64,000 nt of DNA from Polycladomyces zharkentensis (GTDB lineage Bacteria; Bacillota; Bacilli; Thermoactinomycetales; JIR-001), in NCBI RefSeq assembly GCF_016938855.1, contig NZ_JAFHAP010000009.1, forward strand, positions 1-64,000, written 5' to 3'. Below the pieces are notes generated by a model. That model saw nothing but the letters and a program-made list of their open reading frames with translations, was not told where the DNA came from and did not search any database. Position numbers and translations under genes: made by a program. Below, in pieces: positions 1 through 64,000 of the stretch (position 1 is its first letter; each line of letters opens with the position of its first letter).

Positions 1-30
1 GCCCCCGGGAGAGTAGGACGCCGCCAGGCA
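1..30 (+). rRNA. rrf: 5S ribosomal RNA, 3' end (partial)
   Basis: The first bases match the conserved 3' part of bacterial 5S rRNA (CCCGGGAGAGTAGGACG followed by CCGCCAGGC). The rest of the rRNA operon lies outside the window. A tRNA cluster follows directly, the usual rrn-trn arrangement of Bacillales. The exact 3' end is uncertain by a few bases. Confidence 0.85.
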
Positions 31-116
31 GGAGCTCCTTTAAAAACCAATAATTACAACTTGCAATTGAGGACGAATCGTTGTATACTATCTCTTGCCG
101 ATTGGAAATGAAACGT

Positions 117-191
117 TCCTCAGTAGCTCAATGGTAGAGCGCCCGGCTGTTAACCGGTAGGTTGCAGGTTCGAGTCCTGCCTGAGGAGCCA
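117..191 (+). tRNA. tRNA-Asn (anticodon GTT)
   Basis: Cloverleaf with acceptor arms TCCTCAG/CTGAGGA, anticodon loop carrying GTT, T-loop GGTTCGAGTCC and an encoded CCA end. First gene of the eight-tRNA cluster after the 5S rRNA. Confidence 0.97.
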
Positions 192-192
192 C

Positions 193-268
193 GCTCCCAT
201 AGCTCAGTCGGTAGAGCGCTTCCATGGTAAGGAAGAGGTCACCAGTTCGAGTCTGGTTGGGAGCTCCA
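193..268 (+). tRNA. tRNA-Thr (anticodon GGT)
   Basis: Acceptor arm GCTCCCA pairs with TGGGAGC; anticodon stem CTTCC/GGAAG encloses a loop with GGT; encoded CCA. It begins two bases after tRNA-Asn, so both come from one precursor. Confidence 0.97.
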
Positions 269-275
269 TCGACGT

Positions 276-351
276 GGCCCGTTGGTGAAGCGGTTAACAC
301 ACCAGCCTTTCACGCTGGCATGCAGGGGTTCGAATCCCCTACGGGTCACCA
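276..351 (+). tRNA. tRNA-Glu (anticodon TTC)
   Basis: Acceptor arm GGCCCGT pairs with ACGGGTC (one G-T pair); anticodon loop CTTTCAC gives TTC; T-loop GGTTCGAATCC; encoded CCA. Confidence 0.97.
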
Positions 352-395
352 AATGCAAGAGGAGCTTGAGGGGTTTCCTTCAAGCTCTTCAATTG

Positions 396-471
396 GGACG
401 GTTAGCTCAGCTGGGAGAGCACCTGCCTTACAAGCAGGGGGTCGGCGGTTCGATCCCGTCACCGTCCACCA
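396..471 (+). tRNA. tRNA-Val (anticodon TAC)
   Basis: Acceptor arm GGACGGT pairs with ACCGTCC; anticodon stem CCTGC/GCAGG with loop CTTACAA; encoded CCA. In the spacer before it, GAGCTTGAGG and CCTTCAAGCTC form a hairpin, probably a processing structure. Confidence 0.97.
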
Positions 472-477
472 CCCTGT

Positions 478-562
478 GGAGGGGTAGCGAAGTGGTCAAA
501 CGCAGCAGACTGTAAATCTGCCGGCTATGCCTTCGTAGGTTCGAATCCTACCCCCTCCACCA
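478..562 (+). tRNA. tRNA-Tyr (anticodon GTA)
   Basis: Class II tRNA of 85 nt with a long variable arm (CCGGCTATGCCTTCG region). Acceptor GGAGGGG/CCCCTCC, anticodon GTA, encoded CCA. Confidence 0.97.
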
Positions 563-580
563 TCCCTACATATGGGATAA

Positions 581-655
581 TGGGGAGTAGCCAAGTGGTA
601 AGGCAACGGACTTTGACTCCGTGATGCGCAGGTTCGAATCCTGCCTCCCCAGCCA
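581..655 (+). tRNA. tRNA-Gln (anticodon TTG)
   Basis: Acceptor TGGGGAG/CTCCCCA, anticodon loop ACTTTGACT with TTG, T-loop GGTTCGAATCC, encoded CCA. Confidence 0.97.
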
Positions 656-684
656 ACCATTATAATTACATGACAACATGACAC

Positions 685-760
685 GAGCCATTAGCTCAGT
701 TGGTAGAGCACCTGACTTTTAATCAGGGTGTCCCAGGTTCGAGTCCTGGATGGCTCACCA
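685..760 (+). tRNA. tRNA-Lys (anticodon TTT)
   Basis: Acceptor GAGCCAT/ATGGCTC, anticodon stem CCTGA/TCAGG with loop CTTTTAA, encoded CCA. Confidence 0.97.
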
Positions 761-763
761 TAT

Positions 764-838
764 GCGGAAGTGGCTCAGGGGTAGAGCACCGCCTTGCCAA
801 GGCGGGGGTCGCGGGTTCGAATCCCGTCTTCCGCTCCA
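764..838 (+). tRNA. tRNA-Gly (anticodon GCC)
   Basis: Acceptor GCGGAAG/CTTCCGC, anticodon stem CCGCC/GGCGG with loop TTGCCAA, encoded CCA. Last tRNA before the terminator. Confidence 0.97.
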
Positions 839-844
839 AACAAC

Positions 845-877
845 AAAACCCTTCGTGAGATTCACGAAGGGTTTTTT
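845..877 (+). terminator. Intrinsic terminator of the rRNA-tRNA operon
   Basis: Stem ACCCTTCGTGA with TCACGAAGGGT, three-base loop, then six T. It closes the tRNA cluster. Confidence 0.92.
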
Positions 878-1250
878 GCATGATGAAGAGAAAATGAAGT
901 GTTTCATTTTAAAAGCCTGATCAACGGGCAGTAGCTTCTCATTTCCGCAAACACAAAGATTTTTTTTTATTCATCCCGATGCAAATGGACGATTCCCCTT
1001 ATTCCCGCCTTTGAATCGACGAATTTCCTGTGATGTTCCGCTCAGCGAAGACAGCTCGGTATTGACCCGTCCAATGGTTTAGAAAATCAAGGCATTACAT
1101 GCCTTTTACCTTGAGGGATATCCTATGGGAGTGGATGAATTCACCTTTACGAGTCCTTGCTACCGGAACTGACAACGCCCCCGTTTGTATAGGACGCGCA
1201 AATTTATACGAAAAAAGCCATCATATGGAAAAAGTCGCGGAAGGCTTGGA
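878..1250. other. Intergenic region between tRNA cluster and arginase
   Basis: I see no credible gene. A small hairpin AAGGCAT-TAC-ATGCCTT followed by TTACC lies at 1089-1107, and there is a T-rich tract at 961-969. The short open frames here have no family signature. Confidence 0.6.
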
Positions 1251-1279
1251 TTGGTGGGGTTTTTGCGTTATGGTACAAT
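1251..1279 (+). promoter_or_regulatory. Candidate sigma-A promoter for rocF
   Basis: TTGGTG at 1251-1256 and TACAAT at 1274-1279 are separated by exactly 17 bases, about 70 bases upstream of the arginase start. The -35 box is imperfect, so this is a prediction from spacing and the good -10. Confidence 0.5.
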
Positions 1280-1324
1280 GAAAACCGCGGAATTGTCGCA
1301 CGAAAGCTTGAAAAGGGGGGAATC

Positions 1325-1338
1325 TCTCCTTCGGGAGA
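1325..1338 (+). promoter_or_regulatory. UUCG tetraloop hairpin holding the rocF ribosome binding site
   Basis: TCTCC-TTCG-GGAGA forms a 5-bp stem closed by a C(UUCG)G tetraloop. The GGGAG used as Shine-Dalgarno for the ATG at 1348 overlaps the loop end and 3' arm. Pairing would partly mask ribosome access. Confidence 0.5.
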
Positions 1339-1347
1339 ATGGCGCCT

Positions 1348-2262
1348 ATGAACCAGTACCAAGAGCGGAAACCCATCACAGTGATCGGAGTACCATTGGA
1401 TTTAGGAGCTGGGCGTCGCGGTGTCGACATGGGCCCGAGTGCGATCCGCTACGCGAACTTGCATGAAAAGCTGACAAAAATGGGATTTGACGTGGAGGAC
1501 ATCGGCAATCTGTCCGTACCCACGTTGGAAACGTACAAAGTGATCGATCCCAATTTAAAATATTTGGACGAAATTGTCGCCGTTAATGAAAAGCTGGCGG
1601 AGACCGTCTCCGATACGGTGGAAAAAGGGCGGTTCCCCTTGGTGTTGGGAGGGGATCACAGCATTGCGATCGGAACGATCGCAGGGGTGGCCAAACACCA
1701 TCGCAAATTGGGAGTGATCTGGTTTGACGCACACGGTGATCTGAATACGCACGAAACCACACCTTCCGGCAATATCCACGGCATGTCGCTGGCGGCCAGC
1801 CTTGGCTACGGTCATGAGGCGCTGGTCCATTGTGGTGGATACGCACCCAAAGTGAGTCCGGAAAACGTCGTGATCATCGGTGCGCGGGAGTTGGACCCCG
1901 GTGAGCGGAAGCTGATCAAGGAATTGGGTATTCGCGTTTTTACCATGCATGATATTGATCGGATCGGCATGGCGCGTGTGATGGAAGAAGCACTGAAAGT
2001 GGTGACAGACGGCACGGACGGGGTCCACCTCAGTCTGGATTTGGACGGATTGGACCCGAAAGATTGTCCGGGTGTGGGCACACCGGTTGTCGGCGGGATT
2101 ACCTACCGTGAAAGTCACTTGGCGATGGAGATGCTGGCGGAAGCGAATGTGCTCACATCGGCTGAGTTTGTGGAAGTCAACCCGATTTTGGACAATGGCA
2201 ACAAAACAGCCAAGGTCGCCGTGGCTTTGGTGGGATCGGCCTTCGGGGAAATCGTGTTGTAG
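1348..2262 (+). CDS. rocF: Arginase
   Basis: Hydrolyses L-arginine to ornithine and urea in the cytoplasm, the entry step of arginine catabolism. The protein of 304 aa has the manganese ligands of the ureohydrolase family: GGDHS (about residues 101-105), DAHGD (127-131) and LDLDGLDP (about 227). Length fits bacterial arginases (near 300 aa). An ATG nine bases upstream (1339) is in frame, but GGGAG at 1333-1337 is ten bases from 1348, so I chose 1348. In Bacillus rocF lies near sigW-rsiW and cdaA; here sigW/rsiW are absent and ppc is placed between rocF and cdaA. No terminator follows directly; a dispersed repeat begins within 20 bases of the stop. Confidence 0.96.
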   Translation: MNQYQERKPITVIGVPLDLGAGRRGVDMGPSAIRYANLHEKLTKMGFDVEDIGNLSVPTLETYKVIDPNLKYLDEIVAVNEKLAETVSDTVEKGRFPLVLGGDHSIAIGTIAGVAKHHRKLGVIWFDAHGDLNTHETTPSGNIHGMSLAASLGYGHEALVHCGGYAPKVSPENVVIIGARELDPGERKLIKELGIRVFTMHDIDRIGMARVMEEALKVVTDGTDGVHLSLDLDGLDPKDCPGVGTPVVGGITYRESHLAMEMLAEANVLTSAEFVEVNPILDNGNKTAKVAVALVGSAFGEIVL

Positions 2263-2271
2263 CACACGGAT

Positions 2272-2440
2272 TCACTTAACCGCATGGGTGCAGGAAACCC
2301 TCTGCGGGCCATTTCCTTTAAGCAAAGCATACTTTGCCCGCGTCCTGTACCCACCGCTTCCAAGCGGCGCCGGTTTCCCTGTTGTACAGGGCGCAGATGA
2401 AGCGTGCCGGGAAAGTGGTGTGCGATATGGATAAACGCCC
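2272..2440 (+). repeat. Dispersed intergenic repeat, copy A
   Basis: The segment around TACTTTGCCCGCGTCCTG (2334 on) and GGGCGCAGATGAAGCG (2388 on), followed by GGGAAAG, matches two other places in the window read on the minus strand (56735-56985 and 62165-62400). The left part pairs with the right: GCGGGCCA at about 2305 with TTTGCCCGCG at about 2337. The copies share order and motifs but differ in many bases. Boundaries are approximate. Confidence 0.65.
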
Positions 2441-3161
2441 TGGAAACGATTTTGAATGGAAGTGGGGAGCCTCTTTCAGCAGCATGGCGGATTTCCGCTG
2501 TACAGGAGACACTTGATCCCCGTCATCATGTTGCTTTGCTGCGTGTTGGACGAATGAACAGCCTGAACGTTTCAACCGTACGTGAACAGTACGGTTCAAC
2601 GGGCGGTTGCCCTTTGATCATCTCATCATGCAATTCCCGATACACTGCCTTGGCAGAAAAGACGGGACTTCCGTTTTTGTTCTTGACTCCGTTTTCGTTC
2701 CCTCCGATTCCGCGAACCCATCGAATGAGACGGTTTCCAAAGCCCGGACAGCCGTTGTGCCGACAGCGATCACCCGTGTTTGCCGCATCGTTTGGCTTCG
2801 TTGAACATGTTGGCTGTTTCCAACGGTACCCTGTACTCATCCCGATTTTCCTCAGGGGATAATTGCCTTCGTTTTTCTCATCCGCCAAAGCAACTGCATC
2901 CGACTCGCCGGCATTCCACATCAACAGGCTCACATACCGATACATGATTGGATGGCATTTATTTCACTTTTCATTCATCGGGAGTGCGCTTATAATTATT
3001 CATATGTCAGCATAATTATCGTCAGCTGTGAAAGAAGGTTTCCACTTGTCCGCAAGTGGGGAACAAGATATAGAAACCCTGATTCACTTGCAGGTTGGAC
3101 AAGATGGATTTCCGTACCGCGGTGGAGCGGTGCTAGGTGGTTGAGGAGGTGTCGCAGTCAG
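2441..3161. other. Long intergenic region before ppc; no convincing gene
   Basis: An open frame of 139 codons runs on the minus strand (2526-2945), and one of 152 codons on the plus strand overlaps it. Neither has a family signature or a good ribosome binding site, and I do not call either a gene. Structure seen: a perfect 8-bp hairpin AACCGTAC/GTACGGTT at about 2575-2598, and a 7-bp hairpin CCACTTG-TCCG-CAAGTGG at 3042-3059 in the probable ppc leader. The region may be a decayed mobile element. Confidence 0.5.
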
Positions 3162-5945
3162 ATGAGTCAAGTCAAAGCGATTGAGATGGAGAAAGATCAC
3201 CCATTGCGACGGGATGTTCGCTTTTTGGGTCACATTCTGGGTGATGTCTTGGTCATGCACGGGGGAGAAGCATTGTTGAACAATGTGGAAAAGATCCGGG
3301 AAATGACCAAACAGCTTCGTCAGAGCTATGACCCGGAAATATTGAAACAGTGCAAAACCCTGATACAGGGTTTGTCGCCCAAGATGCGTCGGGATGTGAT
3401 CCGTGCGTTTGCTATCTACTTCCAACTTGTCAACATTGCAGAGCAAAACCACCGAATTCGCCGTCATCGCGAGTACCGCCGTTCGAGAAAAGATGTGGTT
3501 CAGCCCGATTCGATTGAGAGCGCCGTACGGGAATTGAAGGAACAGGGCCTTACGCCGGAACAGGTGGAAGAGATTCTGGACGTGCTCGCATTGGAACTGG
3601 TGATCACAGCCCATCCCACTGAGGCGATGCGCCGTACGGTATTGGATATTCATCATCGCATTGCCAAGCGGGTGGAGGAATTGGATCATCCCTATCTGAC
3701 GGAAGAAGAAAGGGAGTGCATTCGCCAGGAGTTGCTGGGAGAAGTGATCACGTTATGGCAAAGCGATGAGCTGCGGCAACGGAAGCCCACTGTGATGGAC
3801 GAAGTGCGCAATGGCCTGTACTATGTGGACGAGACGCTGTTCGATGTGTTGCCCGGGATTCACCGCGAGCTGGAACGTTGCCTGAAACGGTATTATCCTG
3901 ATCATGAATGGCATGTGCCATCTTTTTTACGGTTCGGTTCGTGGATTGGCGGGGATCGGGACGGCAATCCTTCAGTCACGCCGGAAGTGACTTGGCGGAC
4001 CTTGCGGTTGCAGCGCGACTTGGTGATTACGAAGTATGAAGAGGCACTCAGGCGTTTGATCAAAAAATTGAGCCATTCCATGCGGAATGTGCGCGTGTCG
4101 GAGGCATTGCTGGACTCATTGCGGGCAGATGAAGAAGAAGTGGTATTGGCGGATATCGGGGAAGGCAAATGGCGGAATGAACATGAACCGTACCGCCGCA
4201 AATTGACCTATATGCTCGCACGATTGCACCATACGCGTCTGGGCAAGAAAGATCACGGGATCTATCGTTCCCCGGAAGCATTTTTATCCGATCTTCGGCT
4301 GATCGAACAAAGCTTGCGCGGCCATCACGCCGACGTGATTGCCGATCGGGAGCTTGGCCGGTTGATCCGGCAAGTGGAGCTGTTCGGATTCCATCTTCTT
4401 ACGTTGGATATACGCCAACACAGTGGCGAACATGAAAAGGCCCTGACGGAGATTTTGTCCGGTATGGGCATCGTCGAGCATTACGATCAACTGTCTGAAA
4501 AGGAAAAAATCAATTTATTGACGGAGTTGCTGGAAGATCCTCGGCCATTGACGTCCCCGTTCATGTCGTTTTCACCGGAAACGGAACAATGTTTGGAGTT
4601 GTTCCGTGTGATCCGGCGGGCCAAGGAAGAATTTGGGGAGGATGCGATCCGCAACTACCTGATCAGTATGACGCAAGGCACCAGCGATTTGCTCGAGGTG
4701 GTGCTGTTCGCCAAAGAAGTGGGGTTGTTCCGAAAAACACCGAACGGTCCGATCTCCCGGCTTCACGTGGTTCCCTTGCTGGAGACGATCGACGATTTGC
4801 ATCGCGCTCACGAGATCATGGAGGCGTATTATCGTCATCCTTCTTATGTGCCGGCCAATGCGGAGCATCATCCCACGCAGGAGATTATGCTTGGATATTC
4901 GGACAGCAATAAGGATGGCGGCGTGCTGACGGCCAACTGGGAGCTGTATCACGCTCAACAACGGTTGTACCGGCTGTCCCGCCGATACGGGATCAACACG
5001 AAATTTTTCCACGGCCGCGGCGGGGCGCTGGGGCGCGGCGGCGGGCCGTTGAACCGCAGTATCCAGGCAAAGCCGCCGGAGACGGTAGTGGGCGGAGTGA
5101 AAATCACGGAACAAGGAGAAGTTCTTTCTTCGCGCTATGCATTGAAACCGATCGCGTTCCGCAGTCTTGAACAAGCCACTTCCGCGTTATTGCTGTCGGC
5201 CGCATCCGCTCTCACCGGTCGGGAGTCTGAGGAAAAGCCGGAATGGTTGGAGGCGATGGCCGAAATTTCGGAAGAGGCGCTCAAAGCATATCAATCTTTG
5301 GTATTTGAAGACCCCGATTTTCTCTCCTACTTCCATACAGCCACACCGCTGCCGGAGATCGGAGAACTCAAAATCGGTTCGCGACCGACACGCCGCAAAA
5401 ACAGCCAAGCGTTCGAAGATCTGCGTGCCATTCCGTGGGTGTTCGCGTGGACGCAAAGCCGGTATCTGTTCCCCGCATGGTATGCGGCGGGCACGGGATT
5501 TGCCCGGTTTGTGCAACAACACGAAGACGGCTTGCAGATCTTGAAGGAAATGTACCGGGATTGGCCATTCTTCCGTTCGCTGGTCGACAACCTGCAGATG
5601 GCGTTGGCCAAGGCGGACTTCGTCATTGCCCGCGAATATGATTCATTGGTGCAGGATCGTGATGCAGCGGATCGAATTTTCGGTAAATTGGAGGAGGAGT
5701 ATCGCTTGACCCGCGAAATGGTGCTGGCCATTACGGGGCAAGCGGATGTGCTGGATCACGTTCCGGTGATCCAGGAATCGATCCGCCTGCGCAATCCGTA
5801 CGTGGACCCGCTCAGCTTCATCCAGGTCGATCTGTTGCACCAGTTGCGGTATCACTGCTCCTCCAAAGAGGAGTGTAAGGAAACACTCGAACAGGTGCTG
5901 TTGACCATCAACGGTATTGCGGCGGGATTGCGCAATACGGGCTGA
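3162..5945 (+). CDS. ppc: Phosphoenolpyruvate carboxylase
   Basis: Carboxylates PEP with bicarbonate to oxaloacetate, replenishing the TCA cycle. The 927-residue product has all the family landmarks: the catalytic-histidine motif TAHPTEA (His near 151), GSWIGGDRDGNP, LGYSDSNKDGG, the glycine-rich FHGRGGALGRGGGP loop, and RNPYVDPLSFIQ near the C-terminus. The length is normal for bacterial PEPC. The open frame extends upstream to 2952, but that part is unrelated and lacks a Shine-Dalgarno; GAGGAGG at 3143-3149 precedes the ATG at 3162. The gene stands alone. No good terminator follows directly; a terminator lies at 6243. Confidence 0.97.
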   Translation: MSQVKAIEMEKDHPLRRDVRFLGHILGDVLVMHGGEALLNNVEKIREMTKQLRQSYDPEILKQCKTLIQGLSPKMRRDVIRAFAIYFQLVNIAEQNHRIRRHREYRRSRKDVVQPDSIESAVRELKEQGLTPEQVEEILDVLALELVITAHPTEAMRRTVLDIHHRIAKRVEELDHPYLTEEERECIRQELLGEVITLWQSDELRQRKPTVMDEVRNGLYYVDETLFDVLPGIHRELERCLKRYYPDHEWHVPSFLRFGSWIGGDRDGNPSVTPEVTWRTLRLQRDLVITKYEEALRRLIKKLSHSMRNVRVSEALLDSLRADEEEVVLADIGEGKWRNEHEPYRRKLTYMLARLHHTRLGKKDHGIYRSPEAFLSDLRLIEQSLRGHHADVIADRELGRLIRQVELFGFHLLTLDIRQHSGEHEKALTEILSGMGIVEHYDQLSEKEKINLLTELLEDPRPLTSPFMSFSPETEQCLELFRVIRRAKEEFGEDAIRNYLISMTQGTSDLLEVVLFAKEVGLFRKTPNGPISRLHVVPLLETIDDLHRAHEIMEAYYRHPSYVPANAEHHPTQEIMLGYSDSNKDGGVLTANWELYHAQQRLYRLSRRYGINTKFFHGRGGALGRGGGPLNRSIQAKPPETVVGGVKITEQGEVLSSRYALKPIAFRSLEQATSALLLSAASALTGRESEEKPEWLEAMAEISEEALKAYQSLVFEDPDFLSYFHTATPLPEIGELKIGSRPTRRKNSQAFEDLRAIPWVFAWTQSRYLFPAWYAAGTGFARFVQQHEDGLQILKEMYRDWPFFRSLVDNLQMALAKADFVIAREYDSLVQDRDAADRIFGKLEEEYRLTREMVLAITGQADVLDHVPVIQESIRLRNPYVDPLSFIQVDLLHQLRYHCSSKEECKETLEQVLLTINGIAAGLRNTG

Positions 5946-6242
5946 TTCGGGAAAACAGCGAACCGATGTTGATGAACTGTCGGGGAGAGCCAAGCCGCTT
6001 CCCAGCCTAGACACTGGGGTGCTTCTGAACAAACGGTGAACAGCGAGGGTGTCCTGACACCAGGGAAAGCGATTCTCCACGCGGGGAATGAGTCGGGGTA
6101 AGAACTCCCGAAGAAGCCGCTCCCGCATTGGGCTGTTTGCGAAATTTTGTCCGCAGTCTCTGGCATTGAGGAAAAATTGTAGAATTTTGACGGCTGGTGG
6201 GCTATGATATGAGTAACGTCAAACGCCCTCGGTCGTGACATG
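5946..6242. other. Intergenic region downstream of ppc
   Basis: No gene recognised. The stretch 5985-6130 is rich in short inverted repeats (for example GCCGCTTCCCAGCC and CACTGGGGTG), so it may be a structured leader or a degraded repeat. Open frames on the minus strand are low-complexity shadows. Confidence 0.4.
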
Positions 6243-6271
6243 AAAAGGACTTCCGCCGGGAGGTCCTTTTT
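6243..6271 (+). terminator. Intrinsic terminator before cdaA
   Basis: AAAAGGACTTCC and GGAGGTCCTTTT form a 12-bp stem with one G-T pair, followed by T residues. It would end transcription coming from the ppc side. The 240 bases after it must hold the cdaA promoter, which I could not place. Confidence 0.8.
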
Positions 6272-6515
6272 CCATCTTTCTTTGCAGAAAAATCACCTTT
6301 CGCCTTCCATTTTTGCTACACTAAGTGTATGAGTGACAGAACGTCCGTTTATTGTACAAGCCCCGTTCGGAAGTGGTGCCGGCTGAGGTGTGGCAGGTTT
6401 CACGTTTTCTTTTGCTTTGGGATGCCTTATGATGAAAAAAGGCGCGAGAAAGTGGAATCTCCGATTGCATCCCATCACAGACTAACAGAAGGCAACAATC
6501 GGATGGAGGCGCCCC

Positions 6516-7319
6516 ATGCTTACGCTGGACGGTGTGACCCGTTATGTCAACGATTTTGTCGACATTTTGATCGTCAGTTACATCATATATCAGTTGTTGT
6601 TGCTCCTTCGCGGTACAAGAGCGGTACAACTGCTGAAGGGGATTTTTGTGGTCGTGGGCGTCTGGATGGTCAGCAGCTTCTTTCACCTGTCCACTTTGCA
6701 GTGGTTGATGCAGAATTTGTTTTCTGTTGGTGTCATCGTCATTTTGATCATCTTTCAGCCCGAGTTGCGCAGGGCATTGGAACAGTTGGGAAGGGGCGGC
6801 TTTTTCGGACGGAGCAAATTTGCCGAAGAACAGGAAGTCAGCCGTCTCGTGGGTGAATTGAACAAAGCGGTCACCCACTTGTCCAAGCGCCGCATCGGTG
6901 CATTGATTGTGGTGGAAAGGCAAACCGGGTTATCCGACTACATCGAAACCGGCATCGAATTGTCGGCAGCCGTCAGTTCAGAGCTGTTGATCAACATCTT
7001 TCTGCCCAACACGCCATTGCACGACGGTGCGGTGATCATCCGCAAAGACCGGATCATGGCCGCAGGTTGCTATCTGCCCCTGTCGGAAAACCCGTTTATC
7101 AGCAAAGAGCTGGGAACCCGGCACCGTGCAGGAATCGGCATGTCCGAGGTATCCGACGCCATCGCCGTAATCGTTTCGGAGGAAACCGGCAGTGTATCAT
7201 TGGCCATCCACGGCCGGTTGGAACGCGGACTGAGTGAGGAAATGCTCTTGACGCGTTTGTATGAAGAACTGAGGCCCCCCGAGAAAAACGGCAACTTTTG
7301 GAGTTGGAAGGGGGAGTGA
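6516..7319 (+). CDS. cdaA: Diadenylate cyclase CdaA
   Basis: Makes the second messenger c-di-AMP from two ATP at the membrane. The 267-aa protein has three N-terminal membrane helices (about residues 13-32, 40-57 and 68-80), a short coiled linker, and a DAC domain with the signature DGA (170-172, in TPLHDGAVII) and RHR (202-204, in GTRHRAGIG). GGAGG lies 6 bases before the ATG. cdaR follows after 3 bases and glmM is next, the conserved order in which CdaR and GlmM both bind and tune CdaA in other firmicutes. c-di-AMP usually controls potassium and osmolyte balance and cell-wall homeostasis. Confidence 0.97.
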   Translation: MLTLDGVTRYVNDFVDILIVSYIIYQLLLLLRGTRAVQLLKGIFVVVGVWMVSSFFHLSTLQWLMQNLFSVGVIVILIIFQPELRRALEQLGRGGFFGRSKFAEEQEVSRLVGELNKAVTHLSKRRIGALIVVERQTGLSDYIETGIELSAAVSSELLINIFLPNTPLHDGAVIIRKDRIMAAGCYLPLSENPFISKELGTRHRAGIGMSEVSDAIAVIVSEETGSVSLAIHGRLERGLSEEMLLTRLYEELRPPEKNGNFWSWKGE

Positions 7320-7322
7320 GCG

Positions 7323-8534
7323 ATGGAAAAATGGTTTGAAAGCAATACGGTACTGAAATTGCTCGCTCTCGGATTGGCAATCACGCTGTGGATGTCAGTC
7401 AATGATAAAACACTGCCGCTTCCCAGGGAAGATGAGAGCTTCACCACGATCCGCAACGTCACACTGGAAGCGCGGTTTGATCAGGAGCGCATGGATTTGA
7501 CGGATGCCCCCAAGACAGTCAACCTGAAACTGAAGGGCAACCTGTACGCATTGGATCAACTGAATCCGGATGAGTACCACGCCTATGTGGATTTGCGCCA
7601 ACTGGGTCCCGGTACGCACCGAAACGTCCCGGTAAAGGTGAAAGGTCTGCCGTCCGGCATTGAGGTGGAAGTGGAACCGTCACAGGTCGATGTGACGCTG
7701 GAGCTCAAAGAGCAAAAAGAGATGCCCGTACATGTGGATCTGGTGGGCACACCCGCTCCCGGTTACAAAGCGGGCAAACCGATCATCTCCCCGACGCGCG
7801 TTCTGATCCGGGGTTCTGCATCGCTGTTGGACCAAGTGACCGCCGTCAAGGCGGTTGTCAATGTGGACGGAGCAACTGAAACGGTTTCGAAGTCAGTTAC
7901 GTTACAAGTATACGGGGAAGAAGGTCCGCTCAACCGGGCGGAGGTGTTGCCGCGTCCCGTCGTGGATGTGGAAGTGCCCGTGGCCAGTCCCAACGCTGAG
8001 ATCCCGCTCAATGTGGGCATTGATAAATATCCCCCTGCGGGATACGCCGTCAGTCAATTGACCATGAACGTGGACAAAGTGACCGTTTACGGTCCTGCGG
8101 AATATATTCAAGGATTAGAAGTATATCCCGGACCCAAATTGGACTTGTCCCGGACCAAGAAGGATGATACCTTCGAAATGCCCATCCCGTTGGTCAACGG
8201 TGTCGACAGAGTGGAGCCGAAAACAGTGCGGATCTCTGTGAAAATCGTTCCGGCGCAGGCCCGAACATTGACCAATGTGCCGATCGAGTTGAGCGGTTTG
8301 AGCGAGGGACTGAAGTCGCAGGTGATCACTCCGTCGGGGGGAAGGATGTACATGACGGTAACGGGAGCCCCCGACTTGATCCGGAATCTGAAACCCGGTG
8401 ACATCCGCGCGTATGTGGATGTGTCCCGGTTACCGCCGGGTATTTACGCCCGACCGATCCAAATCAAATTACCGCCGTATGTCCGGTTACAGGATGATCC
8501 GGTTTTGATGGCGACAGTACGGCTTTCCAAATAG
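7323..8534 (+). CDS. cdaR: CdaA regulatory protein CdaR (YbbR-domain protein)
   Basis: Membrane-anchored extracellular regulator of the diadenylate cyclase. The 403-aa product begins with one transmembrane segment (about residues 9-26, LLALGLAITLW), followed by tandem YbbR-like beta domains. The repeats are recognisable by recurring phrases such as VDLRQLGPG (about 90) and VDVSRLPPG (about 370), and by the VxVKxxGLPxG and P-x-V-x-V-x-G patterns. A GGGGGAG ribosome binding site overlaps the end of cdaA and only 3 bases separate the genes, so translation is coupled. The family normally has three to four YbbR units, and the length here fits four. Confidence 0.94.
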   Translation: MEKWFESNTVLKLLALGLAITLWMSVNDKTLPLPREDESFTTIRNVTLEARFDQERMDLTDAPKTVNLKLKGNLYALDQLNPDEYHAYVDLRQLGPGTHRNVPVKVKGLPSGIEVEVEPSQVDVTLELKEQKEMPVHVDLVGTPAPGYKAGKPIISPTRVLIRGSASLLDQVTAVKAVVNVDGATETVSKSVTLQVYGEEGPLNRAEVLPRPVVDVEVPVASPNAEIPLNVGIDKYPPAGYAVSQLTMNVDKVTVYGPAEYIQGLEVYPGPKLDLSRTKKDDTFEMPIPLVNGVDRVEPKTVRISVKIVPAQARTLTNVPIELSGLSEGLKSQVITPSGGRMYMTVTGAPDLIRNLKPGDIRAYVDVSRLPPGIYARPIQIKLPPYVRLQDDPVLMATVRLSK

Positions 8535-8641
8535 ATGCGAACCAATCGGGGGATTGCGCTTGTTTTTCCCCGAGGGTGACGCGTCCGAGGAACATTTTTG
8601 TTCCAAAGGACGTCTGAAGGTTTGAAGGAGGAGAAATCATC

Positions 8642-9985
8642 ATGGGTAAGTATTTTGGAACAGACGGTGTACGAGGGGTGGCCAACCGCGAGTTGACGCC
8701 GGAGTTGGCGTTTCGTCTCGGCCGCTGCGGTGCGTATGTGTTGACGCAAACCAAAGAGCGTCCGCGCGTGGTGGTGGGACGTGATACCCGTCTGTCCGGT
8801 CAGATGTTGGAATCCGCTTTGATTGCGGGAATGTTGTCCATCGGTGTGGACGTAATCCGCGCAGGCGTTGTCAGCACACCGGGTGTGGCCTATTTGACAC
8901 GTCACTGTGAAGCGGATGCGGGTGTGATGATTTCCGCGTCCCACAATCCGTTCCAAGACAATGGGATCAAATTTTTCGGTGCGGATGGTTTCAAGCTGTC
9001 GGATGAAACCGAGGCTGAGATCGAGAAGTGGCTGGATGAGCCGGAAGATCGCCTGCCGCGGCCGGAAGGAGAGGGAATCGGGCGGATCGTCGATTACCCC
9101 GATGCGGCACAGCACTACCTGGAGTACTTGAAAACCACGATCAATACGGATTTGTGCGGTATGCACATCGTGGTGGATTGTGCCAATGGGGCGGCATCGG
9201 ATTTGGCTCCCCAACTGTTGCGTGAGCTGGGTGCGGATGTGACGGTGCTCGCCGCTGAGCCGGATGGTGTCAATATCAATGTGCACAGTGGCTCCACCCA
9301 CCCGGAGAAACTTCAGCAGGAAGTGGTCAACCGCCAGGCGCATCTGGGACTGGCGTTCGACGGGGATGCCGACCGGTTGATCGCCGTGGACGAAAATGGC
9401 GATTTGGTGGACGGCGATCATATATTGGCGATTTGCGGGAAATATCTCAAGGAAAAAGGGCAATTAAAAGGGAATACGGTCGTCGCCACGGTGATGAGTA
9501 ATATCGGCTTTTTCAAAGCACTGGAGGAGTTGGGAATCGCCGCGGAAAAAACCAAGGTGGGCGACCGCTATGTGATGGAAGCGATGCGGGACGGTGGCTA
9601 CATTCTCGGCGGTGAGCAGTCCGGTCACATCATCTTCTTGGAACACAACACGACGGGAGACGGGCTGTTGACCGCACTGCAGCTCTTGCAGGTTGTCAAG
9701 GACAAGGGCAGCACCTTGAAGGAGCTGGCGTCCATTGTGACCAAATACCCGCAAATTCTGGTAAATGTACCCGTCAAAAAGAAAGAGGGCTGGGATCAAA
9801 ACGAAGCGATCCGCAGCAAAATCTCGGAAGTGGAACAAGCGCTCGGAAACGAAGGTCGCGTGTTGGTGCGTCCGTCCGGTACGGAACCGCTCATTCGGGT
9901 AATGGCGGAAGGGCCTGATGTAAAAGCGCTGCAAAGATATGTAGAAAGCATCGCGGAAGTGGTACGCGAACAATTGGCGTCCTGA
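8642..9985 (+). CDS. glmM: Phosphoglucosamine mutase
   Basis: Interconverts glucosamine-6-phosphate and glucosamine-1-phosphate on the way to UDP-GlcNAc, peptidoglycan and teichoic acids. The 447-aa protein has the phosphohexomutase landmarks: the phosphoserine loop ISASHNP (Ser100), the metal loop DGDADR (near residue 240), the sugar loop GGEQSGH (near 326) and the phosphate-binding RPSGTEP near the C-terminus. An AAGGAGG site lies 8 bases before the ATG. The 107-bp gap after cdaR holds no evident terminator, so it is probably co-transcribed with cdaA-cdaR. GlmM also binds and inhibits CdaA in other firmicutes, which makes the linkage functional. Confidence 0.97.
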
Positions 9986-10168
9986 GCAGCGTCCGGGTAC
10001 AGTCGCATAAGCCGTCTCCCTGCCCCTGCACGAAAGCGACGGGCGGGAGACGACCTGTTCGCCTTTACAATGAATCGATTATTGCGTAAGATAATAAATA
10101 GTTTTTTATATTTAAGGGAGGTGATGTGGAAAAAACGGGTGGTGGTTCGTGTTCCGGTTTTGTCGTCA

Positions 10169-10328
10169 AGCGCCAGGACTGCCGGTGAAGGCAGTTGACG
10201 AGGTGGAGGACGATCGATTTTTCGGCGGATACCTCCCGGCCCGGCATCGGGGCCGCCGAGCCGAAACACAAAAGGAAGAGGCGACTCTTCCCACAAAGGT
10301 TTCGGCACGATGCCGCAAGTCACGTCGG
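10169..10328 (+). ncRNA. glmS ribozyme (GlcN6P-activated self-cleaving riboswitch)
   Basis: Leader RNA of glmS that cleaves itself when glucosamine-6-phosphate binds as cofactor, leading to mRNA decay and lower GlmS. The sequence has the conserved core: AAGCGCCAGGACT at the cleavage site (cut expected between A10169 and G10170), then TGACGAGGTGGAGG (10197-10210), TTCGGCGGAT (10221-10230) and CCTCCCGG, and downstream ACAAAGG and TGCCGCAAGTCAC for the P3/P4 domains. It lies about 100 bases upstream of glmS on the same strand. Ends are set by motif and may be off by a few bases. Confidence 0.95.
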
Positions 10329-10432
10329 TTTGAAAATAAAAACACAAATAGCGAGCACGGTAGAGAAAAAATGAAGAAGAGAGAGGAGAAACCTCTCCGG
10401 CTCTGTCAATTGAAGGGGGTTTGGTGAAACCG

Positions 10433-12259
10433 ATGTGCGGAATCGTTGGATATATTGGGCCGAAACAAGCCCAGGAGATTTTGTTGGAAGGCCTGAGCAA
10501 GCTGGAATACCGTGGGTATGACTCCGCGGGATTGGCGGTTTATAACGGCGAAACCATTGGTGTGCAAAAATCCAAAGGACGACTGAGCGAGCTGGAAGCA
10601 CGGCTGAAATCCCGCTCCCTGCCTGGCAATCTGGGGATTGGCCATACCCGCTGGGCAACTCACGGGAAGCCTTCCGATGAGAACTCGCACCCGCATGTGG
10701 ACCAAGAGCAACGGTTTGCTGTCGTTCACAACGGGATTATCGAGAATTATCTCGAGCTGAAAGAAGAACTGCAAGCAAAGGGGCGCGTGTTCACCTCCGA
10801 GACGGACACCGAAGTGATCGCTCATCTTCTCGCCGATCTGTGGGACGGAGATCTGGTGTCCACGGTGCAAAAAGTGGTTGCCCGATTGGAAGGGGCTTAC
10901 GCGCTGGGTATCATCAGTGAGCATGAACCGGACAAAATGGTGGCGGTCCGTTTGGCCAGTCCGTTGATCGTCGGTGTGGGCAAAGGCGAAAACTTTATCG
11001 CTTCGGACATCCCGGCCATCTTGAAACACACGCGTGACATTTACGTGGTGGAAGACGGAGAAATGGCCGTCATCACACGGGACGACGTACAATTGATGAA
11101 AATGGACGGCACCCCGGTCCAACGGGACATGCTGCACGTCGATTGGGATGTCGTCACCGCTGAAAAAGGCGGTTACGATCATTTCATGCTGAAAGAGATC
11201 TACGAACAGCCCAAAGCGATCCGGGACACCATGGCCGGTCGGGTCAAAGATGGCCAAGTGGATCTGTCCCGCGAAATCGGGTTGAGCGAAGATCAGATCA
11301 ACAAAATCGAACGGATTCATATCGTGGCGTGCGGTACCGCGTATCATGCGGGGCTGGTCGGAAAATACGTGATCGAAGACTTGGTACGGATCCCGGTTGA
11401 GACGGACATCGCTTCTGAATACCGGTATCGCAACCCGATCATCACCCCGAATACGCTCGTGGTCGTCATCAGCCAATCGGGCGAAACGGCAGACACCCTG
11501 GCTGCACTCCGTGAAGCGAAAAAAGCGGGGGCTCGCGTACTGGCGATCACCAACGTGGTGGGTAGCTCCGTGGCTCGTGAAGCGGACGATGTGATCATCA
11601 CCTGGGCTGGACCGGAAATCGCGGTGGCCTCAACCAAAGCATATACGTCCCAATTGATTGCCATCTACCTGCTGGGAGCCTATTTTGCCCGCATCCGTGG
11701 CACACGGGCGGAAAACGAGTTGGCCCACATTGTCACCGCGTTGCAACAATTGCCGGAAAAAGCGGATCAAGTGTTGAGCGACACCACGTCCATCCAGGAG
11801 TTTGCTCAGGAAATCGCCCGTCACGAAGACCTGTTCTTCCTGGGTCGCGGATTGGATTATGCGGTCGCCTTGGAAGGGTCACTCAAGCTGAAAGAAATCA
11901 CCTACATCCACTCCGAAGCGTATGCGGCGGGTGAATTGAAACATGGCACCCTGGCCTTGATCGAAGAAGGCGTGCCGGTGATTTCGCTGGCCACCCAGGA
12001 AGCGATCTACGATAAGATGGTCAGCAACATCATCGAAGTGAAAGCCCGCGGTGCGCGCGTGTTGGGATTGGCGCTGGAAGGGGATCAGGAACTTCATAAA
12101 TCAGTGGATCGGGTGTTCACCATTCCGAAAACCCTGCCGCTCCTGACACCGGTCTTGGCGGTGATTCCGCTGCAATTGATCGCTTATTACGCTTGTGTGT
12201 CCCGTGGATATGACGTCGACAAACCGCGCAACCTGGCCAAGAGTGTAACCGTGGAGTAA
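10433..12259 (+). CDS. glmS: Glutamine--fructose-6-phosphate aminotransferase (isomerising)
   Basis: Makes glucosamine-6-phosphate from fructose-6-phosphate and glutamine, the committed step to amino sugars. The 608-aa protein has an N-terminal Ntn glutaminase domain starting with the nucleophile Cys2 (MCGIVGYIG), followed by GHTRWATHG and NGIIENY, and two SIS domains (SQSGETADTLAAL near residue 350; a second ending in the LAKSVTVE tail). In-frame TTG and GTG codons lie 12 and 9 bases upstream, but the cysteine must become N-terminal after Met removal, so the start is the ATG at 10433. A GAAGGGGG site precedes it. Expression is expected to be controlled by the upstream ribozyme. Confidence 0.98.
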   Translation: MCGIVGYIGPKQAQEILLEGLSKLEYRGYDSAGLAVYNGETIGVQKSKGRLSELEARLKSRSLPGNLGIGHTRWATHGKPSDENSHPHVDQEQRFAVVHNGIIENYLELKEELQAKGRVFTSETDTEVIAHLLADLWDGDLVSTVQKVVARLEGAYALGIISEHEPDKMVAVRLASPLIVGVGKGENFIASDIPAILKHTRDIYVVEDGEMAVITRDDVQLMKMDGTPVQRDMLHVDWDVVTAEKGGYDHFMLKEIYEQPKAIRDTMAGRVKDGQVDLSREIGLSEDQINKIERIHIVACGTAYHAGLVGKYVIEDLVRIPVETDIASEYRYRNPIITPNTLVVVISQSGETADTLAALREAKKAGARVLAITNVVGSSVAREADDVIITWAGPEIAVASTKAYTSQLIAIYLLGAYFARIRGTRAENELAHIVTALQQLPEKADQVLSDTTSIQEFAQEIARHEDLFFLGRGLDYAVALEGSLKLKEITYIHSEAYAAGELKHGTLALIEEGVPVISLATQEAIYDKMVSNIIEVKARGARVLGLALEGDQELHKSVDRVFTIPKTLPLLTPVLAVIPLQLIAYYACVSRGYDVDKPRNLAKSVTVE

Positions 12260-12273
12260 TCCAAAACAAAGTG

Positions 12274-12306
12274 AAGCCTGCAGCCATCAGGGCTGCAGGC
12301 TTTTTA
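12274..12306 (+). terminator. Intrinsic terminator of glmS
   Basis: AAGCCTGCAGCC and GGCTGCAGGCTT form a 12-bp stem, followed by a T-rich tail, 14 bases after the glmS stop. Confidence 0.93.
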
Positions 12307-12649
12307 TTTTCCTTTAATGATCGTATGATTCAATGTCATCAGGTTTGTACTTCTGATCTTTTTGGGAGGGGAGTAAAACATGCGATTGGGCATTTCTTCT
12401 CTATGATTCAGGCATAAGCCCAAATTCGGGTGAATGTGTGGTTCAACTGGAATCAACCGCTCCAAATGGATATTGGGATTGATTGAAATATTAATGAATG
12501 AATGCGAGAGCAAAAAGAGGGTATTTTTCCCAAAGATCCTTTGCCCATGCCTTGAAAAAGCGAATAGGAAATTAACCAGAATTCGTCAAAAATTTTCTTG
12601 TCTCAATGATCGATTCTTCCTGTAATATAGAAAAAGAGGCCTTATACAA
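12307..12649. other. Intergenic region with candidate promoter
   Basis: A 69-codon frame on the minus strand (12304-12513) is open but has no recognisable family and no clear ribosome binding site. At 12598-12626 TTGTCT and TGTAAT are 17 bases apart, a candidate sigma-A promoter for the gene at 12650. The rest is AT-rich with nothing recognised. Confidence 0.45.
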
Positions 12650-14224
12650 ATGCAAAAAGGTGAATGGGAGAGGCGAACGAGGTTGAACTGGTGGAATCGC
12701 ATTGCTCAGTATTCACAAAAGCAGTTGGAACAGGAGTTGACGCGACGGGAAGCGATAGAGAAATTGACCCGGTTGATGGGGATGGTTGTGGGGTCCAGCA
12801 CCCTCGCACCTGATTTCCTCAAGACGTTGTCGTTGTTTGTGGGCCAATCCAATCATTTGCATTTGTTGCAGGGGAGCCAATCGTCGCAAGTCGAACCGTC
12901 ACATGCAACCAGCATCCGCGAAGAAAACCGCAAACCGGGAACGAACAATTGGAAGATCTCGATTCCCGGCAAGCACCTGTTGCAGGGTTATGCTTCCGCC
13001 GTATCAGTCCGTCCCGGCAACTGGATCACGTTTTACGTTTCCAGCCAGAAGCCGTATCGGATGGAGATCTATCGGATGGGGTGGTACGGTGGGCGAGGGG
13101 GACGTTTGGTCGAGAAAATCGATGGACTTCCGGCCGTATCACAGCCATCGACGCCTGATCCGGAAACGATGGACGCCGGTTGGAAGCCGACACACGCCAT
13201 TCGCATTCCCCATCATTGGACGACGGGTTTTTATCTGAACAAACTGGTGGACGAGGAAGGTCGACAAAGCTATATTCCGTTTGTTGTACGTCAATCCGTA
13301 CCGCAAGCCGATTTTGCCGTCTTGATCGCAACCAACACCTATCACGCCTACAACGCCTGGGGTGGCAAGAGTTTGTACTCCTACAACAGCACCGAAGGCA
13401 TTCAATCCGCCAAAGTTTCGTTCAACCGCCCATTTGATGACTATTTTGGTGCAGGCCAATTTTTCAAGTTTGAGTACAACCTCATTCGCTGGCTGGAGAA
13501 AAAAGGGTATAGCCTGACCTATCTGACAGACACGGACGTGCATCTCGGTCTGCTTGAGAAAGCGCAGATCAAAGCGTTGATTATTGCGGGACACTCGGAA
13601 TACTGGTCGATGCAGATGCGCAACAGCATCGAGACGCTCACCGACAACCGCATCAACTTGGCGGTGTTCGGTGCCAATGTCGGGTACTGGCAGGTCCGAT
13701 TTGAACCGGACAAAGAGGGACGCCCCGATCGTGTGATGGTATCCTACAAACAAAACGCCGATCGCGATCCTTACTACTATATCCATCCGGAATTGGTCAC
13801 GACGCGTTTTCGTGATAAGCCTGTATTGAAGCCGGAAGATCAGGTTTTTGGCATCATGTATTGTGGAATCCCGGATCATACGGCTCCAATGGTGGTGGCG
13901 GATCCCGATCATTGGATATATGAAGGAACCGGTTTGCGGAAAGGCGACAAGATTCCAGGTGTTGTCGGCGGCGAGATCGATCGTTATGGTGGCAAGATCC
14001 CGGGTGTTCAGGTCATTGCTCATTCGCCGACCTATTGTTACGGAAAACCCACCTATGCCAATGTGGTTTGGTATCCGAAACCGGGGGGCAAAGCGGCATT
14101 TGCCACAGGGACGTTTTATTGGAGCTGGTTCCTGGATCCGTTTGGTCACACGGCACAGGCGGCGTACAATGCCAAGGTGGATCGGATGACGACCAATGTG
14201 CTGGAACGGCTGAAGCAATCATAA
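12650..14224 (+). CDS. N,N-dimethylformamidase beta-subunit-like protein
   Basis: The protein of 524 aa resembles the C-terminal region of the large subunit of N,N-dimethylformamidase, a glutamine-amidotransferase-like fold. Visible motifs are IYRMGWYGGRGGR (about residue 140), ATNTYHAYNAWGGKSLY (about 227), a central TDTDVHLGL, and GHSEYWSMQMR (about 318). The N-terminus is long and charged, then has TRREAIEKL followed by a hydrophobic run (LMGMVVGSSTLAP, to about residue 54), which looks like a twin-arginine export signal with an unusually long n-region. No small-subunit gene is adjacent. The true substrate is unknown; the family also contains uncharacterised secreted proteins. The gene stands alone between two terminators. 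Confidence 0.7.
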   Translation: MQKGEWERRTRLNWWNRIAQYSQKQLEQELTRREAIEKLTRLMGMVVGSSTLAPDFLKTLSLFVGQSNHLHLLQGSQSSQVEPSHATSIREENRKPGTNNWKISIPGKHLLQGYASAVSVRPGNWITFYVSSQKPYRMEIYRMGWYGGRGGRLVEKIDGLPAVSQPSTPDPETMDAGWKPTHAIRIPHHWTTGFYLNKLVDEEGRQSYIPFVVRQSVPQADFAVLIATNTYHAYNAWGGKSLYSYNSTEGIQSAKVSFNRPFDDYFGAGQFFKFEYNLIRWLEKKGYSLTYLTDTDVHLGLLEKAQIKALIIAGHSEYWSMQMRNSIETLTDNRINLAVFGANVGYWQVRFEPDKEGRPDRVMVSYKQNADRDPYYYIHPELVTTRFRDKPVLKPEDQVFGIMYCGIPDHTAPMVVADPDHWIYEGTGLRKGDKIPGVVGGEIDRYGGKIPGVQVIAHSPTYCYGKPTYANVVWYPKPGGKAAFATGTFYWSWFLDPFGHTAQAAYNAKVDRMTTNVLERLKQS

Positions 14225-14225
14225 C

Positions 14226-14264
14226 AAACCCCTTCACCGGTATTGCCGGTGAAGGGGTTTGGTT
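14226..14264. terminator. Bidirectional terminator between convergent genes
   Basis: AACCCCTTCACCGG and CCGGTGAAGGGGTT form a 14-bp stem with T-rich sequence on both sides. It separates the gene ending at 14224 from the minus-strand gene ending at 14267. Confidence 0.9.
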
Positions 14265-14266
14265 TA

Positions 14267-14821
14267 TCATACATGGTTTCGGCAGATGTATACGAAAGCG
14301 GGCGGAATGTTCCATGGCGTGAACACGATTTCAACTGAAGGGAACTGTTGCTCCAAATGCTGCTTCATCTGAAGTGTGTATTGGAACGTGATGAAAAGGC
14401 CGTTGGGTCTCAGCGAACGTTGCACTTCGCGCAAAATTCTGTCTCGCAGTGGTGGGGAGAAGTTGGCGAACGGCAGTCCGCTAAGTATGCAGTCTGCTTG
14501 TCCTAAGTCATGTTTGTGGAGTTCGCGGGACAAATAACGGGCATCAGAGGCGAAAAGGAGATCAGGATACGCCGTTTTCAGACGATTCCGCAGCTGCGTA
14601 TCCTTTTCAAAAATCAGGGCGTGACTGTCCGCCTTTTTCCATCGCTGAATATATCGTGTCAATGCACCCGTTCCCGCACCCAGCTCCACGATGACGTACG
14701 AGTGTTTCCAATCAATGGGTTTCATCATCTCATGAGCCAAAAAAGGCGAACTGGGTACAATGCTGCCAATGCTTCTGGGGGATCGCAGGAATTTTAGCAA
14801 AAAGACGGCGTGATCCAGCAC
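14267..14821 (-). CDS. Class I SAM-dependent methyltransferase (phospholipid N-methyltransferase-like)
   Basis: Small methyltransferase of 184 aa. The SAM-binding motif I, IVELGAGTGALTRYI, lies at about residues 44-58, followed by an acidic residue after the second strand (IFEKD, about 72). The LSGLPFANF segment (near 113) sits where the rRNA adenine and phospholipid N-methyltransferase families carry their catalytic loop. An N-terminal FLLKFLRSPRSIGSI segment is typical of small phospholipid methyltransferase-like proteins. The start is GTG with AAGGGAG about 9 bases upstream. The acceptor cannot be told from sequence; phosphatidylethanolamine is one option. Confidence 0.75.
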   Translation of the reverse strand: MLDHAVFLLKFLRSPRSIGSIVPSSPFLAHEMMKPIDWKHSYVIVELGAGTGALTRYIQRWKKADSHALIFEKDTQLRNRLKTAYPDLLFASDARYLSRELHKHDLGQADCILSGLPFANFSPPLRDRILREVQRSLRPNGLFITFQYTLQMKQHLEQQFPSVEIVFTPWNIPPAFVYICRNHV

Positions 14822-14888
14822 AGAAAAACTCCCTTCTCTTCTTTCATTCTATTATATTGATTGTGAAAGGGAGATCATAGTCTTTTTA

Positions 14889-14936
14889 AGAAAAAAGGGT
14901 GGCCTTTTCCTGCGACAGCGGGAAAGGACTCACCCC
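14889..14936 (-). terminator. Intrinsic terminator downstream of the 14964-15713 operon
   Basis: Read on the minus strand, GGGTGAGTCCTTTCCC and GGAAAAGGCCACCC pair with a few mismatches, followed by six T. It lies 28 bases after the stop of the gene ending at 14964. Confidence 0.75.
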
Positions 14937-14963
14937 GAAAAATGGACAAAAACCACATCCGAT

Positions 14964-15407
14964 TCAGGAGAATCTGAATGTCACAACCAAGATGATCAGC
15001 GTTAAAATCGCCAAAGAGAGATTGAGCCATAGAATGTAGCGCTTGACCGCGTTTCCCGCATCATTTTCTTCTTGTGCTTTCTTCAGCAGTTTGCCGCCGG
15101 CGAAGGAAAACAACAAAACGTAGATCAGAACCCATATGCTGGCGAAGCGCTCTTTGATCAGCAACCACAACGGCTTGTCGCTCCCCCATTCACCGGTTAT
15201 CAGCATATACAGTCCGGTGATGAGCGCCAGTACAGCCGTCGGTACCAGCATGGTCATGTTGGCCCGATGAGCGGCCCGGAGTGACGCTTGTGCATCTGTC
15301 GATTCCCCGCGAACAGTATTCCGAAGCCAAATGGCCATCATGGACAATCCCCCAAACCAAGTGGCGATGGAAACGATATGAATAAACAGGGCGATTTGGT
15401 AATCCAA
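14964..15407 (-). CDS. Four-helix integral membrane protein (CopD/DUF2269-like)
   Basis: A 147-aa protein with four hydrophobic segments: about residues 5-26, 52-71, 84-104 and 124-145. The opening pattern of a histidine in the first helix followed by WFGGL (FIHIVSIATWFGG) is common to small membrane proteins related to the copper-resistance CopD domain and DUF2269. Function is unknown; the histidines could bind haem or metal. The start is TTG with AGGAGG about 9 bases upstream. It follows the HmoA-like gene by 18 bases, so the two form an operon, which hints at a role in haem or iron handling. Confidence 0.65.
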   Translation of the reverse strand: MDYQIALFIHIVSIATWFGGLSMMAIWLRNTVRGESTDAQASLRAAHRANMTMLVPTAVLALITGLYMLITGEWGSDKPLWLLIKERFASIWVLIYVLLFSFAGGKLLKKAQEENDAGNAVKRYILWLNLSLAILTLIILVVTFRFS

Positions 15408-15425
15408 GTGACAATTCCTCCTTCC

Positions 15426-15713
15426 CTACTTGATTAATACTTCGTATGCGGACAGATCGGGTCGGGCGTTTTGATGGCTGCGACCGCCATGAGCCCGTTT
15501 GAAATGTCCGCTTTGCGTCCATTTGACAAAAGCTTCTTTTGATTCAAAAACGGTCTCCACCAACAGATGGGAACCGTCTTCCGCTTTGAGCAGGCGAAAC
15601 GAGACGAACCCGGGCACTTCCTTCATTGATTCCGGCGCCGTACGAAACCGTTCCACCAAGTGTTGCAGTTGTTCCGCGGATTCGATTGAAATGCGGTTGT
15701 TCACCTGATACAT
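15426..15713 (-). CDS. hmoA: Haem-degrading monooxygenase, HmoA/IsdG-like (ABM domain)
   Basis: A 95-aa antibiotic-biosynthesis-monooxygenase-fold protein. The typical pattern is present: an MYQVNNRI first strand, PGFVSFRLL (about residues 33-41), and FVKWTQSGHFKRAH (about 61-74), where a histidine in the F-x-x-A-H motif is the expected haem ligand. Relatives in Bacillus and Staphylococcus open the haem ring to release iron. A GGAGG site lies 7 bases before the ATG. It is the first gene of a two-gene operon with the membrane protein at 14964. It could act on another substrate, since the ABM fold is versatile. Confidence 0.75.
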   Translation of the reverse strand: MYQVNNRISIESAEQLQHLVERFRTAPESMKEVPGFVSFRLLKAEDGSHLLVETVFESKEAFVKWTQSGHFKRAHGGRSHQNARPDLSAYEVLIK

Positions 15714-15852
15714 GTGTATACCTCCGTTCGTTGTCTTCTGGTCGTACTGATATTGTAACAGAAGACGGACGATGAAACGCTTGCAAAGCGTGGCGGGGAA
15801 ACGACAACTTTCAGAAACATGCCGTCCCCCGACATTTCATTTTCAAAATAGT

Positions 15853-15875
15853 GGCTCCATCCGTTGGATGGAGCC
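15853..15875 (-). terminator. Hairpin downstream of pgcA, possible terminator
   Basis: GGCTCCATCC-GTT-GGATGGAGCC is a perfect 10-bp stem. On the minus strand it is followed by ACTATTTTGA, only weakly T-rich, so termination is plausible but not certain. Confidence 0.5.
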
Positions 15876-15992
15876 TTGCTGAGATGATTGGGGCGGTTGC
15901 CAGGACTGTTCGTTTTCAGTGAACCTTTTCCACGAAGCGTAACCGGAATGGTTGGCAGGTAAAAGAGATGGTCCTCCGGTTGCCGCTCCGTT

Positions 15993-17696
15993 TCATTTGG
16001 TCTTTTCGGTGATGGGGCGGATCAGCGATCGGATCGATGTTTGCAACAGGTGCAACTTTTGTTCGGCGCGTTCTGCATCCTCGGCTACCACACTGAAATA
16101 AAATTTGATCTTCGGTTCGGTTCCCGACGGTCGAACGGCTACCCAACTACCGTCTTCAAGGCGGTATTTCAACACGTCCGCATATGGAAACCCGTCGATC
16201 CCTTTCAGATAATCTTGACATTTACGAACGGAAAGACCGCCAAAGTGGGTGATCGGCTTCCCACGCAACCGCTCCATGATGCGGGTGATCGTTTCCTGCC
16301 CCTCTTTTCCTTTCAGGGTGAAAGAGAACAAGTCATCCCGGTAAGTACCGTACCGCTGGTACAGACCGTTCAAAACGTCGATCAGAGTTTTTCCCCGTTC
16401 TGCATGGTAGGCGGCCATTTCGCAACACAACATCGCCGCTTGCACGGCGTCTTTGTCCCGTACAAATGAACCCGCCAGATAGCCGTAGCTTTCCTCGTAG
16501 CCGAACAGAAATGTATGACGGCCGCTTTTTTCGTACTCCGCGATTTTGGCGGCGATGTATTTGAATCCGGTCAAGGTTTCTTCCATCGTGACGCCGTAGG
16601 ATTGGGCGATCGACCGGCCCAAATCCGAGGTGACGATGGATTTGATCACAGCACCGTTGTCAGGCAGGCTGCCCTGCCGTTTCTTCTGTTCCAAGAGATA
16701 ATACAGTAACAATGCACCGATTTGGTTTCCGTTGAGCGGTTGGTATTCTCCCTTGCGAACGCGTACCCATACTCCCAGGCGGTCAGCATCCGGATCGGTG
16801 CCGATTACCAAGTGAGCATCACACTCGCGCGCTTGCGCCAGCGCCATGTCGAAAGAGCGGGGGTCCTCAGGATTGGGTGAGGTGACGGTGGAAAAGTCAG
16901 GATCAGGATGCTCCTGTTCGGGTACGGTATGAACGTATTCATAACCCAGCTCCCGCAAGATGCGGCGTACAGGCTTGTTGCCGGTACCGTGCAATGGCGT
17001 GAACACGAGACGAAGCGGCGTTTTCATCCGTTTTGCCAAGTCGGGGTGCAAGGACAGTGCACGCAACCGACTCGTGTATGCGCTGCGGATGACATCCCCC
17101 ATCATGTGCAGTCGTCCCGTTTCAATTGCTTCTTCCATCGGCATACAAGGGACGGTCAGTTCGTTTTCGACCCGTTCGATTTGCCGGGTGATACGCTGGG
17201 CCGTATCGGAAGAGATCTGCCCGCCATCTTCGGCGAACACTTTGTATCCATTGTATTCCGCCGGGTTGTGGCTGGCAGTGATCATGACGCCGCCCGCCGC
17301 TCCCAGATGGCGAATGGTAAACGACAGCATCGGGGTCGGACACAATTCGTCGAACAGGTAGACCTGGATGCCGTGATGGGCGAACACCCCCGCCGTTTCC
17401 CGGGCGAAATCCAACGAGCCGTGACGGGAATCGTAGCCGATGACGACCCCCTTTTGCGGAGCGCCGGGCTGATCGAGCAAAAACCGCGCAAAACCTTCGC
17501 TGGCACGCCGGACGGTGTAACGGTTCATCCGGTTGGTTCCCGCACCGATCAGCCCGCGCAGCCCTGCGGTACCAAACGTGAGGTGGCGGTAGAACCGGTC
17601 CTCGATTTCCGCTTCGTCATGTCGGCACTTCTCCAACTCCACCTTTAACGCGGGGTCCAAATCGGGAAACGACATCCATCTCTCATAAGCTTGCAT
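15993..17696 (-). CDS. pgcA: Alpha-phosphoglucomutase
   Basis: Interconverts glucose-1-phosphate and glucose-6-phosphate, supplying UDP-glucose for glycolipid anchors, teichoic acid and polysaccharides. The 567-aa protein has FGTAGLRGLIG near residue 41, the phosphoserine loop MITASHNPAEYNGYK (about 138-152), the metal loop DPDADRLG (about 302-309), the sugar loop GYEESYGYL (about 399) and the phosphate loop RPSGTEPKIKFY near the C-terminus. Length and motifs match Bacillus PgcA (YhxB), rather than the shorter GlmM type encoded at 8642. GGGAGTG precedes the ATG. The gene stands alone. Confidence 0.95.
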   Translation of the reverse strand: MQAYERWMSFPDLDPALKVELEKCRHDEAEIEDRFYRHLTFGTAGLRGLIGAGTNRMNRYTVRRASEGFARFLLDQPGAPQKGVVIGYDSRHGSLDFARETAGVFAHHGIQVYLFDELCPTPMLSFTIRHLGAAGGVMITASHNPAEYNGYKVFAEDGGQISSDTAQRITRQIERVENELTVPCMPMEEAIETGRLHMMGDVIRSAYTSRLRALSLHPDLAKRMKTPLRLVFTPLHGTGNKPVRRILRELGYEYVHTVPEQEHPDPDFSTVTSPNPEDPRSFDMALAQARECDAHLVIGTDPDADRLGVWVRVRKGEYQPLNGNQIGALLLYYLLEQKKRQGSLPDNGAVIKSIVTSDLGRSIAQSYGVTMEETLTGFKYIAAKIAEYEKSGRHTFLFGYEESYGYLAGSFVRDKDAVQAAMLCCEMAAYHAERGKTLIDVLNGLYQRYGTYRDDLFSFTLKGKEGQETITRIMERLRGKPITHFGGLSVRKCQDYLKGIDGFPYADVLKYRLEDGSWVAVRPSGTEPKIKFYFSVVAEDAERAEQKLHLLQTSIRSLIRPITEKTK

Positions 17697-17831
17697 GGCG
17701 ACACTCCCGTTTCAGAAATCGTTTTTTCGGCAAACCAACACTTTCATCATGCACGATGGAACGTCAATTGACAATCAACTGCTTCAGGACGAGAGGTGGT
17801 TCTTTCCGTCTGTTTCTTTATTATATTGGTT

Positions 17832-18843
17832 TCAGCCGACCCATTGTTTCAAGGCCGGAACCCGCCGAATGATGAGCCGATCCAATAGCAGGACAACCAC
17901 CAGTGAGATCCCGACCAAAGGGAAAAGGAGTCCCAACGCGATGACGAGAAAGCCGACCCCTTTGACCAGCCGAAAGTTTTTCGGAAGTGAGGGGGCTCCC
18001 AGTTTGTTAACGGGTTTTCGTTTCCACCACATGATGAGTCCGGTGATCGCAATGGCCACGATTCCCAGACAGACGATCAGCCCGGCGAGTTGGTTGGGAA
18101 GCCCAAATTGGGTTCCTTTGTGAAGGGTGATGCCGGTGGCGATGATTTTGGCTAATGGACCATAATCATCAAACCGATAATCATCCAGTACCTTCCCGCT
18201 GAATTGATCCAGGTACAACGTGGCCTCATCCTGGGATTGATCGGGGAAGACAGATATGGTGTAAACTCCTTTCGGCCCCTCCGGGAAGTAGACATCGTAG
18301 CCGGGATGAACGTTACGAGCTTCGGCAGTCGCCACCACTTTGTCGATGGAGATTGGAGATGCTTTCACTTCCTTCGATTGGGGAACGGGCCGTTGTTCAG
18401 CTGCCCACGGTACCTCAGCCACATCCTTGGAAGGAATGGTCGATTCGGGCTTTTCTCCCCCCCAAACAGCAGCCGGATACCCAATACCGGCATCAGTCGC
18501 CCATTTTTGCACATACTCTCCCCAAAACCCGGACCAGGGTAAACCCGTCATGATCAAAAAAGCAATCCCCAAAGACAACCAAAAGGCCGGAACCGCATGA
18601 AGATCTCGCCAAAAAGTTCGGTTTCCCCCATTCAGTCGGGGGAGGAGGGTGCCGAATACGTTTTTGCGGCCCTGAGGCCACCAAAGATATATCCCGGTGA
18701 TCAGGAGAATCATGGCCCAACAAGCCGCCAGCTCCACCAGCCGATCACCAATGTCCCGACCATTAATTCCCCATGCAACCTCATCCGCCGTCGCCTTTCC
18801 TCAGGTAGCACGTCGATCCCTCCCCTCAATTTGTTAAGTTCTG
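17832..18843 (-). pseudogene. PepSY-associated transmembrane protein, N-terminally truncated and frameshifted
   Basis: The intact 301-codon frame (17832-18737) encodes the C-terminal two thirds of a PepSY_TM protein: a helix followed by LWWP, a TFWRDLHAVPAFW loop, an extracellular PepSY-like region (about residues 125-195) and further helices ending in ITGLIMWWKR. Just upstream, the matching LHGELMVGT segment lies in another reading frame, while the continuation GDRLVELAACWAM is in the main frame, so one base has been lost near 18747-18753. The N-terminal 130 or so residues expected in this family are also missing, and AT-rich sequence starts at about 18843. Intact relatives are often linked to iron or haem uptake. 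A sequencing error could explain the frameshift but not the truncation. Confidence 0.75.
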
Positions 18844-19134
18844 ATATATTCAATCAAGCGAATTCTACTACAGAGTACTAAATTTCGCTTATGAAAGGAA
18901 GTTGGTGAGGTGAGGGGTTTGTTGACAAATAACATCATGCCGATCGGATCAACCTGGTAGAAGCCAAGCTTGGGGTCGGGTGATGTATCGATGATGACAC
19001 GGTTGGTTAAATGAATGATCGCAATCGTAAAAGGAAAAAAGACTTTATTTTAAGAATACATATTATTATATGTGCATTTGTGGGCGTACGGGACATGTAC
19101 TGGCCATTGAATCCATCGCGAAGGAGGGTGCGGC
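18844..19134. other. Intergenic region upstream of the acyl-CoA degradation cluster
   Basis: Holds the promoter region of the plus-strand cluster. Seen: TTGACA at 18922-18927 without a good -10 at the right distance; an ATGAATGA octamer at about 19011, which is one half of the Bacillus FadR operator only; and a perfect inverted repeat ACATAT-TATT-ATATGT at 19058-19073. The regulator cannot be named from this. Confidence 0.4.
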
Positions 19135-20715
19135 ATGTATCCAACGATTGGAACGGTGTTGGAACAGACGGCGGAACGGCATCCGGAACGGGAAGCGATT
19201 TTGGATCTCCGTCAAAATCGACGTGTCACCTATGAACAGTGGAACCGTCACATCAATCGGTTGGCGCGTGCACTGGCTGATACGGGGGTAAAAAAAAGAG
19301 ACCGTGTTTCCGCGGTGTTGTACAACACTTTGGAATTGGGCTCCCTCTTTTTCGCCTGCGCCAAGTTGGGAGCGGTCTTCAACCCGATCAATTACCGGCT
19401 CTCCACTGAGGAGATTTCATTTATCCTCCGGGATGCGGAGCCGAAAGTGGTCGTTTTCGAGTCAACGGTGGAAGCGCAGATTCGGCCCATCGCGGAACGA
19501 GAGAAACAGTTGGTGTTTTGGTGTATCGACCAAGGGACATCAGCTGGTTATGCGCAGGATTACTGGGAAATGGTCGGGCAAGCACCGGAACTTTCCTTGC
19601 ATATCGATGTGGATGAACAAGACACTTTTTCCATCATGTACACCAGCGGCACCACGGGCAAACCCAAGGGGGTGATGCACCGTCACCGCGATCTGATCGA
19701 GCAAAGCCAAATCCTGATCGCCGTGACGCAACTCACGCACCAGGACCGCGGGCTGGCTGTCGCACCCATGTTTCACGTGGCGGAACTGCATTGCTGTTTT
19801 CTCCCGCGGGTGCACATCGGTGCCGGCAACGTCTTGTTGCATCAATTCGATGCCCGTACGGTGTTGGAGACGATCCGGCGGGAACAAGTGACCATATTGT
19901 TCGCCGCGCCCACCATGTGGAACCTGTTGCTGAAAGAAAACGTGGAGGACTATGATTTGTCATCGCTTCGGCTGGGATTGTACGGGGCGGCACCGATGGC
20001 CACGTCGATGGTCCGAGCCATTCACGAGCGGTTGGAAATCGGTTTGGTACAGGCCTACGGGATGACCGAAATGGGCCCGGCTGTCACGTTTCTCCTTCCG
20101 GATGAACATCTGAAAAAAGCCGGCTCTGCCGGAAAACCCGCCATCCATCACGAAGTGCGCGTGGTCCGGCCGGGGACGGACGGCCCCTCCGAACCGGAAG
20201 AGGTGCTCCTGCCGGGGGAAGTGGGCGAAATTCTGGTACGGGGAACTTGCTTGATGCAGGGTTATTACAAACGAGAGGAAGCCAATCGCAAAGCCTTGTA
20301 CAAGGGATGGTACCACAGCGGCGATTTGGGCTGTCTCGACGAAGACGGGTATCTGTGGGTGGTGGACCGGATGGATGACATGATCATCAGCGGAGGTGAA
20401 AATATCTATCCGCGCGAGATTGAGGATGTCTTGTACGAGCACCCCGGTGTATTCGAAGTGGCTGTCGTCGGCGAACCGGATGAAACGTGGGGAGAGCGCG
20501 TCGTCGCGTACGTGGTGCCAAAGGATGATGCGTTGACGGCGGAAGATTTGGATGTGTTTTTGCGGGAGAGTGACAAACTGAGCAATTACAAACGGCCCAG
20601 GCGTTACGTTTTCGTGGAGGCACTGCCGAAAAACGCAAGTGGCAAAATTCTGCGGTACCGATTGCGTCCCAAAGGGGCAGCGGGTGTCTCCGTCGGCCGG
20701 GAAGGGAGCGGTTGA
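19135..20715 (+). CDS. Fatty-acid--CoA ligase (AMP-forming)
   Basis: Activates a carboxylic acid to its acyl-CoA with ATP. The 526-aa protein is a standard ANL-superfamily ligase: P-loop-like YTSGTTGKPKGV (about residues 170-181), QAYGMTEMGP (about 307-316), YHSGDLG (about 399-405), the hinge DRMDDMIISGGENIYP (about 414-429) and the C-terminal PKNASGKILR with the catalytic lysine. AAGGAGGG precedes the ATG. It is the first gene of the cluster and overlaps the next gene by one base (TGATG). The neighbours suggest a branched-chain or medium/long-chain fatty acid substrate; sequence alone does not define chain length. Confidence 0.92.
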   Translation: MYPTIGTVLEQTAERHPEREAILDLRQNRRVTYEQWNRHINRLARALADTGVKKRDRVSAVLYNTLELGSLFFACAKLGAVFNPINYRLSTEEISFILRDAEPKVVVFESTVEAQIRPIAEREKQLVFWCIDQGTSAGYAQDYWEMVGQAPELSLHIDVDEQDTFSIMYTSGTTGKPKGVMHRHRDLIEQSQILIAVTQLTHQDRGLAVAPMFHVAELHCCFLPRVHIGAGNVLLHQFDARTVLETIRREQVTILFAAPTMWNLLLKENVEDYDLSSLRLGLYGAAPMATSMVRAIHERLEIGLVQAYGMTEMGPAVTFLLPDEHLKKAGSAGKPAIHHEVRVVRPGTDGPSEPEEVLLPGEVGEILVRGTCLMQGYYKREEANRKALYKGWYHSGDLGCLDEDGYLWVVDRMDDMIISGGENIYPREIEDVLYEHPGVFEVAVVGEPDETWGERVVAYVVPKDDALTAEDLDVFLRESDKLSNYKRPRRYVFVEALPKNASGKILRYRLRPKGAAGVSVGREGSG

Positions 20716-21869
20716 TGAAGTTGACACACCAAGAGGAGGTGCAGGTGTTTCGCCAAACATTCCGCCGCTTTCTGGAAAAGGAAGCAGTTCCCCACTACGA
20801 GCAGTGGGAAAAGGATCGGCTGATCCCGCGATCATTTTGGAAGAAGATGGGGGAGAACGGCTGGCTTTGTCCCACCGTGGAGGAGCGGTACGGCGGGGCG
20901 GGGGCGGATTGGTTGTACGCGGTGGCCATCATCGAGGAAATGGAACGTGTCGGTTCCGGGTTGGCCGGCATAGCGTTGCACAATGAAATCGTGGTGCCTT
21001 ATCTCACCGCTTACGGAACGGAGGAGCAAAAACAACGCTGGTTGCCGGGATGTGTCAGCGGTGATTTGATTACGGCCATCGCCATGACGGAGCCGGGGGC
21101 GGGTTCCGACTTGGCCAATATCACTACGACGGCCCGCCGCGAAGGGAACGTTTACGTGCTGAACGGGCAAAAAACCTTTATCACCAACGGGTTTCACGCT
21201 GACTTAATCATCGTTGTGTGTAAAACCGATCCCGGTGCAGAACCCCAACACAGAGGAATCAGTCTGCTCGTGGTGGAACGAGGAACACCGGGATTTGAAA
21301 GAGGAAAGAAGCTGGAGAAAGTGGGTTTGCACTGTCTGGACACGACAGAACTCTATTTTCACGAGTGCCGTGTGCCGGTTCGTAATCTCCTGGGGGAAGA
21401 AGGAAAAGGGTTTTACTATCTGATGAACCAGCTGCAACAGGAGCGTTTGGTGGTGGCGTTGTCCGCTTGGGTGGCGGCCGAAGAGATGTTTCGGACAACG
21501 TTGGACTACGTAAAAATGCGGACGGCATTCGGAAAGCCGATCGGCCAGTTTCAACACACGCAATTCACCATGGCGGAGATGGCCACGGAGATTGAATTGG
21601 GTCGCGCTTTTCTTGAACGTCTGATCGAAGAACACAGAAAAGGCGTTGACTGCGTCACCGAAGTGTCGATGGCCAAATGGTGGCTGACCGAGATGGCCAA
21701 ACGGGTGGCCGCCCAGTGCATGCAACTGCACGGCGGATACGGATACATGGAGGAATACCCCATCGCACGGAGATTCCGGGACATCGCCGTCACCTCCATT
21801 TACGCGGGAACCAATGAGATCATGAAATCCATTATCGCCAAACGCTTGGGATTGGGCGAAGGAAGGTGA
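20715..21869 (+). CDS. Acyl-CoA dehydrogenase (long-chain/isovaleryl type active site)
   Basis: FAD enzyme that introduces the alpha-beta double bond in acyl-CoA. The 384-aa protein has the signatures AMTEPGAGSDLA (about residues 118-129), NGQKTFITNG (about 147-156) and RRFRDIAVTSIYAGTNEI near the C-terminus. The last motif has alanine where medium- and short-chain enzymes carry the catalytic glutamate (YEGT). Instead QQERL (about 237-241) supplies the glutamate used by long-chain and isovaleryl-CoA dehydrogenases, which points to long or branched substrates. The start at 20715 overlaps the ligase stop; an in-frame TTG three bases upstream is less likely. It ends in a 4-base overlap with the next gene. 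Confidence 0.93.
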   Translation: MKLTHQEEVQVFRQTFRRFLEKEAVPHYEQWEKDRLIPRSFWKKMGENGWLCPTVEERYGGAGADWLYAVAIIEEMERVGSGLAGIALHNEIVVPYLTAYGTEEQKQRWLPGCVSGDLITAIAMTEPGAGSDLANITTTARREGNVYVLNGQKTFITNGFHADLIIVVCKTDPGAEPQHRGISLLVVERGTPGFERGKKLEKVGLHCLDTTELYFHECRVPVRNLLGEEGKGFYYLMNQLQQERLVVALSAWVAAEEMFRTTLDYVKMRTAFGKPIGQFQHTQFTMAEMATEIELGRAFLERLIEEHRKGVDCVTEVSMAKWWLTEMAKRVAAQCMQLHGGYGYMEEYPIARRFRDIAVTSIYAGTNEIMKSIIAKRLGLGEGR

Positions 21870-22885
21870 ATCCGTTGCTGCATGGCGTTCGTATTGTCGA
21901 TTTTTCATGGTATCTGCCCGGACCGTCCGCCACCCAACGATTGGCGGACCGCGGAGCCGAAGTGATCAAAGTGGAACCGCCCGGCGGCGATCCCGCCCGA
22001 CGGATGCCCGCCGTTTTCCATGCATACAACCGCGGAAAGAAAAGCGTGGTGATCGACCTCAAACAGCCGGCGGGAAGAGAGGCGGCCCTGCGTCTCATCG
22101 CTGACGCCGATGTGGTGGTTGAGAGTTTTCGGCCGGATGTCATGGCACAATTGGGCTTGGGCTACGAACAGGTTCGGAAAGTGAAACCCGACATCGTGTA
22201 TTGCTCGATCACCGGGTACGGCCAGACCGGACCCATGAGCAGTCTGGCCAGCCACGATTTGAACTACGTGTCACTCAGCGGGGCACTGTCACAAATAAAA
22301 GATGACAAGGGACGGCCTGTTCATCCCGCCCTCACGTGGGCCGATCTGATCGGCGGCATCGCCGCGAGCGAAGCGATTGCCACCGCACTGTTCCGTCGGG
22401 AGCGGACAGGCGAAGGGGCACATCTGGACATTTCCCTGTTCGGCGCCATGACTGCGTTGATGGCGCATTATCGGTACCAACCCGAGGGAATTCCGTTTCT
22501 GAGCGGACAGATCGTCAATTACGCCATCTATGAAACAGCCGACAGTCGGTATGTCAGCTTGGCGGCTCTGGAAGAAAAGTTTTGGGAGCGATTTTGCAAG
22601 CGTTCGGGCAGAGAGGATTGGTTGCAAGCTTATTTCTCTCCCGTGTCGGAGGAGAATCCGTTTTATGAAGAGATCAAGCGTTGGTTTCTTTCCCGGCCGC
22701 TTCAATTTTGGGAGGAATGGGGGCGTGAAGCGGATTGTTGCTTGACACCTGTCCTGGAACCGGATGAAGTATGGCAACATCCACAGGTAAAGCATGATGA
22801 TGGGTTGTGTTCGCCGGACAACCGGATTCCCGAATTGGGCGCCCACACGGGAGCGCTGTTGCAGGATACGGAACCAGTGGATTGA
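21866..22885 (+). CDS. CaiB/BaiF family protein, alpha-methylacyl-CoA racemase-like
   Basis: Class III CoA-transferase-fold protein of 339 aa. The residues follow the alpha-methylacyl-CoA racemase subgroup: SHDLNYVSLSGALSQ (about residues 130-144), with the histidine that serves as one catalytic base, and TWADLIGG (about 155-162), with the partner aspartate. The N-terminal GVRIVDFSWYLPGPSATQRLADRGAEVIKVEPP is typical of the fold. Racemases of this kind turn (R)-2-methylacyl-CoA into the (S) form required by acyl-CoA dehydrogenases. It starts with GTG inside the preceding stop (GTGA). At 339 aa it is short for the family (about 360-400), with a compact C-terminus. A true CoA transferase role remains possible. 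Confidence 0.82.
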   Translation: MNPLLHGVRIVDFSWYLPGPSATQRLADRGAEVIKVEPPGGDPARRMPAVFHAYNRGKKSVVIDLKQPAGREAALRLIADADVVVESFRPDVMAQLGLGYEQVRKVKPDIVYCSITGYGQTGPMSSLASHDLNYVSLSGALSQIKDDKGRPVHPALTWADLIGGIAASEAIATALFRRERTGEGAHLDISLFGAMTALMAHYRYQPEGIPFLSGQIVNYAIYETADSRYVSLAALEEKFWERFCKRSGREDWLQAYFSPVSEENPFYEEIKRWFLSRPLQFWEEWGREADCCLTPVLEPDEVWQHPQVKHDDGLCSPDNRIPELGAHTGALLQDTEPVD

Positions 22886-22992
22886 ACAAAAAGTAAGGTC
22901 CGGGAAGCCGATCCCGGTTCGGGAGTAAACATCCTGCCTCAAGTGTTTGTCAAACAAACCGGATCTTTTGCACCAAACAGGGAGGGAGAACG

Positions 22993-24144
22993 TTGAGAGA
23001 AGCCTATTTGTTGGATGCCGTCAGAACCCCCTTCGGTAAACGGGACGGCGTTTTGAAAGAAATTCATCCCGTCGACTTGCTGGGTGGCCTTTTGCAAGGA
23101 TTGCTTCGCCGCACCCGGATGGACCCGAGTAAAGTGGATGATGTGATCATGGGATGCGTGGACCAAGTGGGTGAGCAGGGGGCCAACATCGCCCGCAATG
23201 CCTGGTTGTCGGCCGGGCTTCCCGAGTCAGTGCCCGCTACGACGGTAGATCGGCAATGCGGTTCGGCGTTGCAGGCGGTTCAATTCGCGGCGCAGGGCGT
23301 AATGGCGGGACAGTACGATTTGGTGATTGCCGGCGGCGTGGAATCGATGTCCCGGGTTCCGATCATGTCCACGCTGGGACGGGGGTTGGGTACCCCGAAG
23401 ACGGATGGGATCCGTGAGCGGTATCATCTGGAGAGGGCTTGGTTCGATCAAGCGTACGGCGCGGATCGGATTGCCAAGCAGTGGGGACTGACGCGTGAAG
23501 ATCTCGACCGGTACGCTTTTGACAGTCATCGACGGGCGTCAGCGGCTCGTGCCAAGGGATATTTTCAACCAGAAATCCTCCCTGTACAAACACACGTGCA
23601 TGTCGGGGAAGATGAAGGTATCCGCGACAACCCGTCATTGGAAAAAATGGCGCAATTGCCCCCCGCGTTCGACCACGTCGACCTGATCACGGCCGGCAAT
23701 GCGAGCCAAATCTCGGACGGGGCGAGTGCCCTTTTGATCGGTTCAAAGGAAGCGGTGGAGGCATTCGGGTTCCGTCCTTTGGCCCGGTTTGTTGCTTTCG
23801 CCGTCGTCGGTGCTGATCCGGTGACGATGTTAACCGGACCGATCCCTGCCACGCGAAAGGTATTGCAGCGGGCGGGTCTGAGATTGGAGGACATCGACCT
23901 GTTCGAGATCAATGAAGCATTTGCTTCCGTTGTGCTGGCTTGGCAAAAAGAGATGGGTGTTTCGTTGGAAAAAGTGAACGTCAACGGTGGCGCGATTGCA
24001 GTGGGGCACCCTTTGGGAGCGACGGGGGGACGGCTGGTCGGCACATTGGCGTACGAACTCCGCAGACGTAACGGACGTTACGGGTTGATCGCCATCTGCG
24101 AAGGCGGCGGCATGGCCAACGCGGCCATCATTGAGGCGTTGTAG
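22993..24144 (+). CDS. Acetyl-CoA C-acyltransferase (thiolase)
   Basis: Cleaves 3-ketoacyl-CoA to acetyl-CoA (or propionyl-CoA) and a shortened acyl-CoA. The 383-aa protein has the nucleophilic cysteine in [10 protein letters not shown] (Cys near 89), [10 protein letters not shown] (about 115-124), NEAFA (about 315-319), the histidine motif [16 protein letters not shown] (about 338-353) and the second cysteine in CEGGGMANA (about 369). The TTG start at 22993 is supported by GGAGGG six bases upstream; no ATG fits. It lies 107 bases after the racemase-like gene with no terminator visible, so it is probably in the same operon. Confidence 0.95.
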
Positions 24145-24224
24145 ACACGAGTGAGCAGTGCCACGGAAGCGGGAGAGTGCATAGGTGTGCGGCAGCATTT
24201 TCAGGGGGAAGGAGTGGCAGGAGG

Positions 24225-24992
24225 ATGGACATTCGAAAGTGTGTGGTTGCCGTTACCGGTGGTGCATCCGGATTGGGCAAAGCGACGGTGCGCCACTTTG
24301 CGCGGTTGGGGGCGGAGGTAGCCATCTGGGATACCAACGAGGAACAAGGTGCCGCATTGGCGAAGGAATGGGGCGAGCAGGCGATATTCGTGAAAACCGA
24401 TGTTACCGACGAAACGAGCGTGCAACACGCGGTGGAAGCGGTAACGGATCGCTTCGGTGCGGTGCATGTGGTGGTCAACTGCGCAGGAATCGGCATCGCC
24501 AAAAAAGTGCTCGGAAAAAATGGGCCGCATGATCTGGACTCGTTTGCAAAAGTGATCCAAGTCAATCTGATCGGCACATTCAACGTGATTCGACTAGCCG
24601 CGTCAAAAATGATCCAAAACAAACCGAATGCTGAAGGAGAACGGGGAGTGATCATCAATACGGCTTCGGTGGCCGCTTTTGAAGGGCAAATCGGCCAAGC
24701 TGCCTACAGTGCCTCCAAAGGAGGGATCGTGGGCATGACATTGCCGCTCGCACGTGAACTGGCCTCTCATGGCATTCGCGTCATGACGATCGCCCCCGGT
24801 TTGTTCGACACGCCGCTGTTTGCTTCCCTGCCGGAAAAAGCGCGGACTGCACTTGGTATGATGACACCGTTCCCTTCCAGACTCGGCAAACCGGAAGAGT
24901 TCGCTCTCTTGGCGCAGAGTATCGTAGAAAATCCCATGCTGAACGGAAGTACCATCCGTTTAGACGGTGCGCTACGCATGCAGCCGAGATAA
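24225..24992 (+). CDS. 3-hydroxyacyl-CoA dehydrogenase, HSD10 type (short-chain dehydrogenase)
   Basis: NAD-dependent short-chain dehydrogenase of 255 aa. It has the nucleotide loop TGGASGLG (residues 11-18), NCAGI (about 86), catalytic serine in [12 protein letters not shown], and YSASK with the catalytic Tyr and Lys. Long segments ([51 protein letters not shown] and the ending RLDGAxRMQP) closely match animal 17-beta-HSD type 10, i.e. 3-hydroxy-2-methylbutyryl-CoA dehydrogenase of isoleucine and branched fatty-acid breakdown. That makes branched acyl-CoA oxidation the likely role of the cluster. The ATG at 24225 is preceded by AGGGGGAAGGAG. The open frame could extend 48 bases upstream, but that part is not conserved. 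Confidence 0.92.
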
Positions 24993-25046
24993 GCGACCTT
25001 TTCGGAAGCCGTACTGATTTGTACAGCAGTGACGTGACGGATCAGT

Positions 25047-25139
25047 GATATGGAAAGCATGAGCCGTGTTCCCATGGGCAGCGACGGAGGCAATTTCAGT
25101 GATAAACGGACGGTCCGGTATACGATCATCCCGAAGGGG
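25047..25139 (+). pseudogene. Thiolase gene scar
   Basis: A short stretch encodes MESMSRVPMGSDGGN in one frame (from 25050). This is the conserved [16 protein letters not shown] block of thiolases and is nearly the same as the block in the intact thiolase at 22993. The following residues (RYTIIPKG) resemble the next family segment. Nothing upstream or downstream completes a gene, so this is a remnant of a second thiolase. It sits 60 bases after the cluster and next to a long inverted repeat. Confidence 0.55.
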
Positions 25140-25216
25140 CCGCGAGGGGGTACCTGGCCATCCATCAGGCGGAATCGTTTATCCAGGCAAGCGACAGGAC
25201 CGAAGCCCCCTCGCGG
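25140..25216 (+). repeat. 11-bp perfect inverted repeat with long loop
   Basis: CCGCGAGGGGG (25140-25150) and CCCCCTCGCGG (25206-25216) pair perfectly around a 55-base loop, which contains a second stem CCTGG/CCAGG. AATTTTC follows. It may act as a terminator of the acyl-CoA cluster or be a structured RNA element. Confidence 0.6.
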
Positions 25217-25341
25217 AATTTTCTTTAGGCGAAGTTACTTTGTCACGTCCGGAGCTTGAAGGTTTGCAGCGGCCTTGCTCCGCTTCCTTGGGGAGCGGGT
25301 GAAGCGGTCCGGGAGGAAAGTTATGCATTGTAGACCTGGCG

Positions 25342-25377
25342 GTGATCCGTCCAATTACCGGAACGGATCACTTTTTT
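25342..25377 (+). terminator. Intrinsic terminator
   Basis: GTGATCCGT and ACGGATCAC form a 9-bp stem with a 12-base loop, followed by six T. It ends transcription from the acyl-CoA region before the transporter gene. Confidence 0.88.
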
Positions 25378-25543
25378 GTATGAGAAACGAAATACCGTTG
25401 ATGGGAACGGGTTTATGTTGTTTCACTTGAAAGAAGTCAAAGCGAGATCCCGGCGATGAGATGTCAAGATGGTGAAAGCGCGTTTCACCGCGATCTGTCA
25501 TAATGGAGATAACGAGCAGATACAAAGACAAAAAAGGAGTGGA

Positions 25544-26449
25544 ATGAACCATATGGATCGTATGTCCCGATTGTACGGTGCACTGGTTTTGTTGAGCCTC
25601 ATCTGGGGATTGTCCTTTGTTTTCATCAAATATCTCTTGGAACCGGCGGGTGTATGGGGTGTTGTTTTTCTGCGTTGTCTCACGGGCGTTGCCGTATTGA
25701 TTCCGTTGTTGCTGTATCGCGGATGGCCGCCGTTTCGATCCGTTCCGTGGGGATCACTCGTTTTGGTGGGCGTGTTGAATGCCGGCCTGCCGTGGGGATT
25801 GATCGCCTGGAGCGAAACACAGATCCACTCCAATACCGCATCGATTCTCAATGCCACCACGCCGATCTGGACGAGTTTGATCGGAGTGGTGGCCTATTCG
25901 GTGATGTTGACGAAACGGCAGTGGATCGGAATTGTGGCGGGGTTCGTCGGGATTGTGATATTGATGGATTTCCAGGTAGCGGATTTATTCCGCGAACATT
26001 TTGTTGGAATCGGCACAATGTTGGTGGCCACCATATGTTATGGTTTCGCTTCACACCATACCAAGCGCTTTTTGTCGGACGTGGATGTGCTGTTGACTGC
26101 CACGGTGACGTTGGTAACGGGGGTTGTGGTGGGACTCATCGGTATGGCCTTTACCCGGGGGATTTCACTGGAGGCCCTGTGGAATGTCAGGTTCGCCTTT
26201 GCTTTGGTGGGATTGGGGGTATTTGGCTCCGGCATTGCCTATCTGCTGTTTTTTTACATGATCACAGCTGGTGGTGCCCAATTTGCCGTCAATGTTACCT
26301 ACCTGGTACCCCTGACAGCGATCATATGGGGGGCGGTTTTGTTGCATGAACCATTGTCTCCCCGTATGATGATCGGGTTGTTTGTCATTTTTGCCGGCAT
26401 TTATCTCTCAACGACAAATACCAAACAGAAACAAACCCAGGTGGAATAG
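25544..26449 (+). CDS. DMT-family transporter (EamA)
   Basis: Inner-membrane exporter of the drug/metabolite transporter superfamily, 301 aa with about ten hydrophobic helices in two EamA halves. The first half opens with LLSLIWGLSFVFIKYLL and contains NATTPIWTSLIG, a common EamA phrase; the second half ends in PLTAIIWGAVLLHEPLSPRM, which matches the conserved end of the repeat. AAGGAG lies 5 bases before the ATG at 25544; the frame opens upstream without a ribosome binding site. The substrate cannot be inferred; family members export amino acids, nucleosides or drugs. Confidence 0.87.
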   Translation: MNHMDRMSRLYGALVLLSLIWGLSFVFIKYLLEPAGVWGVVFLRCLTGVAVLIPLLLYRGWPPFRSVPWGSLVLVGVLNAGLPWGLIAWSETQIHSNTASILNATTPIWTSLIGVVAYSVMLTKRQWIGIVAGFVGIVILMDFQVADLFREHFVGIGTMLVATICYGFASHHTKRFLSDVDVLLTATVTLVTGVVVGLIGMAFTRGISLEALWNVRFAFALVGLGVFGSGIAYLLFFYMITAGGAQFAVNVTYLVPLTAIIWGAVLLHEPLSPRMMIGLFVIFAGIYLSTTNTKQKQTQVE

Positions 26450-26613
26450 AAAACGGTCGTGGCAGATCGAATAAATGTAAGTTTTGTCAGTCACTCTCGG
26501 AAAAAGGAAACGATGAAAATTTTTAGTTGTTACTTAAACAGTTCACAATTGCGGACAAGTATACTAATATGAAAGTGCAAAGTGACAAATCTTCTGGTTA
26601 CCAAGGAGGTCCT

Positions 26614-28140
26614 ATGTCTGTGAGCGTCATTGGAGAGCTGCTTCGCCACCGGGCGCGGTTGTCACCGGATGTGGAGGCGGTGGTGTCGCCGACGAAACGG
26701 ATGACGTACCGGGAATACAATGGGATCGTGAACAAATTGGCCCATTACCTGCTCCAATTGCAAGTGCAAAAAGGGGATCGGGTTGCACTTATTTGCAAAA
26801 ACAGTCATCATTTTCCGATTATCTATATGGCTGCGGCGAAAATCGGCGCCGTGACGGTACCGATCAACTGGCGGCTCAAAACGGATGGCATTCGTTACAT
26901 ATTGGAAGACTGCACCCCCAAAGTTCTGTTTTACGACGGAGAATTTGATCAGGTTGCGCCTTTGTTGGGCAAGTTCCCTTTCATTCAGCAGGAAATTCGC
27001 ATGGACATAGAAGAAGACGATTCCTTTTTGGAGAAGTTGGTGGAAGGATATCCCGATGAAGAGCCGCAGGTGGATGTGATCGGGGAAGATCCCGCCGTGA
27101 TCATCTATACCTCCGGAACCACCGGCCGTTCCAAAGGGGTCGTATGTACCCACACCAATATGTACGCAGCCAGCATCGCCAACACGGCCACATTGGAATG
27201 GCGGTACCGGGATCGGTTTTTGGTGGTTTCCCCATTGTTCCACATCAGTGGTATGATCATTCCCGTTTGTGCCCTGGTTCGTGGCCTTACGATGGTCGTG
27301 AACGACCAATTCCACCCCATACAGATTTGGGATCTCCTGAATGCTGAGAGGATCAACATCATGTTTTCCGTGCCGTCGATGCTCAACTACATGTATGAGT
27401 CGTTGAAGCATCAGGATGCGGATGTGCCTACCCTTCGCATGATTATCTGCGGCGGGGCCAAGGTGCCGGCGGAGTTGATCCGGGGAATGTACGATTTCGG
27501 GTACCATGTGGTGCAGGTGTACGGTGCGACGGAGTATGCGGGAGCCGCCACGTTTTGGTTGCCGGAATATGGTATAGAGACATGCGAATCGGCGGGAAAA
27601 GCCGTTTATCTGACGGAGATGAAAATCGTCGATCCCACCACGGGTGAAGCATTGCCTCCGGGTGAAATCGGAGAAGTGGTTTTAAGGGGACCATTGATGT
27701 TCGCAGGGTACTGGAATATGGAGAAAGCCACTCAAGAAGTGATTCGAAATGGTTGGTACCATACGCGGGACGCGGGCTGGATGGACGAGAACGGCTTATT
27801 GTACGTGGTCGACCGGCTGCGGGACATGATCATCACCAGCGGGGAAAATGTGTTTCCGGCACAAGTGGAATCGGTTATCAATCAGTTGGAGGAAGTGGCC
27901 GAGTCCGCCGTGGTCGGTGTCGCGCATCCGGTATGGGGCGAGCTTGCCCGGGCTTATGTGGTGCTGAAAGAAGGAAGCTCGATCACCGAAGAAGAGATCA
28001 TCACCCATGTCCGCCGGCATTTGCCCGATCACTACCTGCATGAAGTCGTCTTTGCGGAGGAACTGCCGAAAAACAGCATGGGGAAAGTGATGAAGTACGT
28101 GCTTCGTCAACATGCCAATCAACAACAGCAGGCGCAGTGA
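26614..28140 (+). CDS. Acyl-CoA synthetase (AMP-forming)
   Basis: Second ANL-superfamily ligase of the region, 508 aa. It has IYTSGTTGRSKGVVCTH (about residues 160-176), VYGATEYAG (about 302-310), YHTRDAGW (about 382-389), the hinge DRLRDMIITSGENVFP (about 398-413) and the C-terminal PKNSMGKVMKY with the catalytic lysine. AAGGAGG precedes the ATG at 26614. It differs enough from the ligase at 19135 not to be a recent duplicate. Both proximity and lack of own partners suggest fatty-acid or related carboxylic acid activation. Confidence 0.9.
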   Translation: MSVSVIGELLRHRARLSPDVEAVVSPTKRMTYREYNGIVNKLAHYLLQLQVQKGDRVALICKNSHHFPIIYMAAAKIGAVTVPINWRLKTDGIRYILEDCTPKVLFYDGEFDQVAPLLGKFPFIQQEIRMDIEEDDSFLEKLVEGYPDEEPQVDVIGEDPAVIIYTSGTTGRSKGVVCTHTNMYAASIANTATLEWRYRDRFLVVSPLFHISGMIIPVCALVRGLTMVVNDQFHPIQIWDLLNAERINIMFSVPSMLNYMYESLKHQDADVPTLRMIICGGAKVPAELIRGMYDFGYHVVQVYGATEYAGAATFWLPEYGIETCESAGKAVYLTEMKIVDPTTGEALPPGEIGEVVLRGPLMFAGYWNMEKATQEVIRNGWYHTRDAGWMDENGLLYVVDRLRDMIITSGENVFPAQVESVINQLEEVAESAVVGVAHPVWGELARAYVVLKEGSSITEEEIITHVRRHLPDHYLHEVVFAEELPKNSMGKVMKYVLRQHANQQQQAQ

Positions 28141-28166
28141 GTAAGGATGATCACGCTGATCTTATG

Positions 28167-28203
28167 AAATGGCTTCTGCAAAATGCAGAAGCCATTTTGT
28201 TTT
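28167..28203 (+). terminator. Intrinsic terminator of the acyl-CoA synthetase
   Basis: AAATGGCTTCTGCA and TGCAGAAGCCATTT form a 14-bp stem followed by TTGTTTT. Confidence 0.93.
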
Positions 28204-28250
28204 GCGGAGCGACTGGCGGAGCGAGTCCAGCGTCCGACGCTCGCTTTGAT

Positions 28251-28273
28251 CCCACCCTGAAGGGTGGGTTTTT
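28251..28273 (+). terminator. Second, tandem intrinsic terminator
   Basis: CCCACCCT-GA-AGGGTGGG followed by five T. A GC-rich segment with repeated GGAGCGA/TCGCT motifs separates it from the first terminator. Confidence 0.8.
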
Positions 28274-28439
28274 CCGCTCGCTTTTTATATCTGTAATATA
28301 AGAAGCGTGGCGTGGGATCAGCTTGAATGCGTTTCAATGCTTTAGTTGCAGGAATGGGAGACTGTTCTATTCAACTGGATAATTGTATTTAAATATGATA
28401 TAATATTAATCATTATTAATACATAAAGGGGTGTCTGGA

Positions 28440-29027
28440 ATGAAAAGTAAATTACTGCTCATTACACTTATTGGTATTTTTACTCTTACCGGTTGCACCA
28501 TCAGTTTCGGTCAACCACCAAGTCAGTCAAATACTCAAAATGCGGCCAACAATCAGAATGCACCGGCCGACAATAATCAAAATGCTCAAAATGCGGCTAA
28601 CAACCAAAACCCTCAAAACAACCAAAACACAGCGAACCAATCTCAAGGTCAAAGTGATATCGGACAAACGAAAACGGTAGGGGATTTAACGATTACTGTG
28701 AATTCGGTTCGCGAGTCATTGGGTAATGATACAAGTCAGCCGAAAAATGGCAAATTCATTATTATTGATGCCACAGTCACTAACAACGGAGACGAAACGC
28801 AAGCAATTTATAGTGACGATGCAACGTTGACCGATTCCAACGGTTTAAAAGCGGAGGCGCAATATAGCCCGTACGGGGTCACTGAAGTGAACTATACTAC
28901 AACCACTATCCCTGCTCGTACCAAAGTGACACGCGGTGTGTTGGTGTTTGACACATCCGAATCTGCACCATATACCTTGACAATCGAACAAAAAGGAAGT
29001 TTCGCTACTTGGAAAATTCAACCGTGA
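28440..29027 (+). CDS. Lipoprotein with Asn/Gln-rich linker and DUF4352-like domain
   Basis: Secreted lipoprotein of 195 aa. The signal peptide ends in the lipobox LTGC (Cys near 19). A low-complexity linker follows (about residues 27-70), built from repeated NNQNA/AANNQNPQNNQ units, which tethers the domain away from the membrane. The C-terminal domain (about 75-195) has the DUF4352 immunoglobulin-like pattern, with KFIIIDATVTNNGDE and a closing ESAPYTLTIEQ strand. AAAGGGG precedes the ATG at 28440, and TATAAT at 28399-28404 gives a -10 with a poor -35. The gene is more AT-rich than its neighbours. Role unknown. Confidence 0.82.
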   Translation: MKSKLLLITLIGIFTLTGCTISFGQPPSQSNTQNAANNQNAPADNNQNAQNAANNQNPQNNQNTANQSQGQSDIGQTKTVGDLTITVNSVRESLGNDTSQPKNGKFIIIDATVTNNGDETQAIYSDDATLTDSNGLKAEAQYSPYGVTEVNYTTTTIPARTKVTRGVLVFDTSESAPYTLTIEQKGSFATWKIQP

Positions 29028-29626
29028 CAACCTCCCCCGAATACATTCGGGGACATCCGCTTAGGATGCATAAAGTAAAGCACTGTACTTCGGTTCAGTG
29101 ACGCCATGCCGACCAAGATGGTAGGTCATGGTCATGGGCCGTGCCACACGGCCATTATTCCTCAAAATAGGAGAATCCCTTGAAAGTTTTTTGAAGATAT
29201 TGGGTGATCCGTTTGCATCTGCTTGGGCTTTCCAACCGCGCAAAGGTATGAACCTCGATGCTATTAAGAAACATCGTTTTGGTCTCGTATTTCCCGTTCC
29301 TGTAAGTTCACCTTTGTATTGGATCATGTTGATGATCCTGCGGTAAGGCCAGCAATGTAAACGTTGGTTCGGAGTCATGATAGTCAATGTTTTTCCGAAT
29401 CCCATTCAGCATCAATTTGCAATCTTTTTTACTCCTTTTTTGAGGCATTCGGAAATCGAATGAGTTGTTGCAATATGAAGGACTTTCACCAAAAGAGCGA
29501 GACTCACGGAATATGAGATCTTGTAACTGGACAAGATCAAGAATGGGTAGGTTGCGTTCATCTGAATGGGATGCCTGAAGAGATCAAACGGTTTACTGGA
29601 AATGATATACTGCGCATATGATACAA
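29028..29626. other. Intergenic region; no convincing gene
   Basis: A hairpin CCCCGAAT-AC-ATTCGGGG lies just after the lipoprotein. The open frame of 114 codons on the minus strand (29061-29405), ending in TYHLGRHGVTEPKYSALL, has no ribosome binding site. It looks like a remnant of a transposon protein, but I cannot assign a family. The rest is AT-rich with frequent stops. Confidence 0.4.
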
Positions 29627-29660
29627 AATAAACAGGCAGCCGAATGTGCTGCCTGTTTTA
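29627..29660. terminator. Terminator at the end of the 29658 gene
   Basis: AACAGGCAGC and GCTGCCTGTT form a 10-bp stem with T runs on both sides. The stop codon of the minus-strand gene touches the stem. Confidence 0.88.
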
Positions 29661-30293
29661 ACCTTTTACAAAAACCTTTCCTTTTGTGCCTACTCTAAAT
29701 AAAAGTTCTTTATCTATACCATCAATGGAGAAATAGACATTATAGAGATTTTCCCTGTAACCTTCCATATCAAAGTAAACGATTGGGTGGCTTTCGACTC
29801 CTGGTACTTCAAAGTATAGCCCGATCTTGGACTTTCCAATGACAAATTCAGATAAAGGGGGGATTAAACCCATGTCTCCGTTGCAATTCTTTTGAAACAA
29901 ACTCACAGGGACAGATAACTGAAAAGATTCTCCCAGCGTGATTACACTTGGAGACTTCCGAACAATGCCGAACCGGGGTAAAAAATATTGACCGATTTTA
30001 AGAAACCCGTCTTCTAGATAAATACGTAGTTCATAATGTTTGATAAAAACTGGTACTTGCTTTTTGTTAACAATTTCTACTACCACATGATCTTGTTCCA
30101 ATCGTGTATGTAAAGCGACTTCCGGTATGGAAGCTTTCTGCGCCTCCTCCAACTGCTTCTGTGTGTAATCCAATTGCTTCTGATTAAAACGAATCTGCTG
30201 GTAGGCAAATAGGATGGTTACCAGCGTGGCCACTGCGCTGACAACCTGTCCGATATTTGCCCAGTCTTCTAATGACCAATGAAGCAAAAACAT
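29658..30293 (-). CDS. Hypothetical membrane-anchored protein
   Basis: A 211-aa protein that I do not recognise. An N-terminal transmembrane segment (about residues 13-31, GQVVSAVATLVTILFAYQQI) is followed by a short coiled-coil stretch with Q-K-Q-L-D-Y-T-Q-K-Q-L-E-E repeats (about 38-50). A predicted beta-rich soluble domain then runs from about 57 to the end. The layout (membrane anchor, coiled coil, beta domain) is common in uncharacterised firmicute proteins. GGGGGA lies 5 bases before the ATG. Base composition is more AT-rich than the housekeeping genes, which could reflect acquisition. It stands alone. Confidence 0.75.
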   Translation of the reverse strand: MFLLHWSLEDWANIGQVVSAVATLVTILFAYQQIRFNQKQLDYTQKQLEEAQKASIPEVALHTRLEQDHVVVEIVNKKQVPVFIKHYELRIYLEDGFLKIGQYFLPRFGIVRKSPSVITLGESFQLSVPVSLFQKNCNGDMGLIPPLSEFVIGKSKIGLYFEVPGVESHPIVYFDMEGYRENLYNVYFSIDGIDKELLFRVGTKGKVFVKG

Positions 30294-30479
30294 TCCCCCT
30301 AATCAGATAAAAATGCCAGCTCAATTATACCCAATCAAAAAGGAGGATGAAACCAAGGGTTCAATCCCCCGTATCATCCTCAAACATTTCATCGATGCTC
30401 ACCCCCATGCTTCCTTGAAGAAATGTCCCTTATTCGGAACGAATATGAAGTTTTTCGTAGTATACTGAAAGGTACAAGA

Positions 30480-31436
30480 ATGGGTAATCAGTCATCCCAA
30501 TACGAGAAAGGCGGCGCGGATCGGTCAATGGTGGAAGTGCGTGGATTGGTGAAACGGTATGACGGTGTGGCGGTAGTGGACGGCGTGACCTTCAACGTGA
30601 AGCAAGGGGAAATCTTCGGTTTGCTGGGGCCGAACGGTGCGGGAAAAACCACAACCATGGAGATGATCGAAGGATTGCGCGTACCGGACGAAGGGGAGAT
30701 CCGAATCGCCGGATTGGACGCGGTTCGGGAGCGGGATCGGGTGAAGCATTTGATCGGACTGCAGTTACAGTCGACCGCGTTGTTCGGGCACATGACCGTG
30801 CGGGAGATGATCCTGCTCTACAGCAGCTTTTATCCGCAGGCGCGTCCGGTGGAAGAATTGCTGACGGCTTTTGATTTGCAAGAGAAACGGAATACCTGGG
30901 TCAAACATCTTTCAGGGGGACAAAAGCAGCGGTTGGCCATCGCGCTGGCCGTGGTACATGATCCGCAGGTTCTGTTTTTGGATGAGCCGACGACCGGGCT
31001 GGACCCGGGAGCGCGACGCGCATTGTGGGACATTATTCTCCGGCTGCGTGATGAAGGGCGGACGGTGTTTTTGTCCACTCATTACATGGAAGAAGCGGAA
31101 CAGTTATGTGACCGTGTGGCGATCATGCATCAGGGGAAAATCATCGCCTTGGATACGCCTGCGGGATTGATCCGTCGACTGGATGTGGACAGCGTGGTGG
31201 AATTCGTGTGGGAATCGGAGTTGGACCCCTCACCGCTCGCTGCTTTGGGTGGAGTGAAGGAGGTGCGCCGCTCCGAGGATCGCAGTGTGATGCTGTTGAC
31301 GGAGCGTCTGCCGGAGACGTTGCGAGATTTGATCACATGGTCCGAAACCGGCGGTGTCCCGCTATCCGGGTTGAGAACGCGGACGGCTACACTGGAAGAC
31401 GTGTTTCTTCACTATACGGGAAAGAGGTTGACATAA
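30480..31436 (+). CDS. ABC transporter ATP-binding protein
   Basis: ATPase of a two-gene ABC-2 type exporter. The 318-aa protein (from 30480) has Walker A GPNGAGKTT, a Q-loop, signature LSGGQKQR, Walker B VLFLDEPTTGLDP and the switch histidine in STHYMEEAE. The C-terminal extension beyond the nucleotide-binding domain (about the last 90 residues) is typical of DrrA-like drug or polysaccharide exporters. AAAGG lies 7 bases before the ATG at 30480; a start at 30528 is also possible. It is followed after 3 bases by its permease. Substrate unknown. Confidence 0.92.
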   Translation: MGNQSSQYEKGGADRSMVEVRGLVKRYDGVAVVDGVTFNVKQGEIFGLLGPNGAGKTTTMEMIEGLRVPDEGEIRIAGLDAVRERDRVKHLIGLQLQSTALFGHMTVREMILLYSSFYPQARPVEELLTAFDLQEKRNTWVKHLSGGQKQRLAIALAVVHDPQVLFLDEPTTGLDPGARRALWDIILRLRDEGRTVFLSTHYMEEAEQLCDRVAIMHQGKIIALDTPAGLIRRLDVDSVVEFVWESELDPSPLAALGGVKEVRRSEDRSVMLLTERLPETLRDLITWSETGGVPLSGLRTRTATLEDVFLHYTGKRLT

Positions 31437-31439
31437 GAC

Positions 31440-32546
31440 GTGAAGGCATACTGGCGATTGACCCAGGCACAGTTGTTGTTGTTTTTGCGGAACAAAAACA
31501 TCGTGATCTGGTCGCTGTTGGTTCCGATATTGATGATGGCGGTTTTGGGCACATTGATCAAAGGGGGAAATACATTCCGGCTGGATGTGGCGGTCGTCGA
31601 TGAGGATCGTTCTTCCGCTTCCCGCGAATTTGTGCAATCATTGAAGGCGGTTCGCGGTGTATCAGTCGAAATGGAAGAGGATCTGAATCAGGGGATCCAT
31701 CAGGTAAAACGAGGCGATCGTCAGCTGGCGATTTTGATCAGGAAAGGATTTGGCCGTCATCTCGCCCAACGGGGGGAGAAAGCGCCGTTCAAGGAAATTG
31801 TTTTATATCTGGACAAAAGCAATCCGACGACCGCTCAGATCGGGACGACCATAGTGAGTCAAATGGTGGATCAGTTGAACAAGCGGTTGGTCGGGTTTCG
31901 ACCTGTGATCACGACCGAAACGGTGAACATCCAAAGCCGGACATTGGGATATATCGACTTTCTGGTGCCCGGCTTGCTGGCACTGATGATCATGAACAAC
32001 AATATGAATGGTGTGGCGGGCACGATCGCATCATGGCGGGAACGGGGCATCCTGCGTCGAATGCAGGCAACGCCGTTGACCAGCGCCACATTTATCGCCG
32101 GCCAGATCACGGCTCGCATCGTACTCAACGGTCTGCAGGCGTTGATCGTGCTGTTGGTGGCCTATTTGGTGTTCGGGGTCCATGTTTACGGTTCATGGTG
32201 GTTGCTGTTGGTCCTGATCCTGTTGGGGACACTGACATTCATGTCCATCGGCTTCATCATCGCTTCCTTGGCCAAAACGCCGGAGACAGCGGGGCCGATG
32301 GCAGGCTTGCTTTCGTTTCCCATGATTTTTGTCGGTGGCGTCTTTTTCCCGTTACGGGATTTGCCCGACTGGTTGCGCCCGGTTGTCGATGCGATCCCGA
32401 TCGGTCATTTGACGCATGCCCTGCGTTCGGTCATGAATGAAGGTGCCGGGCTGTCGTCGTTGTGGACACCTGTAGCGGTGTTGACGGCATGGATGGTTGG
32501 ATCGTTTGTCGTGGCTGCCTGGATGTTTCGTTGGGATGCAGAGTGA
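31440..32546 (+). CDS. ABC transporter permease (ABC-2 type)
   Basis: Membrane partner of the upstream ATPase, 368 aa. An N-terminal helix (about residues 20-40), a large extracellular domain (about 45-165, beginning with DVAVVDEDRSSASREFV) and a cluster of five helices in the C-terminal half (from about 178) give the ABC2_membrane_3 layout. The GTG start follows the ATPase stop by 3 bases with AAAGAGG upstream. Related pairs export drugs, lipids or peptides. acpS follows 11 bases later, which may be read-through rather than a functional link. Confidence 0.9.
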   Translation: MKAYWRLTQAQLLLFLRNKNIVIWSLLVPILMMAVLGTLIKGGNTFRLDVAVVDEDRSSASREFVQSLKAVRGVSVEMEEDLNQGIHQVKRGDRQLAILIRKGFGRHLAQRGEKAPFKEIVLYLDKSNPTTAQIGTTIVSQMVDQLNKRLVGFRPVITTETVNIQSRTLGYIDFLVPGLLALMIMNNNMNGVAGTIASWRERGILRRMQATPLTSATFIAGQITARIVLNGLQALIVLLVAYLVFGVHVYGSWWLLLVLILLGTLTFMSIGFIIASLAKTPETAGPMAGLLSFPMIFVGGVFFPLRDLPDWLRPVVDAIPIGHLTHALRSVMNEGAGLSSLWTPVAVLTAWMVGSFVVAAWMFRWDAE

Positions 32547-32557
32547 GGTGAACGAGG

Positions 32558-32944
32558 GTGATTATCGGAATCGGAACGGATATCGTACAACTGGACCGTT
32601 TGCGGCAAAAAGACAGGGAACGCCTGGCGCAACGCGTGCTGACTCCGGGGGAACGACAGCGGTGGCCGGAGGGGGATGTGCGCCAAATCGAATATTTGGC
32701 AGGGAGATTTGCGGCCAAAGAGGCATTGGCCAAAGCCGCCGGGACCGGAATCGGCAAAACGATCGGTTTTCAGGATATCGAGATCCTGAGCTGCGACAAC
32801 GGTTGTCCCGAATTGCGGCTTTCGGAGCACAGCAGACGGAAACTGGAATGGACGGATGACGTACGGATTCACCTCACCATTGCACATGAACGGGATTACG
32901 CTGTTGCCACGGTGGTGGTGGAACGGGTACCGAACGAAGGGTAA
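32558..32944 (+). CDS. acpS: Holo-[acyl-carrier-protein] synthase
   Basis: Transfers 4'-phosphopantetheine from CoA to acyl carrier protein, needed for fatty-acid synthesis. The 128-aa protein has the N-terminal GIGTDIVQLDR and the metal-binding block RFAAKEALAKAAGTGI (about residues 48-63). The family length is about 120-130. The start is GTG with GAGGTG upstream. It is followed by nnr and a LolA-like lipoprotein, an order known from Bacillus (acpS, then ydcC), where alanine racemase comes next; here no alr is seen. Confidence 0.96.
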   Translation: MIIGIGTDIVQLDRLRQKDRERLAQRVLTPGERQRWPEGDVRQIEYLAGRFAAKEALAKAAGTGIGKTIGFQDIEILSCDNGCPELRLSEHSRRKLEWTDDVRIHLTIAHERDYAVATVVVERVPNEG

Positions 32945-33023
32945 GCGGAAGGGCCCGTCAACCTTGTCAGCATATCCGGACGGGCCGGTTCATATAGATA
33001 TAACGCGGTTGGGAGGGACCCAT

Positions 33024-34580
33024 GTGTACTTGGTAACTGCACAGGAGATGCGCGATCTGGACAGATACACCATTGAACACATCGGCATACCCGGTGTAGT
33101 GTTGATGGAACGCGCGGGACTTGCCGTCGCGCAAGCGATCACGGAACATTTCGCCCAACCGGGTCAAGCGGTGGTACTCTCAGGCCATGGCAACAACGGT
33201 GGAGACGGGTTTGTCGTCGCCAGACATCTGGCTATGGCCGGATGGCGGACGACAGTGTGGCTGGTCGGTTCCGAGGACAGAATGACAACGGACACCCGAA
33301 CGTTTTATGAAGTTTGCCGTCAGCTGGGACTGGACGTGAAAACGTTCGGACCGGAGCGGAGGGACGAACTGCGGCGATGGTTGGAGACGGCCGACGTTGT
33401 CGTCGACGCCCTTCTGGGAACGGGCATTCGGGGGGCGGTGCGTCCGGCAACAGAGATGGTGATCCGGCTGGTAAACGATCACGCGCGGGGACGTGTGGTG
33501 GCTGTCGATGTGCCCAGCGGGGTGGAGACGGATACCGGACGGGTCGCATCAGTGGCGATCAAAGCGGATCAAACGGTGACCTTCGCCTATGCCAAATGGT
33601 GTCATTACTTGCGGCCGGGAGCCGAATACTGCGGAGAGGTGGTCGTGACCGATATCGGGATTCCACCATCGGTTGCTGCTTGCCGGCGACCCGCCGCACG
33701 TGTCAACCATCCCCAGTGGTGGCGGGAATATCTGAAACCCCGGTCACGATGGGCGCACAAAGGGACGCACGGCCATCTGCTGGTCGTCGGTGGTTCCCGC
33801 GGAATGCTGGGAGCTGTCGCCATGGCCGGTACCGCCGCACTGCGCGCCGGTGCCGGATTGGTCACGATCGCCGTACCCGAAGGGCAACACGATCCCCTGG
33901 CGGCAAAAGTGACGGAAGCCCTTGTATGGGCATGGCCCGGTGACGGTCAGGGTCGTTTTGCACCCGGCAGTGCAGGACGCATCGGTGAACGTTTGAATCG
34001 CCTGACGGCGGTCGCCGTCGGCCCCGGTTTGGGACGTTTTACCGGAGAGCGGGAGTGGCTGTCCGAACTGCTCCGGCAAACGGACCTACCCATGGTGTTG
34101 GATGCGGACGCGCTCAACGTGCTTGCTGATCATTCCGATATCCTCGCTCACCGTAAAGGGGAGCGCATTCTGACACCACATCCGGGTGAAATGGCCCGAT
34201 TGACAGGCACCGACACAGCCCGTGTGGAGGAAGAACGTTACCGGGTGGCCAAGGAATGGGCTCAACGACATGGAGTCACCGTTGTCCTCAAAGGAACATA
34301 TACGATCATCGCATTTCCCGACGGCACCCAAATGGTGAATCCCACCGGCAGTCCCTCCATGGCCAAGGCCGGGTCCGGTGACCTGTTGACCGGCATCATC
34401 GGCGCGTTGTTGGCCCAGAAAATCCCACCGTCAGCCGCTGTTCCCATGGGTGTCTATGTTCACGGGCTGGCCGGGGAGTTGGCGGTCACATCCGTCGAAC
34501 ACAGCGTGATTGCTTCCGACATTCTTATGCAAGTGGGGCCTGCGTTTCATCGACTATTGTCCGATCGCGTCCGTACCTGA
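33024..34580 (+). CDS. nnr: Bifunctional NAD(P)H-hydrate repair enzyme
   Basis: Repairs damaged NAD(P)HX: the N-terminal YjeF domain epimerises it, and the C-terminal ADP-dependent dehydratase restores NAD(P)H. The 518-aa protein has GHGNNGGDGFVVARHL (about residues 54-69) and DALLGTG (about 130) in the epimerase. The kinase-like dehydratase has KGTHGHLLVVGGS, LDADALN, TPHPGEMARL and NPTGSPSMAKAGSGDLLTG with the catalytic aspartate. The GTG at 33024 is preceded by GGGAGGG; the long upstream frame overlaps acpS and is not conserved. It is 79 bases from acpS and 40 bases before the lipoprotein gene, probably one operon. Confidence 0.95.
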   Translation: MYLVTAQEMRDLDRYTIEHIGIPGVVLMERAGLAVAQAITEHFAQPGQAVVLSGHGNNGGDGFVVARHLAMAGWRTTVWLVGSEDRMTTDTRTFYEVCRQLGLDVKTFGPERRDELRRWLETADVVVDALLGTGIRGAVRPATEMVIRLVNDHARGRVVAVDVPSGVETDTGRVASVAIKADQTVTFAYAKWCHYLRPGAEYCGEVVVTDIGIPPSVAACRRPAARVNHPQWWREYLKPRSRWAHKGTHGHLLVVGGSRGMLGAVAMAGTAALRAGAGLVTIAVPEGQHDPLAAKVTEALVWAWPGDGQGRFAPGSAGRIGERLNRLTAVAVGPGLGRFTGEREWLSELLRQTDLPMVLDADALNVLADHSDILAHRKGERILTPHPGEMARLTGTDTARVEEERYRVAKEWAQRHGVTVVLKGTYTIIAFPDGTQMVNPTGSPSMAKAGSGDLLTGIIGALLAQKIPPSAAVPMGVYVHGLAGELAVTSVEHSVIASDILMQVGPAFHRLLSDRVRT

Positions 34581-34620
34581 CCGACACATTTCCCGGGAAA
34601 TGGACGAAGGGGCTGATGAA

Positions 34621-35649
34621 ATGCGTCGGATTGCATGGGGGGTGGCCGCCCTTTTGTTGATCATGGTGGTTTTGACGGGATGCGGACAGAAAAATGCCGC
34701 CGATATCGTGAGCGATCTGTCGAAGCGATCCGAAAAAATGGAAGGATACACGACAAAGGCCAAGATGACGATTCATACCGGCAGCACCCCCCAAATATAC
34801 GAAGTGGAAGTATGGTACAAACAGCCGCACTTTTACCGCGTCTCCCTCAAAAACACCAAAAAAGACATTACCCAAATCCTGCTTCGCAATGACGACGGAG
34901 TGTACGTGTTGACACCCCATCTGAACAAGAGTTTCCGCTTTCAAAGCGATTGGCCGGAATCCAGCGGACAAATCTATCTGTACCAATCATTGATCAACAG
35001 CATTATCAACGATTCGTCTCGCAGGTTCAAAGTGGTCTCCGACGGATATCAATTCGAAGTCCGCTCCAAAACCAACAACCAAACGTTGAGTCGGCAACGG
35101 ATTTGGCTGAACAAAGATCTGTATCCAACCAAAGCGGAATTGCTCAACGATCAGGATCAGGTGATGGTGGAAGTCACCTTTGACCGCTTCAATACCGACC
35201 CATCATTCGACCAGGATGCATTTGACATGAACCGCAACATGAGCGGACTGAACGACCAGGTATTGCCTTCGATGCGTAACGCGCGGACCGACAAAAACCA
35301 TTCGGAAAAAGAAGTAAATACCATGGTACCGGGTTACGTGCCGAAGGGTAGTCGGTTGGTGGATGAGCAAACCGTCGCCAGCATGGAAGGCGAGGTTGTC
35401 ATCATGCGATACCAAGGAAAACAACCGTTCACCCTGACACAGAAAAATCCTGACGCCGTACAGGCCAGTGCGCCGATGTACGGCCAACCGGTCGATCTGG
35501 GCTACACGGTCGGCGTTTTGTTGGAAGGCAGTGAGAAGAAGCGGCTGTCTTGGACACACAATGGTACGGACTTTGAGTTGTACGGCAATCTGCCGGTAAC
35601 GGAAATGGTCAAAATCGCCCAATCGGTGCAGGATCAGCCTCAAAAATGA
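34621..35649 (+). CDS. ydcC: LolA-like outer-surface lipoprotein (YdcC-like)
   Basis: Exported lipoprotein of 342 aa. Signal peptide with lipobox LTGC (Cys about 21), followed by a LolA/LppX-like half-barrel region (about residues 30-215): MEGYTTKAKMTIHTGSTPQ, VWYKQPHFYRV and PTKAELLNDQDQV are typical beta-strand phrases. The C-terminal 120 residues resemble the regulatory MucB/DUF4367-like extension. The ATG at 34621 has GAAGGGG 8 bases upstream; the frame is open upstream but without support. Bacillus has the same neighbour order with acpS. Function is unknown; in sporulating bacteria relatives are linked to envelope or germination. Confidence 0.85.
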   Translation: MRRIAWGVAALLLIMVVLTGCGQKNAADIVSDLSKRSEKMEGYTTKAKMTIHTGSTPQIYEVEVWYKQPHFYRVSLKNTKKDITQILLRNDDGVYVLTPHLNKSFRFQSDWPESSGQIYLYQSLINSIINDSSRRFKVVSDGYQFEVRSKTNNQTLSRQRIWLNKDLYPTKAELLNDQDQVMVEVTFDRFNTDPSFDQDAFDMNRNMSGLNDQVLPSMRNARTDKNHSEKEVNTMVPGYVPKGSRLVDEQTVASMEGEVVIMRYQGKQPFTLTQKNPDAVQASAPMYGQPVDLGYTVGVLLEGSEKKRLSWTHNGTDFELYGNLPVTEMVKIAQSVQDQPQK

Positions 35650-35653
35650 GCCG

Positions 35654-35696
35654 CAACCCCGTTTCGTGTCGCCTCACGAACGGGGTTTTGTTTTTG
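35654..35696 (+). terminator. Intrinsic terminator of the acpS-nnr-ydcC operon
   Basis: AACCCCGTTTCGTG and CACGAACGGGGTT form a stem with a short loop, followed by TTGTTTTTG. Confidence 0.93.
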
Positions 35697-35749
35697 CTTG
35701 AAAATTCACCTTTCTTTGGTACGCTCTTGTGCATTTCCTCCTTGGCATT

Positions 35750-36470
35750 TCATAAGAAATTTCGTAAATAACGATTCTCACCCTGACTGGCCTTCTTTAT
35801 CTGGTCGAATGATCCTATTGAAAGAAACTCGCTCGTGCTGATAGGAAGACCGGGTCCCGGGAGCGAAGATATGCCCGCGAAGTTCCGAACTGGGGAAAAA
35901 CTGTGTAATCCGGGATGATCCTTGCAGAGGTCCGCCACCAGTTTCTCCTGGACCATCGGGGCAGTGTTCTCGATGGTATTAGCGTTTCACACTGTCCACC
36001 CCGGTTCTCTTTGCATACCGACGCAGACCGGTGATGCTACTTTCCATTGGTGCGTAACACTCGGCGGCTACGCCGTTTTCGCTGGAAAACCCAGATACCC
36101 GAGTCTGGGTTGACCACCAGTGAGTGGTTTCCCTGAGTGTGCCCCGGTGTCCACATCAAAGCAACCCCAGATCCCAACAGCATGTCTCCATCGATCATCA
36201 GCAAACCGCTCTTCGGGGATGTCTGCGAATTTTTCCGGTTGGTACCAGATCTGCTGTAACGGGTGGAGGTGGGGGAAGAATATCCCATTCCTTTCGTTGA
36301 ACGATCAGTTTGGCCTTGGAAAAGTAAGCCTGACCCGGCCGATCGGGGCTGATTTCCGCTTGGGGTATTGTCGTCCCGATCAACCTCCGTACATCCTGGG
36401 TGTGTAGATGGTCATATGTCTTAAGTGATCACCGTGCCATAGCGATATGACAACAGGGTGCGACACTGAA
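35750..36470 (-). pseudogene. Metallo-beta-lactamase-fold hydrolase, broken by several frameshifts
   Basis: Read on the minus strand, the parts of one MBL-fold protein appear in order but in different frames. GDHL, TYDHLHTQDVRRLIG and QAYFSKAKLIVQRKEWDIL come from about 36420-36290. MIDGDMLLGSGVALMWTPGHTQGNHSLVVN follows (36195-36110 region) and contains the metal-binding TPGHT. NANTIENTAPMVQEKLVADLC ends it (about 35990-35920). Adjacent pieces are joined by at least three indels and an in-frame stop. Intact relatives in soil bacteria are lactonase-like hydrolases. Limits are approximate. Confidence 0.8.
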
Positions 36471-36780
36471 AAACTCACCATATCTTCGAATCTGCTCGTC
36501 GAAACAGGGGGTGTTGGATGAATTCATATTCGGTGGGTTCATTCAGCAGTGTTCTGTCATCTGACAAGAACCTGCGGCTGACTGATTCCCTGATCAAAGA
36601 AGGAAACATGAAACCGCTGATTGTGCTCCTGACAGGAGGAATCATCAGACCAATCTGGTAAATATATGAAGAGGGCGGTGATTACCGTATCCAGTTGAAA
36701 GTGATCTGTCAATCTCACATTCAGAAAATAAATAATATTAAATGTCCAGATGGCAAATTCCCAGGTGAGGGGGTCCTGTA
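36471..36780. other. Region upstream of the acylase gene with a 47-codon open frame
   Basis: ATG at 36518 opens a frame of 47 codons ending at 36661, preceded by GGGGGTG. The product (NLRLTDSLIKEGNMKPL in its centre) is not recognised, and I cannot say whether it is expressed or a fragment. The rest is AT-rich and should hold the acylase promoter; no strong -35/-10 pair was found. Confidence 0.35.
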
Positions 36781-39432
36781 TTGAAACGGTGTGTGATTGT
36801 CATACTCGTGCTGATCAACATGCAGTTTTTGTTGATGCCTTCCACAGGAGGCGCCCAAACGTCTGATGATCCCGGAGGTTTCCTCAATATCATGCCTCCG
36901 GGTCAAGACGGGACGGTAAACGTACTGGAAATGACCAAATTTCAACTGACCGGAGAGTATCCCAAGCACTTCAATGATCAGACCCGGATGTACGATTCCC
37001 TGGTGGATCGGATAACGGGGATCAGGGATGAAGAACTTGTCAAGTATTTCAAGGAAGCTGCCTTCGGTGTCAAAGGGAAAGTGGAACGTACCTATTCCCC
37101 GGCGAAAGGAGTAACGGTTCAGCGCGATGAATTCGGCGTCCCCCACATCCAAGGGAAAACCAGGGAGGCCACGATGTTTGCCGTGGGATACGTGACCGCG
37201 GAGGACAGATTGTTCCTGATGGATGTGCTTCGCCATCTGGGACGGGGGCGGCTGAGCGAATTTCTCGGGGCCAGTGAAGCCAACAAGGAGATGGACAAGG
37301 CCCAGGTGAAGGTGGCCCCGTACAAAGAGGAAGAATTGACCCGTCAGGCCAACGAGCTTTGTCTTCAGGGAGAGGAAGCAGTCCAGGTCTGCAAAGACAT
37401 GAAAGCCTACATTGACGGGGTGAACGCTTTTATACGTAAAGCGCGAATGAATCCCAACTTGCTTCCCGCGGAGTATCCTGCCCTCCAGCAGATTCCGAAA
37501 GAGTGGAAGCCCGAGGACAGTGTGGCCATTGCCAGTTTGGTCGGCGGGATATTCGGGAAGGGCGGTGGAAACGAAGTGGCCAGTGGCCGATTTCTGTCCC
37601 AGTTAATGCAAAAACACGGTTCCCACAAGGGACGGGCGATCTGGGAGGATTTCCGGAACGCGGAGGACGTGGAAGCTCCAGTGACGACGGATAAATCCTT
37701 TCCCTATAACCAGCCTTCTTCCGTCGATCCAAAATCCACGGCCATACTTGATTTGGAAACCGTCGGCAAAACATTGGAGGAGATGAAACTTCCGAAGATG
37801 GTGGCGGACGGCCCATTCGGTCCGATTGACTTGAGGGCGCCCAGGGGGATGAGCAATGCGATCCTGGTAAATGCAGAACACACCAAAGCGGGACGTCCCA
37901 TCGCCGTATTCGGTCCTCAGACAGGCTACTTCAGCCCCCAGCTGCTGGTGGAGACAGATGTTCACGGACCGGGGATTGATGCCCGGGGAGTGGGTTTTGC
38001 CGGGGTCAACATGTATGTGCAACTGGGGCGGGGACGGGACTATGCCTGGTCGGCCACCTCCTCCGGAGCGGACAACGTGGACCAGTGGGTGGTGAAACTT
38101 TGCGAGCCGGATGGAGGCAAACCCACGATGAAATCCCAGGGTTACTGGTACAAAGGGGAATGTCGCCCCATGGACGTTTATACTCACCGGCAAATCGCGA
38201 AACCCACGGTCGCAGGAATTCCCAAGCCGTCCAAAGACAGTTTTATCTTTGACATCAAGGTGGAACGGACTGTCTACGGCCCTGTCAATGCCCGGGGAAC
38301 CGTCAAGGGAGAGCCGGTGGCTGTAACCACCCAGCGCTCCACTTACGGAAGAGAATTGAACAGCGCTCTCGGCTTTCGCCGGATCAATGATCCGGGGTTT
38401 ATGAAGGACGGTTCCGCCTCTTTTCTGAAAGCGTTCGATAAAGTGGATTACACCTTCAATTGGTTTTACGTGGACAAAAGGGATATTGCATATAAGCACT
38501 CTTGCTTGTGTCCAGTGCGGGACCCCAGGACAAATCCCGACCTTCCTTCATGGGGGACGGGGGAGTACGACTGGACGGGAAAATATCTGAAGCCGGAGCA
38601 GCAGCCCCATGACATCAACCCCAAACGGGGATACTTTGCCAATTGGAACAACAAACAGGCTCCCGGTTTCCGAGCCAACGATGCGAATTTCAGTTACGGT
38701 CCCGTTCACCGTTCCCTCCATTTGGACAAGCGGTTGGCGGAGATGATATCCTCCGGAAAGAAACTGACCAAGGCGGACATGGTGAACATCATGATGGACG
38801 CAGCGACGGTGGATTTGAAGGCACAGGAGGTTTATCCGTGGGTGCTGAAAGTATTGGGAGAAAAAGCCCCCGGTAATGATCCCGTACTTCAGGAGATGAG
38901 GGACCGGTTGGCTGCATGGGTGGAGTCCGGGGGACACCGGCGTGATTCATCCCCCAAAGATGGCATTTATGATGATGCAGTGGCCGTGGCGATCGGGGAT
39001 GCTTATTTTGAAAATCTGACCACGGTGATGTTTGAAAAAGCCCTGAGTGGAACGAACTTGCCCAATGTACTCGAGGATTCGCCGCGGGGCGGTTTGGGTT
39101 CGGCTTTTCTCGAGGGTTATTATTCCTATGTAAACAAGGATCTGCGTCAGCTTCTGGGTGAAAAGGTGAAGGACCCCTGGCACACGGTTTACTGTGGTGA
39201 CGGAAATCTATCCTCTTGCAGGGTGGATTTGTGGAAGGCGATGAGAATAACGGCAGACCTTCTTCGTGAGAAATACCATTCCGATGTCGTGGAGAATTGG
39301 GTGTATGATGGCTCTCAAGATGCCATCAAGCAAAAGCCCATGGGTCTACTTGCCGCACCGGACATGCGATGGGTAAACCGGCCCACCTTCCAGCAGGTGG
39401 TTCAAGTGGGTGTGAAAAATCCGGGGGAATAA
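36781..39432 (+). CDS. Secreted penicillin-acylase-family amidohydrolase
   Basis: Ntn-hydrolase precursor of 883 aa that would be cut into alpha and beta chains after export. There is an N-terminal signal peptide (about residues 1-25, cleavage near GGAQT) and the alpha-chain phrases RDEFGVPHI and AVGYVTAEDRLFLMD. The chain boundary is at APRGMSNAILVN, where Ser358 should be the nucleophile. The motif has Met before Ser (MSN) where most relatives have GSN, which affects the autoprocessing site. The TTG start is supported by AGGTGAGGGGG 7 bases upstream. Family members hydrolyse penicillins, acyl-homoserine lactones or cyclic lipopeptides. The length is at the upper end of the family (750-850). 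YdbC-like gene follows after 18 bases. Confidence 0.85.
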   Translation: MKRCVIVILVLINMQFLLMPSTGGAQTSDDPGGFLNIMPPGQDGTVNVLEMTKFQLTGEYPKHFNDQTRMYDSLVDRITGIRDEELVKYFKEAAFGVKGKVERTYSPAKGVTVQRDEFGVPHIQGKTREATMFAVGYVTAEDRLFLMDVLRHLGRGRLSEFLGASEANKEMDKAQVKVAPYKEEELTRQANELCLQGEEAVQVCKDMKAYIDGVNAFIRKARMNPNLLPAEYPALQQIPKEWKPEDSVAIASLVGGIFGKGGGNEVASGRFLSQLMQKHGSHKGRAIWEDFRNAEDVEAPVTTDKSFPYNQPSSVDPKSTAILDLETVGKTLEEMKLPKMVADGPFGPIDLRAPRGMSNAILVNAEHTKAGRPIAVFGPQTGYFSPQLLVETDVHGPGIDARGVGFAGVNMYVQLGRGRDYAWSATSSGADNVDQWVVKLCEPDGGKPTMKSQGYWYKGECRPMDVYTHRQIAKPTVAGIPKPSKDSFIFDIKVERTVYGPVNARGTVKGEPVAVTTQRSTYGRELNSALGFRRINDPGFMKDGSASFLKAFDKVDYTFNWFYVDKRDIAYKHSCLCPVRDPRTNPDLPSWGTGEYDWTGKYLKPEQQPHDINPKRGYFANWNNKQAPGFRANDANFSYGPVHRSLHLDKRLAEMISSGKKLTKADMVNIMMDAATVDLKAQEVYPWVLKVLGEKAPGNDPVLQEMRDRLAAWVESGGHRRDSSPKDGIYDDAVAVAIGDAYFENLTTVMFEKALSGTNLPNVLEDSPRGGLGSAFLEGYYSYVNKDLRQLLGEKVKDPWHTVYCGDGNLSSCRVDLWKAMRITADLLREKYHSDVVENWVYDGSQDAIKQKPMGLLAAPDMRWVNRPTFQQVVQVGVKNPGE

Positions 39433-39450
39433 AGAGAAAGGAGCATTAGC

Positions 39451-40110
39451 TTGCTGATCAAATGGATTGTGTGCCATGTGCCGGAGGAAAACAGGGAATT
39501 CTTCTCTCAGGCACAACAGCAATGGTCGGCATTGCGGGATGTCCCGGGGTTTGTGGCTCAATTTGGCGGATGGAATGCAGCTGATCCCGCTGAGGCGTGC
39601 ATTGTCGGATTGTGGAAGGATCGGGACAGCTATACGGCGTTCATGGAAAAGATCCATGATGAGATTTATGTATCCGGTAGGCAACAGGAGACATTTGACC
39701 GTATTGCTGTAACCATCATGGAAGAAATCTTGCCAGTCGGACATCTGGAAAGGTTGTGTTTAGGAGGATGGATGGAAGCGGAGCTGATCCGCGTTGCGGA
39801 CTGCCGGGTATTGCCGGGGAGAGAAGATCATTTTCTCCAAATGCAGCAGGAGGTATGGAACCCTGCCATGGAGCAAACCGACGGTATGTTGGGCGGTGTG
39901 TTCGCGGGGGACGTATCGGCACGGCGCTTTCTTACCATCACTTGGTGGAAAAGCGCGAAGTTGCATCGGGCATATGTGAAAAACCATGTTGCGAACCTGC
40001 GGGAGCAAGCGCAGTTGGATCTAGATATCGAACAGCTTGTCGGGTATGAAGTGTGGTGTAAGCCGAGTTGGCGGGTGACGGCGACTGTACAATCTGCCAG
40101 AGGAAGATGA
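39451..40110 (+). CDS. YdbC-family protein (DUF4937)
   Basis: A 219-aa protein with two related halves. The first (about residues 1-95) starts LIKWIVCHVPEENREFFSQAQ and contains GFVAQFGGWN and IVGLWKDRDSYTAFM, the signature of the Bacillus YdbC family. The second half (about 108-205) has a similar ferredoxin-like alpha-beta pattern with RVLPGREDHFLQMQQEVW and FLTITWWKS, as in ABM/DUF domains. The start is TTG with AAGGAG 9 bases upstream. It lies 18 bases after the acylase gene and is probably co-transcribed. Function unknown; the fold suggests a small monooxygenase or binding protein. Confidence 0.75.
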   Translation: MLIKWIVCHVPEENREFFSQAQQQWSALRDVPGFVAQFGGWNAADPAEACIVGLWKDRDSYTAFMEKIHDEIYVSGRQQETFDRIAVTIMEEILPVGHLERLCLGGWMEAELIRVADCRVLPGREDHFLQMQQEVWNPAMEQTDGMLGGVFAGDVSARRFLTITWWKSAKLHRAYVKNHVANLREQAQLDLDIEQLVGYEVWCKPSWRVTATVQSARGR

Positions 40111-40182
40111 GCGATGAGCATGGGTGGAAAAATGTGAAAAAGATTCCTCGTGTCCGATCTGAGTGTTGCAGAGGGAAATGAG

Positions 40183-40473
40183 ATGGCCATCTATTCAGAG
40201 GTTGTAAAGCTATTGCAAATGATTGAGAACTGGCAACAGACGGATGAGCAGACATACCAGTGGCTGTGTCATCGCATTGAGCAGTCTGTTGCCCATGCCC
40301 AACATTCGGATATAAACGACCTTTACCGGATCGTTAATCTGAAATATGAAAAGTTGTTGGAGTTACCTATGAAATTGATGATGCTTGTATTCAAAACAGG
40401 CGTTGCAGGAGCAAGAGGGAAAACGGTCTCCCGGAATCAGGAATGTCAGCAGTTCTTAATTATATTTGTATAG
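40183..40473 (+). CDS. Small hypothetical protein, C-terminus derived from a repeat
   Basis: A 96-codon frame beginning MAIYSEVVKLLQMIENWQ, with AGAGGGA 7 bases upstream. The first 65 residues look like a real helical protein. From about residue 75 the frame runs into a 32-bp sequence (40406-40437) that occurs again at 42617, so the C-terminus GARGKTVSRNQE is translated repeat. The gene may be truncated by that insertion. Not recognised; an alternative GTG start is at 40150. Confidence 0.4.
   Translation: MAIYSEVVKLLQMIENWQQTDEQTYQWLCHRIEQSVAHAQHSDINDLYRIVNLKYEKLLELPMKLMMLVFKTGVAGARGKTVSRNQECQQFLIIFV
40406..40437 (+). repeat. 32-bp repeat, copy 1
   Basis: CAGGAGCAAGAGGGAAAACGG followed by TCTCCCGGAAT. 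It matches 42617-42649 with about four differences and one extra base there. In copy 2 the GGGAAAACGG part pairs with an upstream CCGTTTTCCC; copy 1 lacks that left arm. Confidence 0.7.
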
Positions 40474-40499
40474 AAATACAATCATAAAGGGCAGGTGAA

Positions 40500-41369
40500 A
40501 TGATGAATCGTTTTGTTTTATACTTTTTCCTTCAAAAATCGCAGGGAAGGAACGACGAGAATATGGTTGGCCGAACCACCGTCCAATCATGCCCAAACAG
40601 TGACGGAAATTGAGACCAACCGAAAGCCGCAGAATCAATCTGCTGTAAATCACACCGAGAACCGTATATCTTATTATGAATTGCAAAAAGGTGATTCGGT
40701 CAATAAGAAGTATGAAATCGTACTTCACCCTTCTCCATACGATGCCCAAACCGTACTCACAGAAGAACAAAGGAAATTCTACCTTCGTTCCACACCCATA
40801 GTGGAAATCAATGACGAGGTCGAAAAGATTGCAAAGCAGTTGTGCCAAAAGAAAAAGGAAGATGAAGAAAAAGCATACGCAATTTTTGAATATATCCGTG
40901 ACAATTTCGATATGTTTATCCCCCCAAGGAACGCGGAACATCCACTTTTTTAAAAACTCGAAAGGGCGATTGTGCTGAAATGTCTTTTTTATATGCCGCA
41001 TTGTGTCGTGCACAAAATATCCCCTGCCGGATCGTCGTGGGGGCTTGGGCTGCCGGAAAAGGAGCATACCATGTCTGGAATGAGGTGTACTTGGAGGAAA
41101 AGGGTTGGGTTCCTGTCGATATGACGATGGCAAATACATTGAAAAGAGGGCCTTGGAGATATATCACGGGATTATTTCAAACTCTTACCCCAAATCAATA
41201 CTTTGGCAAACTGGAGGATCAACGAGTGATCTTTTCGGTTGAAACCGATTTGGAACCTGATCCGACATATCCGACACATGTATTGCATGATCCAGCTTCG
41301 ATTTCCAAAAAAGAAATATTACGCATAGCGAAAAGGGATTTGTATTGGGGAAGGGAGCTGCTTGACTGA
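40500..41369 (+). pseudogene. Transglutaminase-like protein with frameshift
   Basis: Two adjacent frames make one transglutaminase-superfamily protein. The first (to 40953) has a beta-rich N-terminal domain (RIWLAEPPSN, IVLHPSPYDAQ) and helix EKAYAIFEYIRDNF. The second continues KGDCAEMSFLYAALCRAQNIPCRIVVGAW, YHVWNEVYL and WVPVDMTM: catalytic Cys, His and Asp. The shift lies in a run of six T at 40946-40951; seven T would join the frames (HPLFLKTRKGDC). The best ribosome binding site and ATG (40500) are also out of frame with the first part, suggesting another indel near 40522-40527. Both could be real decay, phase-variable slippage or homopolymer errors. Confidence 0.75.
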
Positions 41370-41712
41370 AATATTCCCTATTTGCAACCCATCTATCTCC
41401 ATATTGAGAAGGCTGGCGGATTGGTTCGGTCGGGTCAACATTGTTCCAAAAGACATTTTTTCATTCGTCAGTTTTCGGAGCAAGCAAATGTTTATGTACG
41501 CGGCGTTTTTCTTGATCGTTGTTTGGTTACTGGCGAAGACGTTATTGGTTTTATTTGGGAAAAAACCGTTTTTGTTGAGGATTGAGGGCTTTAGTGATGT
41601 TGCGATTGATGTTTCCATTCTCGGTTTTGCGTTGTTCTCTTTGATAAGAAAAGAAAGACCGATCGTTTCACTGATGATCATGGCATATTGCCTTATTTTA
41701 ATTTTCAAATGA
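41362..41712 (+). CDS. Small membrane protein, hypothetical
   Basis: Up to 116 codons from a TTG at 41362 that overlaps the end of the transglutaminase frame. Three hydrophobic segments are visible (about residues 43-64, 70-92 and 98-115). There is no recognisable family. The true start is unclear, as no good ribosome binding site precedes the TTG; an ATG in MFMYAAFF (near 41488) is an alternative. It lies just before a terminator. Confidence 0.45.
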   Translation: MTEIFPICNPSISILRRLADWFGRVNIVPKDIFSFVSFRSKQMFMYAAFFLIVVWLLAKTLLVLFGKKPFLLRIEGFSDVAIDVSILGFALFSLIRKERPIVSLMIMAYCLILIFK

Positions 41713-41738
41713 CGGGAAATATAGACTTTTTATATTTT

Positions 41739-41782
41739 AAAAGGAACCGATTCCCGTGGTTGGGAAGTCGGTTCCCTTTTTT
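41739..41782. terminator. Bidirectional terminator between convergent genes
   Basis: AAGGAACCGATTCCC and GGGAAGTCGGTTCC pair with one bulge, followed by T6 on the plus strand and T-rich sequence on the minus strand. Separates the membrane protein gene from aroK. Confidence 0.88.
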
Positions 41783-41797
41783 ATCATCTTAATGATC

Positions 41798-42355
41798 TTA
41801 AGGTTGATAAATGTCCCAGGCGAATTTGATGGATTCTACTATGTTGTTGGCGATCGTTTCCGCGTCCAAATTGTTGGTGGTAATTTTGGAATTATGCAGG
41901 GAATAAGCTTTTCTTCTCTTGAAAAACAGGTCTTCAATCTCATGCAATGTTTTGTTTTGCAGAAGGGGACGGCTGTCGATGATCAATGGAAGTCGTTCCT
42001 TCCAAGATTCCCAGGACAGATCAAGAAAATACACAATGCATTTGGACAAACAAACCTTTCGCACTTCTTCTTGCAGATAAGCGCCTCCACCCAAGGAGAT
42101 GATCTTCAAAGTTTGGTGAGTGCAAGTATTGACGATGAATTCCTTTTCCATTCGCCGAAATTCCGCTTCGCCCATTTTGCGAAATATTTCGGTTATCGGC
42201 ATACCGTAAATTTTTTCTATTTCCCGATCAACATCAATAAAGTCACGATACAGTTTTTTGGCCACCAATTGGCCGACCGTTGTTTTGCCGACTCCCATAA
42301 ACCCTATCAATACAATATTTTTCTCACGAATCGGGATTTCTGACACATCTGACAT
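41798..42355 (-). CDS. aroK: Shikimate kinase
   Basis: Phosphorylates shikimate with ATP in aromatic amino-acid synthesis. The 185-aa protein has the Walker A motif GFMGVGKTT (residues 18-26), the shikimate-binding DVDREIE (about 41-47), the arginine in FRxMGEAEFRRME (about 58-70) and GGGAYL (about 89-94), plus a lid region with R-P-L-L. The length is normal. Other chorismate-pathway genes are absent nearby, except the type I dehydroquinase at 47756. That one is in a catabolic-looking operon, so the two need not be linked. Confidence 0.93.
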   Translation of the reverse strand: MSDVSEIPIREKNIVLIGFMGVGKTTVGQLVAKKLYRDFIDVDREIEKIYGMPITEIFRKMGEAEFRRMEKEFIVNTCTHQTLKIISLGGGAYLQEEVRKVCLSKCIVYFLDLSWESWKERLPLIIDSRPLLQNKTLHEIEDLFFKRRKAYSLHNSKITTNNLDAETIANNIVESIKFAWDIYQP

Positions 42356-42455
42356 ATAAGACTCACTCTCTTCTCAAAAAAACATATTTGTGCTTAGGAT
42401 AGCAGGTTGAAAAACCCGGATCAATGGTGAAGTGATGCGCAGATACGGTTGTACA

Positions 42456-42486
42456 ACAAAAAAACCGGGAGTTGAAAACTCCCGGG
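42456..42486 (-). terminator. Intrinsic terminator for the MFS gene
   Basis: On the minus strand CCGGGAGTT-TTC-AACTCCCGG is followed by eight T (the A run at 42457-42464). It lies about 190 bases after the MFS stop. Confidence 0.9.
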
Positions 42487-42580
42487 AGGTTATTATTGAC
42501 AAAGTCCGCTGGCACCGCTCAGTAGCGGCAGCGAGTGTCGCTCGACGGAAAATTCGTACCCGATACCTAAAAGAGGGTGG

Positions 42581-42649
42581 CCGTTTTCCCACGAGTGACC
42601 TTTGAGCTCGGCGAAACAGGAGCGAGAGGGAAAACGGTACACCCGGAAT
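42581..42649. repeat. Large hairpin containing 33-bp repeat, copy 2
   Basis: CCGTTTTCCC (42581-42590) and GGGAAAACGG (42628-42637) form a perfect 10-bp stem around a 37-base loop. The right arm lies within the repeat at 42617-42649 that is shared with 40406-40437. It is located in the 3' untranslated region of the MFS gene. Confidence 0.7.
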
Positions 42650-42679
42650 AACAAGTCTCAATTGTGTTAAGGACTTATC

Positions 42680-44011
42680 TTATTTGACCTCTATCTGTAC
42701 CGCCGTTGCTTGATCCGTGATCATCTTACCGCCGGGCGTCACAGGAGTTTCGGGTGGTTCAATCGGTTCCAGATCGGTGAGCAGGAACACGTAGGCGAAA
42801 ATTCCGATAAGCAGCAAAACGGCTGCCGTCAGAAAAGCATACATGAAAGAGCCGGTTGCATCGACAATAAATCCCGTGATCATCGGGGCAAAGATGGCCA
42901 TCGCATTGTTTCCGAAGGTTAAAATCCCGATCAAAGTACCCACTGTACCCTTTGGTGCGATAAATGTCGGAATGCTGTAGGTGATCGAAGAAGTAATCAC
43001 CAGACCGCCGATGGCAACGGAAATCCAACTGACTGCTATAACCGGGTTATGGGTAAACGCCGCGCCAATGACTGACAAACCGAGAAGCATACCGATCACG
43101 AGAAAGGTTTTGCGTACCCGTGTGGGATCATATCCCTTGGAAACCAGACGATCAATCAACCAACCGCCGATCAACAGCTCCGAAACAGTCCCCACAAGCC
43201 AGGGTATTGATGCATACCAACCGGATTTCAATATCGACATGTTCATCTCTGTTGCGAGGTAACCGGGAAGCCAGGTTAGGAAAAGAAACCATGAATACCC
43301 ATATGCTGCAAATCCGATAAATGCTCCCCACACTTTGCGTTTGGTTAATAGAAAACGCAGATTTTTCAACAGACTGCCCGAGGAGTCGCCTTCGGTTTGT
43401 GCTCCCCCTTCGACGATATAGGCATACTCTTCTTTCGTCAGTTGTTTGTCTTCATGAGGATCACGGTATAAAATCCAAAACACGACCGCGTAAAACAGAC
43501 TGAGAATCGCCGTTGCCAAGAAACCGCCACGCCATCCCCACTCGGTAACCACCCAAGCGATCAGCGGCACGCCAATGGCATTCGACAACTTGGATTGTGC
43601 GTCAAAGAGTGAAGTGGCCGTACCTCGTTCTTTCTTTGGAAACCAATAGCCCGTTGCCTTTGCTGCCGCCGGAAAATACGGGGCTTCCCCGATGCCCAGC
43701 AGGACGCGGGACAAGATAATCAGTCCCTTTCCGCTGACCACTGCAGTAATCAGACAGGCTAACGACCATATGATCGTTCCGATTCGGACCACCCATTTGA
43801 CGCCGATCTTGTCCAGCAAGGCACCTGCGGGAATTTGCAGAATGGCGTAGGACCATGCGAACGCAGACAAAATTATGCCGATCTGACCGGCGGTCAGATG
43901 AAATTCTTCAGACAGGGGCTTTACAGCGACGGACATATTGATTCGGTCAAAGTAATTGATGATGACACCGACGGCAAGCAGGGATGCAATCAACCAACGT
44001 CGTTTTTTCAT
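42680..44011 (-). CDS. MFS transporter, anion:cation symporter family
   Basis: Major facilitator of 443 aa with about twelve helices. It starts KKRRWLIASLLAVGVIINYFDRINMSVA and has GIGEAPYFPAAAKATGYWFPKKERGTATSLF, both characteristic of the ACS family that imports hexuronates, glucarate, galactonate, phthalate or tartrate-type organic acids. It is transcribed away from the IclR regulator at 44679, with candidate regulator sites between them. It is therefore likely the uptake system for the acid degraded by the operon on the other strand. Confidence 0.9.
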   Translation of the reverse strand: MKKRRWLIASLLAVGVIINYFDRINMSVAVKPLSEEFHLTAGQIGIILSAFAWSYAILQIPAGALLDKIGVKWVVRIGTIIWSLACLITAVVSGKGLIILSRVLLGIGEAPYFPAAAKATGYWFPKKERGTATSLFDAQSKLSNAIGVPLIAWVVTEWGWRGGFLATAILSLFYAVVFWILYRDPHEDKQLTKEEYAYIVEGGAQTEGDSSGSLLKNLRFLLTKRKVWGAFIGFAAYGYSWFLFLTWLPGYLATEMNMSILKSGWYASIPWLVGTVSELLIGGWLIDRLVSKGYDPTRVRKTFLVIGMLLGLSVIGAAFTHNPVIAVSWISVAIGGLVITSSITYSIPTFIAPKGTVGTLIGILTFGNNAMAIFAPMITGFIVDATGSFMYAFLTAAVLLLIGIFAYVFLLTDLEPIEPPETPVTPGGKMITDQATAVQIEVK

Positions 44012-44102
44012 CCTTTTTCACCACCGCAAAGCGTTGTTTTTCCTACAACTGGTGTTCTGGGGACAAACATCATGGGAGAAGAAATTGCTTCACATTGTTC
44101 GC

Positions 44103-44259
44103 TCAACCAATGCGCTCCACATCAATCCAGTGTTGTAAAAATTCGATCAAATTCTGTTTTCCAATCGGAGTTGTATTCACGATTTTGTCAGAGACGGCCA
44201 TTGGCGTTCTTTCTATTCATGACAGAAAAGGTTGAACTGTCTGAAACAAATTCGCTCAT
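44103..44259 (-). other. Small open frames in the MFS leader
   Basis: GGAGGTG is followed after 8 bases by ATG (44259) opening a 23-codon frame that ends at 44188. A second frame of 32 codons (44201-44103) overlaps it and encodes MAVSDKIVNTTPIGKQNLIE. Neither is recognised. The strong ribosome binding site is notable; they may be a leader peptide, or two frames of one decayed small gene. Confidence 0.35.
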
Positions 44260-44295
44260 TTAATGGTTCACCTCCACAAAAACAAGATCCCAATT

Positions 44296-44309
44296 CGTAA
44301 ACGCTTACA
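44296..44309. promoter_or_regulatory. Candidate catabolite-responsive element (CRE, CcpA site)
   Basis: CGTAAACGCTTACA agrees with the Bacillus CRE consensus TGWAANCGNTNWCA at 13 of 14 positions (first base C instead of T), and GTAA/TTAC is palindromic. It lies between the divergent MFS gene and the IclR operon, where carbon-catabolite repression of an organic-acid pathway would be expected. Confidence 0.55.
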
Positions 44310-44322
44310 AAAAACAAACTTG

Positions 44323-44339
44323 ATTCCGTATAGTGTAAC
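44323..44339. promoter_or_regulatory. Candidate IclR-type operator, site 1
   Basis: ATTCCGTATAGTGTAAC shares ATTCCGT-TAGTG with site 2 at 44567-44583. It is an imperfect palindrome, in the form many IclR regulators bind. It overlaps a possible -35 (TTGATT at 44320). Confidence 0.45.
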
Positions 44340-44566
44340 ACGATTACAATGAGTGGAACTATTGACTGTATTATAGCAAACGAAATCCATGTTGTCGATA
44401 CAATATTTCGATTTATTAAAAAACACATGGTACTAAGGCGAACATCTACGGGATTTTATTGCCGAAGTGATTTTGACCGAACAAAAAATTTCGAATCAAA
44501 AAAATGCTTGAAAAGTGGAATAAGAGTGGATAAAATGAAACCGAAGGTTCCATTGGATGTAATTCG

Positions 44567-44583
44567 ATTCCGTTTAGTGGAAT
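44567..44583. promoter_or_regulatory. Candidate IclR-type operator, site 2
   Basis: ATTCC-GTTTAGT-GGAAT has perfect 5-bp arms and differs from site 1 at only a few positions. It lies 96 bases before the iclR-type gene, so it could serve autoregulation. Confidence 0.45.
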
Positions 44584-44678
44584 ATGGCATGATGATTGTA
44601 GGGATGAGGTGACAACAAACAGAAAACTGAGCCTCGATGCGTTCGTGGAGGAGATGATTGAGAAGAGGTGAAGATTCA

Positions 44679-45455
44679 GTGTCCGCTAAAACAAAGCCCC
44701 ACGAAAAGGCTGAATCGGGATTGCGAACCGTCCAACGGGCTTTGGACATTCTTTACTGCTTTACCCTGGAACAACAAGAGCTTTCTCTGACGGAAATCGC
44801 CAATAAAATTCAATTGGCCAAATCCACAACAACCCGTTTGCTCTCCACTTTGGAACAAAACAATTTCATCGTGAAAGATCCTGATACTTTGAAGTACCGC
44901 CTTGGTCAGGGATTGTATTATCTGGGGTATATTGCAGGAAAGTCCATTGAAATCAAAGAACTTGCAAAGCCCGTCATGCAACGGTTGCGGGACGAATCGC
45001 GTGAAACCGTTAACCTGTACGTTTTGGAAAACGATTCCCGGGTTTGTATCGAACAATGTGAAGGATTGCAGTCCGTTCGCCATTTGGTAAAAATCGGGGA
45101 GAAGCTGCCGCTGTGGGCAGGTGCCGGGGGAAAAGTGCTGTTAGCTTACCAACCGGCTGATTTTCAAAATCGTATTTTCGAACAAGTGCCTTCCCGTGAG
45201 CGATTGGAAGCGCTTCAACAGGAATTGCCCCAGATCAAATCGGAACGATGCGCATCCAGTATCGATGAGCGGGAGGTGGGCTCCGCCGCTGTCGCTGCAC
45301 CGATTTTCCATATCAACCACGAAGTGAAGGCTTGCTTATCCATCTCAGGTCCGACCAACCGGTTCACACCCGAGACGATCGATCGACTGAAGCAATTGGT
45401 CAAGAGAGGTGCAATGGCGATCTCAGAGAAGCTGGGATATCAGGAAAAGAGGTGA
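44679..45455 (+). CDS. IclR-family transcriptional regulator
   Basis: A 258-aa DNA-binding regulator. The N-terminal winged helix-turn-helix is recognisable from LRTVQRALDILYCF, LSLTEIANKIQLAKSTTTRLLSTLEQNNFI (about residues 36-65) and YRLGQGLYYLG (about 74-84). The C-terminal effector domain has ETVNLYVLEND and the ligand-pocket block SSIDEREVGSAAVAAPIF (about 193-210). The GTG at 44679 is preceded by GAGGTG. IclR regulators usually respond to an aromatic or organic acid and control an adjacent catabolic operon, which fits the genes downstream. The next gene starts 4 bases after its stop, so it is probably autoregulated. Confidence 0.93.
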   Translation: MSAKTKPHEKAESGLRTVQRALDILYCFTLEQQELSLTEIANKIQLAKSTTTRLLSTLEQNNFIVKDPDTLKYRLGQGLYYLGYIAGKSIEIKELAKPVMQRLRDESRETVNLYVLENDSRVCIEQCEGLQSVRHLVKIGEKLPLWAGAGGKVLLAYQPADFQNRIFEQVPSRERLEALQQELPQIKSERCASSIDEREVGSAAVAAPIFHINHEVKACLSISGPTNRFTPETIDRLKQLVKRGAMAISEKLGYQEKR

Positions 45456-45459
45456 CTGC

Positions 45460-46335
45460 ATGAAAGGCAGAAGCGCATTGGATGCGTATTCAAACGGGAA
45501 AGCCTGGTGGACCACAGCCATCAGTGATATCAAAAAAAATCAGATTACGATCAGAGGTTATCCGATTGAGGAGCTGATCGGCGAACTTTCATACAGCCAA
45601 ATGCTTTACCTGTTGTTGTGCGGGGAAGTGATCAGTCGAAGAAAGGCGGATTTGTTGGAGAGCGTGCTGGTGGCAGGGGCTGACCATGGTCCCAGAGCTC
45701 CTTCCATTGCAGCCGCTCGTATGGCGGCCACTTGCGGCATTTCGTTTAATTCCTGTGTGGCGACAGGCATGAACATGCTGGGAGATGTGCATGGTGGCGC
45801 TGTAGAAGATGCGATGAAGCTTTTTTATCAAACAAAAGAGTGGAGAGACGAACATCAATCCACTATCCAAACGGCGGTCGAGGAACAATTTACCCTGCTC
45901 CATCGACAAAAAATCAAGTTGCCCGGTTTTGGCCATCAGCTGCACGATGACGATCCCCGTGTAAAAAGGTTGTATCAATTGGCCCAAGAGCTGGTTGAGG
46001 AAGGAGAGATATCAGGTATTTATCTCTCGATCGCGCAAGAATTCAGAAGAAAATTGAAAGAGGCAAAAAACAAACCGATCACCATGAACATTGATGGTGT
46101 TTCTGCGGCCATTCAATGTGAATTGGGAATCCCGGCGGAAGCTGCGAAGGGAATCTTCGCCCTATCACGAGGAATGGGCATCGTGGCGCACGCATTTGAG
46201 GAACTGATGAATGGCGTTCTCATCAAAGGTCCTTGCCCCGACCAGGATAACCTGGTTCAATACAATGGCGCTTCCCTACGCCATTTGGTAAAGGGGGGAG
46301 AAACAGATGAGTGTAAAAGCGGAACTGTATATTGA
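45460..46335 (+). CDS. Citryl-CoA lyase-like (short citrate synthase family protein)
   Basis: Citrate-synthase-fold protein of only 291 aa (true synthases have 370-430), the size of stand-alone citryl-CoA lyases. All three catalytic positions are recognisable: His in GDVHGGAVEDAM (about residues 108-119), His in LPGFGHQLHDDDPR (about 153-166) and Asp in TMNIDGVSAAI (about 209-219). It should catalyse aldol cleavage (or the reverse) of a 3-hydroxy-3-carboxyacyl-CoA to an acyl-CoA and a 2-oxo acid. AAAGAGGTGA precedes the ATG. Its end overlaps the aldehyde dehydrogenase gene by 29 bases. Substrate may be citryl-CoA or a related CoA ester made by the CoA transferase at 52014. Confidence 0.82.
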   Translation: MKGRSALDAYSNGKAWWTTAISDIKKNQITIRGYPIEELIGELSYSQMLYLLLCGEVISRRKADLLESVLVAGADHGPRAPSIAAARMAATCGISFNSCVATGMNMLGDVHGGAVEDAMKLFYQTKEWRDEHQSTIQTAVEEQFTLLHRQKIKLPGFGHQLHDDDPRVKRLYQLAQELVEEGEISGIYLSIAQEFRRKLKEAKNKPITMNIDGVSAAIQCELGIPAEAAKGIFALSRGMGIVAHAFEELMNGVLIKGPCPDQDNLVQYNGASLRHLVKGGETDECKSGTVY

Positions 46336-47743
46336 CGGAAAATGGGTCGGCTCGGATCGGCAGCTCGTCCCCGTCGTAAACCCCTACACCGGAGAGACGA
46401 TCGGTCAACAAGTGCTGGCTACACCGGCCGACGTGGAGCAGGCGCTGCAATCCGCATTTGAAGCAAAAAAACAGATCGCGCAAATCCCCGGTTTTGAGCG
46501 GGCGAAAATCTTGAAGCATGCCGCTCGAAATCTGGAAGCGGAAAAAGAGCGGTTTGCCGGATTGATTTCGATGGAGCTGGGAAAACCGTTGAAAAATACG
46601 TTGGATGAAGTATCGAGATCCATCGAAACACTGGAGTTGTCCGGGGAAGAAGCCAAACGGCTTCATGGTGAAACCATCTATGGAGATGCATCCCCCAGGG
46701 GCACGGATGCGATGGCTGTGACGTTCCGCGTACCGGTTGGCGTTGTTGCCGCCATTACACCGTTTAACGCCCCTTTGAACTTAATCTGTCATAAAATCGG
46801 CCCGGCTTTCGCGGCCGGAAACAGCGTGATCCTCAAGCCGGCACCGCAGACGCCTTTCATCGCCGTGGAGTTGCTGAAATTATTGTTAAAGTCGGGATTT
46901 CCCGAAAAGGGGATCAATATGGTGCTGGGCGGGGCCGAGATTGGGCAACAAATCGTCAAGGATGATCGGGTGAATGTCGTATCTTTCACCGGGGGAGTGA
47001 TGGCTGGGCGGAATATCTGTGAGACGGCCGGTATGAAAAAAGTACTGCTTGAACTTGGTGGAAATGCGGCCACGATTGTGCACGAGGATGCCGATTTGCA
47101 GTATGCCGCCCGTCTGTGTGCCGCAACAGGCTTCAGCAATTCCGGACAAAGCTGCATTTCGGTCCAGCGGATCTATGTACACCATTCCGTTGCCGAACGA
47201 TTTACCGAATACTTGCGAAAAGAAGTGGAGCAGTTAAAAATCGGAAATCCCCTGTCAGAGGACACCGATGTGGGATGTATGGTCGATGAGCGGGCTGCCA
47301 TCCGGGTCATGGATTGGATTGAAGAAGCCATAGAATCCGGGGCTGAATTGATCATCGGCGGAAAACGGTCAGGAGCAACGGTAGAGCCGACAATTTTATT
47401 CAATCCGCCCCGCGATGTAAAGGTAGTGTGCGAAGAAGTATTTGGACCGGTCGTTTCCATTATTCCGTACCAAACCATCGAACGGGCGATTGAGGAAGCG
47501 AACCGTTCCCTGTTTGGACTGCAAGCCGGAATCTTTACCAACCGGATTGATTTGGCCTACAAGGTCGCCCGCCAACTGGAAGTGGGAGGTGTCGTGATCA
47601 ATGGAACATCGAACTTCCGACTGGATCATTGGCCTTATGGGGGCGTAAAACACAGCGGGATTGGACGTGAAGGTCCGCGTTATGCGATTGAGGAGATGAC
47701 GGAAACGAAAATGATTGTTTTAAAGATGCCGACTCCTATATAA
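46307..47743 (+). CDS. NAD(P)-dependent aldehyde dehydrogenase
   Basis: A 478-aa ALDH-superfamily enzyme. It has the N-terminal LYIDGKWV, cofactor loop VVSFTGGVMAG (about residues 224-234; the usual Ser after TG is Gly), catalytic Glu249 in LLELGGNA and catalytic Cys283 in SGQSCISVQR. The C-terminal PYGGVKHSGIGREGP is standard. It is more like glyceraldehyde-type and semialdehyde dehydrogenases than long-chain fatty aldehyde enzymes. It overlaps the lyase gene by 29 bases, which implies coupled translation, so it probably oxidises an aldehyde formed in the same pathway, perhaps by the ThDP enzyme at 49529. Confidence 0.9.
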   Translation: MSVKAELYIDGKWVGSDRQLVPVVNPYTGETIGQQVLATPADVEQALQSAFEAKKQIAQIPGFERAKILKHAARNLEAEKERFAGLISMELGKPLKNTLDEVSRSIETLELSGEEAKRLHGETIYGDASPRGTDAMAVTFRVPVGVVAAITPFNAPLNLICHKIGPAFAAGNSVILKPAPQTPFIAVELLKLLLKSGFPEKGINMVLGGAEIGQQIVKDDRVNVVSFTGGVMAGRNICETAGMKKVLLELGGNAATIVHEDADLQYAARLCAATGFSNSGQSCISVQRIYVHHSVAERFTEYLRKEVEQLKIGNPLSEDTDVGCMVDERAAIRVMDWIEEAIESGAELIIGGKRSGATVEPTILFNPPRDVKVVCEEVFGPVVSIIPYQTIERAIEEANRSLFGLQAGIFTNRIDLAYKVARQLEVGGVVINGTSNFRLDHWPYGGVKHSGIGREGPRYAIEEMTETKMIVLKMPTPI

Positions 47744-47755
47744 AAGGTGGTCTTG

Positions 47756-48532
47756 ATGGAACGAACAAAGAAGGTCTCAATCAGAGGAAAATCCTTGGGA
47801 ACAACGCAACCGCTCATTTGTACCCCGTTGGTCGGAAGCGATACGGATCAAATCATGTCAGAAGTGGCGAAGATCCGCCCAAAAGAGCCTGACATGGTTG
47901 AATGGCGCGTCGATTTTTTCAAGAATCTGGGGAATACGACGGCAGTCATCGAAACAGCGTCCAAGATTCGGGAAGCATTGGGCCGGATTCCGCTTTTGTT
48001 TACGATTCGCTCCGAAAAAGAAGGAGGGCAACCGATCTCTTTGACGGAGAAAGAAAAGATGCAATTATATGCAAAAGTATGCGAAAGCGGGAACATCGAT
48101 CTGATCGACTGCGAACTGTTTCACGATGATGAAGAACTTCTCTGGCTTCGCCAAGTGTCAAAGGAATATGATGTTCGTTTGATCCTGTCGTATCATCATT
48201 TTCATCTCACGCCCGGCTATGAAGAAATTCTGAACAAGCTATTGAAAGCGGAATCATATGGGGCAGATATGGCCAAAGTTGCCGTGATGCCAACTTCAAC
48301 CGATGATGTCTTGGTTTTATTAAAAGCAACGCAAGATGCGCATAAACAGATGAACATCCCGATCATTACCATATCCATGGGGAATTTGGGAGCGATCACT
48401 CGTATGATTGGTTGGTTTTTTGGTTCCTCCGTCACCTTTGCAGTGGGTGAAAATCATTCAGCCCCGGGGCAAATTCCGATTGACGATCTCAAAACAGTTC
48501 TCAAGATCATTCAAAGGTCAGCAGGTGTGTAA
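47756..48532 (+). CDS. aroD: Type I 3-dehydroquinate dehydratase-like protein
   Basis: A 258-aa Schiff-base enzyme of the type I dehydroquinase family. The conserved blocks are present: VEWRVDFF (about residues 42-49), LFTIRSEKEGG, LSYHHFHLTP with the catalytic His, MAKVAVMP with the Schiff-base Lys, and GSSVTFAVGENHSAPGQIPIDDL near the end. In anabolism it makes dehydroshikimate, but a copy in a catabolic operon suggests quinate-type degradation or a changed substrate. The ATG at 47756 has AAAGGTGG 5 bases upstream. The next gene begins 1 base after its stop. Confidence 0.9.
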   Translation: MERTKKVSIRGKSLGTTQPLICTPLVGSDTDQIMSEVAKIRPKEPDMVEWRVDFFKNLGNTTAVIETASKIREALGRIPLLFTIRSEKEGGQPISLTEKEKMQLYAKVCESGNIDLIDCELFHDDEELLWLRQVSKEYDVRLILSYHHFHLTPGYEEILNKLLKAESYGADMAKVAVMPTSTDDVLVLLKATQDAHKQMNIPIITISMGNLGAITRMIGWFFGSSVTFAVGENHSAPGQIPIDDLKTVLKIIQRSAGV

Positions 48533-48533
48533 T

Positions 48534-49532
48534 ATGTGGGAGCTATACCTGAACAAGCCACATGATATGGTGTTAAGAAAGGTTGAAAGACAACCTCCTC
48601 TAAAAGATGATGAAGTGAAAATCCAGTTAATCTATGGAGGGATTTGCGGCTCGGATCTTCGCGTTTTCAAAGGGAACCTGAAGCACGCTTCCTATCCAAT
48701 CCGGGCTGGTCATGAAGTGTTGGGTCGCGTTGTTGAGAAAGGCAAAGATGTCAAATATGAAATCGGCACGAGAGTGGTTCTTCTACCCAATACATTTTGT
48801 GGCGAATGTGATTTGTGCTCAGCCGGAAAAACCAATATCTGCAGGCACAAAAAATCATTGGGGATCAATACCGACGGTGGATTTATCGAAGAGTTGATTG
48901 TTCCGTCCAAATATGTTTTGCCGATTCCTGACGATGTACCCGATAACAAAGCGATATTGATTGAACCCTTTGCTGTCATCGTGCATGCGTTCAAAAAAGT
49001 CAACATCATGAAAGATCGTTCTGTTGCCATTGTGGGTTGCGGAAATGAGGGCATGCTGGCCGCCGTTTTGGCCCATTATTTGGGGGCGCATGTGACGGCA
49101 ATGGATATTAACCCGGCAAAACTCGAAATGGTGAGGAATCTGGGGGATATACGAACAGCCCATCCCAATGAAATCAATGGCGAAACCTTTGATATCGTGA
49201 TCGAAGCGGCCGGAACCAGGCAATCGATTGAACGGGGTTTGCAGATGGTGAATCCCGGAGGGGAAATGGTGCTGATTGGCATGACGCAGGAAGCCAGTTT
49301 TCCCGTCACGCATTTTGTCAGAAATGAGCTCACTTTATATGGATCAATTATCTACCATTATCCCTCCGACTTTTTGCAGAGCATTGAGTATCTGCGAGAT
49401 CACCGCTTCAATGTCAACGATATCATCTCCAGAATCGTGCCATTTACCAAGTTTCGGGAAGCATACGAATGGGCTTTGTCAGGAGATTACGGAAAAATAC
49501 TCTTGGATTTTAGGGGAGGGTGTGATGGATGA
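48534..49532 (+). CDS. Zinc-dependent medium-chain dehydrogenase
   Basis: Alcohol or polyol dehydrogenase of 332 aa. The catalytic zinc ligands are recognisable in GICGSD (Cys about 36) and AGHE (about 57-60). The structural zinc site is CGECDLCSAGKTNIC. A Rossmann fold follows, with VAIVGCGNEGML (about 163-174; G-C-G-N-E-G) and DINPAKLEM. It resembles L-threonine/L-idonate/sorbitol dehydrogenases. AGGTG precedes the ATG at 48534; upstream extension of the frame lies inside aroD. It ends in an ATGA overlap with the ThDP gene. Expected role: oxidation of a hydroxyl group in the pathway, with NAD or NADP. Confidence 0.9.
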   Translation: MWELYLNKPHDMVLRKVERQPPLKDDEVKIQLIYGGICGSDLRVFKGNLKHASYPIRAGHEVLGRVVEKGKDVKYEIGTRVVLLPNTFCGECDLCSAGKTNICRHKKSLGINTDGGFIEELIVPSKYVLPIPDDVPDNKAILIEPFAVIVHAFKKVNIMKDRSVAIVGCGNEGMLAAVLAHYLGAHVTAMDINPAKLEMVRNLGDIRTAHPNEINGETFDIVIEAAGTRQSIERGLQMVNPGGEMVLIGMTQEASFPVTHFVRNELTLYGSIIYHYPSDFLQSIEYLRDHRFNVNDIISRIVPFTKFREAYEWALSGDYGKILLDFRGGCDG

Positions 49533-51292
49533 AACAACCGGTTGCCCATCAGTTCGTCAGATACCTTGAAAACCGGGGAATCCAACATATTTTTGGGCTG
49601 TGCGGACACACCAATATCGCGGTGTTGAGTGCGTTGGAGAACAGTACGATCAAATTTGTGAATACGCGCCATGAACAGATTGCGGCACATATGGCCGATG
49701 GATACGCCCGGGCGAAAAAACAAACCTCGGTTGTCTTGACTCACTTGGGACCGGGTTTAACCAACGCTGCAACAGGGGTTGCCAACGCGGCCTTGGATTC
49801 GATTCCCATGGTTGTCATCGCGGGAGATGTGCCCAGCCATTTCTATGGGAAACATCCTCATCAGGAGATCAATCTTCATGCAGATGCTTCCCAATATGAA
49901 ATCTATCGTCCCTTTGTCAAACGCGCTTGGCGTGTCGATCGCCCGGATCTGTTTCCCGAAATCATGGAAAAGGCGTTTCAGTTGGCGGAAAGCGGAAGAC
50001 CGGGCCCTGTTTTGGTATCCGTTCCGATGGATATTTTCTCGAAAGAAATCGATGTTGCCTTGTTCGATCGATTGAAACATCACACCAAACACCTGCACAA
50101 GCCATCCATAGATGATGAAACCGCCAGACAAATCATCGAGAAATTGATCGAAGCGAAACATCCTCTGATCTATGCCGGAGGAGGCGTGATATTGGCGGAC
50201 GCTGCTTCCGAATTACGGGAAATGGTGGATCATCTCAGCATTCCGGTAGCTTATACCTTGATGGGGAAGGGAGCCATTTCTGATGATCATCCCTTCGCTT
50301 TGGGGATGACGGGTTTTTGGGGGACAAAGTTTGTGAATGACACCTGCCGGAATGCGGACCTGATTCTGGCGCTGGGCACCCGTTTTTCAGAGGCAGACTG
50401 CAGTTCCTGGGAACCGGAATACACATTTCATTTCCCAACGACCAAGCTGATACACATTGATATTGATCCGAATGAAATTGGAAGAAATTATCCGGCGGAG
50501 ATAGGAGTTGTCGCTGATCTGAAGCAGGCTCTCACCGTTCTGAACCGTGTTGCCAAAGAAATCATTCCGGGTGGGAGACAAAATGAAGCATTCAAACGAA
50601 AGATCGCTGAATATAAAGAAGAGTTCAGAAACAAGATTCGAGTACACGTTGAGGATCATTCCTATCCGATGAGACCGGAACGGATTTTACAAGAGGTTCG
50701 TGAGGTTTTGCCAAAAGATGCGTATATCACGACTGACGTCGGTTGGAATAAAAACGGAGTGGGACAACAGTTTCCGGTTTATGAAGCTGGCACGATCCTT
50801 ACTCCCGGCGGTTATGCAACGATGGGATTCGGTGCTCCGGCTGCCTTGGGGGCCAAGATTGCTCAGCCGGATAAAGTCGTGGTTTCCTTGGTGGGAGATG
50901 GTGGGTTTGGACAAAACCCTTCGGTACTTGCGACCGCTGCGGAAGAAAACATCCCGGTGGTTTGGGTGGTGATGAACAATTTTGCCTATGGGACGATCGC
51001 AGGTTTGCAGAAAGCTCATTACGGCACAACGCATGGCACGGTATTTCAGAGAGACGGAGAGCCTTATTCGCCGGATTTTGCAGCCATCGCAAAAGCGTAC
51101 GGAGTGGAAGGGGTAAAAATCCAATCTGCGGAAGAGTTTAAACCCGCCCTTCAACGGGCCATCGCATCCAATCAACCGTTTGTCATCGACGTGGCCATGC
51201 TAAACGAACCCGTTCCTACCGCAGGGCATTGGAATATTATGGATATTTACTCTCCCCATAAAAAAGTTCATCACGTTTCGGTATCCCATTAA
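49529..51292 (+). CDS. Thiamine-diphosphate-dependent enzyme (acetolactate synthase-like)
   Basis: A 587-aa ThDP enzyme of the acetohydroxyacid synthase/decarboxylase superfamily. The N-terminal domain has the catalytic glutamate in NTRHEQIAAHMADGYAR (about residues 44-60). The middle domain has PLIYAGGGV. The C-terminal ThDP motif is GDGGFGQNPSVLATAAEENIPVVWVVMNN: the GDG signature is followed by NN about 27 residues later, as expected. The FGLCGHTNIAVLSAL opening is unlike anabolic IlvB and indicates a separate subgroup. No small regulatory subunit is nearby. It probably decarboxylates or ligates a 2-oxo acid released by the lyase. A 4-base overlap links it to the dehydrogenase. Confidence 0.88.
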   Translation: MKQPVAHQFVRYLENRGIQHIFGLCGHTNIAVLSALENSTIKFVNTRHEQIAAHMADGYARAKKQTSVVLTHLGPGLTNAATGVANAALDSIPMVVIAGDVPSHFYGKHPHQEINLHADASQYEIYRPFVKRAWRVDRPDLFPEIMEKAFQLAESGRPGPVLVSVPMDIFSKEIDVALFDRLKHHTKHLHKPSIDDETARQIIEKLIEAKHPLIYAGGGVILADAASELREMVDHLSIPVAYTLMGKGAISDDHPFALGMTGFWGTKFVNDTCRNADLILALGTRFSEADCSSWEPEYTFHFPTTKLIHIDIDPNEIGRNYPAEIGVVADLKQALTVLNRVAKEIIPGGRQNEAFKRKIAEYKEEFRNKIRVHVEDHSYPMRPERILQEVREVLPKDAYITTDVGWNKNGVGQQFPVYEAGTILTPGGYATMGFGAPAALGAKIAQPDKVVVSLVGDGGFGQNPSVLATAAEENIPVVWVVMNNFAYGTIAGLQKAHYGTTHGTVFQRDGEPYSPDFAAIAKAYGVEGVKIQSAEEFKPALQRAIASNQPFVIDVAMLNEPVPTAGHWNIMDIYSPHKKVHHVSVSH

Positions 51293-51322
51293 TTCATCAT
51301 AAAAAATCAGGAGGGTAACAAA

Positions 51323-51736
51323 ATGAGTAACCAAATCAAGGAAAAGGAAGAAATGAAAATCAAAGTGTTGGATCAATTCAAGGATGCCAAAACATTGTGG
51401 CTCGGATTGGAACAGCCGGAATTGAATCAGATCCGCAAGGTATTCCAACTGATCACCCCGGAAACTGTAGGTTCAAAGCACATCATGGCGGGAATCACCA
51501 TTTTTTCTCCGGGAGAAGCGAGTTCTCTTCACAACCATCCAGGTTCCGAGGAAATGGATGTGGTGATCAAAGGTTCCGGAGAAGTCGTCGATGCGACCGG
51601 CAATCGACGTCCGTTTAAGGAAGGTGATTTCATGTTTATTCCGGAGGGGGAATATCACCAGCATGTCAACACTGGTGATGAACCGCTTTGGTTATTGTGG
51701 TGCTACAGTCCGCAAGGATATTTGCCGAAGGATTGA
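51323..51736 (+). CDS. Cupin-domain protein
   Basis: A 137-aa single-domain cupin. Motif 1 is HNHPGSEEMDVVIKGSG (about residues 73-89), with two His and one Glu as metal ligands. Motif 2 is GDFMFIPEGEYHQHVN (about 101-116), with the third His. GGAGGGTAAC precedes the ATG. Small cupins in catabolic operons act as isomerases, decarboxylases, dioxygenases or sensors; the sequence does not decide. Spacing of 30 bases to the ThDP gene supports operon membership. Confidence 0.88.
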   Translation: MSNQIKEKEEMKIKVLDQFKDAKTLWLGLEQPELNQIRKVFQLITPETVGSKHIMAGITIFSPGEASSLHNHPGSEEMDVVIKGSGEVVDATGNRRPFKEGDFMFIPEGEYHQHVNTGDEPLWLLWCYSPQGYLPKD

Positions 51737-51779
51737 ATCAGAAGGGGGAGCTCCCCCCTTCTGGAACATGATGAGGAGA

Positions 51780-52005
51780 GAATGCGATGAGTTCCACATA
51801 CAGTGGATTATTCAGCTATTTTGGCGATGATGCCCTGACCTCATTGTTGGCATCGAGGCTCGCTCCATCCCGGAAAAAGGGGAAGAAGCTGATACTACGA
51901 AAATGTCGGGTATGAAATGAAAAAATGATTGAAACCTGCCGTGATACCAAAGAATTGGTATTGTTGCCCGGACTTGTCGATCAGCATACTCAACGAGCGA
52001 AAGAG
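51780..52005 (+). pseudogene. Amidohydrolase (dihydropyrimidinase/allantoinase-like) gene remnant
   Basis: Between the cupin and CoA transferase genes the sequence encodes, in shifting frames, IVGIEARSIPEKGEEADTTK (about 51845-51905) and ELVLLPGLVDQHTQ (about 51950-51992). Together they match the N-terminal region of dihydroorotase-type amidohydrolases, which read D-G-K-I-V-x-I and L-V-L-P-G-L-V-D-x-H-x-H. The metal-binding HxH is lost (HTQ) and the rest of the enzyme is gone, replaced by the start of the next gene. A 42-codon frame (51787-51915) is part of this remnant, not a gene. Confidence 0.55.
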
Positions 52006-52013
52006 GGAGGACG

Positions 52014-53213
52014 ATGAGCCGATTAGCGTTGGAAGGAGTAAAAGTACTCGATGTCTCGACCATGATCGCTGCCCCGTTTGGTGCGGTATTGTTGGGGGAT
52101 TTCGGTGCAGATGTCATCAAAATTGAAATGCCCGGCAAAGGGGATACGCTTCGGCACGTAGGTCCTTTTTTCAATGATGAGCCGTTACGCTGGCCCGGTT
52201 TGTCCAGAAATAAAAAATCGTTGACGCTCGATCTGCATAAACCGGAAGCTATCGAAATCTTTAAACAGTTGGTCGAGAAAGTGGATGTGTTAATTGAAAA
52301 CTTTCGCCCCGGTACATTGGAGAAGTGGGGAATTGGATACGATGTTCTAAAGGAAATCAACCCTCGATTGATCATGATCAGAGTATCCGGATATGGACAA
52401 ACGGGACCCTTTCGGGAAAAAGCGGGCTTTGGGACTCCCGCTACAGCCTTTAGTGGATTTACTTATCTCCAGGGTTATCCGGATCGGCCTCCCGTAAGCC
52501 CTCCCTTTTCATTGACGGACTATATTACCGGGATTTATGTTGCCTTTGCGGCTGTTACCGCCCTCTATCATCGCGACGTTCATCCGAATGGAAGCGGCCA
52601 AATGGTGGACATTGCCTTGTACGAATCCGTTTTCCGAATGATGGAATTCTTGATTGCCGAATATGAAAAACTGGGCAAAGTGCGAGAAAGATCACCTGGT
52701 TTAAGTGGACATTCCAGTCCGGCGGGTACGTTTATGACAAAGGACGGGCACTGGGTCGTGCTGGTAACCAGCACGGATTCGACTTTTGAAAGACTTGCGA
52801 AAGCGATGAACAGAGAAGACCTGCTCTTAAATGAGAACTTTTGCACCAATGAACAGAGACTGAAACACCACGACGAAACCAATCAGATTGTGGCGGACTG
52901 GATTCGATCCTTGCCGAGAGATGAACTGTTACAACGCCTGGATGAATATGGGGTTCCTGTCAGTCCCATCTTGAGTATTCAAGATATTTTCGAGCATCCT
53001 CATTATCAGGCGCGGGAAAACATCATTGAGGTTGCCCATCCTCGCCTTGGTAAGATCAAAGTTCCGGGATTTGTTCCGAAATTTGAAAAAACGCCGGGGA
53101 GCATTCGGCAGATCGCCCCTGACCTTGGGGAACACAATCATGAGATTTTAACCACATGGCTGGGATTGTCTGCATCGGAGATAGAAGAATTGAAAAAGAA
53201 AAAAGTGATCTGA
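52014..53213 (+). CDS. Class III CoA transferase (CaiB/BaiF family)
   Basis: CoA-transferase of 399 aa. The N-terminal GVKVLDVSTMIAAPFGAVLLGDFGADVIKIE is the CoA-binding Rossmann motif, and the catalytic aspartate lies in GQMVDIALYES (about residue 201). The sequence is closer to succinyl-CoA:malate/citramalate and formyl-CoA transferase types than to the racemase-like paralogue at 21866, since the HDxNY motif is lacking. GAGGGAGGACG precedes the ATG. As the last gene of the operon, it is expected to load CoA onto a dicarboxylic or tricarboxylic acid that the citryl-CoA-lyase-like enzyme can cleave. Confidence 0.88.
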   Translation: MSRLALEGVKVLDVSTMIAAPFGAVLLGDFGADVIKIEMPGKGDTLRHVGPFFNDEPLRWPGLSRNKKSLTLDLHKPEAIEIFKQLVEKVDVLIENFRPGTLEKWGIGYDVLKEINPRLIMIRVSGYGQTGPFREKAGFGTPATAFSGFTYLQGYPDRPPVSPPFSLTDYITGIYVAFAAVTALYHRDVHPNGSGQMVDIALYESVFRMMEFLIAEYEKLGKVRERSPGLSGHSSPAGTFMTKDGHWVVLVTSTDSTFERLAKAMNREDLLLNENFCTNEQRLKHHDETNQIVADWIRSLPRDELLQRLDEYGVPVSPILSIQDIFEHPHYQARENIIEVAHPRLGKIKVPGFVPKFEKTPGSIRQIAPDLGEHNHEILTTWLGLSASEIEELKKKKVI

Positions 53214-53223
53214 ATAGGGTAAG

Positions 53224-53278
53224 GCGGCCTTTTCCCAAGTCCCGCGCATCAAAGTATGGCCGGGTGGGAAAAGGTCGC
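53224..53278. terminator. Long hairpin between convergent genes
   Basis: GCGGCCTTTTCCCA (53224-53237) and TGGGAAAAGGTCGC (53265-53278) form a 14-bp stem with one G-T pair and a 27-base loop. No T run follows on either strand. It may stop transcription from both sides by structure or be a REP-like element. Confidence 0.5.
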
Positions 53279-53298
53279 ATGTTTGTGGAAACGAACGT

Positions 53299-54708
53299 TT
53301 AATTCTCCAGCCAGTTGGTGTGGAAGACGCCCTCTTTGTCGATCCGCTGGTACGTGTGGGCGCCGAAGTAATCCCGTTGGGCCTGCAAAAGGTTGGCCGG
53401 CAGTCGCTCCAAACGGTAGCTGTCGAAATAGGCCAGCGCGGCGGAAAATGCCGGTGTCGGGATACCCGACTGAACCGCAAGGGTGATCACTTGACGCCAC
53501 GCATCCTGGTAGCGCTCCACGACATCCCGGAAATACGGGTCGAGGAGCAGGTTGGCCAAGTCAGGATCACGTTCGTACGCTTCTGTGATATTTTGCAGGA
53601 AGCGGGCGCGGATGATGCAGCCGCCGCGGAAGATTTTGGCGATCGCGCCGTAGTCCAGGTTCCATCCATAGGCTTCGGATGCCGCGCGCATCTGGGCGAA
53701 ACCTTGGGCGTAGGAGCAGATTTTGCTGGCATAGAGCGCTTGGCGAATCCGCTCGATCCATTCTTCCTTGTTGTCGACCGCAACCGGTTTCGGCCCGCGC
53801 AACAGTTGGGCGGCCTTGGTCCGTTCCGCTTTCATCGCCGACAGGAAACGGGAAAAGACCGACTGGGTGATGATGGACAGCGGAACACCCAGATCCAGCG
53901 CGCTTTGGCTGGTCCATTTACCGGTTCCCTTCTGACCGGCCGTATCAAGGATCACGTCCACCAGCGATTGGCCGGTTTCCGGGTCCACTTTGGTGAATAT
54001 GTCCGCCGTGATTTCGATCAGGTAGCTGTCCAGTTCGCCCTTGTTCCACTCGGCGAATACGCGGTGCAATTCCTCGTTGCTGAGGCCCAGCACCTCTTTC
54101 ATCAAGTGGTAGGCTTCGGCGATCAGTTGCATGTCACCGTATTCGATGCCGTTGTGCACCATTTTTACATAGTGACCGGCACCGTCCGGGCCGATGTAGG
54201 TGGTACAGGGCTCCCCGTTTACCTTGGCTGCGATGGCGGTCAGAATCGGTTCCACTTGGGCAAACGCCTCACGGTCGCCGCCGGGCATGATGGCGGGGCC
54301 TTTCAGCGCTCCTTCTTCCCCACCGGAAATACCCGCACCGATAAAATGAAGGCCGCGGTCCGCCAGCTCCCGACTGCGGCGGATCGTGTCATGGAAATAG
54401 GCGTTGCCGCCGTCAATGACAATGTCCCCTTTTTCCAACAGCGGAACCAATTGTTCCAGTGTGCGGTCGGTAGGCTCCCCCGCTTTTACCATCAGAATGA
54501 TTTTGCGCGGCCGCTCCAGCATGCCGACGAACTCTTCCAGGCTGTATGCCCCGCTCAGGCGCTTGCCGGCGGCCTCCTTCAGCAGTTGTTCCGTTTTCTC
54601 CGGTGACCGGTTGTAGACGGCAACGGAGAATCCCTTGCTTTCTATGTTCAATGCGAGGTTTTTGCCCATAACGGCCAATCCGATGACACCGATTTGTGCT
54701 TGGGACAT
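53299..54708 (-). CDS. gndA: 6-phosphogluconate dehydrogenase, decarboxylating
   Basis: Oxidises 6-phosphogluconate to ribulose-5-phosphate and CO2 with NADP, the oxidative pentose-phosphate step. The 469-aa protein has the NADP-binding [17 protein letters not shown] (about residues 6-22), [19 protein letters not shown] (about 127-145), the catalytic Lys in [15 protein letters not shown] (about 182-196) and [14 protein letters not shown]. Length is exactly typical. AAAGG precedes the ATG at 54708. It lies 43 bases after the lysine permease on the same strand with no terminator between, so it may be read from the riboswitch-controlled promoter. Confidence 0.96.
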
Positions 54709-54751
54709 GCTGCGATCATCCTTTCGTGATGAGACTCTTAATCTCATCTTC

Positions 54752-56230
54752 TCAAACTGCTCGGTCTTCGTCAAATCGGCATTCGGACAGTGGTACGACG
54801 CGCGTTTTCTTTACCCATTTGTAACCCAGCCACAAGAGAAGGAACAGCGGTAATCCGATATAGGACACCAAGATGCCGTACCAGTCGATGTGGTCACCGG
54901 TGAACGCTCCGTAGTTTTGTCCCGCGATGACGATGATGCACAGGACGAAGGCGAATAAAGGACCGAACGGATACCACTTGGCGACATAAGGCAAATCGCG
55001 CAGGTCCCGTCCCTGGGCGAGGTACGCCTTACGGAACCGGTAGTGGCTGATCGCGATGCCCAACCAAGCGATAAACCCGGACAAACCGGAGGCGTTGAGC
55101 AACCAAACGTAAACGGTTCCGTCACCGAACACGGAGGCCAGGAATGCAGTAGCCCCGACCAAAGCCGTCACAATCAAGGCGTTGACCGGCACGCCTTTGG
55201 CATTAACCTTGGCTAAAAAGCGGGGAGCTTGTCCATCTTTGGCCATATGCCACAACATCCGGGTGGCGGCATACATCCCCGAGTTGCCGGCGGAGAGCAC
55301 GGCGGTGAGTATGACCGCGTTCATGACGGAAGCGGCGAAGGCGAGTCCCGCTTTTTCAAAAACGATGGTAAACGGACTGACGCCGATATTTTCCACACTA
55401 CTGTCCACCAGCCGGGAATCGGTGTACGGAATCAACAGGCTGATGACGAGAATGGCCAGCACATAGAACAACAGAATGCGCCAAAAGACCTGCCGCACCG
55501 CTTTGGGAATGTTGACCCGCGGGTTTTCACTTTCCCCGGCGGCTACCCCGATCAATTCCGTGCCTTGGAACGAGAAACCGGCTACCATGAACACACTGAG
55601 TGCGGCCAGCCAACCGCCGTGAAACGGTGCATCCCCGATATGCCAGTTTTGGAAACCGATCTTCTGTCCGCCGATGATACCCAAGATCATCAACAATCCT
55701 GCGGCAATAAACACGATGACGGTGATCACCTTGATCAGCGCAAACCAGTATTCAGATTCTCCGTAGCCCCTGACGGAGAGGAGATTCAGTCCGACCATCA
55801 ACATCAGGAACAACGCACTCCACAAAAGTGACGAACTGTGGGGGAACCAGAATTTCATCACCAGCGTCGCCGCGGACAGCTCGGCCGCAATGGTGATCGC
55901 CCAGTTGTACCAATAATTCCATCCCATGGCGAAACCCAGCGCCGGGTCGACGAAGCGGGACGAATAAGTGCTGAACGATCCGGAGACCGGCAGAAACGCC
56001 GCCATTTCCCCCAGGCTGGTCATCAGAAAGTACACCATCAACCCGACCACGAGATAGGCCAACAGTGCCCCGCCGGGACCGGCCGTGTGGATGGAATTGC
56101 CGCTGGCCACGAACAAACCGGTACCGATCGAACCGCCAATGGCAATCATGGTCAATTGTCGGGAACGCAACTGACGTTTCAGTCGGTTGGGCTCTTCTGC
56201 TTGCAAAGATGGTTTGGAAGTGACGTTCAT
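54752..56230 (-). CDS. lysP: Lysine permease (APC family)
   Basis: Amino-acid permease of 492 aa with twelve hydrophobic segments. It has the AAT-subfamily motifs [16 protein letters not shown] (about residues 29-44), [12 protein letters not shown] (about 100) and [18 protein letters not shown] (about 221-238). The substrate is assigned from the lysine riboswitch in its leader and from close resemblance to LysP-type proteins. AAGGAG lies about 7 bases before the ATG at 56230; the frame extends upstream into the riboswitch terminator and is not used. A longer annotation would be an artefact. Confidence 0.92.
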
Positions 56231-56250
56231 ATGTTCACACTCCTTTATAA

Positions 56251-56500
56251 TAAAAAATGCCGTCGAAAGGCTCGACGGCATTGTATACCCGTATCACCTT
56301 CCGCCAAGATAGCGCTCCACGTCCGCTTTCAACGACCAGACGTGACAGTCCTGTTCCTGTTCGGAGACAGGCCCAGCCCGCGCGCCCAGAGCATGCGGCG
56401 CGGACTTCGGCGACTTTTCCTTTCAACCGGCTTCCTCGCTGTCTCTGAAGCTCGACCGGCCTACTCATAAAAGCCGCAACCTCTATCTCACCGCGGCGAG
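56251..56500 (-). ncRNA. Lysine riboswitch (L box) with terminator
   Basis: Read on the minus strand, 56500-56300 contains the L-box core in order: GTGAGATAGAGGTTGCGG, GAGTAGG, GGTTGAAAGG, GTCGCCGAAGTCCGC, and the closing GGAGCGCTATCTTGGCGG. This agrees with the lysC leader of Bacillus. It is followed by a transcription terminator at 56281-56251: ATGCCGTCGA-loop-TCGACGGCAT with T6. The lysP ribosome binding site comes 10 bases later. Lysine binding should stabilise the terminator and stop permease synthesis. Confidence 0.95.
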
Positions 56501-56734
56501 ATGGAGAAGGCTATTCCATTGTCACACTCGTTCATGAGTATAACGAAATGATCGCGCCAGAACAATGGAATTTCCATCCATCTGAAAAGCCGGTCGTGAA
56601 ATCGGGTGTGGCGTTTATGTGATCGGAGAATCGGCTCCGCTTCTCCAAAAGAGTGTGGCCGAATTCCTGTGAGCGATTTTTGCGTTCGTCAACAGGGGAA
56701 GGAGGGAATATGGTGCATGCCAACAGTCTTGTAT
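56501..56734. other. Intergenic region upstream of the lysine riboswitch
   Basis: The lysP promoter is expected near 56505-56560 on the minus strand; only weak boxes are visible (TGACAAT as a possible -10). A 101-codon minus-strand frame (56532-56837) begins inside repeat copy B and is not considered a gene. Confidence 0.4.
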
Positions 56735-56985
56735 ATCCTGAAGCATGTTTGGTGAAATATGGTTTGATTGCTTTCTCGGTACGCTTCACCTGCTCCCTAT
56801 CAGAGAAGCATGTCATGATCGCTCCGACCCGGAGCACAAGACGCGGGCAAAGTACGTTTCCACAACAGAAGTTCCCGCGATTTCATTCCTTGCCTCCGGG
56901 TCTTCGCTCGGTTGGGCTTTCTTCGCTCAACCGGGAAAGCATTTGCTCCCTCACGGATTTACCTGACACGCCCTGGTCATAACGA
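56735..56985 (-). repeat. Dispersed intergenic repeat, copy B
   Basis: On the minus strand this matches copy C over its whole length: an AAATGCxTTCCCGGT block, AAGGAATGAAATCGCGGG, CGTACTTTGCCCGCGTC, then GAGCAGGTGAAGCG and GAGAAAGC. Copy A shares the second half. The first half of copy B forms the last 30 or so codons of the fatty-acid hydroxylase gene, including its stop codon in AAGGAATGA. Confidence 0.7.
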
Positions 56986-57602
56986 GTCGACCGCTTTTCC
57001 AAATCGCGGACGGTGTCACTGCGATCTGCTTCCCGCTCATTTTTGAACGTCCCCAACACCATGTCGAACATTGGATTGGTCACACCGTACCAATACTGTT
57101 CGTTTTTGAAATGGTGCCACAGGTGCATCTTTTTCATCCAACGGCCCCAGGGTGTGATCGGCTGGATGGGGCGGTGCGCCACATAGTGACACCATTCGTA
57201 ATACAGAAGATAACCCAATACACCGGTGGTAAACGCGACCGTGAAGACGGTATCCCCCGATATGGCGTAAATGATCCCAGCGGCTGCAGCCACAAGGGGA
57301 AAACTGTACCATATCGGCAAAAACAACAGGTGAAGGGCGTCCGGGTTTTTGTGATGGTGATAGTGCAACCGTTGCAACAACCGCAACAGCCAAGGGTTTT
57401 TCGGTGGAGGGAGATGAAAGAAGAAACGATGAATCAAGTACTCGCTGAGCGCATATAACACCATGCCAAGCACCAATGCTTCCCAAACGGCAGCTCGATT
57501 GAGATGTGGCAGGGTGAAGGCGACACCGGCAGCGAAAACGATACTGGTGATCAGGATGTCGCGATGACCGAAAAACTCCCGCAGAAACCGGGTTTTCATC
57601 AT
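56883..57602 (-). CDS. Fatty acid hydroxylase / sterol desaturase family protein
   Basis: Membrane di-iron oxygenase of 239 aa. The histidine clusters of the superfamily are present: HRFFFH (about residues 58-63), HYHHH (about 80-84), HYVAH (about 139-143) and HLWHH (about 160-164), among four hydrophobic helices. Substrates in this family are lipids: sterols, carotenoids, fatty acids or hopanoids. The ATG overlaps the stop of the upstream aldehyde dehydrogenase by 4 bases. The last 30 or so residues (from GVSGKSVREQ to the end) lie in dispersed repeat copy B and are not part of the family fold, so the original C-terminus was probably replaced. Confidence 0.87.
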   Translation of the reverse strand: MMKTRFLREFFGHRDILITSIVFAAGVAFTLPHLNRAAVWEALVLGMVLYALSEYLIHRFFFHLPPPKNPWLLRLLQRLHYHHHKNPDALHLLFLPIWYSFPLVAAAAGIIYAISGDTVFTVAFTTGVLGYLLYYEWCHYVAHRPIQPITPWGRWMKKMHLWHHFKNEQYWYGVTNPMFDMVLGTFKNEREADRSDTVRDLEKRSTRYDQGVSGKSVREQMLSRLSEESPTERRPGGKE

Positions 57603-59164
57603 CCCGTTTCATCCCCTTTTGATCCGGATTCACGTAAAGAGGTTGCCAGTAACGTCAGGTAGGATCGGACAAACCGGAAAAATGAGCGTTTCCGCCCATA
57701 CAGGTTGGCCACCAATGTGCGGAAGGGGATGAGCTTGTTTTGGTACGGAAACCAGTGAACCTCCGAGGGCAACCAACCGCGGTCGATCAGCAGGGATTTT
57801 TCGTGACAAAAGATTCGGTATCCCTCGTCGCCATGGTAACGGCCGATCCCGCTTTCCTTTACCCCTCCGAACGGCAGGTATGGATTGGCGATGGAAAGGA
57901 CGACGTCATTGATGACCACACTGCCTGTTTCCAATGATTGCGCCACCTGGCGGGCTTTTTCGATGTCACTCGTCCACACGCTGGCACTCAATCCGTAGAT
58001 GGAATCGTTGGCCGCACGGATGGCTTCCGCCTCGTCCCGGAACGGCAACACACAGATGACCGGGCCGAATGTTTCTTCGCGCATGACGGCGGATTGGGCG
58101 TCAACACCCGTCAGGATAACGGGATGGACTCGAAGGCCGTCGGATTCCGGCCAGTCCCGGGGGTGAAGACCGCTGACCAGTTTCGCTCCACTTGTGATGG
58201 CGTCCTCCACATGACGGCGGACGATTTCCTTTTGCCGCTCGACCGTCATCGTGCCGAGATCGGTCTCATCCCCGCCGTCCAACCGCAATCGTGCCACTTC
58301 CTTTTTCAGCGCTTCCACAAAGGTATCGTGAATGGTCTCCTCCACATAAATCCGTTCCACCGACATGCACACTTGACCGCAGTTGGTGAGTGCTCCCCAT
58401 ACTGCACCTTTGACCGCCCTGTTCAGGTTGGCGTCGGCGAAAACAATCATCGGGTCTTTCCCGCCCAGTTCCAGTGTGGTGGGAATCAATCGTTTGGCGG
58501 CCTCTTGCTGAATGATTTTTCCCGTCTGTGCTGAGCCGGTGAAAAAGATATAGTCCGGGTGTTCCTCGATCAATCGGGCGCCCAATTTCTTTTCACCGAT
58601 CGCCACTTGAACCACGCCTTCGGGAAATCCGGCTTCGCGAAAGAGGGATGCAATCCACGCACCGACCCGGGGGGTAACTTCCGACGGTTTGAGAATGACG
58701 GTGTTGCCTGCGGCCAGTGCCGCGATCACGGGGACCACCGACAGCTGGAACGGGTAATTCCACGGTGAGATCACCAACACCACTCCGCGGGGCTGATAGG
58801 TGACGAAGGACCGTTTGCCGATCAGGGAGATCGGCGTACGTACCCTTCTCGGTTTCAGGGCGTGTTTGACCCGTTTTTCTGCATGACGGATGGCGTCCAG
58901 CACCGTCAGGATGTCACCCGTGAGCGCTTCCACTTTTGGTTTGCCTGTATCCTGTGAAATGATCGCCGTTCCTTCGTCCATCCGGTCGACAATAAGGTGA
59001 CGCAAAGTGCGTAAGTATGAGAGCCGTTCATCCATGCTTTTTTGTCGCCAACTGTCAAACGCTTCCCGGGCGCGACGCATCAGCTCTGCGCCCGCTTCCG
59101 GAGGTGTCAGCTCGATTTCCTTCCATTCCCGCGCTGGAACGGGATGAAGCGTTGAGGTTTCCAT
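57599..59164 (-). CDS. Aldehyde dehydrogenase, fatty-aldehyde type
   Basis: NAD(P)-dependent ALDH of 521 aa. It has the cofactor loop FFTGSAQTGKII (about residues 208-219), catalytic Glu in LELGGKDP and catalytic Cys in NCGQVCMSVER (about 280). After the catalytic domain comes an extra C-terminal tail of about 60 residues with aromatic and basic clusters, suitable for membrane contact as in fatty-aldehyde dehydrogenases. GGAGG precedes the ATG. It is the first gene of a two-gene operon with the fatty-acid hydroxylase-family protein, suggesting joint oxidation of a lipid or alkane-derived alcohol/aldehyde. Confidence 0.9.
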   Translation of the reverse strand: METSTLHPVPAREWKEIELTPPEAGAELMRRAREAFDSWRQKSMDERLSYLRTLRHLIVDRMDEGTAIISQDTGKPKVEALTGDILTVLDAIRHAEKRVKHALKPRRVRTPISLIGKRSFVTYQPRGVVLVISPWNYPFQLSVVPVIAALAAGNTVILKPSEVTPRVGAWIASLFREAGFPEGVVQVAIGEKKLGARLIEEHPDYIFFTGSAQTGKIIQQEAAKRLIPTTLELGGKDPMIVFADANLNRAVKGAVWGALTNCGQVCMSVERIYVEETIHDTFVEALKKEVARLRLDGGDETDLGTMTVERQKEIVRRHVEDAITSGAKLVSGLHPRDWPESDGLRVHPVILTGVDAQSAVMREETFGPVICVLPFRDEAEAIRAANDSIYGLSASVWTSDIEKARQVAQSLETGSVVINDVVLSIANPYLPFGGVKESGIGRYHGDEGYRIFCHEKSLLIDRGWLPSEVHWFPYQNKLIPFRTLVANLYGRKRSFFRFVRSYLTLLATSLRESGSKGDETG

Positions 59165-59762
59165 TGTTTTCCTCCTTGCTTTCTGATTTGTTTATGTTAT
59201 TCTATTTATTCTGAAATGTTATGTCAATGTCTCCAATTGGATGTGGAAAACGGATATGGTGCACAAGAGAAGTTTAGTCTGTCTTCTCACATGGCGATTT
59301 TGTGCAATTGGGAAAGTAATAGATCAGCAAGCCCACGGCTTTAGCCTTGTTGTATTTGACAATCAACCACATTCTACAGGCGTTGATTTCTAGTGCCCGC
59401 CAACTGTCCAAAAATCCGGATCATGTGATCGAAGGTACACGCCGACGGTGAAATCAAGTCGTAAGGGTGGTACGACATATCCCGGCATTGGGACGGGATG
59501 TCGCCGCCAAAATGATGACAGTCTCACTGGTCGCTCATGCCCCGCGCTTTCCATGAGACGGAGCAAAGCGATCACGGTCGCTGACCGACTGCTCTGCGAC
59601 GGTGCGTACGCGGCACAGATCAATGTGACTAGGTTGGCAAGAGGCATTTCCACAAATTCGAAAACATGCTGACACAACAAAGATGTCAGGTTGAAGGAAA
59701 AATCCGCGGGCTCCGAATTTCCGTCAAGACGGGGATTCGGAGCCGCTCCCGGAATCACGCTT
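59165..59762. other. Intergenic region with hairpins; possible mobile-element traces
   Basis: No gene recognised. GCCCACGGCTTTAGCCTTG at 59331-59349 resembles the hairpin at ends of IS605/TnpB-type elements. At 59473-59503 CGACATATCCCG and CGGGATGTCG form a bulged stem next to AAGGGTGGTACG. A 136-codon minus-strand frame (59390-59800) has no family match. The beginning (59165-59240) should hold the promoter of the aldehyde dehydrogenase operon. Confidence 0.4.
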
Positions 59763-62122
59763 TCAATCCAATATATAGACCACTCCCTGTCCGCCGTCAA
59801 CGATCACCCTGTCCCCTGTCTTCAGCCTTGCGGTGGCGTTGCCGCATCCCACAACAGCAGGAATTCCCAGCTCTCTCGCGACGATGGCAGCATGGGAAAG
59901 AGGTGCTCCCACGTCCGTAATGATTGCTGCGGCTTTGGGGAAGAGCGGTGTCCATCCCACATTGGTCGTGGTGGCAACCAAAATTTCACCTGGCTGCAGG
60001 CTTTCTCCTTCTTCCGGACTTGTCAGAACACGCACCGTTCCTTCCACCCTGCCCGCTGCTCCGGCAAAGCCTTTGAGTGTTTCAGAATCGGTTTCCGTAA
60101 CGGGAGGCATCGTGGAATCGTAGTAATCCGCTCTTCGGTTCGGATCTTCCGCCCACTTGAACGGATCGAACCGCCCCCGGATGATGGAGGGAAGTGGTGG
60201 CAGCGACTTGTATTTCTCGTAGGTTTCTTTTCTGGCCGGGATGTGCTTCAATGCCGCATCATCACCGGAAAGCAACTGCAACACTTCATCGATGTAGAGG
60301 AAAAACACGTCGTCCCCTATTCCCGTCAGTTCTCCCGCTTTGAGCGCAAAAGTGCGATTCACCCTGAAAACTCTCGTCCATTCTGAACGGACTGCTTCTC
60401 TGATTCGGGCACCTTCTCCTGCTTTTGCCAGTTTCTTCTCAATCCGTTTTGCCTTTTTGGGATAACGGTCGGCTAATCTCTTCCAAGCCTCTTCATATTG
60501 CGCACGTTGCTTTTTGAGCAGTCCTTCCACATCCACATTGGCCTTTTTGAAATCCTCGATCTGTTTTTCCAGCCAGTCTGATTCCTCAGCGGGATGGGGG
60601 ATGGATAACTCAAACTCATGAGGCCCCCGATGGCCATACCGGATCAAGTATTCTTCACGGCTCATCTCCCCCTTGAGAACTTTGGATATGCCGATAACCG
60701 GCCCCAGGCTTTCAAGCGATGAGTCTCCCCGGAAGTTGGACAGCAGGGTATTCGCATCTTCTTTTCCTGTCAATTTGGTAAGTTCCTCTTTCAATCGCTT
60801 GGCCATCATGATTTTCCGGCCGCTTGTAAGCACAACCCATAAAGCTTTGACGTTATAGGGCCAGAGTTCATCTTTCCATAATGACACAGCAGCTCTTCCT
60901 TTGTCTTTACTTTTCCGATGTGCGCCGTCATCTTTCTGCACCATTCCGGCGTCTCCTTCACATGCTGCGACAATGATTTGGCAGCTTCCACCATCCGTTT
61001 GAAGCGGTACTTGATTCTTGGTGCCATGGCCTTGATTAGGCCGAGCCGCGAAAATGGGTAAACAGGGATGTTTATTCCCTCAGGCATTTCACCGAAAACG
61101 TCACTCACCATTTTTAAACCACGCTGAATACGAATACCAAATGTTGGAAAAACGGATAACAACAAACTGATATTGGTGTATGCTCTTCCGCAGATATTGC
61201 CGGAAACTAAATAATATCCGGGAATGGCAGTCTGTTCTTCGTCCAAGGCTCTGATGATGGACCAGCTGAGCGGAGTAAACACATCAGCAAAGGCCTCTCC
61301 CACGTTGGTATTGGTCCACAGGAAATCTCCGGTCCAAGAATCATTCCACTCATAAGTATCCGGATTGCCGGGCTTTAAGGTGGTAATCGGCCGGGACTGG
61401 AGGATATACAATTTCCCTTTCGCGACAGCCCATTCAATATCCTGGGGACTGCCCAATTCCGTTTCAAGCCTGTCCGCCAGTTGATATAGCTTCTTGGCAT
61501 ACTTCTTTAACTCATCCGGGCCATCATACTTTCCTTTCGGCCGGATCAGTTGAAATGAATGGGCATTGGCTTCACCCGATACAAGCTGTTCCCCCAATCC
61601 GTGGACAAAATTTCCTGTCATACTCGTGCGACTGCCGGTAATGGGATCAGCCGTGAACAATACGCCCGAAATTTCAGACTGCACCATCAGCTGAACGACC
61701 ACGGCGATTCGGTGCGTCTGTTCAATCCCTTGAACGGAGCTGTATATTTTTACTCGCTCCGATTGTCTTGATTGGTAAACGGTATCGATCGCTTCCAGTA
61801 CTTCTGCGTCCGTTTTTACATTGAGAACCGTTTCAAACTCTCCCGCAAAAGATGCCTGCGCCGAATCTTCACTCAAAGCAGAGGAACGAACTGCAAACGA
61901 TGCTTCTTCATTGTTCTTTCTCATTTCATGCAAATATGCGAGTATCTCATTACAAGCTTCATCGCTCAATTTTCCTCCTTTGAAAGCGGACGGCAAAACG
62001 ACAAAACCTTCCGGTACGGGATACCCGTTCTGAAACATGCTGGCGAGCATACCGCCTTTTCCGCCCGCATATGCCTGAAGCCCGGGAGTCAATTCTTGAA
62101 ATCTTTTCACCATATCTGTCAT
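59763..62122 (-). pseudogene. PEP synthase / rifampin phosphotransferase-like protein, frameshifted
   Basis: Two overlapping frames (62122-60806, 438 codons; 60944-59763, 393 codons) make one PEP-utilising protein. The first has the N-terminal ATP-grasp domain: GGKGGMLASM, FAVRSSALSEDSAQASFAGEFETVLNV, GVLFTADPITGSR and DIEWAVAKGKLYILQSRPITTL. The second continues with the linker and the swivelling domain with the phospho-accepting His in PLSHAAIVARELGIPAVVG. The junction (KTKEELL / SLWKDELWPYN) shows an indel near 60883-60889. AAAGGAG precedes the first ATG. The combined length (about 785 aa) suits YvkC- or Rph-like proteins. If the shift is real the protein is inactive; it could be a sequencing error. 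Confidence 0.8.
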
Positions 62123-62164
62123 ATCAATCGGCTCCTTTTCTCAGGTAACAGAGGGTCTCTTTTG

Positions 62165-62400
62165 AGCGTGTCCGGTGAATACTGTCCAATGGCTTTCCCT
62201 GCTCGTTCCACCTGCGCCCTGCACAAGCAGGTCATGGCTCTGACCGTGCTGAGCGCAGGACGTGGGCAAAGTACGCTTCTCTCAGAGTAGTTGCCCGCGA
62301 TTTCATTCCTTCGCTTTCAGGCTCTTCGCTTGACCGGGCTGAAAGCAAGTCACTCGACCGGGAACGCATTTGCCCATCGCGGATGTACCAGGCACACACC
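62165..62400 (-). repeat. Dispersed intergenic repeat, copy C
   Basis: On the minus strand: GGTACATCCGCGATGGGCAA, CGTTCCCGGTCGAGTG, AAGGAATGAAATCGCGGGCA, CGTACTTTGCCCACGTCCTG, TGCAGGGCGCAGGTGGAACG and AGCAGGGAAAGCC. It matches copies A (2272-2440, plus strand) and B (56735-56985, minus strand). CGCGGGCAA and TTTGCCCACG can pair. It lies between the tetR-type gene and the PEP-synthase-like gene. Confidence 0.7.
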
Positions 62401-62412
62401 GGGCGACTGATA

Positions 62413-63036
62413 TCACTTATAAAAGCATTTTTTTAATAGATCGATATAATGATCCATCTCTGCTAAAATTTCATCAAAATCAAGGTCGTTCAAAGAAAGC
62501 GACTTTGCCTTTTCCTGTTGTTGAGAAGAGAAACCTTCCATGGTCCAAATGATGATGTTGACGGCTCTTTTTGCATCAATGTCCTCCCTGAATTTGGACA
62601 AATCAATATCCCCGAATAATTCCTGATAACTCCTCGTGATCATTTCCTTGTTTCTGCGTTCCAAATCACTTTTTACTTCAGCAGCGTCCTCGAAATATGC
62701 TACTTTCATAAATTCAAATATCTCGGGATATCTCTTGATGAGTTCGATCTTAAGCAACAGCATTTCCCTGAATCGCTTCAATATATCATGCTCATTCAGA
62801 TCGATTTTTGCAAAAAACTCGTTCATCACGATTTCTGAACAATAGTCATATAGATATAAAAACAAGCCTTTTTTGTCCTTGAAATAATAAAATAGAGATC
62901 CCTTCGAAATGTTCGCCTCTTTGACGATCTCATCCGTAGAGGCATTTTTAAATCCCTTTTGCACGAATTCCTTTATCGCTGCATTGACAATTCGGTCTTG
63001 CTTTTCAGGATTCAGCTTTAAAAACTTTGATGACAT
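62413..63036 (-). CDS. TetR-family transcriptional regulator
   Basis: A 207-aa repressor-type protein. The N-terminal helix-turn-helix has the TetR pattern: RIVNAAIKEFVQKGFKNASTDEIVKEANISKGSLFYYFKDKKGLFLYL (about residues 15-62). The C-terminal ligand domain is helical and unique. It is divergent from the ABC sugar-binding lipoprotein gene at 63305. Two matching palindromes lie in its own promoter region (63077-63126), so autoregulation and control of the neighbour are likely. On its own strand the next gene is the PEP-synthase-like gene, separated by repeat C. Confidence 0.92.
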   Translation of the reverse strand: MSSKFLKLNPEKQDRIVNAAIKEFVQKGFKNASTDEIVKEANISKGSLFYYFKDKKGLFLYLYDYCSEIVMNEFFAKIDLNEHDILKRFREMLLLKIELIKRYPEIFEFMKVAYFEDAAEVKSDLERRNKEMITRSYQELFGDIDLSKFREDIDAKRAVNIIIWTMEGFSSQQQEKAKSLSLNDLDFDEILAEMDHYIDLLKKCFYK

Positions 63037-63076
63037 CCTTTTCCCACCTTACTTCGTCAATCGTTGCACAAAGAAA

Positions 63077-63126
63077 TTGACTGGATCAGTCAATAACATG
63101 ATAATGTGATTGACTAATCTGGTCAA
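63077..63126. promoter_or_regulatory. Two tandem TetR-type operators within overlapping divergent promoters
   Basis: TTGACTGGATCAGTCAA (63077-63093) has perfect 7-bp arms; TTGACTAATCTGGTCAA (63110-63126) is the same palindrome with one arm mismatch. Centres are 33 bases apart, about three helical turns. On the plus strand TTGACT (63077) and GATAAT (63100) are 17 bases apart. On the minus strand TTGACC (63126) and TATCAT (63103) are also 17 apart. Each operator therefore contains a -35 box, and a bound repressor would block both directions. Confidence 0.75.
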
Positions 63127-63304
63127 TGATGAATCATATCCGGAATCATGTCTATCAATTGTTTTGTGTTTTCCATAAAAGAAGAACTATCAAATCATTG
63201 TCGCATCCATCACTGCCAAAGATGCATCATCTCCATCCCGTGGCTTAGCGGAAATCGTTTTATAATGAAAGCGTCATCATGATTGCCTGACAAGGGGGGG
63301 CCGA

Positions 63305-64000
63305 ATGAAGAGGCGAACCGTGTTTCAAATCACCGCGCTGGTTTTGGTGATCATCATGTTTACCGGAGCCTGCTCTTCTGAAGCGCCAATCGATACGAAG
63401 AGCAAAAACGCAGACAAGATCAATCCCAACAAGCTGGTCGATGCACCCTTTGAAGGATGGGTGGAAGGACTGCCCAAAATTCAAGCACCCGAAGGCTTTG
63501 ATTGGAAGCAATTTAAGGGGGTACAAATCAATGTCATCTCCGAGAACACCCCACCATCTTCGGCACTCGCTGCCAATATTGAGAAATTTGAAAAAGTGAC
63601 AGGGATCAAGGTCAACATCGAGCAGAGCGACTTGGGCACGGTTGTCGAAAAGGTGGGTCTCGACTTCAACGCCAAATCTGCAAAGTACCATGTCATTTAC
63701 GCAGATCCTTATCAAATCCTCGCTAAGTATTCCGAACACTTCGTTGATTTGAATTTGTTCAACAAGGAACCGACGATGCCCCATATTCCCGGAGGTTTGG
63801 AAGACTTTGTTCCCACCCAGTTGGAAGTGCTCGGGTACATGGGAAACAAAGAAAAGCTGTTGGCTCTGCCCTACGATAACCCGACCATGGTGTTGGCCTA
63901 TCGGAAGGATGTTTTTGAGAAGTACAAGGATTTGTTCATGAAGGAAAAAGGCTATGACTGGACGCCTCGGCCGGGTATGACGTGGGATCAATATTACGAC
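63305..64000 (+). CDS. ABC transporter substrate-binding lipoprotein (sugar type), partial
   Basis: The gene starts at 63305 and runs off the end of the window (232 codons seen). GGGGGG lies about 7 bases before the ATG. The product has a signal peptide ending in TGAC with the lipid-modified Cys near residue 22, then a solute-binding type 1 fold: VQINVISENTPPS, LAANIEKFEKVTGIKVNIEQ, KYHVIYADPYQILAKY and LALPYDNPTMVLAYRKDVFEKY, as in sugar-binding proteins. The permease genes should follow outside the window. Control by the adjacent TetR regulator is likely. A TATAAT at 63261-63266 could be a second promoter with a poor -35. Confidence 0.88.
   Translation, partial: MKRRTVFQITALVLVIIMFTGACSSEAPIDTKSKNADKINPNKLVDAPFEGWVEGLPKIQAPEGFDWKQFKGVQINVISENTPPSSALAANIEKFEKVTGIKVNIEQSDLGTVVEKVGLDFNAKSAKYHVIYADPYQILAKYSEHFVDLNLFNKEPTMPHIPGGLEDFVPTQLEVLGYMGNKEKLLALPYDNPTMVLAYRKDVFEKYKDLFMKEKGYDWTPRPGMTWDQYYD

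Follow-up and report, generated by a model that had tools for sequence, protein, structure and literature searches.

A conserved operon of Polycladomyces zharkentensis that may degrade quinate or shikimate by direct ring opening

We identified an operon in the 64,000-nucleotide stretch of Polycladomyces zharkentensis DNA analyzed here (the window), whose core genes recur in several bacterial phyla together with enzymes of shikimate type. By analogy with inositol catabolism, the operon probably imports quinate and/or shikimate and degrades them without forming an aromatic ring. Plants contain both acids in abundance, and the bacterial degradation described for them runs via protocatechuate, with a ring cleavage that needs oxygen. 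The cluster looks like a so far unnoticed route for quinate/shikimate by direct ring opening; no such pathway was found described in the literature searched, a collection thin in subscription journals. If true, the ring-opening route would be independent of oxygen and lead straight into central metabolism, and functions would follow for proteins now labeled "citryl-CoA lyase" (a widespread one), "acetolactate synthase-like," or "sugar isomerase," as well as for a cupin.

Gene content of the operon

All the named genes were present on the plus strand at 44658-53213, opposed by a major facilitator superfamily (MFS) transporter gene at 42680-44011 on the minus strand (ORF list). The operon starts with an IclR-type regulator (44658-45455; Pfam IclR_C and HTH_IclR), followed after 4 bp by a citrate-synthase-fold CoA lyase of 291 aa from the "citryl-CoA lyase" family (45460-46335), which overlaps by 29 bp a non-acylating aldehyde dehydrogenase, ALDH (46307-47743; Pfam Aldedh, 515.7 bits). 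A type I 3-dehydroquinate dehydratase, AroD (47747-48532), lies 3 bp further on, and 1 bp separates it from a zinc-dependent alcohol dehydrogenase (48534-49532, 48534 being a chosen start codon; Pfam ADH_N and ADH_zinc_N). The latter overlaps by 4 bp the gene of a thiamine-diphosphate (ThDP) enzyme (49529-51292; three Pfam TPP_enzyme domains), with a small metal-type cupin (51323-51736; Pfam Cupin_2) 30 bp downstream and, after a gap of 277 bp, a class III CoA transferase (52014-53213; Pfam CoA_transf_3, 403.1 bits). Spacings were computed from ORF coordinates and chosen start codons. The IclR regulator, ALDH, zinc dehydrogenase, ThDP enzyme, cupin, CoA transferase, and MFS transporter all exceeded their Pfam cut-offs.

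A preliminary description of this DNA had named these gene families from motifs, and the NCBIfam and Pfam matches agree with it. Its single catabolic operon behind an IclR regulator, facing an MFS importer, is likewise supported, and the overlaps or tiny gaps that it gave hold from IclR through the cupin (at most 30 bp) but not for the 277 bp between cupin and CoA transferase. A simple scan listed no plus-strand terminator-like site in that gap, no operator palindrome was found between the MFS and IclR genes at the settings used, and promoter- and terminator-like sites were as numerous as in shuffled sequence. The transporter, of galactonate/ACS type (TIGR00893, 293 bits; cut-off, 395), is the probable importer of the acid; relatives with 63-75% identity lie near the module in loci L015, L017, L018, and L109. 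A shikimate-kinase-like gene of the AroK family (41798-42355, minus strand; 185 aa; Pfam SKI, 150.9 bits), absent from the preliminary description, is a possible neighbor of the module, its protein reaching none of the listed NCBIfam cut-offs for shikimate kinase.

Conservation across genomes

The operon core recurred in Bacillota, Pseudomonadota, Actinomycetota, and one Chloroflexota contig. Among 299 genomes of the class Bacilli, the window's own included, the lyase was found in 13, and 12 of these had the ThDP gene, the thirteenth carrying a broken lyase; this confirms that the operon is real and beyond chance. Identity of the ThDP enzyme to that of the window was 69-86% in Bacilli loci, 77% in Azoarcus, 62-66% in alphaproteobacterial loci, and 50-52% in Chloroflexota and Actinomycetota. 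With the window excluded, we compared 53 different ThDP loci, of which 45 had the citryl-CoA lyase. As a rule, presence was called by tblastn with a minimum bit score of 60; the minimum for the ThDP gene was 500 in the named lyase loci and 400 in the later ThDP locus set. Repeats were left out (L014, L018, L022, and L023, equal to L026, L029, L030, and L036; L118, equal to L074), as was L025, which lacks the ThDP gene and has a broken lyase. Certain loci came from a common genome (L015, L113, and L114 in G095; L017 and L115 in G116), and several were cut by contig or locus ends. The outcome that the preliminary description had named as refuting it, genes scattered over unrelated operons in close relatives, was not observed: the core genes stand together in distant relatives, and the full set varies.

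Shikimate-type genes around the ThDP gene

A dehydroquinase, an AroE-like (shikimate-dehydrogenase-like) gene, or a QuiC/dehydroshikimate-dehydratase-like gene was present in 39 of the 53 ThDP loci. Among the named lyase loci, those with and without the ThDP gene differed in dehydroquinase (12/33 versus 0/47), AroE-like gene (9/33 versus 0/47), and QuiC-like gene (14/33 versus 3/47). On an Azoarcus plasmid, the CoA transferase, lyase, ThDP enzyme, shikimate dehydrogenase, and dehydroquinase (aroD) genes are consecutive. The dehydroquinase was of type I in 13 ThDP loci and of type II in 9, never both, with the families checked on single members. Window AroD scored 215.5 bits against TIGR01093 (type I cut-off, 139.3) and was the sole type I match in the genome, which has a separate type II (AroQ) match on contig C8. 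Relatives of the AroK-like protein occurred in 19 of 53 ThDP loci; a few were only 32-34% identical and may be unrelated kinases, since the tblastn threshold was 60 bits. Recurrence with the core genes, our test of membership in a quinate/shikimate catabolic module, was thus observed for shikimate-type enzymes. The 2 unrelated dehydroquinase families, shikimate dehydrogenases, QuiC-like dehydratases, and shikimate kinase together point to a cyclic substrate of shikimate/quinate type, and the zinc dehydrogenase of the window is a candidate quinate/shikimate-type dehydrogenase. Quinate and shikimate were already on the preliminary description's list of candidate substrates.

It is distinctly unlikely that the substrate is some other cyclic or branched hydroxy acid also handled by dehydroquinase-family enzymes. 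Such an acid would agree with the 11 of 53 ThDP loci having no shikimate-type gene in view, with the closest model to the window transporter being a galactonate-transporter one, whose cut-off it does not reach, and with the variety of transporters among loci (MFS, TTT, TRAP, and genes judged ABC-like by eye near L107 and in L113-L115). Against it, the ThDP gene is repeatedly accompanied by members of both unrelated dehydroquinase families and by AroE-like, QuiC-like, and AroK-like proteins.

We consider it very unlikely that quinate or shikimate takes the ordinary protocatechuate route here and that the lyase and ThDP genes serve another purpose, such as a co-occurring hydroxycinnamate or hydroxy acid. 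QuiC-like dehydratases do sit in alphaproteobacterial and Azoarcus clusters, and 2 LigB-type dioxygenase-family genes lie elsewhere in the window genome. However, NCBIfam and Pfam gave no dehydroshikimate dehydratase family among the 9 operon and transporter proteins of the window, the intradiol dioxygenase model PF00775, which matched in 4 of 14 control genomes, had no match in this genome, and the lyase, ALDH, and ThDP enzyme form a conserved core that has no place in that route.

The ThDP enzyme and the lyase

The ThDP enzyme stayed below the cut-off of each of the 25 best-scoring NCBIfam families (of 57), which include acetolactate synthase TIGR00118 (459.4 bits; cut-off, 538.35) and glyoxylate carboligase GCL (342.4 bits; cut-off, 791). 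No other protein of its genome matched the IolD model TIGR04377 better, but its 281 bits lie below the cut-off of 715. With these scores, identification as IolD, acetolactate synthase, or glyoxylate carboligase was rejected; we propose, by analogy, a ring-opening hydrolase or lyase.

The window lyase passed the citryl-CoA lyase family NF004864 (379.1 bits; curated cut-off, 261), and its residues H76, H159, and D212 were invariant in 11 aligned sequences including its own; the catalytic role of this His/His/Asp set is known from citrate synthase. We identified HMG-CoA lyase in the clusters of 3 genomes without citryl-CoA lyase at E ≤ 1e-40; because it replaces the citrate-synthase-fold protein there, the natural substrate of the latter is probably not citryl-CoA. 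Both kinds of lyase were present in the Streptomyces locus L107 and neither in L109 (with L120 and L121). The window protein is a putative retro-Claisen lyase; citryl-CoA lyase proper (EC 4.1.3.34) splits (3S)-citryl-CoA into acetyl-CoA plus oxaloacetate.

Exchange of parts among loci

Unrelated parts that might fill equal roles were swapped across loci, namely the dehydroquinase type, the ALDH arrangement, the TIM barrel or cupin, and the kind of lyase; on the ThDP tree the swaps went in the expected direction, with only 3-7 independent pairs and none reaching p 0.05. A SauS-like CoA-acylating ALDH replaced the ALDH in 22 of 53 ThDP loci, and CoA transferase relatives were found in 25 of 28 loci with the window type of ALDH versus 0 of 22 with the acylating type. 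Exchange of ALDH plus CoA transferase for a CoA-acylating ALDH suggests that oxidation of an aldehyde to a thioester precedes the lyase, and an aldehyde-forming ThDP step would therefore come before both. The preliminary description was right to have CoA activation feed the citrate-synthase-fold lyase. Its order of steps, in which the CoA transferase activates an imported hydroxy-polycarboxylic acid, the lyase cleaves it, and the ThDP enzyme and ALDH finally process the released 2-oxo acid, is highly improbable. Each family fits that scheme in isolation, and lyase gene sets without the ThDP gene may work by it; 39 of these 47 have a CoA transferase, and TctA or IclR is frequent among them. Yet it accounts neither for the dehydroquinase and shikimate-type genes nor for the absence of the transferase beside a CoA-acylating ALDH; the context points to a shikimate/quinate-type cyclic substrate, and the ALDH swap would place the ThDP enzyme before the lyase.

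A cupin (9 loci) or a TIM barrel (36 loci), never both, was found in 45 of the 53 ThDP loci. Since the cupin never shares a locus with the TIM barrel, we assign it the same role, that of a putative dehydratase/isomerase; its residues H70, H72, E76, E77, and H112 were invariant in 8 aligned sequences including the window's. Neither a TIM barrel nor a QuiC-like gene was found in the window operon, the TIM-barrel search of the window genome having had no positive control. The TIM-barrel structure model was nearest IolI, Lmo2234, and the QuiC1 structure 5hmq, and the cupin model (mean pLDDT, 69.2) was too weak for a structure search. We rejected a simple dehydroshikimate dehydratase role, leading to protocatechuate, for the TIM barrel: such an enzyme would not fit next to the lyase, and a separate QuiC-like gene accompanies the TIM barrel in the alphaproteobacterial clusters.

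Ring opening of a quinate/shikimate-derived substrate might also proceed with no dehydration, the ThDP enzyme directly splitting 3-dehydroquinate or a 3,4-diketone produced by the zinc dehydrogenase. The lyase would then yield acetyl-CoA and 4-hydroxy-2-oxoglutarate (or the semialdehyde), and an aldolase pyruvate and glyoxylate. This would give the zinc dehydrogenase a second oxidation, and neither a cupin nor a TIM barrel nor a QuiC/dehydratase-like gene was seen in L015, L035, L107, L108, L112, and L115, though for L112 a TIM barrel lies in the neighboring stretch L123. We regard this variant as unlikely, given the cupin or TIM barrel in 45 of the 53 loci. Inspected by eye, unlabeled neighbor families common to at least 3 of 40 ThDP loci included no aldolase, and 4-hydroxy-2-oxoglutarate was rejected as first choice of product; it is retained as an alternative because of L117, where an HpcH/HpaI-type aldolase gene directly follows the ThDP gene and there is no lyase.

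Proposed pathway

We infer the substrate, the order of the steps, and every intermediate, homocitryl-CoA and 2-oxoglutarate included. In the pathway that we favor, with dehydration, the 3-keto acid would be formed by a dehydrogenase, of zinc type in the window and AroE-like or Gfo/Idh-like in other loci, and for entry from shikimate the dehydroquinase would hydrate 3-dehydroshikimate to 3-dehydroquinate, restoring the tertiary alcohol beside the carboxylate. A metal-dependent enzyme (the cupin here; an IolI/QuiC-like TIM barrel elsewhere) may then produce an alpha-diketone, most likely by removal of the C5 hydroxyl, and the ThDP enzyme would split the ring between C3 and C4, leaving an aldehyde at C3. 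Conversion of C3 to a CoA thioester by ALDH and CoA transferase, or elsewhere by a CoA-acylating ALDH, would join a thioester with the tertiary alcohol of quinate in an analogue of citryl-CoA, homocitryl-CoA if C5 had been dehydrated. Retro-Claisen cleavage by the citrate-synthase-fold lyase, or by HMG-CoA lyase in some relatives, would release acetyl-CoA together with a 2-oxo acid, which in this scheme is 2-oxoglutarate.

In its full detail, which we put forward tentatively, quinate/shikimate would be converted to acetyl-CoA and 2-oxoglutarate via 1-hydroxy-3,4-dioxocyclohexane-1-carboxylate and homocitryl-CoA, in an undescribed, phylum-crossing pathway with a new ThDP ring hydrolase and with 2 further activities that each occur in unrelated folds: a new dehydroquinate C5-dehydratase, either cupin or TIM barrel, and a natural homocitryl-CoA lyase with the fold of citrate synthase or of HMG-CoA lyase. 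Several points count against the favored pathway, among them the 11 ThDP loci with no shikimate-type gene in view, the exceptions L117, L109, and L107 in lyase content, and the lack of both TIM barrel and QuiC-like gene in the window operon. The QuiC-like genes of alphaproteobacterial clusters could equally mean an aromatic route, the window genome having 2 LigB-type genes, and, by stereodescriptor, 3-dehydroquinate would lead to (R)-homocitryl-CoA, a face opposite to (3S)-citryl-CoA. Published phenotypes bearing on the operon are mixed, indirect, and suggestive at best: in Table 1 of PMC6708576, Bacillus stratosphericus PD6, B. altitudinis BD4, and Pantoea dispersa PG1 are positive for quinic acid and the 9 other Bacillus isolates negative, including B. 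safensis BD9, yet B. safensis FO-36b carries the operon.

Comparison with known systems

The proposed pathway has its logic in common with myo-inositol catabolism: ring oxidation, dehydration by a xylose-isomerase-fold enzyme, ThDP-dependent ring opening, and conversion of an aldehyde to a CoA thioester, performed there by the dehydrogenase IolG, the dehydratase IolE, the ThDP ring hydrolase IolD, and the CoA-acylating dehydrogenase IolA. The TIM-barrel model is nearest IolI, whereas the window ThDP enzyme falls below the IolD cut-off, and a retro-Claisen lyase and a dehydroquinase are found here where inositol catabolism uses a kinase and an aldolase. Cyclohexane-1,2-dione hydrolase (2pgn), a ThDP enzyme hydrolyzing a cyclic 1,2-diketone, is a detectable relative of the window enzyme (194.6 bits), outscored among solved relatives by acetolactate synthases (275 bits), BbmA (273), and glyoxylate carboligase (261).

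To our knowledge, the route of Ilyobacter insuetus avoids aromatic intermediates, and no genes are known for it. A reference title in PMC3035301 presents this organism, named in 2002, as a fermenting anaerobe specialized on hydroaromatic compounds. The protocatechuate route via 3-dehydroshikimate (qui, qsu, and qa genes) has dehydroquinase and quinate/shikimate-type dehydrogenases in common with the module, and QuiC-like proteins in some clusters. It differs in that we propose no aromatic intermediate; the window operon proteins include no dehydroshikimate dehydratase, and the window genome has 2 LigB-type genes and no intradiol dioxygenase match. Citryl-CoA lyase and the C-terminal domain of ATP-citrate lyase (6hxp and 6hxn) have family, fold, and the conserved His/His/Asp in common with the window lyase, to which the 6hxp citryl-CoA lyase is the nearest solved chain. 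The aligned Bacilli lyases differ from 6hxp in a pocket motif, which reads GHQLH rather than GHRYY (GHR to GHQ), and in the IKGPCPN stretch near the C-terminus.

Gene content of the operon

The operon lies on the forward strand and begins with an IclR regulator (44658-45455), followed by a citrate-synthase-fold lyase of 291 aa (45460, a chosen start, to 46335), an ALDH (46307-47743), a type I dehydroquinase (47747-48532), a zinc dehydrogenase (about 48534-49532), a thiamine-diphosphate (ThDP) enzyme (49529-51292), a cupin (51323-51736), and a class III CoA transferase (52014-53213). The lyase (NF004864, 379.1 bits, cut-off 261) and the dehydroquinase (215.5 bits, cut-off 139.3) were assigned with curated models and the other genes with Pfam. 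The preliminary description had seven genes after the regulator, with overlaps or tiny gaps; the gene set was borne out by curated cut-offs and Pfam, and the spacing failed only at the last gap, which measures 277 bp. An MFS transporter (42680-44011, reverse strand, Pfam) faces the operon, and a shikimate-kinase-like gene (41798-42355, reverse strand) lies beyond it. Two forward-strand ORFs in different frames (40513-40953 and 40980-41369) resemble, by eye from their translation, one frameshifted transglutaminase-like gene.

By the curated cut-off, the window lyase belongs to NF004864, with a putative citryl-CoA lyase function. The motif GHQLH is common to the Bacilli lyases, and the solved citryl-CoA lyase chain 6hxp reads GHR. 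GHRFH was identified in 15 of 42 lyases with a ThDP gene and in 39 of 41 labelled as without one, the remaining two being one locus cut by a contig end. The ThDP enzyme exceeded no NCBIfam cut-off among the best 25 families listed; it is the best match to the IolD model in the window genome, and its assignment as IolD was rejected at 281 bits against a cut-off of 715. Each enzyme comes from a known superfamily, and the whole would be a pathway for the catabolism of a carbon source whose chemical plan is unusual. The literature searched, which covered subscription journals thinly, contained no account of it, and a prior description is possible.

Co-occurrence of the lyase and the ThDP enzyme

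At E <= 1e-40, the lyase was identified in 13 of 299 Bacilli-class genomes (window genome counted), spread across families, and was not found in the 2 listed genomes of the window genus. The association of the lyase and ThDP genes, which the preliminary description had proposed to follow across genomes, was conserved, with the 2 genes kept together in 11 of the 12 other Bacilli-class lyase neighbourhoods and the ThDP enzymes 69-83% identical. In the twelfth (L025), the lyase was broken and the ThDP gene was absent, and none was found in its genome at E <= 1e-170. This locus is a decayed copy of the module, with the IclR gene and lyase fragmented and CoA transferase and HMG-CoA-lyase-like matches adjoining.

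We also used the lyase alignment to scan contigs of named genomes. Among the best 80 of 147 relatives, the ThDP gene was found in 33, namely all 17 from Bacilli, 13 alphaproteobacterial loci, and 3 from Chloroflexota or Actinomycetota. The 47 loci without it (L044-L105) belonged mostly to Actinomycetota and Alphaproteobacteria and carried CoA transferase (39/47), IclR (27/47), and TctA (25/47) genes; the substrate of these gene sets is perhaps an imported hydroxy acid.

To escape the bias of lyase-first sampling, we surveyed the same module from the ThDP enzyme, which was identified at E <= 1e-170 in 16 of 299 Bacilli-class genomes, 12 of them lyase carriers. Among the other 4 (G005, G040, G170, and G035), G005 and G040 had an HMG-CoA lyase gene within the cluster (NF004283, 363.9 and 323.1 bits, cut-off 246; Pfam HMGL-like), the closest solved chain to the G040 protein being a 3-hydroxy-3-methylglutaryl-CoA lyase. 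G170 had such a gene (329.3 bits) approximately 11 kb past the ThDP gene, close to the TIM barrel of the module, and neither kind of lyase was found in the approximately 57 kb read of G035. The ThDP gene was present at E <= 1e-150 in 5 of 398 genomes from the phylum to which the Ruegeria genome (G299) belongs, and the lyase adjoined it in 4 (1 of these being the contig of locus L074 again), with an HpcH/HpaI-type aldolase in its place in the fifth (L117). Sequenced carriers include Bacillus safensis FO-36b, B. xiamenensis, Terribacillus, and Ruegeria. Within the genus of the B. safensis genome, 12 of 44 genomes had the ThDP gene, at 75-76% identity. One genome (G095) harbored 3 ThDP copies (L015, L113, and L114) inside approximately 50 kb with differing companions (AroD, AroE-like, and AroQ); the ABC-transporter-like genes of L113 and L114 were almost alike by eye.

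Shikimate-type genes around the module

Among the best 80 of 147 lyase relatives, dehydroquinase was identified in 12 of 33 loci with the ThDP gene versus 0 of 47 without (Fisher p 6e-6, relatedness ignored) and AroE-like genes in 9 of 33 versus 0 of 47 (Fisher p 2e-4, relatedness ignored). QuiC-like (14/33 versus 3/47) and shikimate kinase-like genes (11/33 versus 1/47) were distributed similarly, and the 3 QuiC-bearing loci without ThDP (L073, L092, and L104) look like truncated or rearranged versions of one cassette. In 53 different ThDP loci, a dehydroquinase, AroE-like, or QuiC/dehydratase-like gene was present in 39, or in 42 counting shikimate kinase, and 11 had no shikimate-type gene in view.

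QuiC-like two-domain proteins adjoin the proposed ring-opening cassette in L063, L084, and other alphaproteobacterial loci; those of L063 and L084 matched the QuiC model almost full length, at 542 and 461 bits against a cut-off of 1200. In L084, the AroE-like protein exceeded the PRK12549 cut-off (381.6 versus 235). A plasmid of Azoarcus sp. KH32C (L106) carries a row annotated as CoA transferase, citryl-CoA lyase, thiamine pyrophosphate-binding protein, shikimate dehydrogenase, and type I 3-dehydroquinate dehydratase, preceded by 2 separate genes matching parts of the 2 QuiC halves; identity to the window protein is 77% for the ThDP enzyme and only 43% for the lyase. On a Streptomyces plasmid, an AroE-like gene lies downstream of the ThDP gene, past an ABC-transporter-like gene set. 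The ThDP copies of L113-L115 have nearby genes of the acyl-CoA dehydrogenase, CoA-ligase-like, and enoyl-CoA hydratase kinds (by eye in L113 and L114), which might break down the hydroxycinnamate moiety of chlorogenic acid alongside its quinate moiety.

Exchange of parts between loci

Several functions were filled by different proteins across the 53 ThDP loci. Dehydroquinase was of type I in 13 loci and of the unrelated type II in 9, with both in none. A CoA transferase accompanied the ALDH in 25 of 28 loci versus 0 of 22 loci with a CoA-acylating ALDH (SauS-like, 479.3 bits, under the SauS cut-off of 600; carried by Brevibacillus and Ruegeria, among others), and 3 loci showed no ALDH; since both arrangements give a CoA thioester from an aldehyde, a thioester step would precede the lyase. 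A TIM barrel was found in 36 loci, a cupin in 9, neither in 8, and both in none. The TIM-barrel residues E152, D182, H208, and E256, the usual metal site, were invariant in 16 sequences. Its profile and model were closest to IolI, Listeria Lmo2234, and 5hmq, with AsbF and IolE lower; the 5hmq protein is named QuiC1 (PMC7442255). The window genome has the cupin, and a search of it, run without a positive control, found no such TIM barrel.

The citryl-CoA lyase and HMG-CoA lyase families both perform a retro-Claisen split of a CoA thioester with a C3 tertiary alcohol. The citrate-synthase-fold lyase was present in 45 of 53 ThDP loci; of the other 8, 3 carry an HMG-CoA lyase in the cluster (L110, L111, and L112) and 3 come from genomes in which a different ThDP locus has a lyase (L113-L115), while L117 has the aldolase and L109 neither kind of lyase. 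Both kinds occur together in L107 of Streptomyces. ThDP-linked lyases fell in separate clades of the lyase tree, with 9 changes on the best tree versus 26.9 expected by shuffling (some "without ThDP" labels stem from contig ends); well-supported branches require at least 5 of the changes. The ThDP pairing was thus retained or re-established as the lyase changed. The swaps were never contrary to expectation on the ThDP tree, but well-supported branches gave few independent pairs, namely 3 for acylating ALDH versus transferase, 6 for cupin versus TIM barrel (3-5 informative), 3 for the 2 lyases (1-2 informative), and 7 for the 2 dehydroquinases (3-4 informative), and none of the tests reached 0.05.

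Proposed ring-opening pathway

We infer every intermediate in the following scheme, which as a whole is probably how the module works. Quinate carries C1(OH)(COO-) between 2 CH2 groups. Opening the ring of 3-dehydroquinate between C3 and C4, with C3 becoming a thioester, would yield CoA-S-CO-CH2-C(OH)(COO-)-CH2-R, a citryl-CoA analogue that an enzyme of the citryl-CoA lyase or HMG-CoA lyase type could split. A dehydroquinase would belong in the gene set because 3-dehydroshikimate has no tertiary alcohol, and in the hydration direction it would provide the entry for shikimate. QuiC and AsbF take the C5 hydroxyl off 3-dehydroshikimate; the same elimination on 3-dehydroquinate would produce a 3,4-diketone and would alone give no aromatic ring. 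ThDP-dependent opening of such diketone-type substrates is the reaction of IolD and cyclohexane-1,2-dione hydrolase. By balance, dehydroquinate (C7H10O6) would lose and regain H2O to give a ring-opened aldehyde (C7H10O6). The successive products would be homocitrate semialdehyde, then homocitryl-CoA, and then acetyl-CoA and 2-oxoglutarate, end products for which further genes would not be needed. No recurrent aldolase was found among the judged neighbours of ThDP loci, an absence consistent with these products.

Stereochemistry counts against the scheme: by stereodescriptors, 3-dehydroquinate (1R) would lead to (R)-homocitryl-CoA, the face opposite to (3S)-citryl-CoA, so the lyase would need to bind its 2-oxo acid reversed. 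The HMG-CoA lyases in the clusters gave weak matches to homocitrate synthase models, far under cut-off, a likeness in sequence that fits a homocitryl-CoA-type substrate without proving it. Published Biolog results for quinic acid were mixed, with 2 Bacillus isolates positive and 1 B. safensis isolate and 8 other Bacillus isolates negative (PMC6708576). The 2 positive isolates belong to the B. pumilus group.

The QuiC-like genes of some clusters make an aromatic route possible there. No intradiol dioxygenase match was found in the window genome, but it has 2 genes of the LigB-type dioxygenase family (C8:377219-377902 and C17:47956-48690 on its contigs C8 and C17) that might suit such a route. 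A ThDP-domain match (C17:52227-53318) occurs within a few kb of the C17 gene. The ring opening without aromatisation proposed here would resemble inositol catabolism in its working, yet the system is not a member of that pathway.
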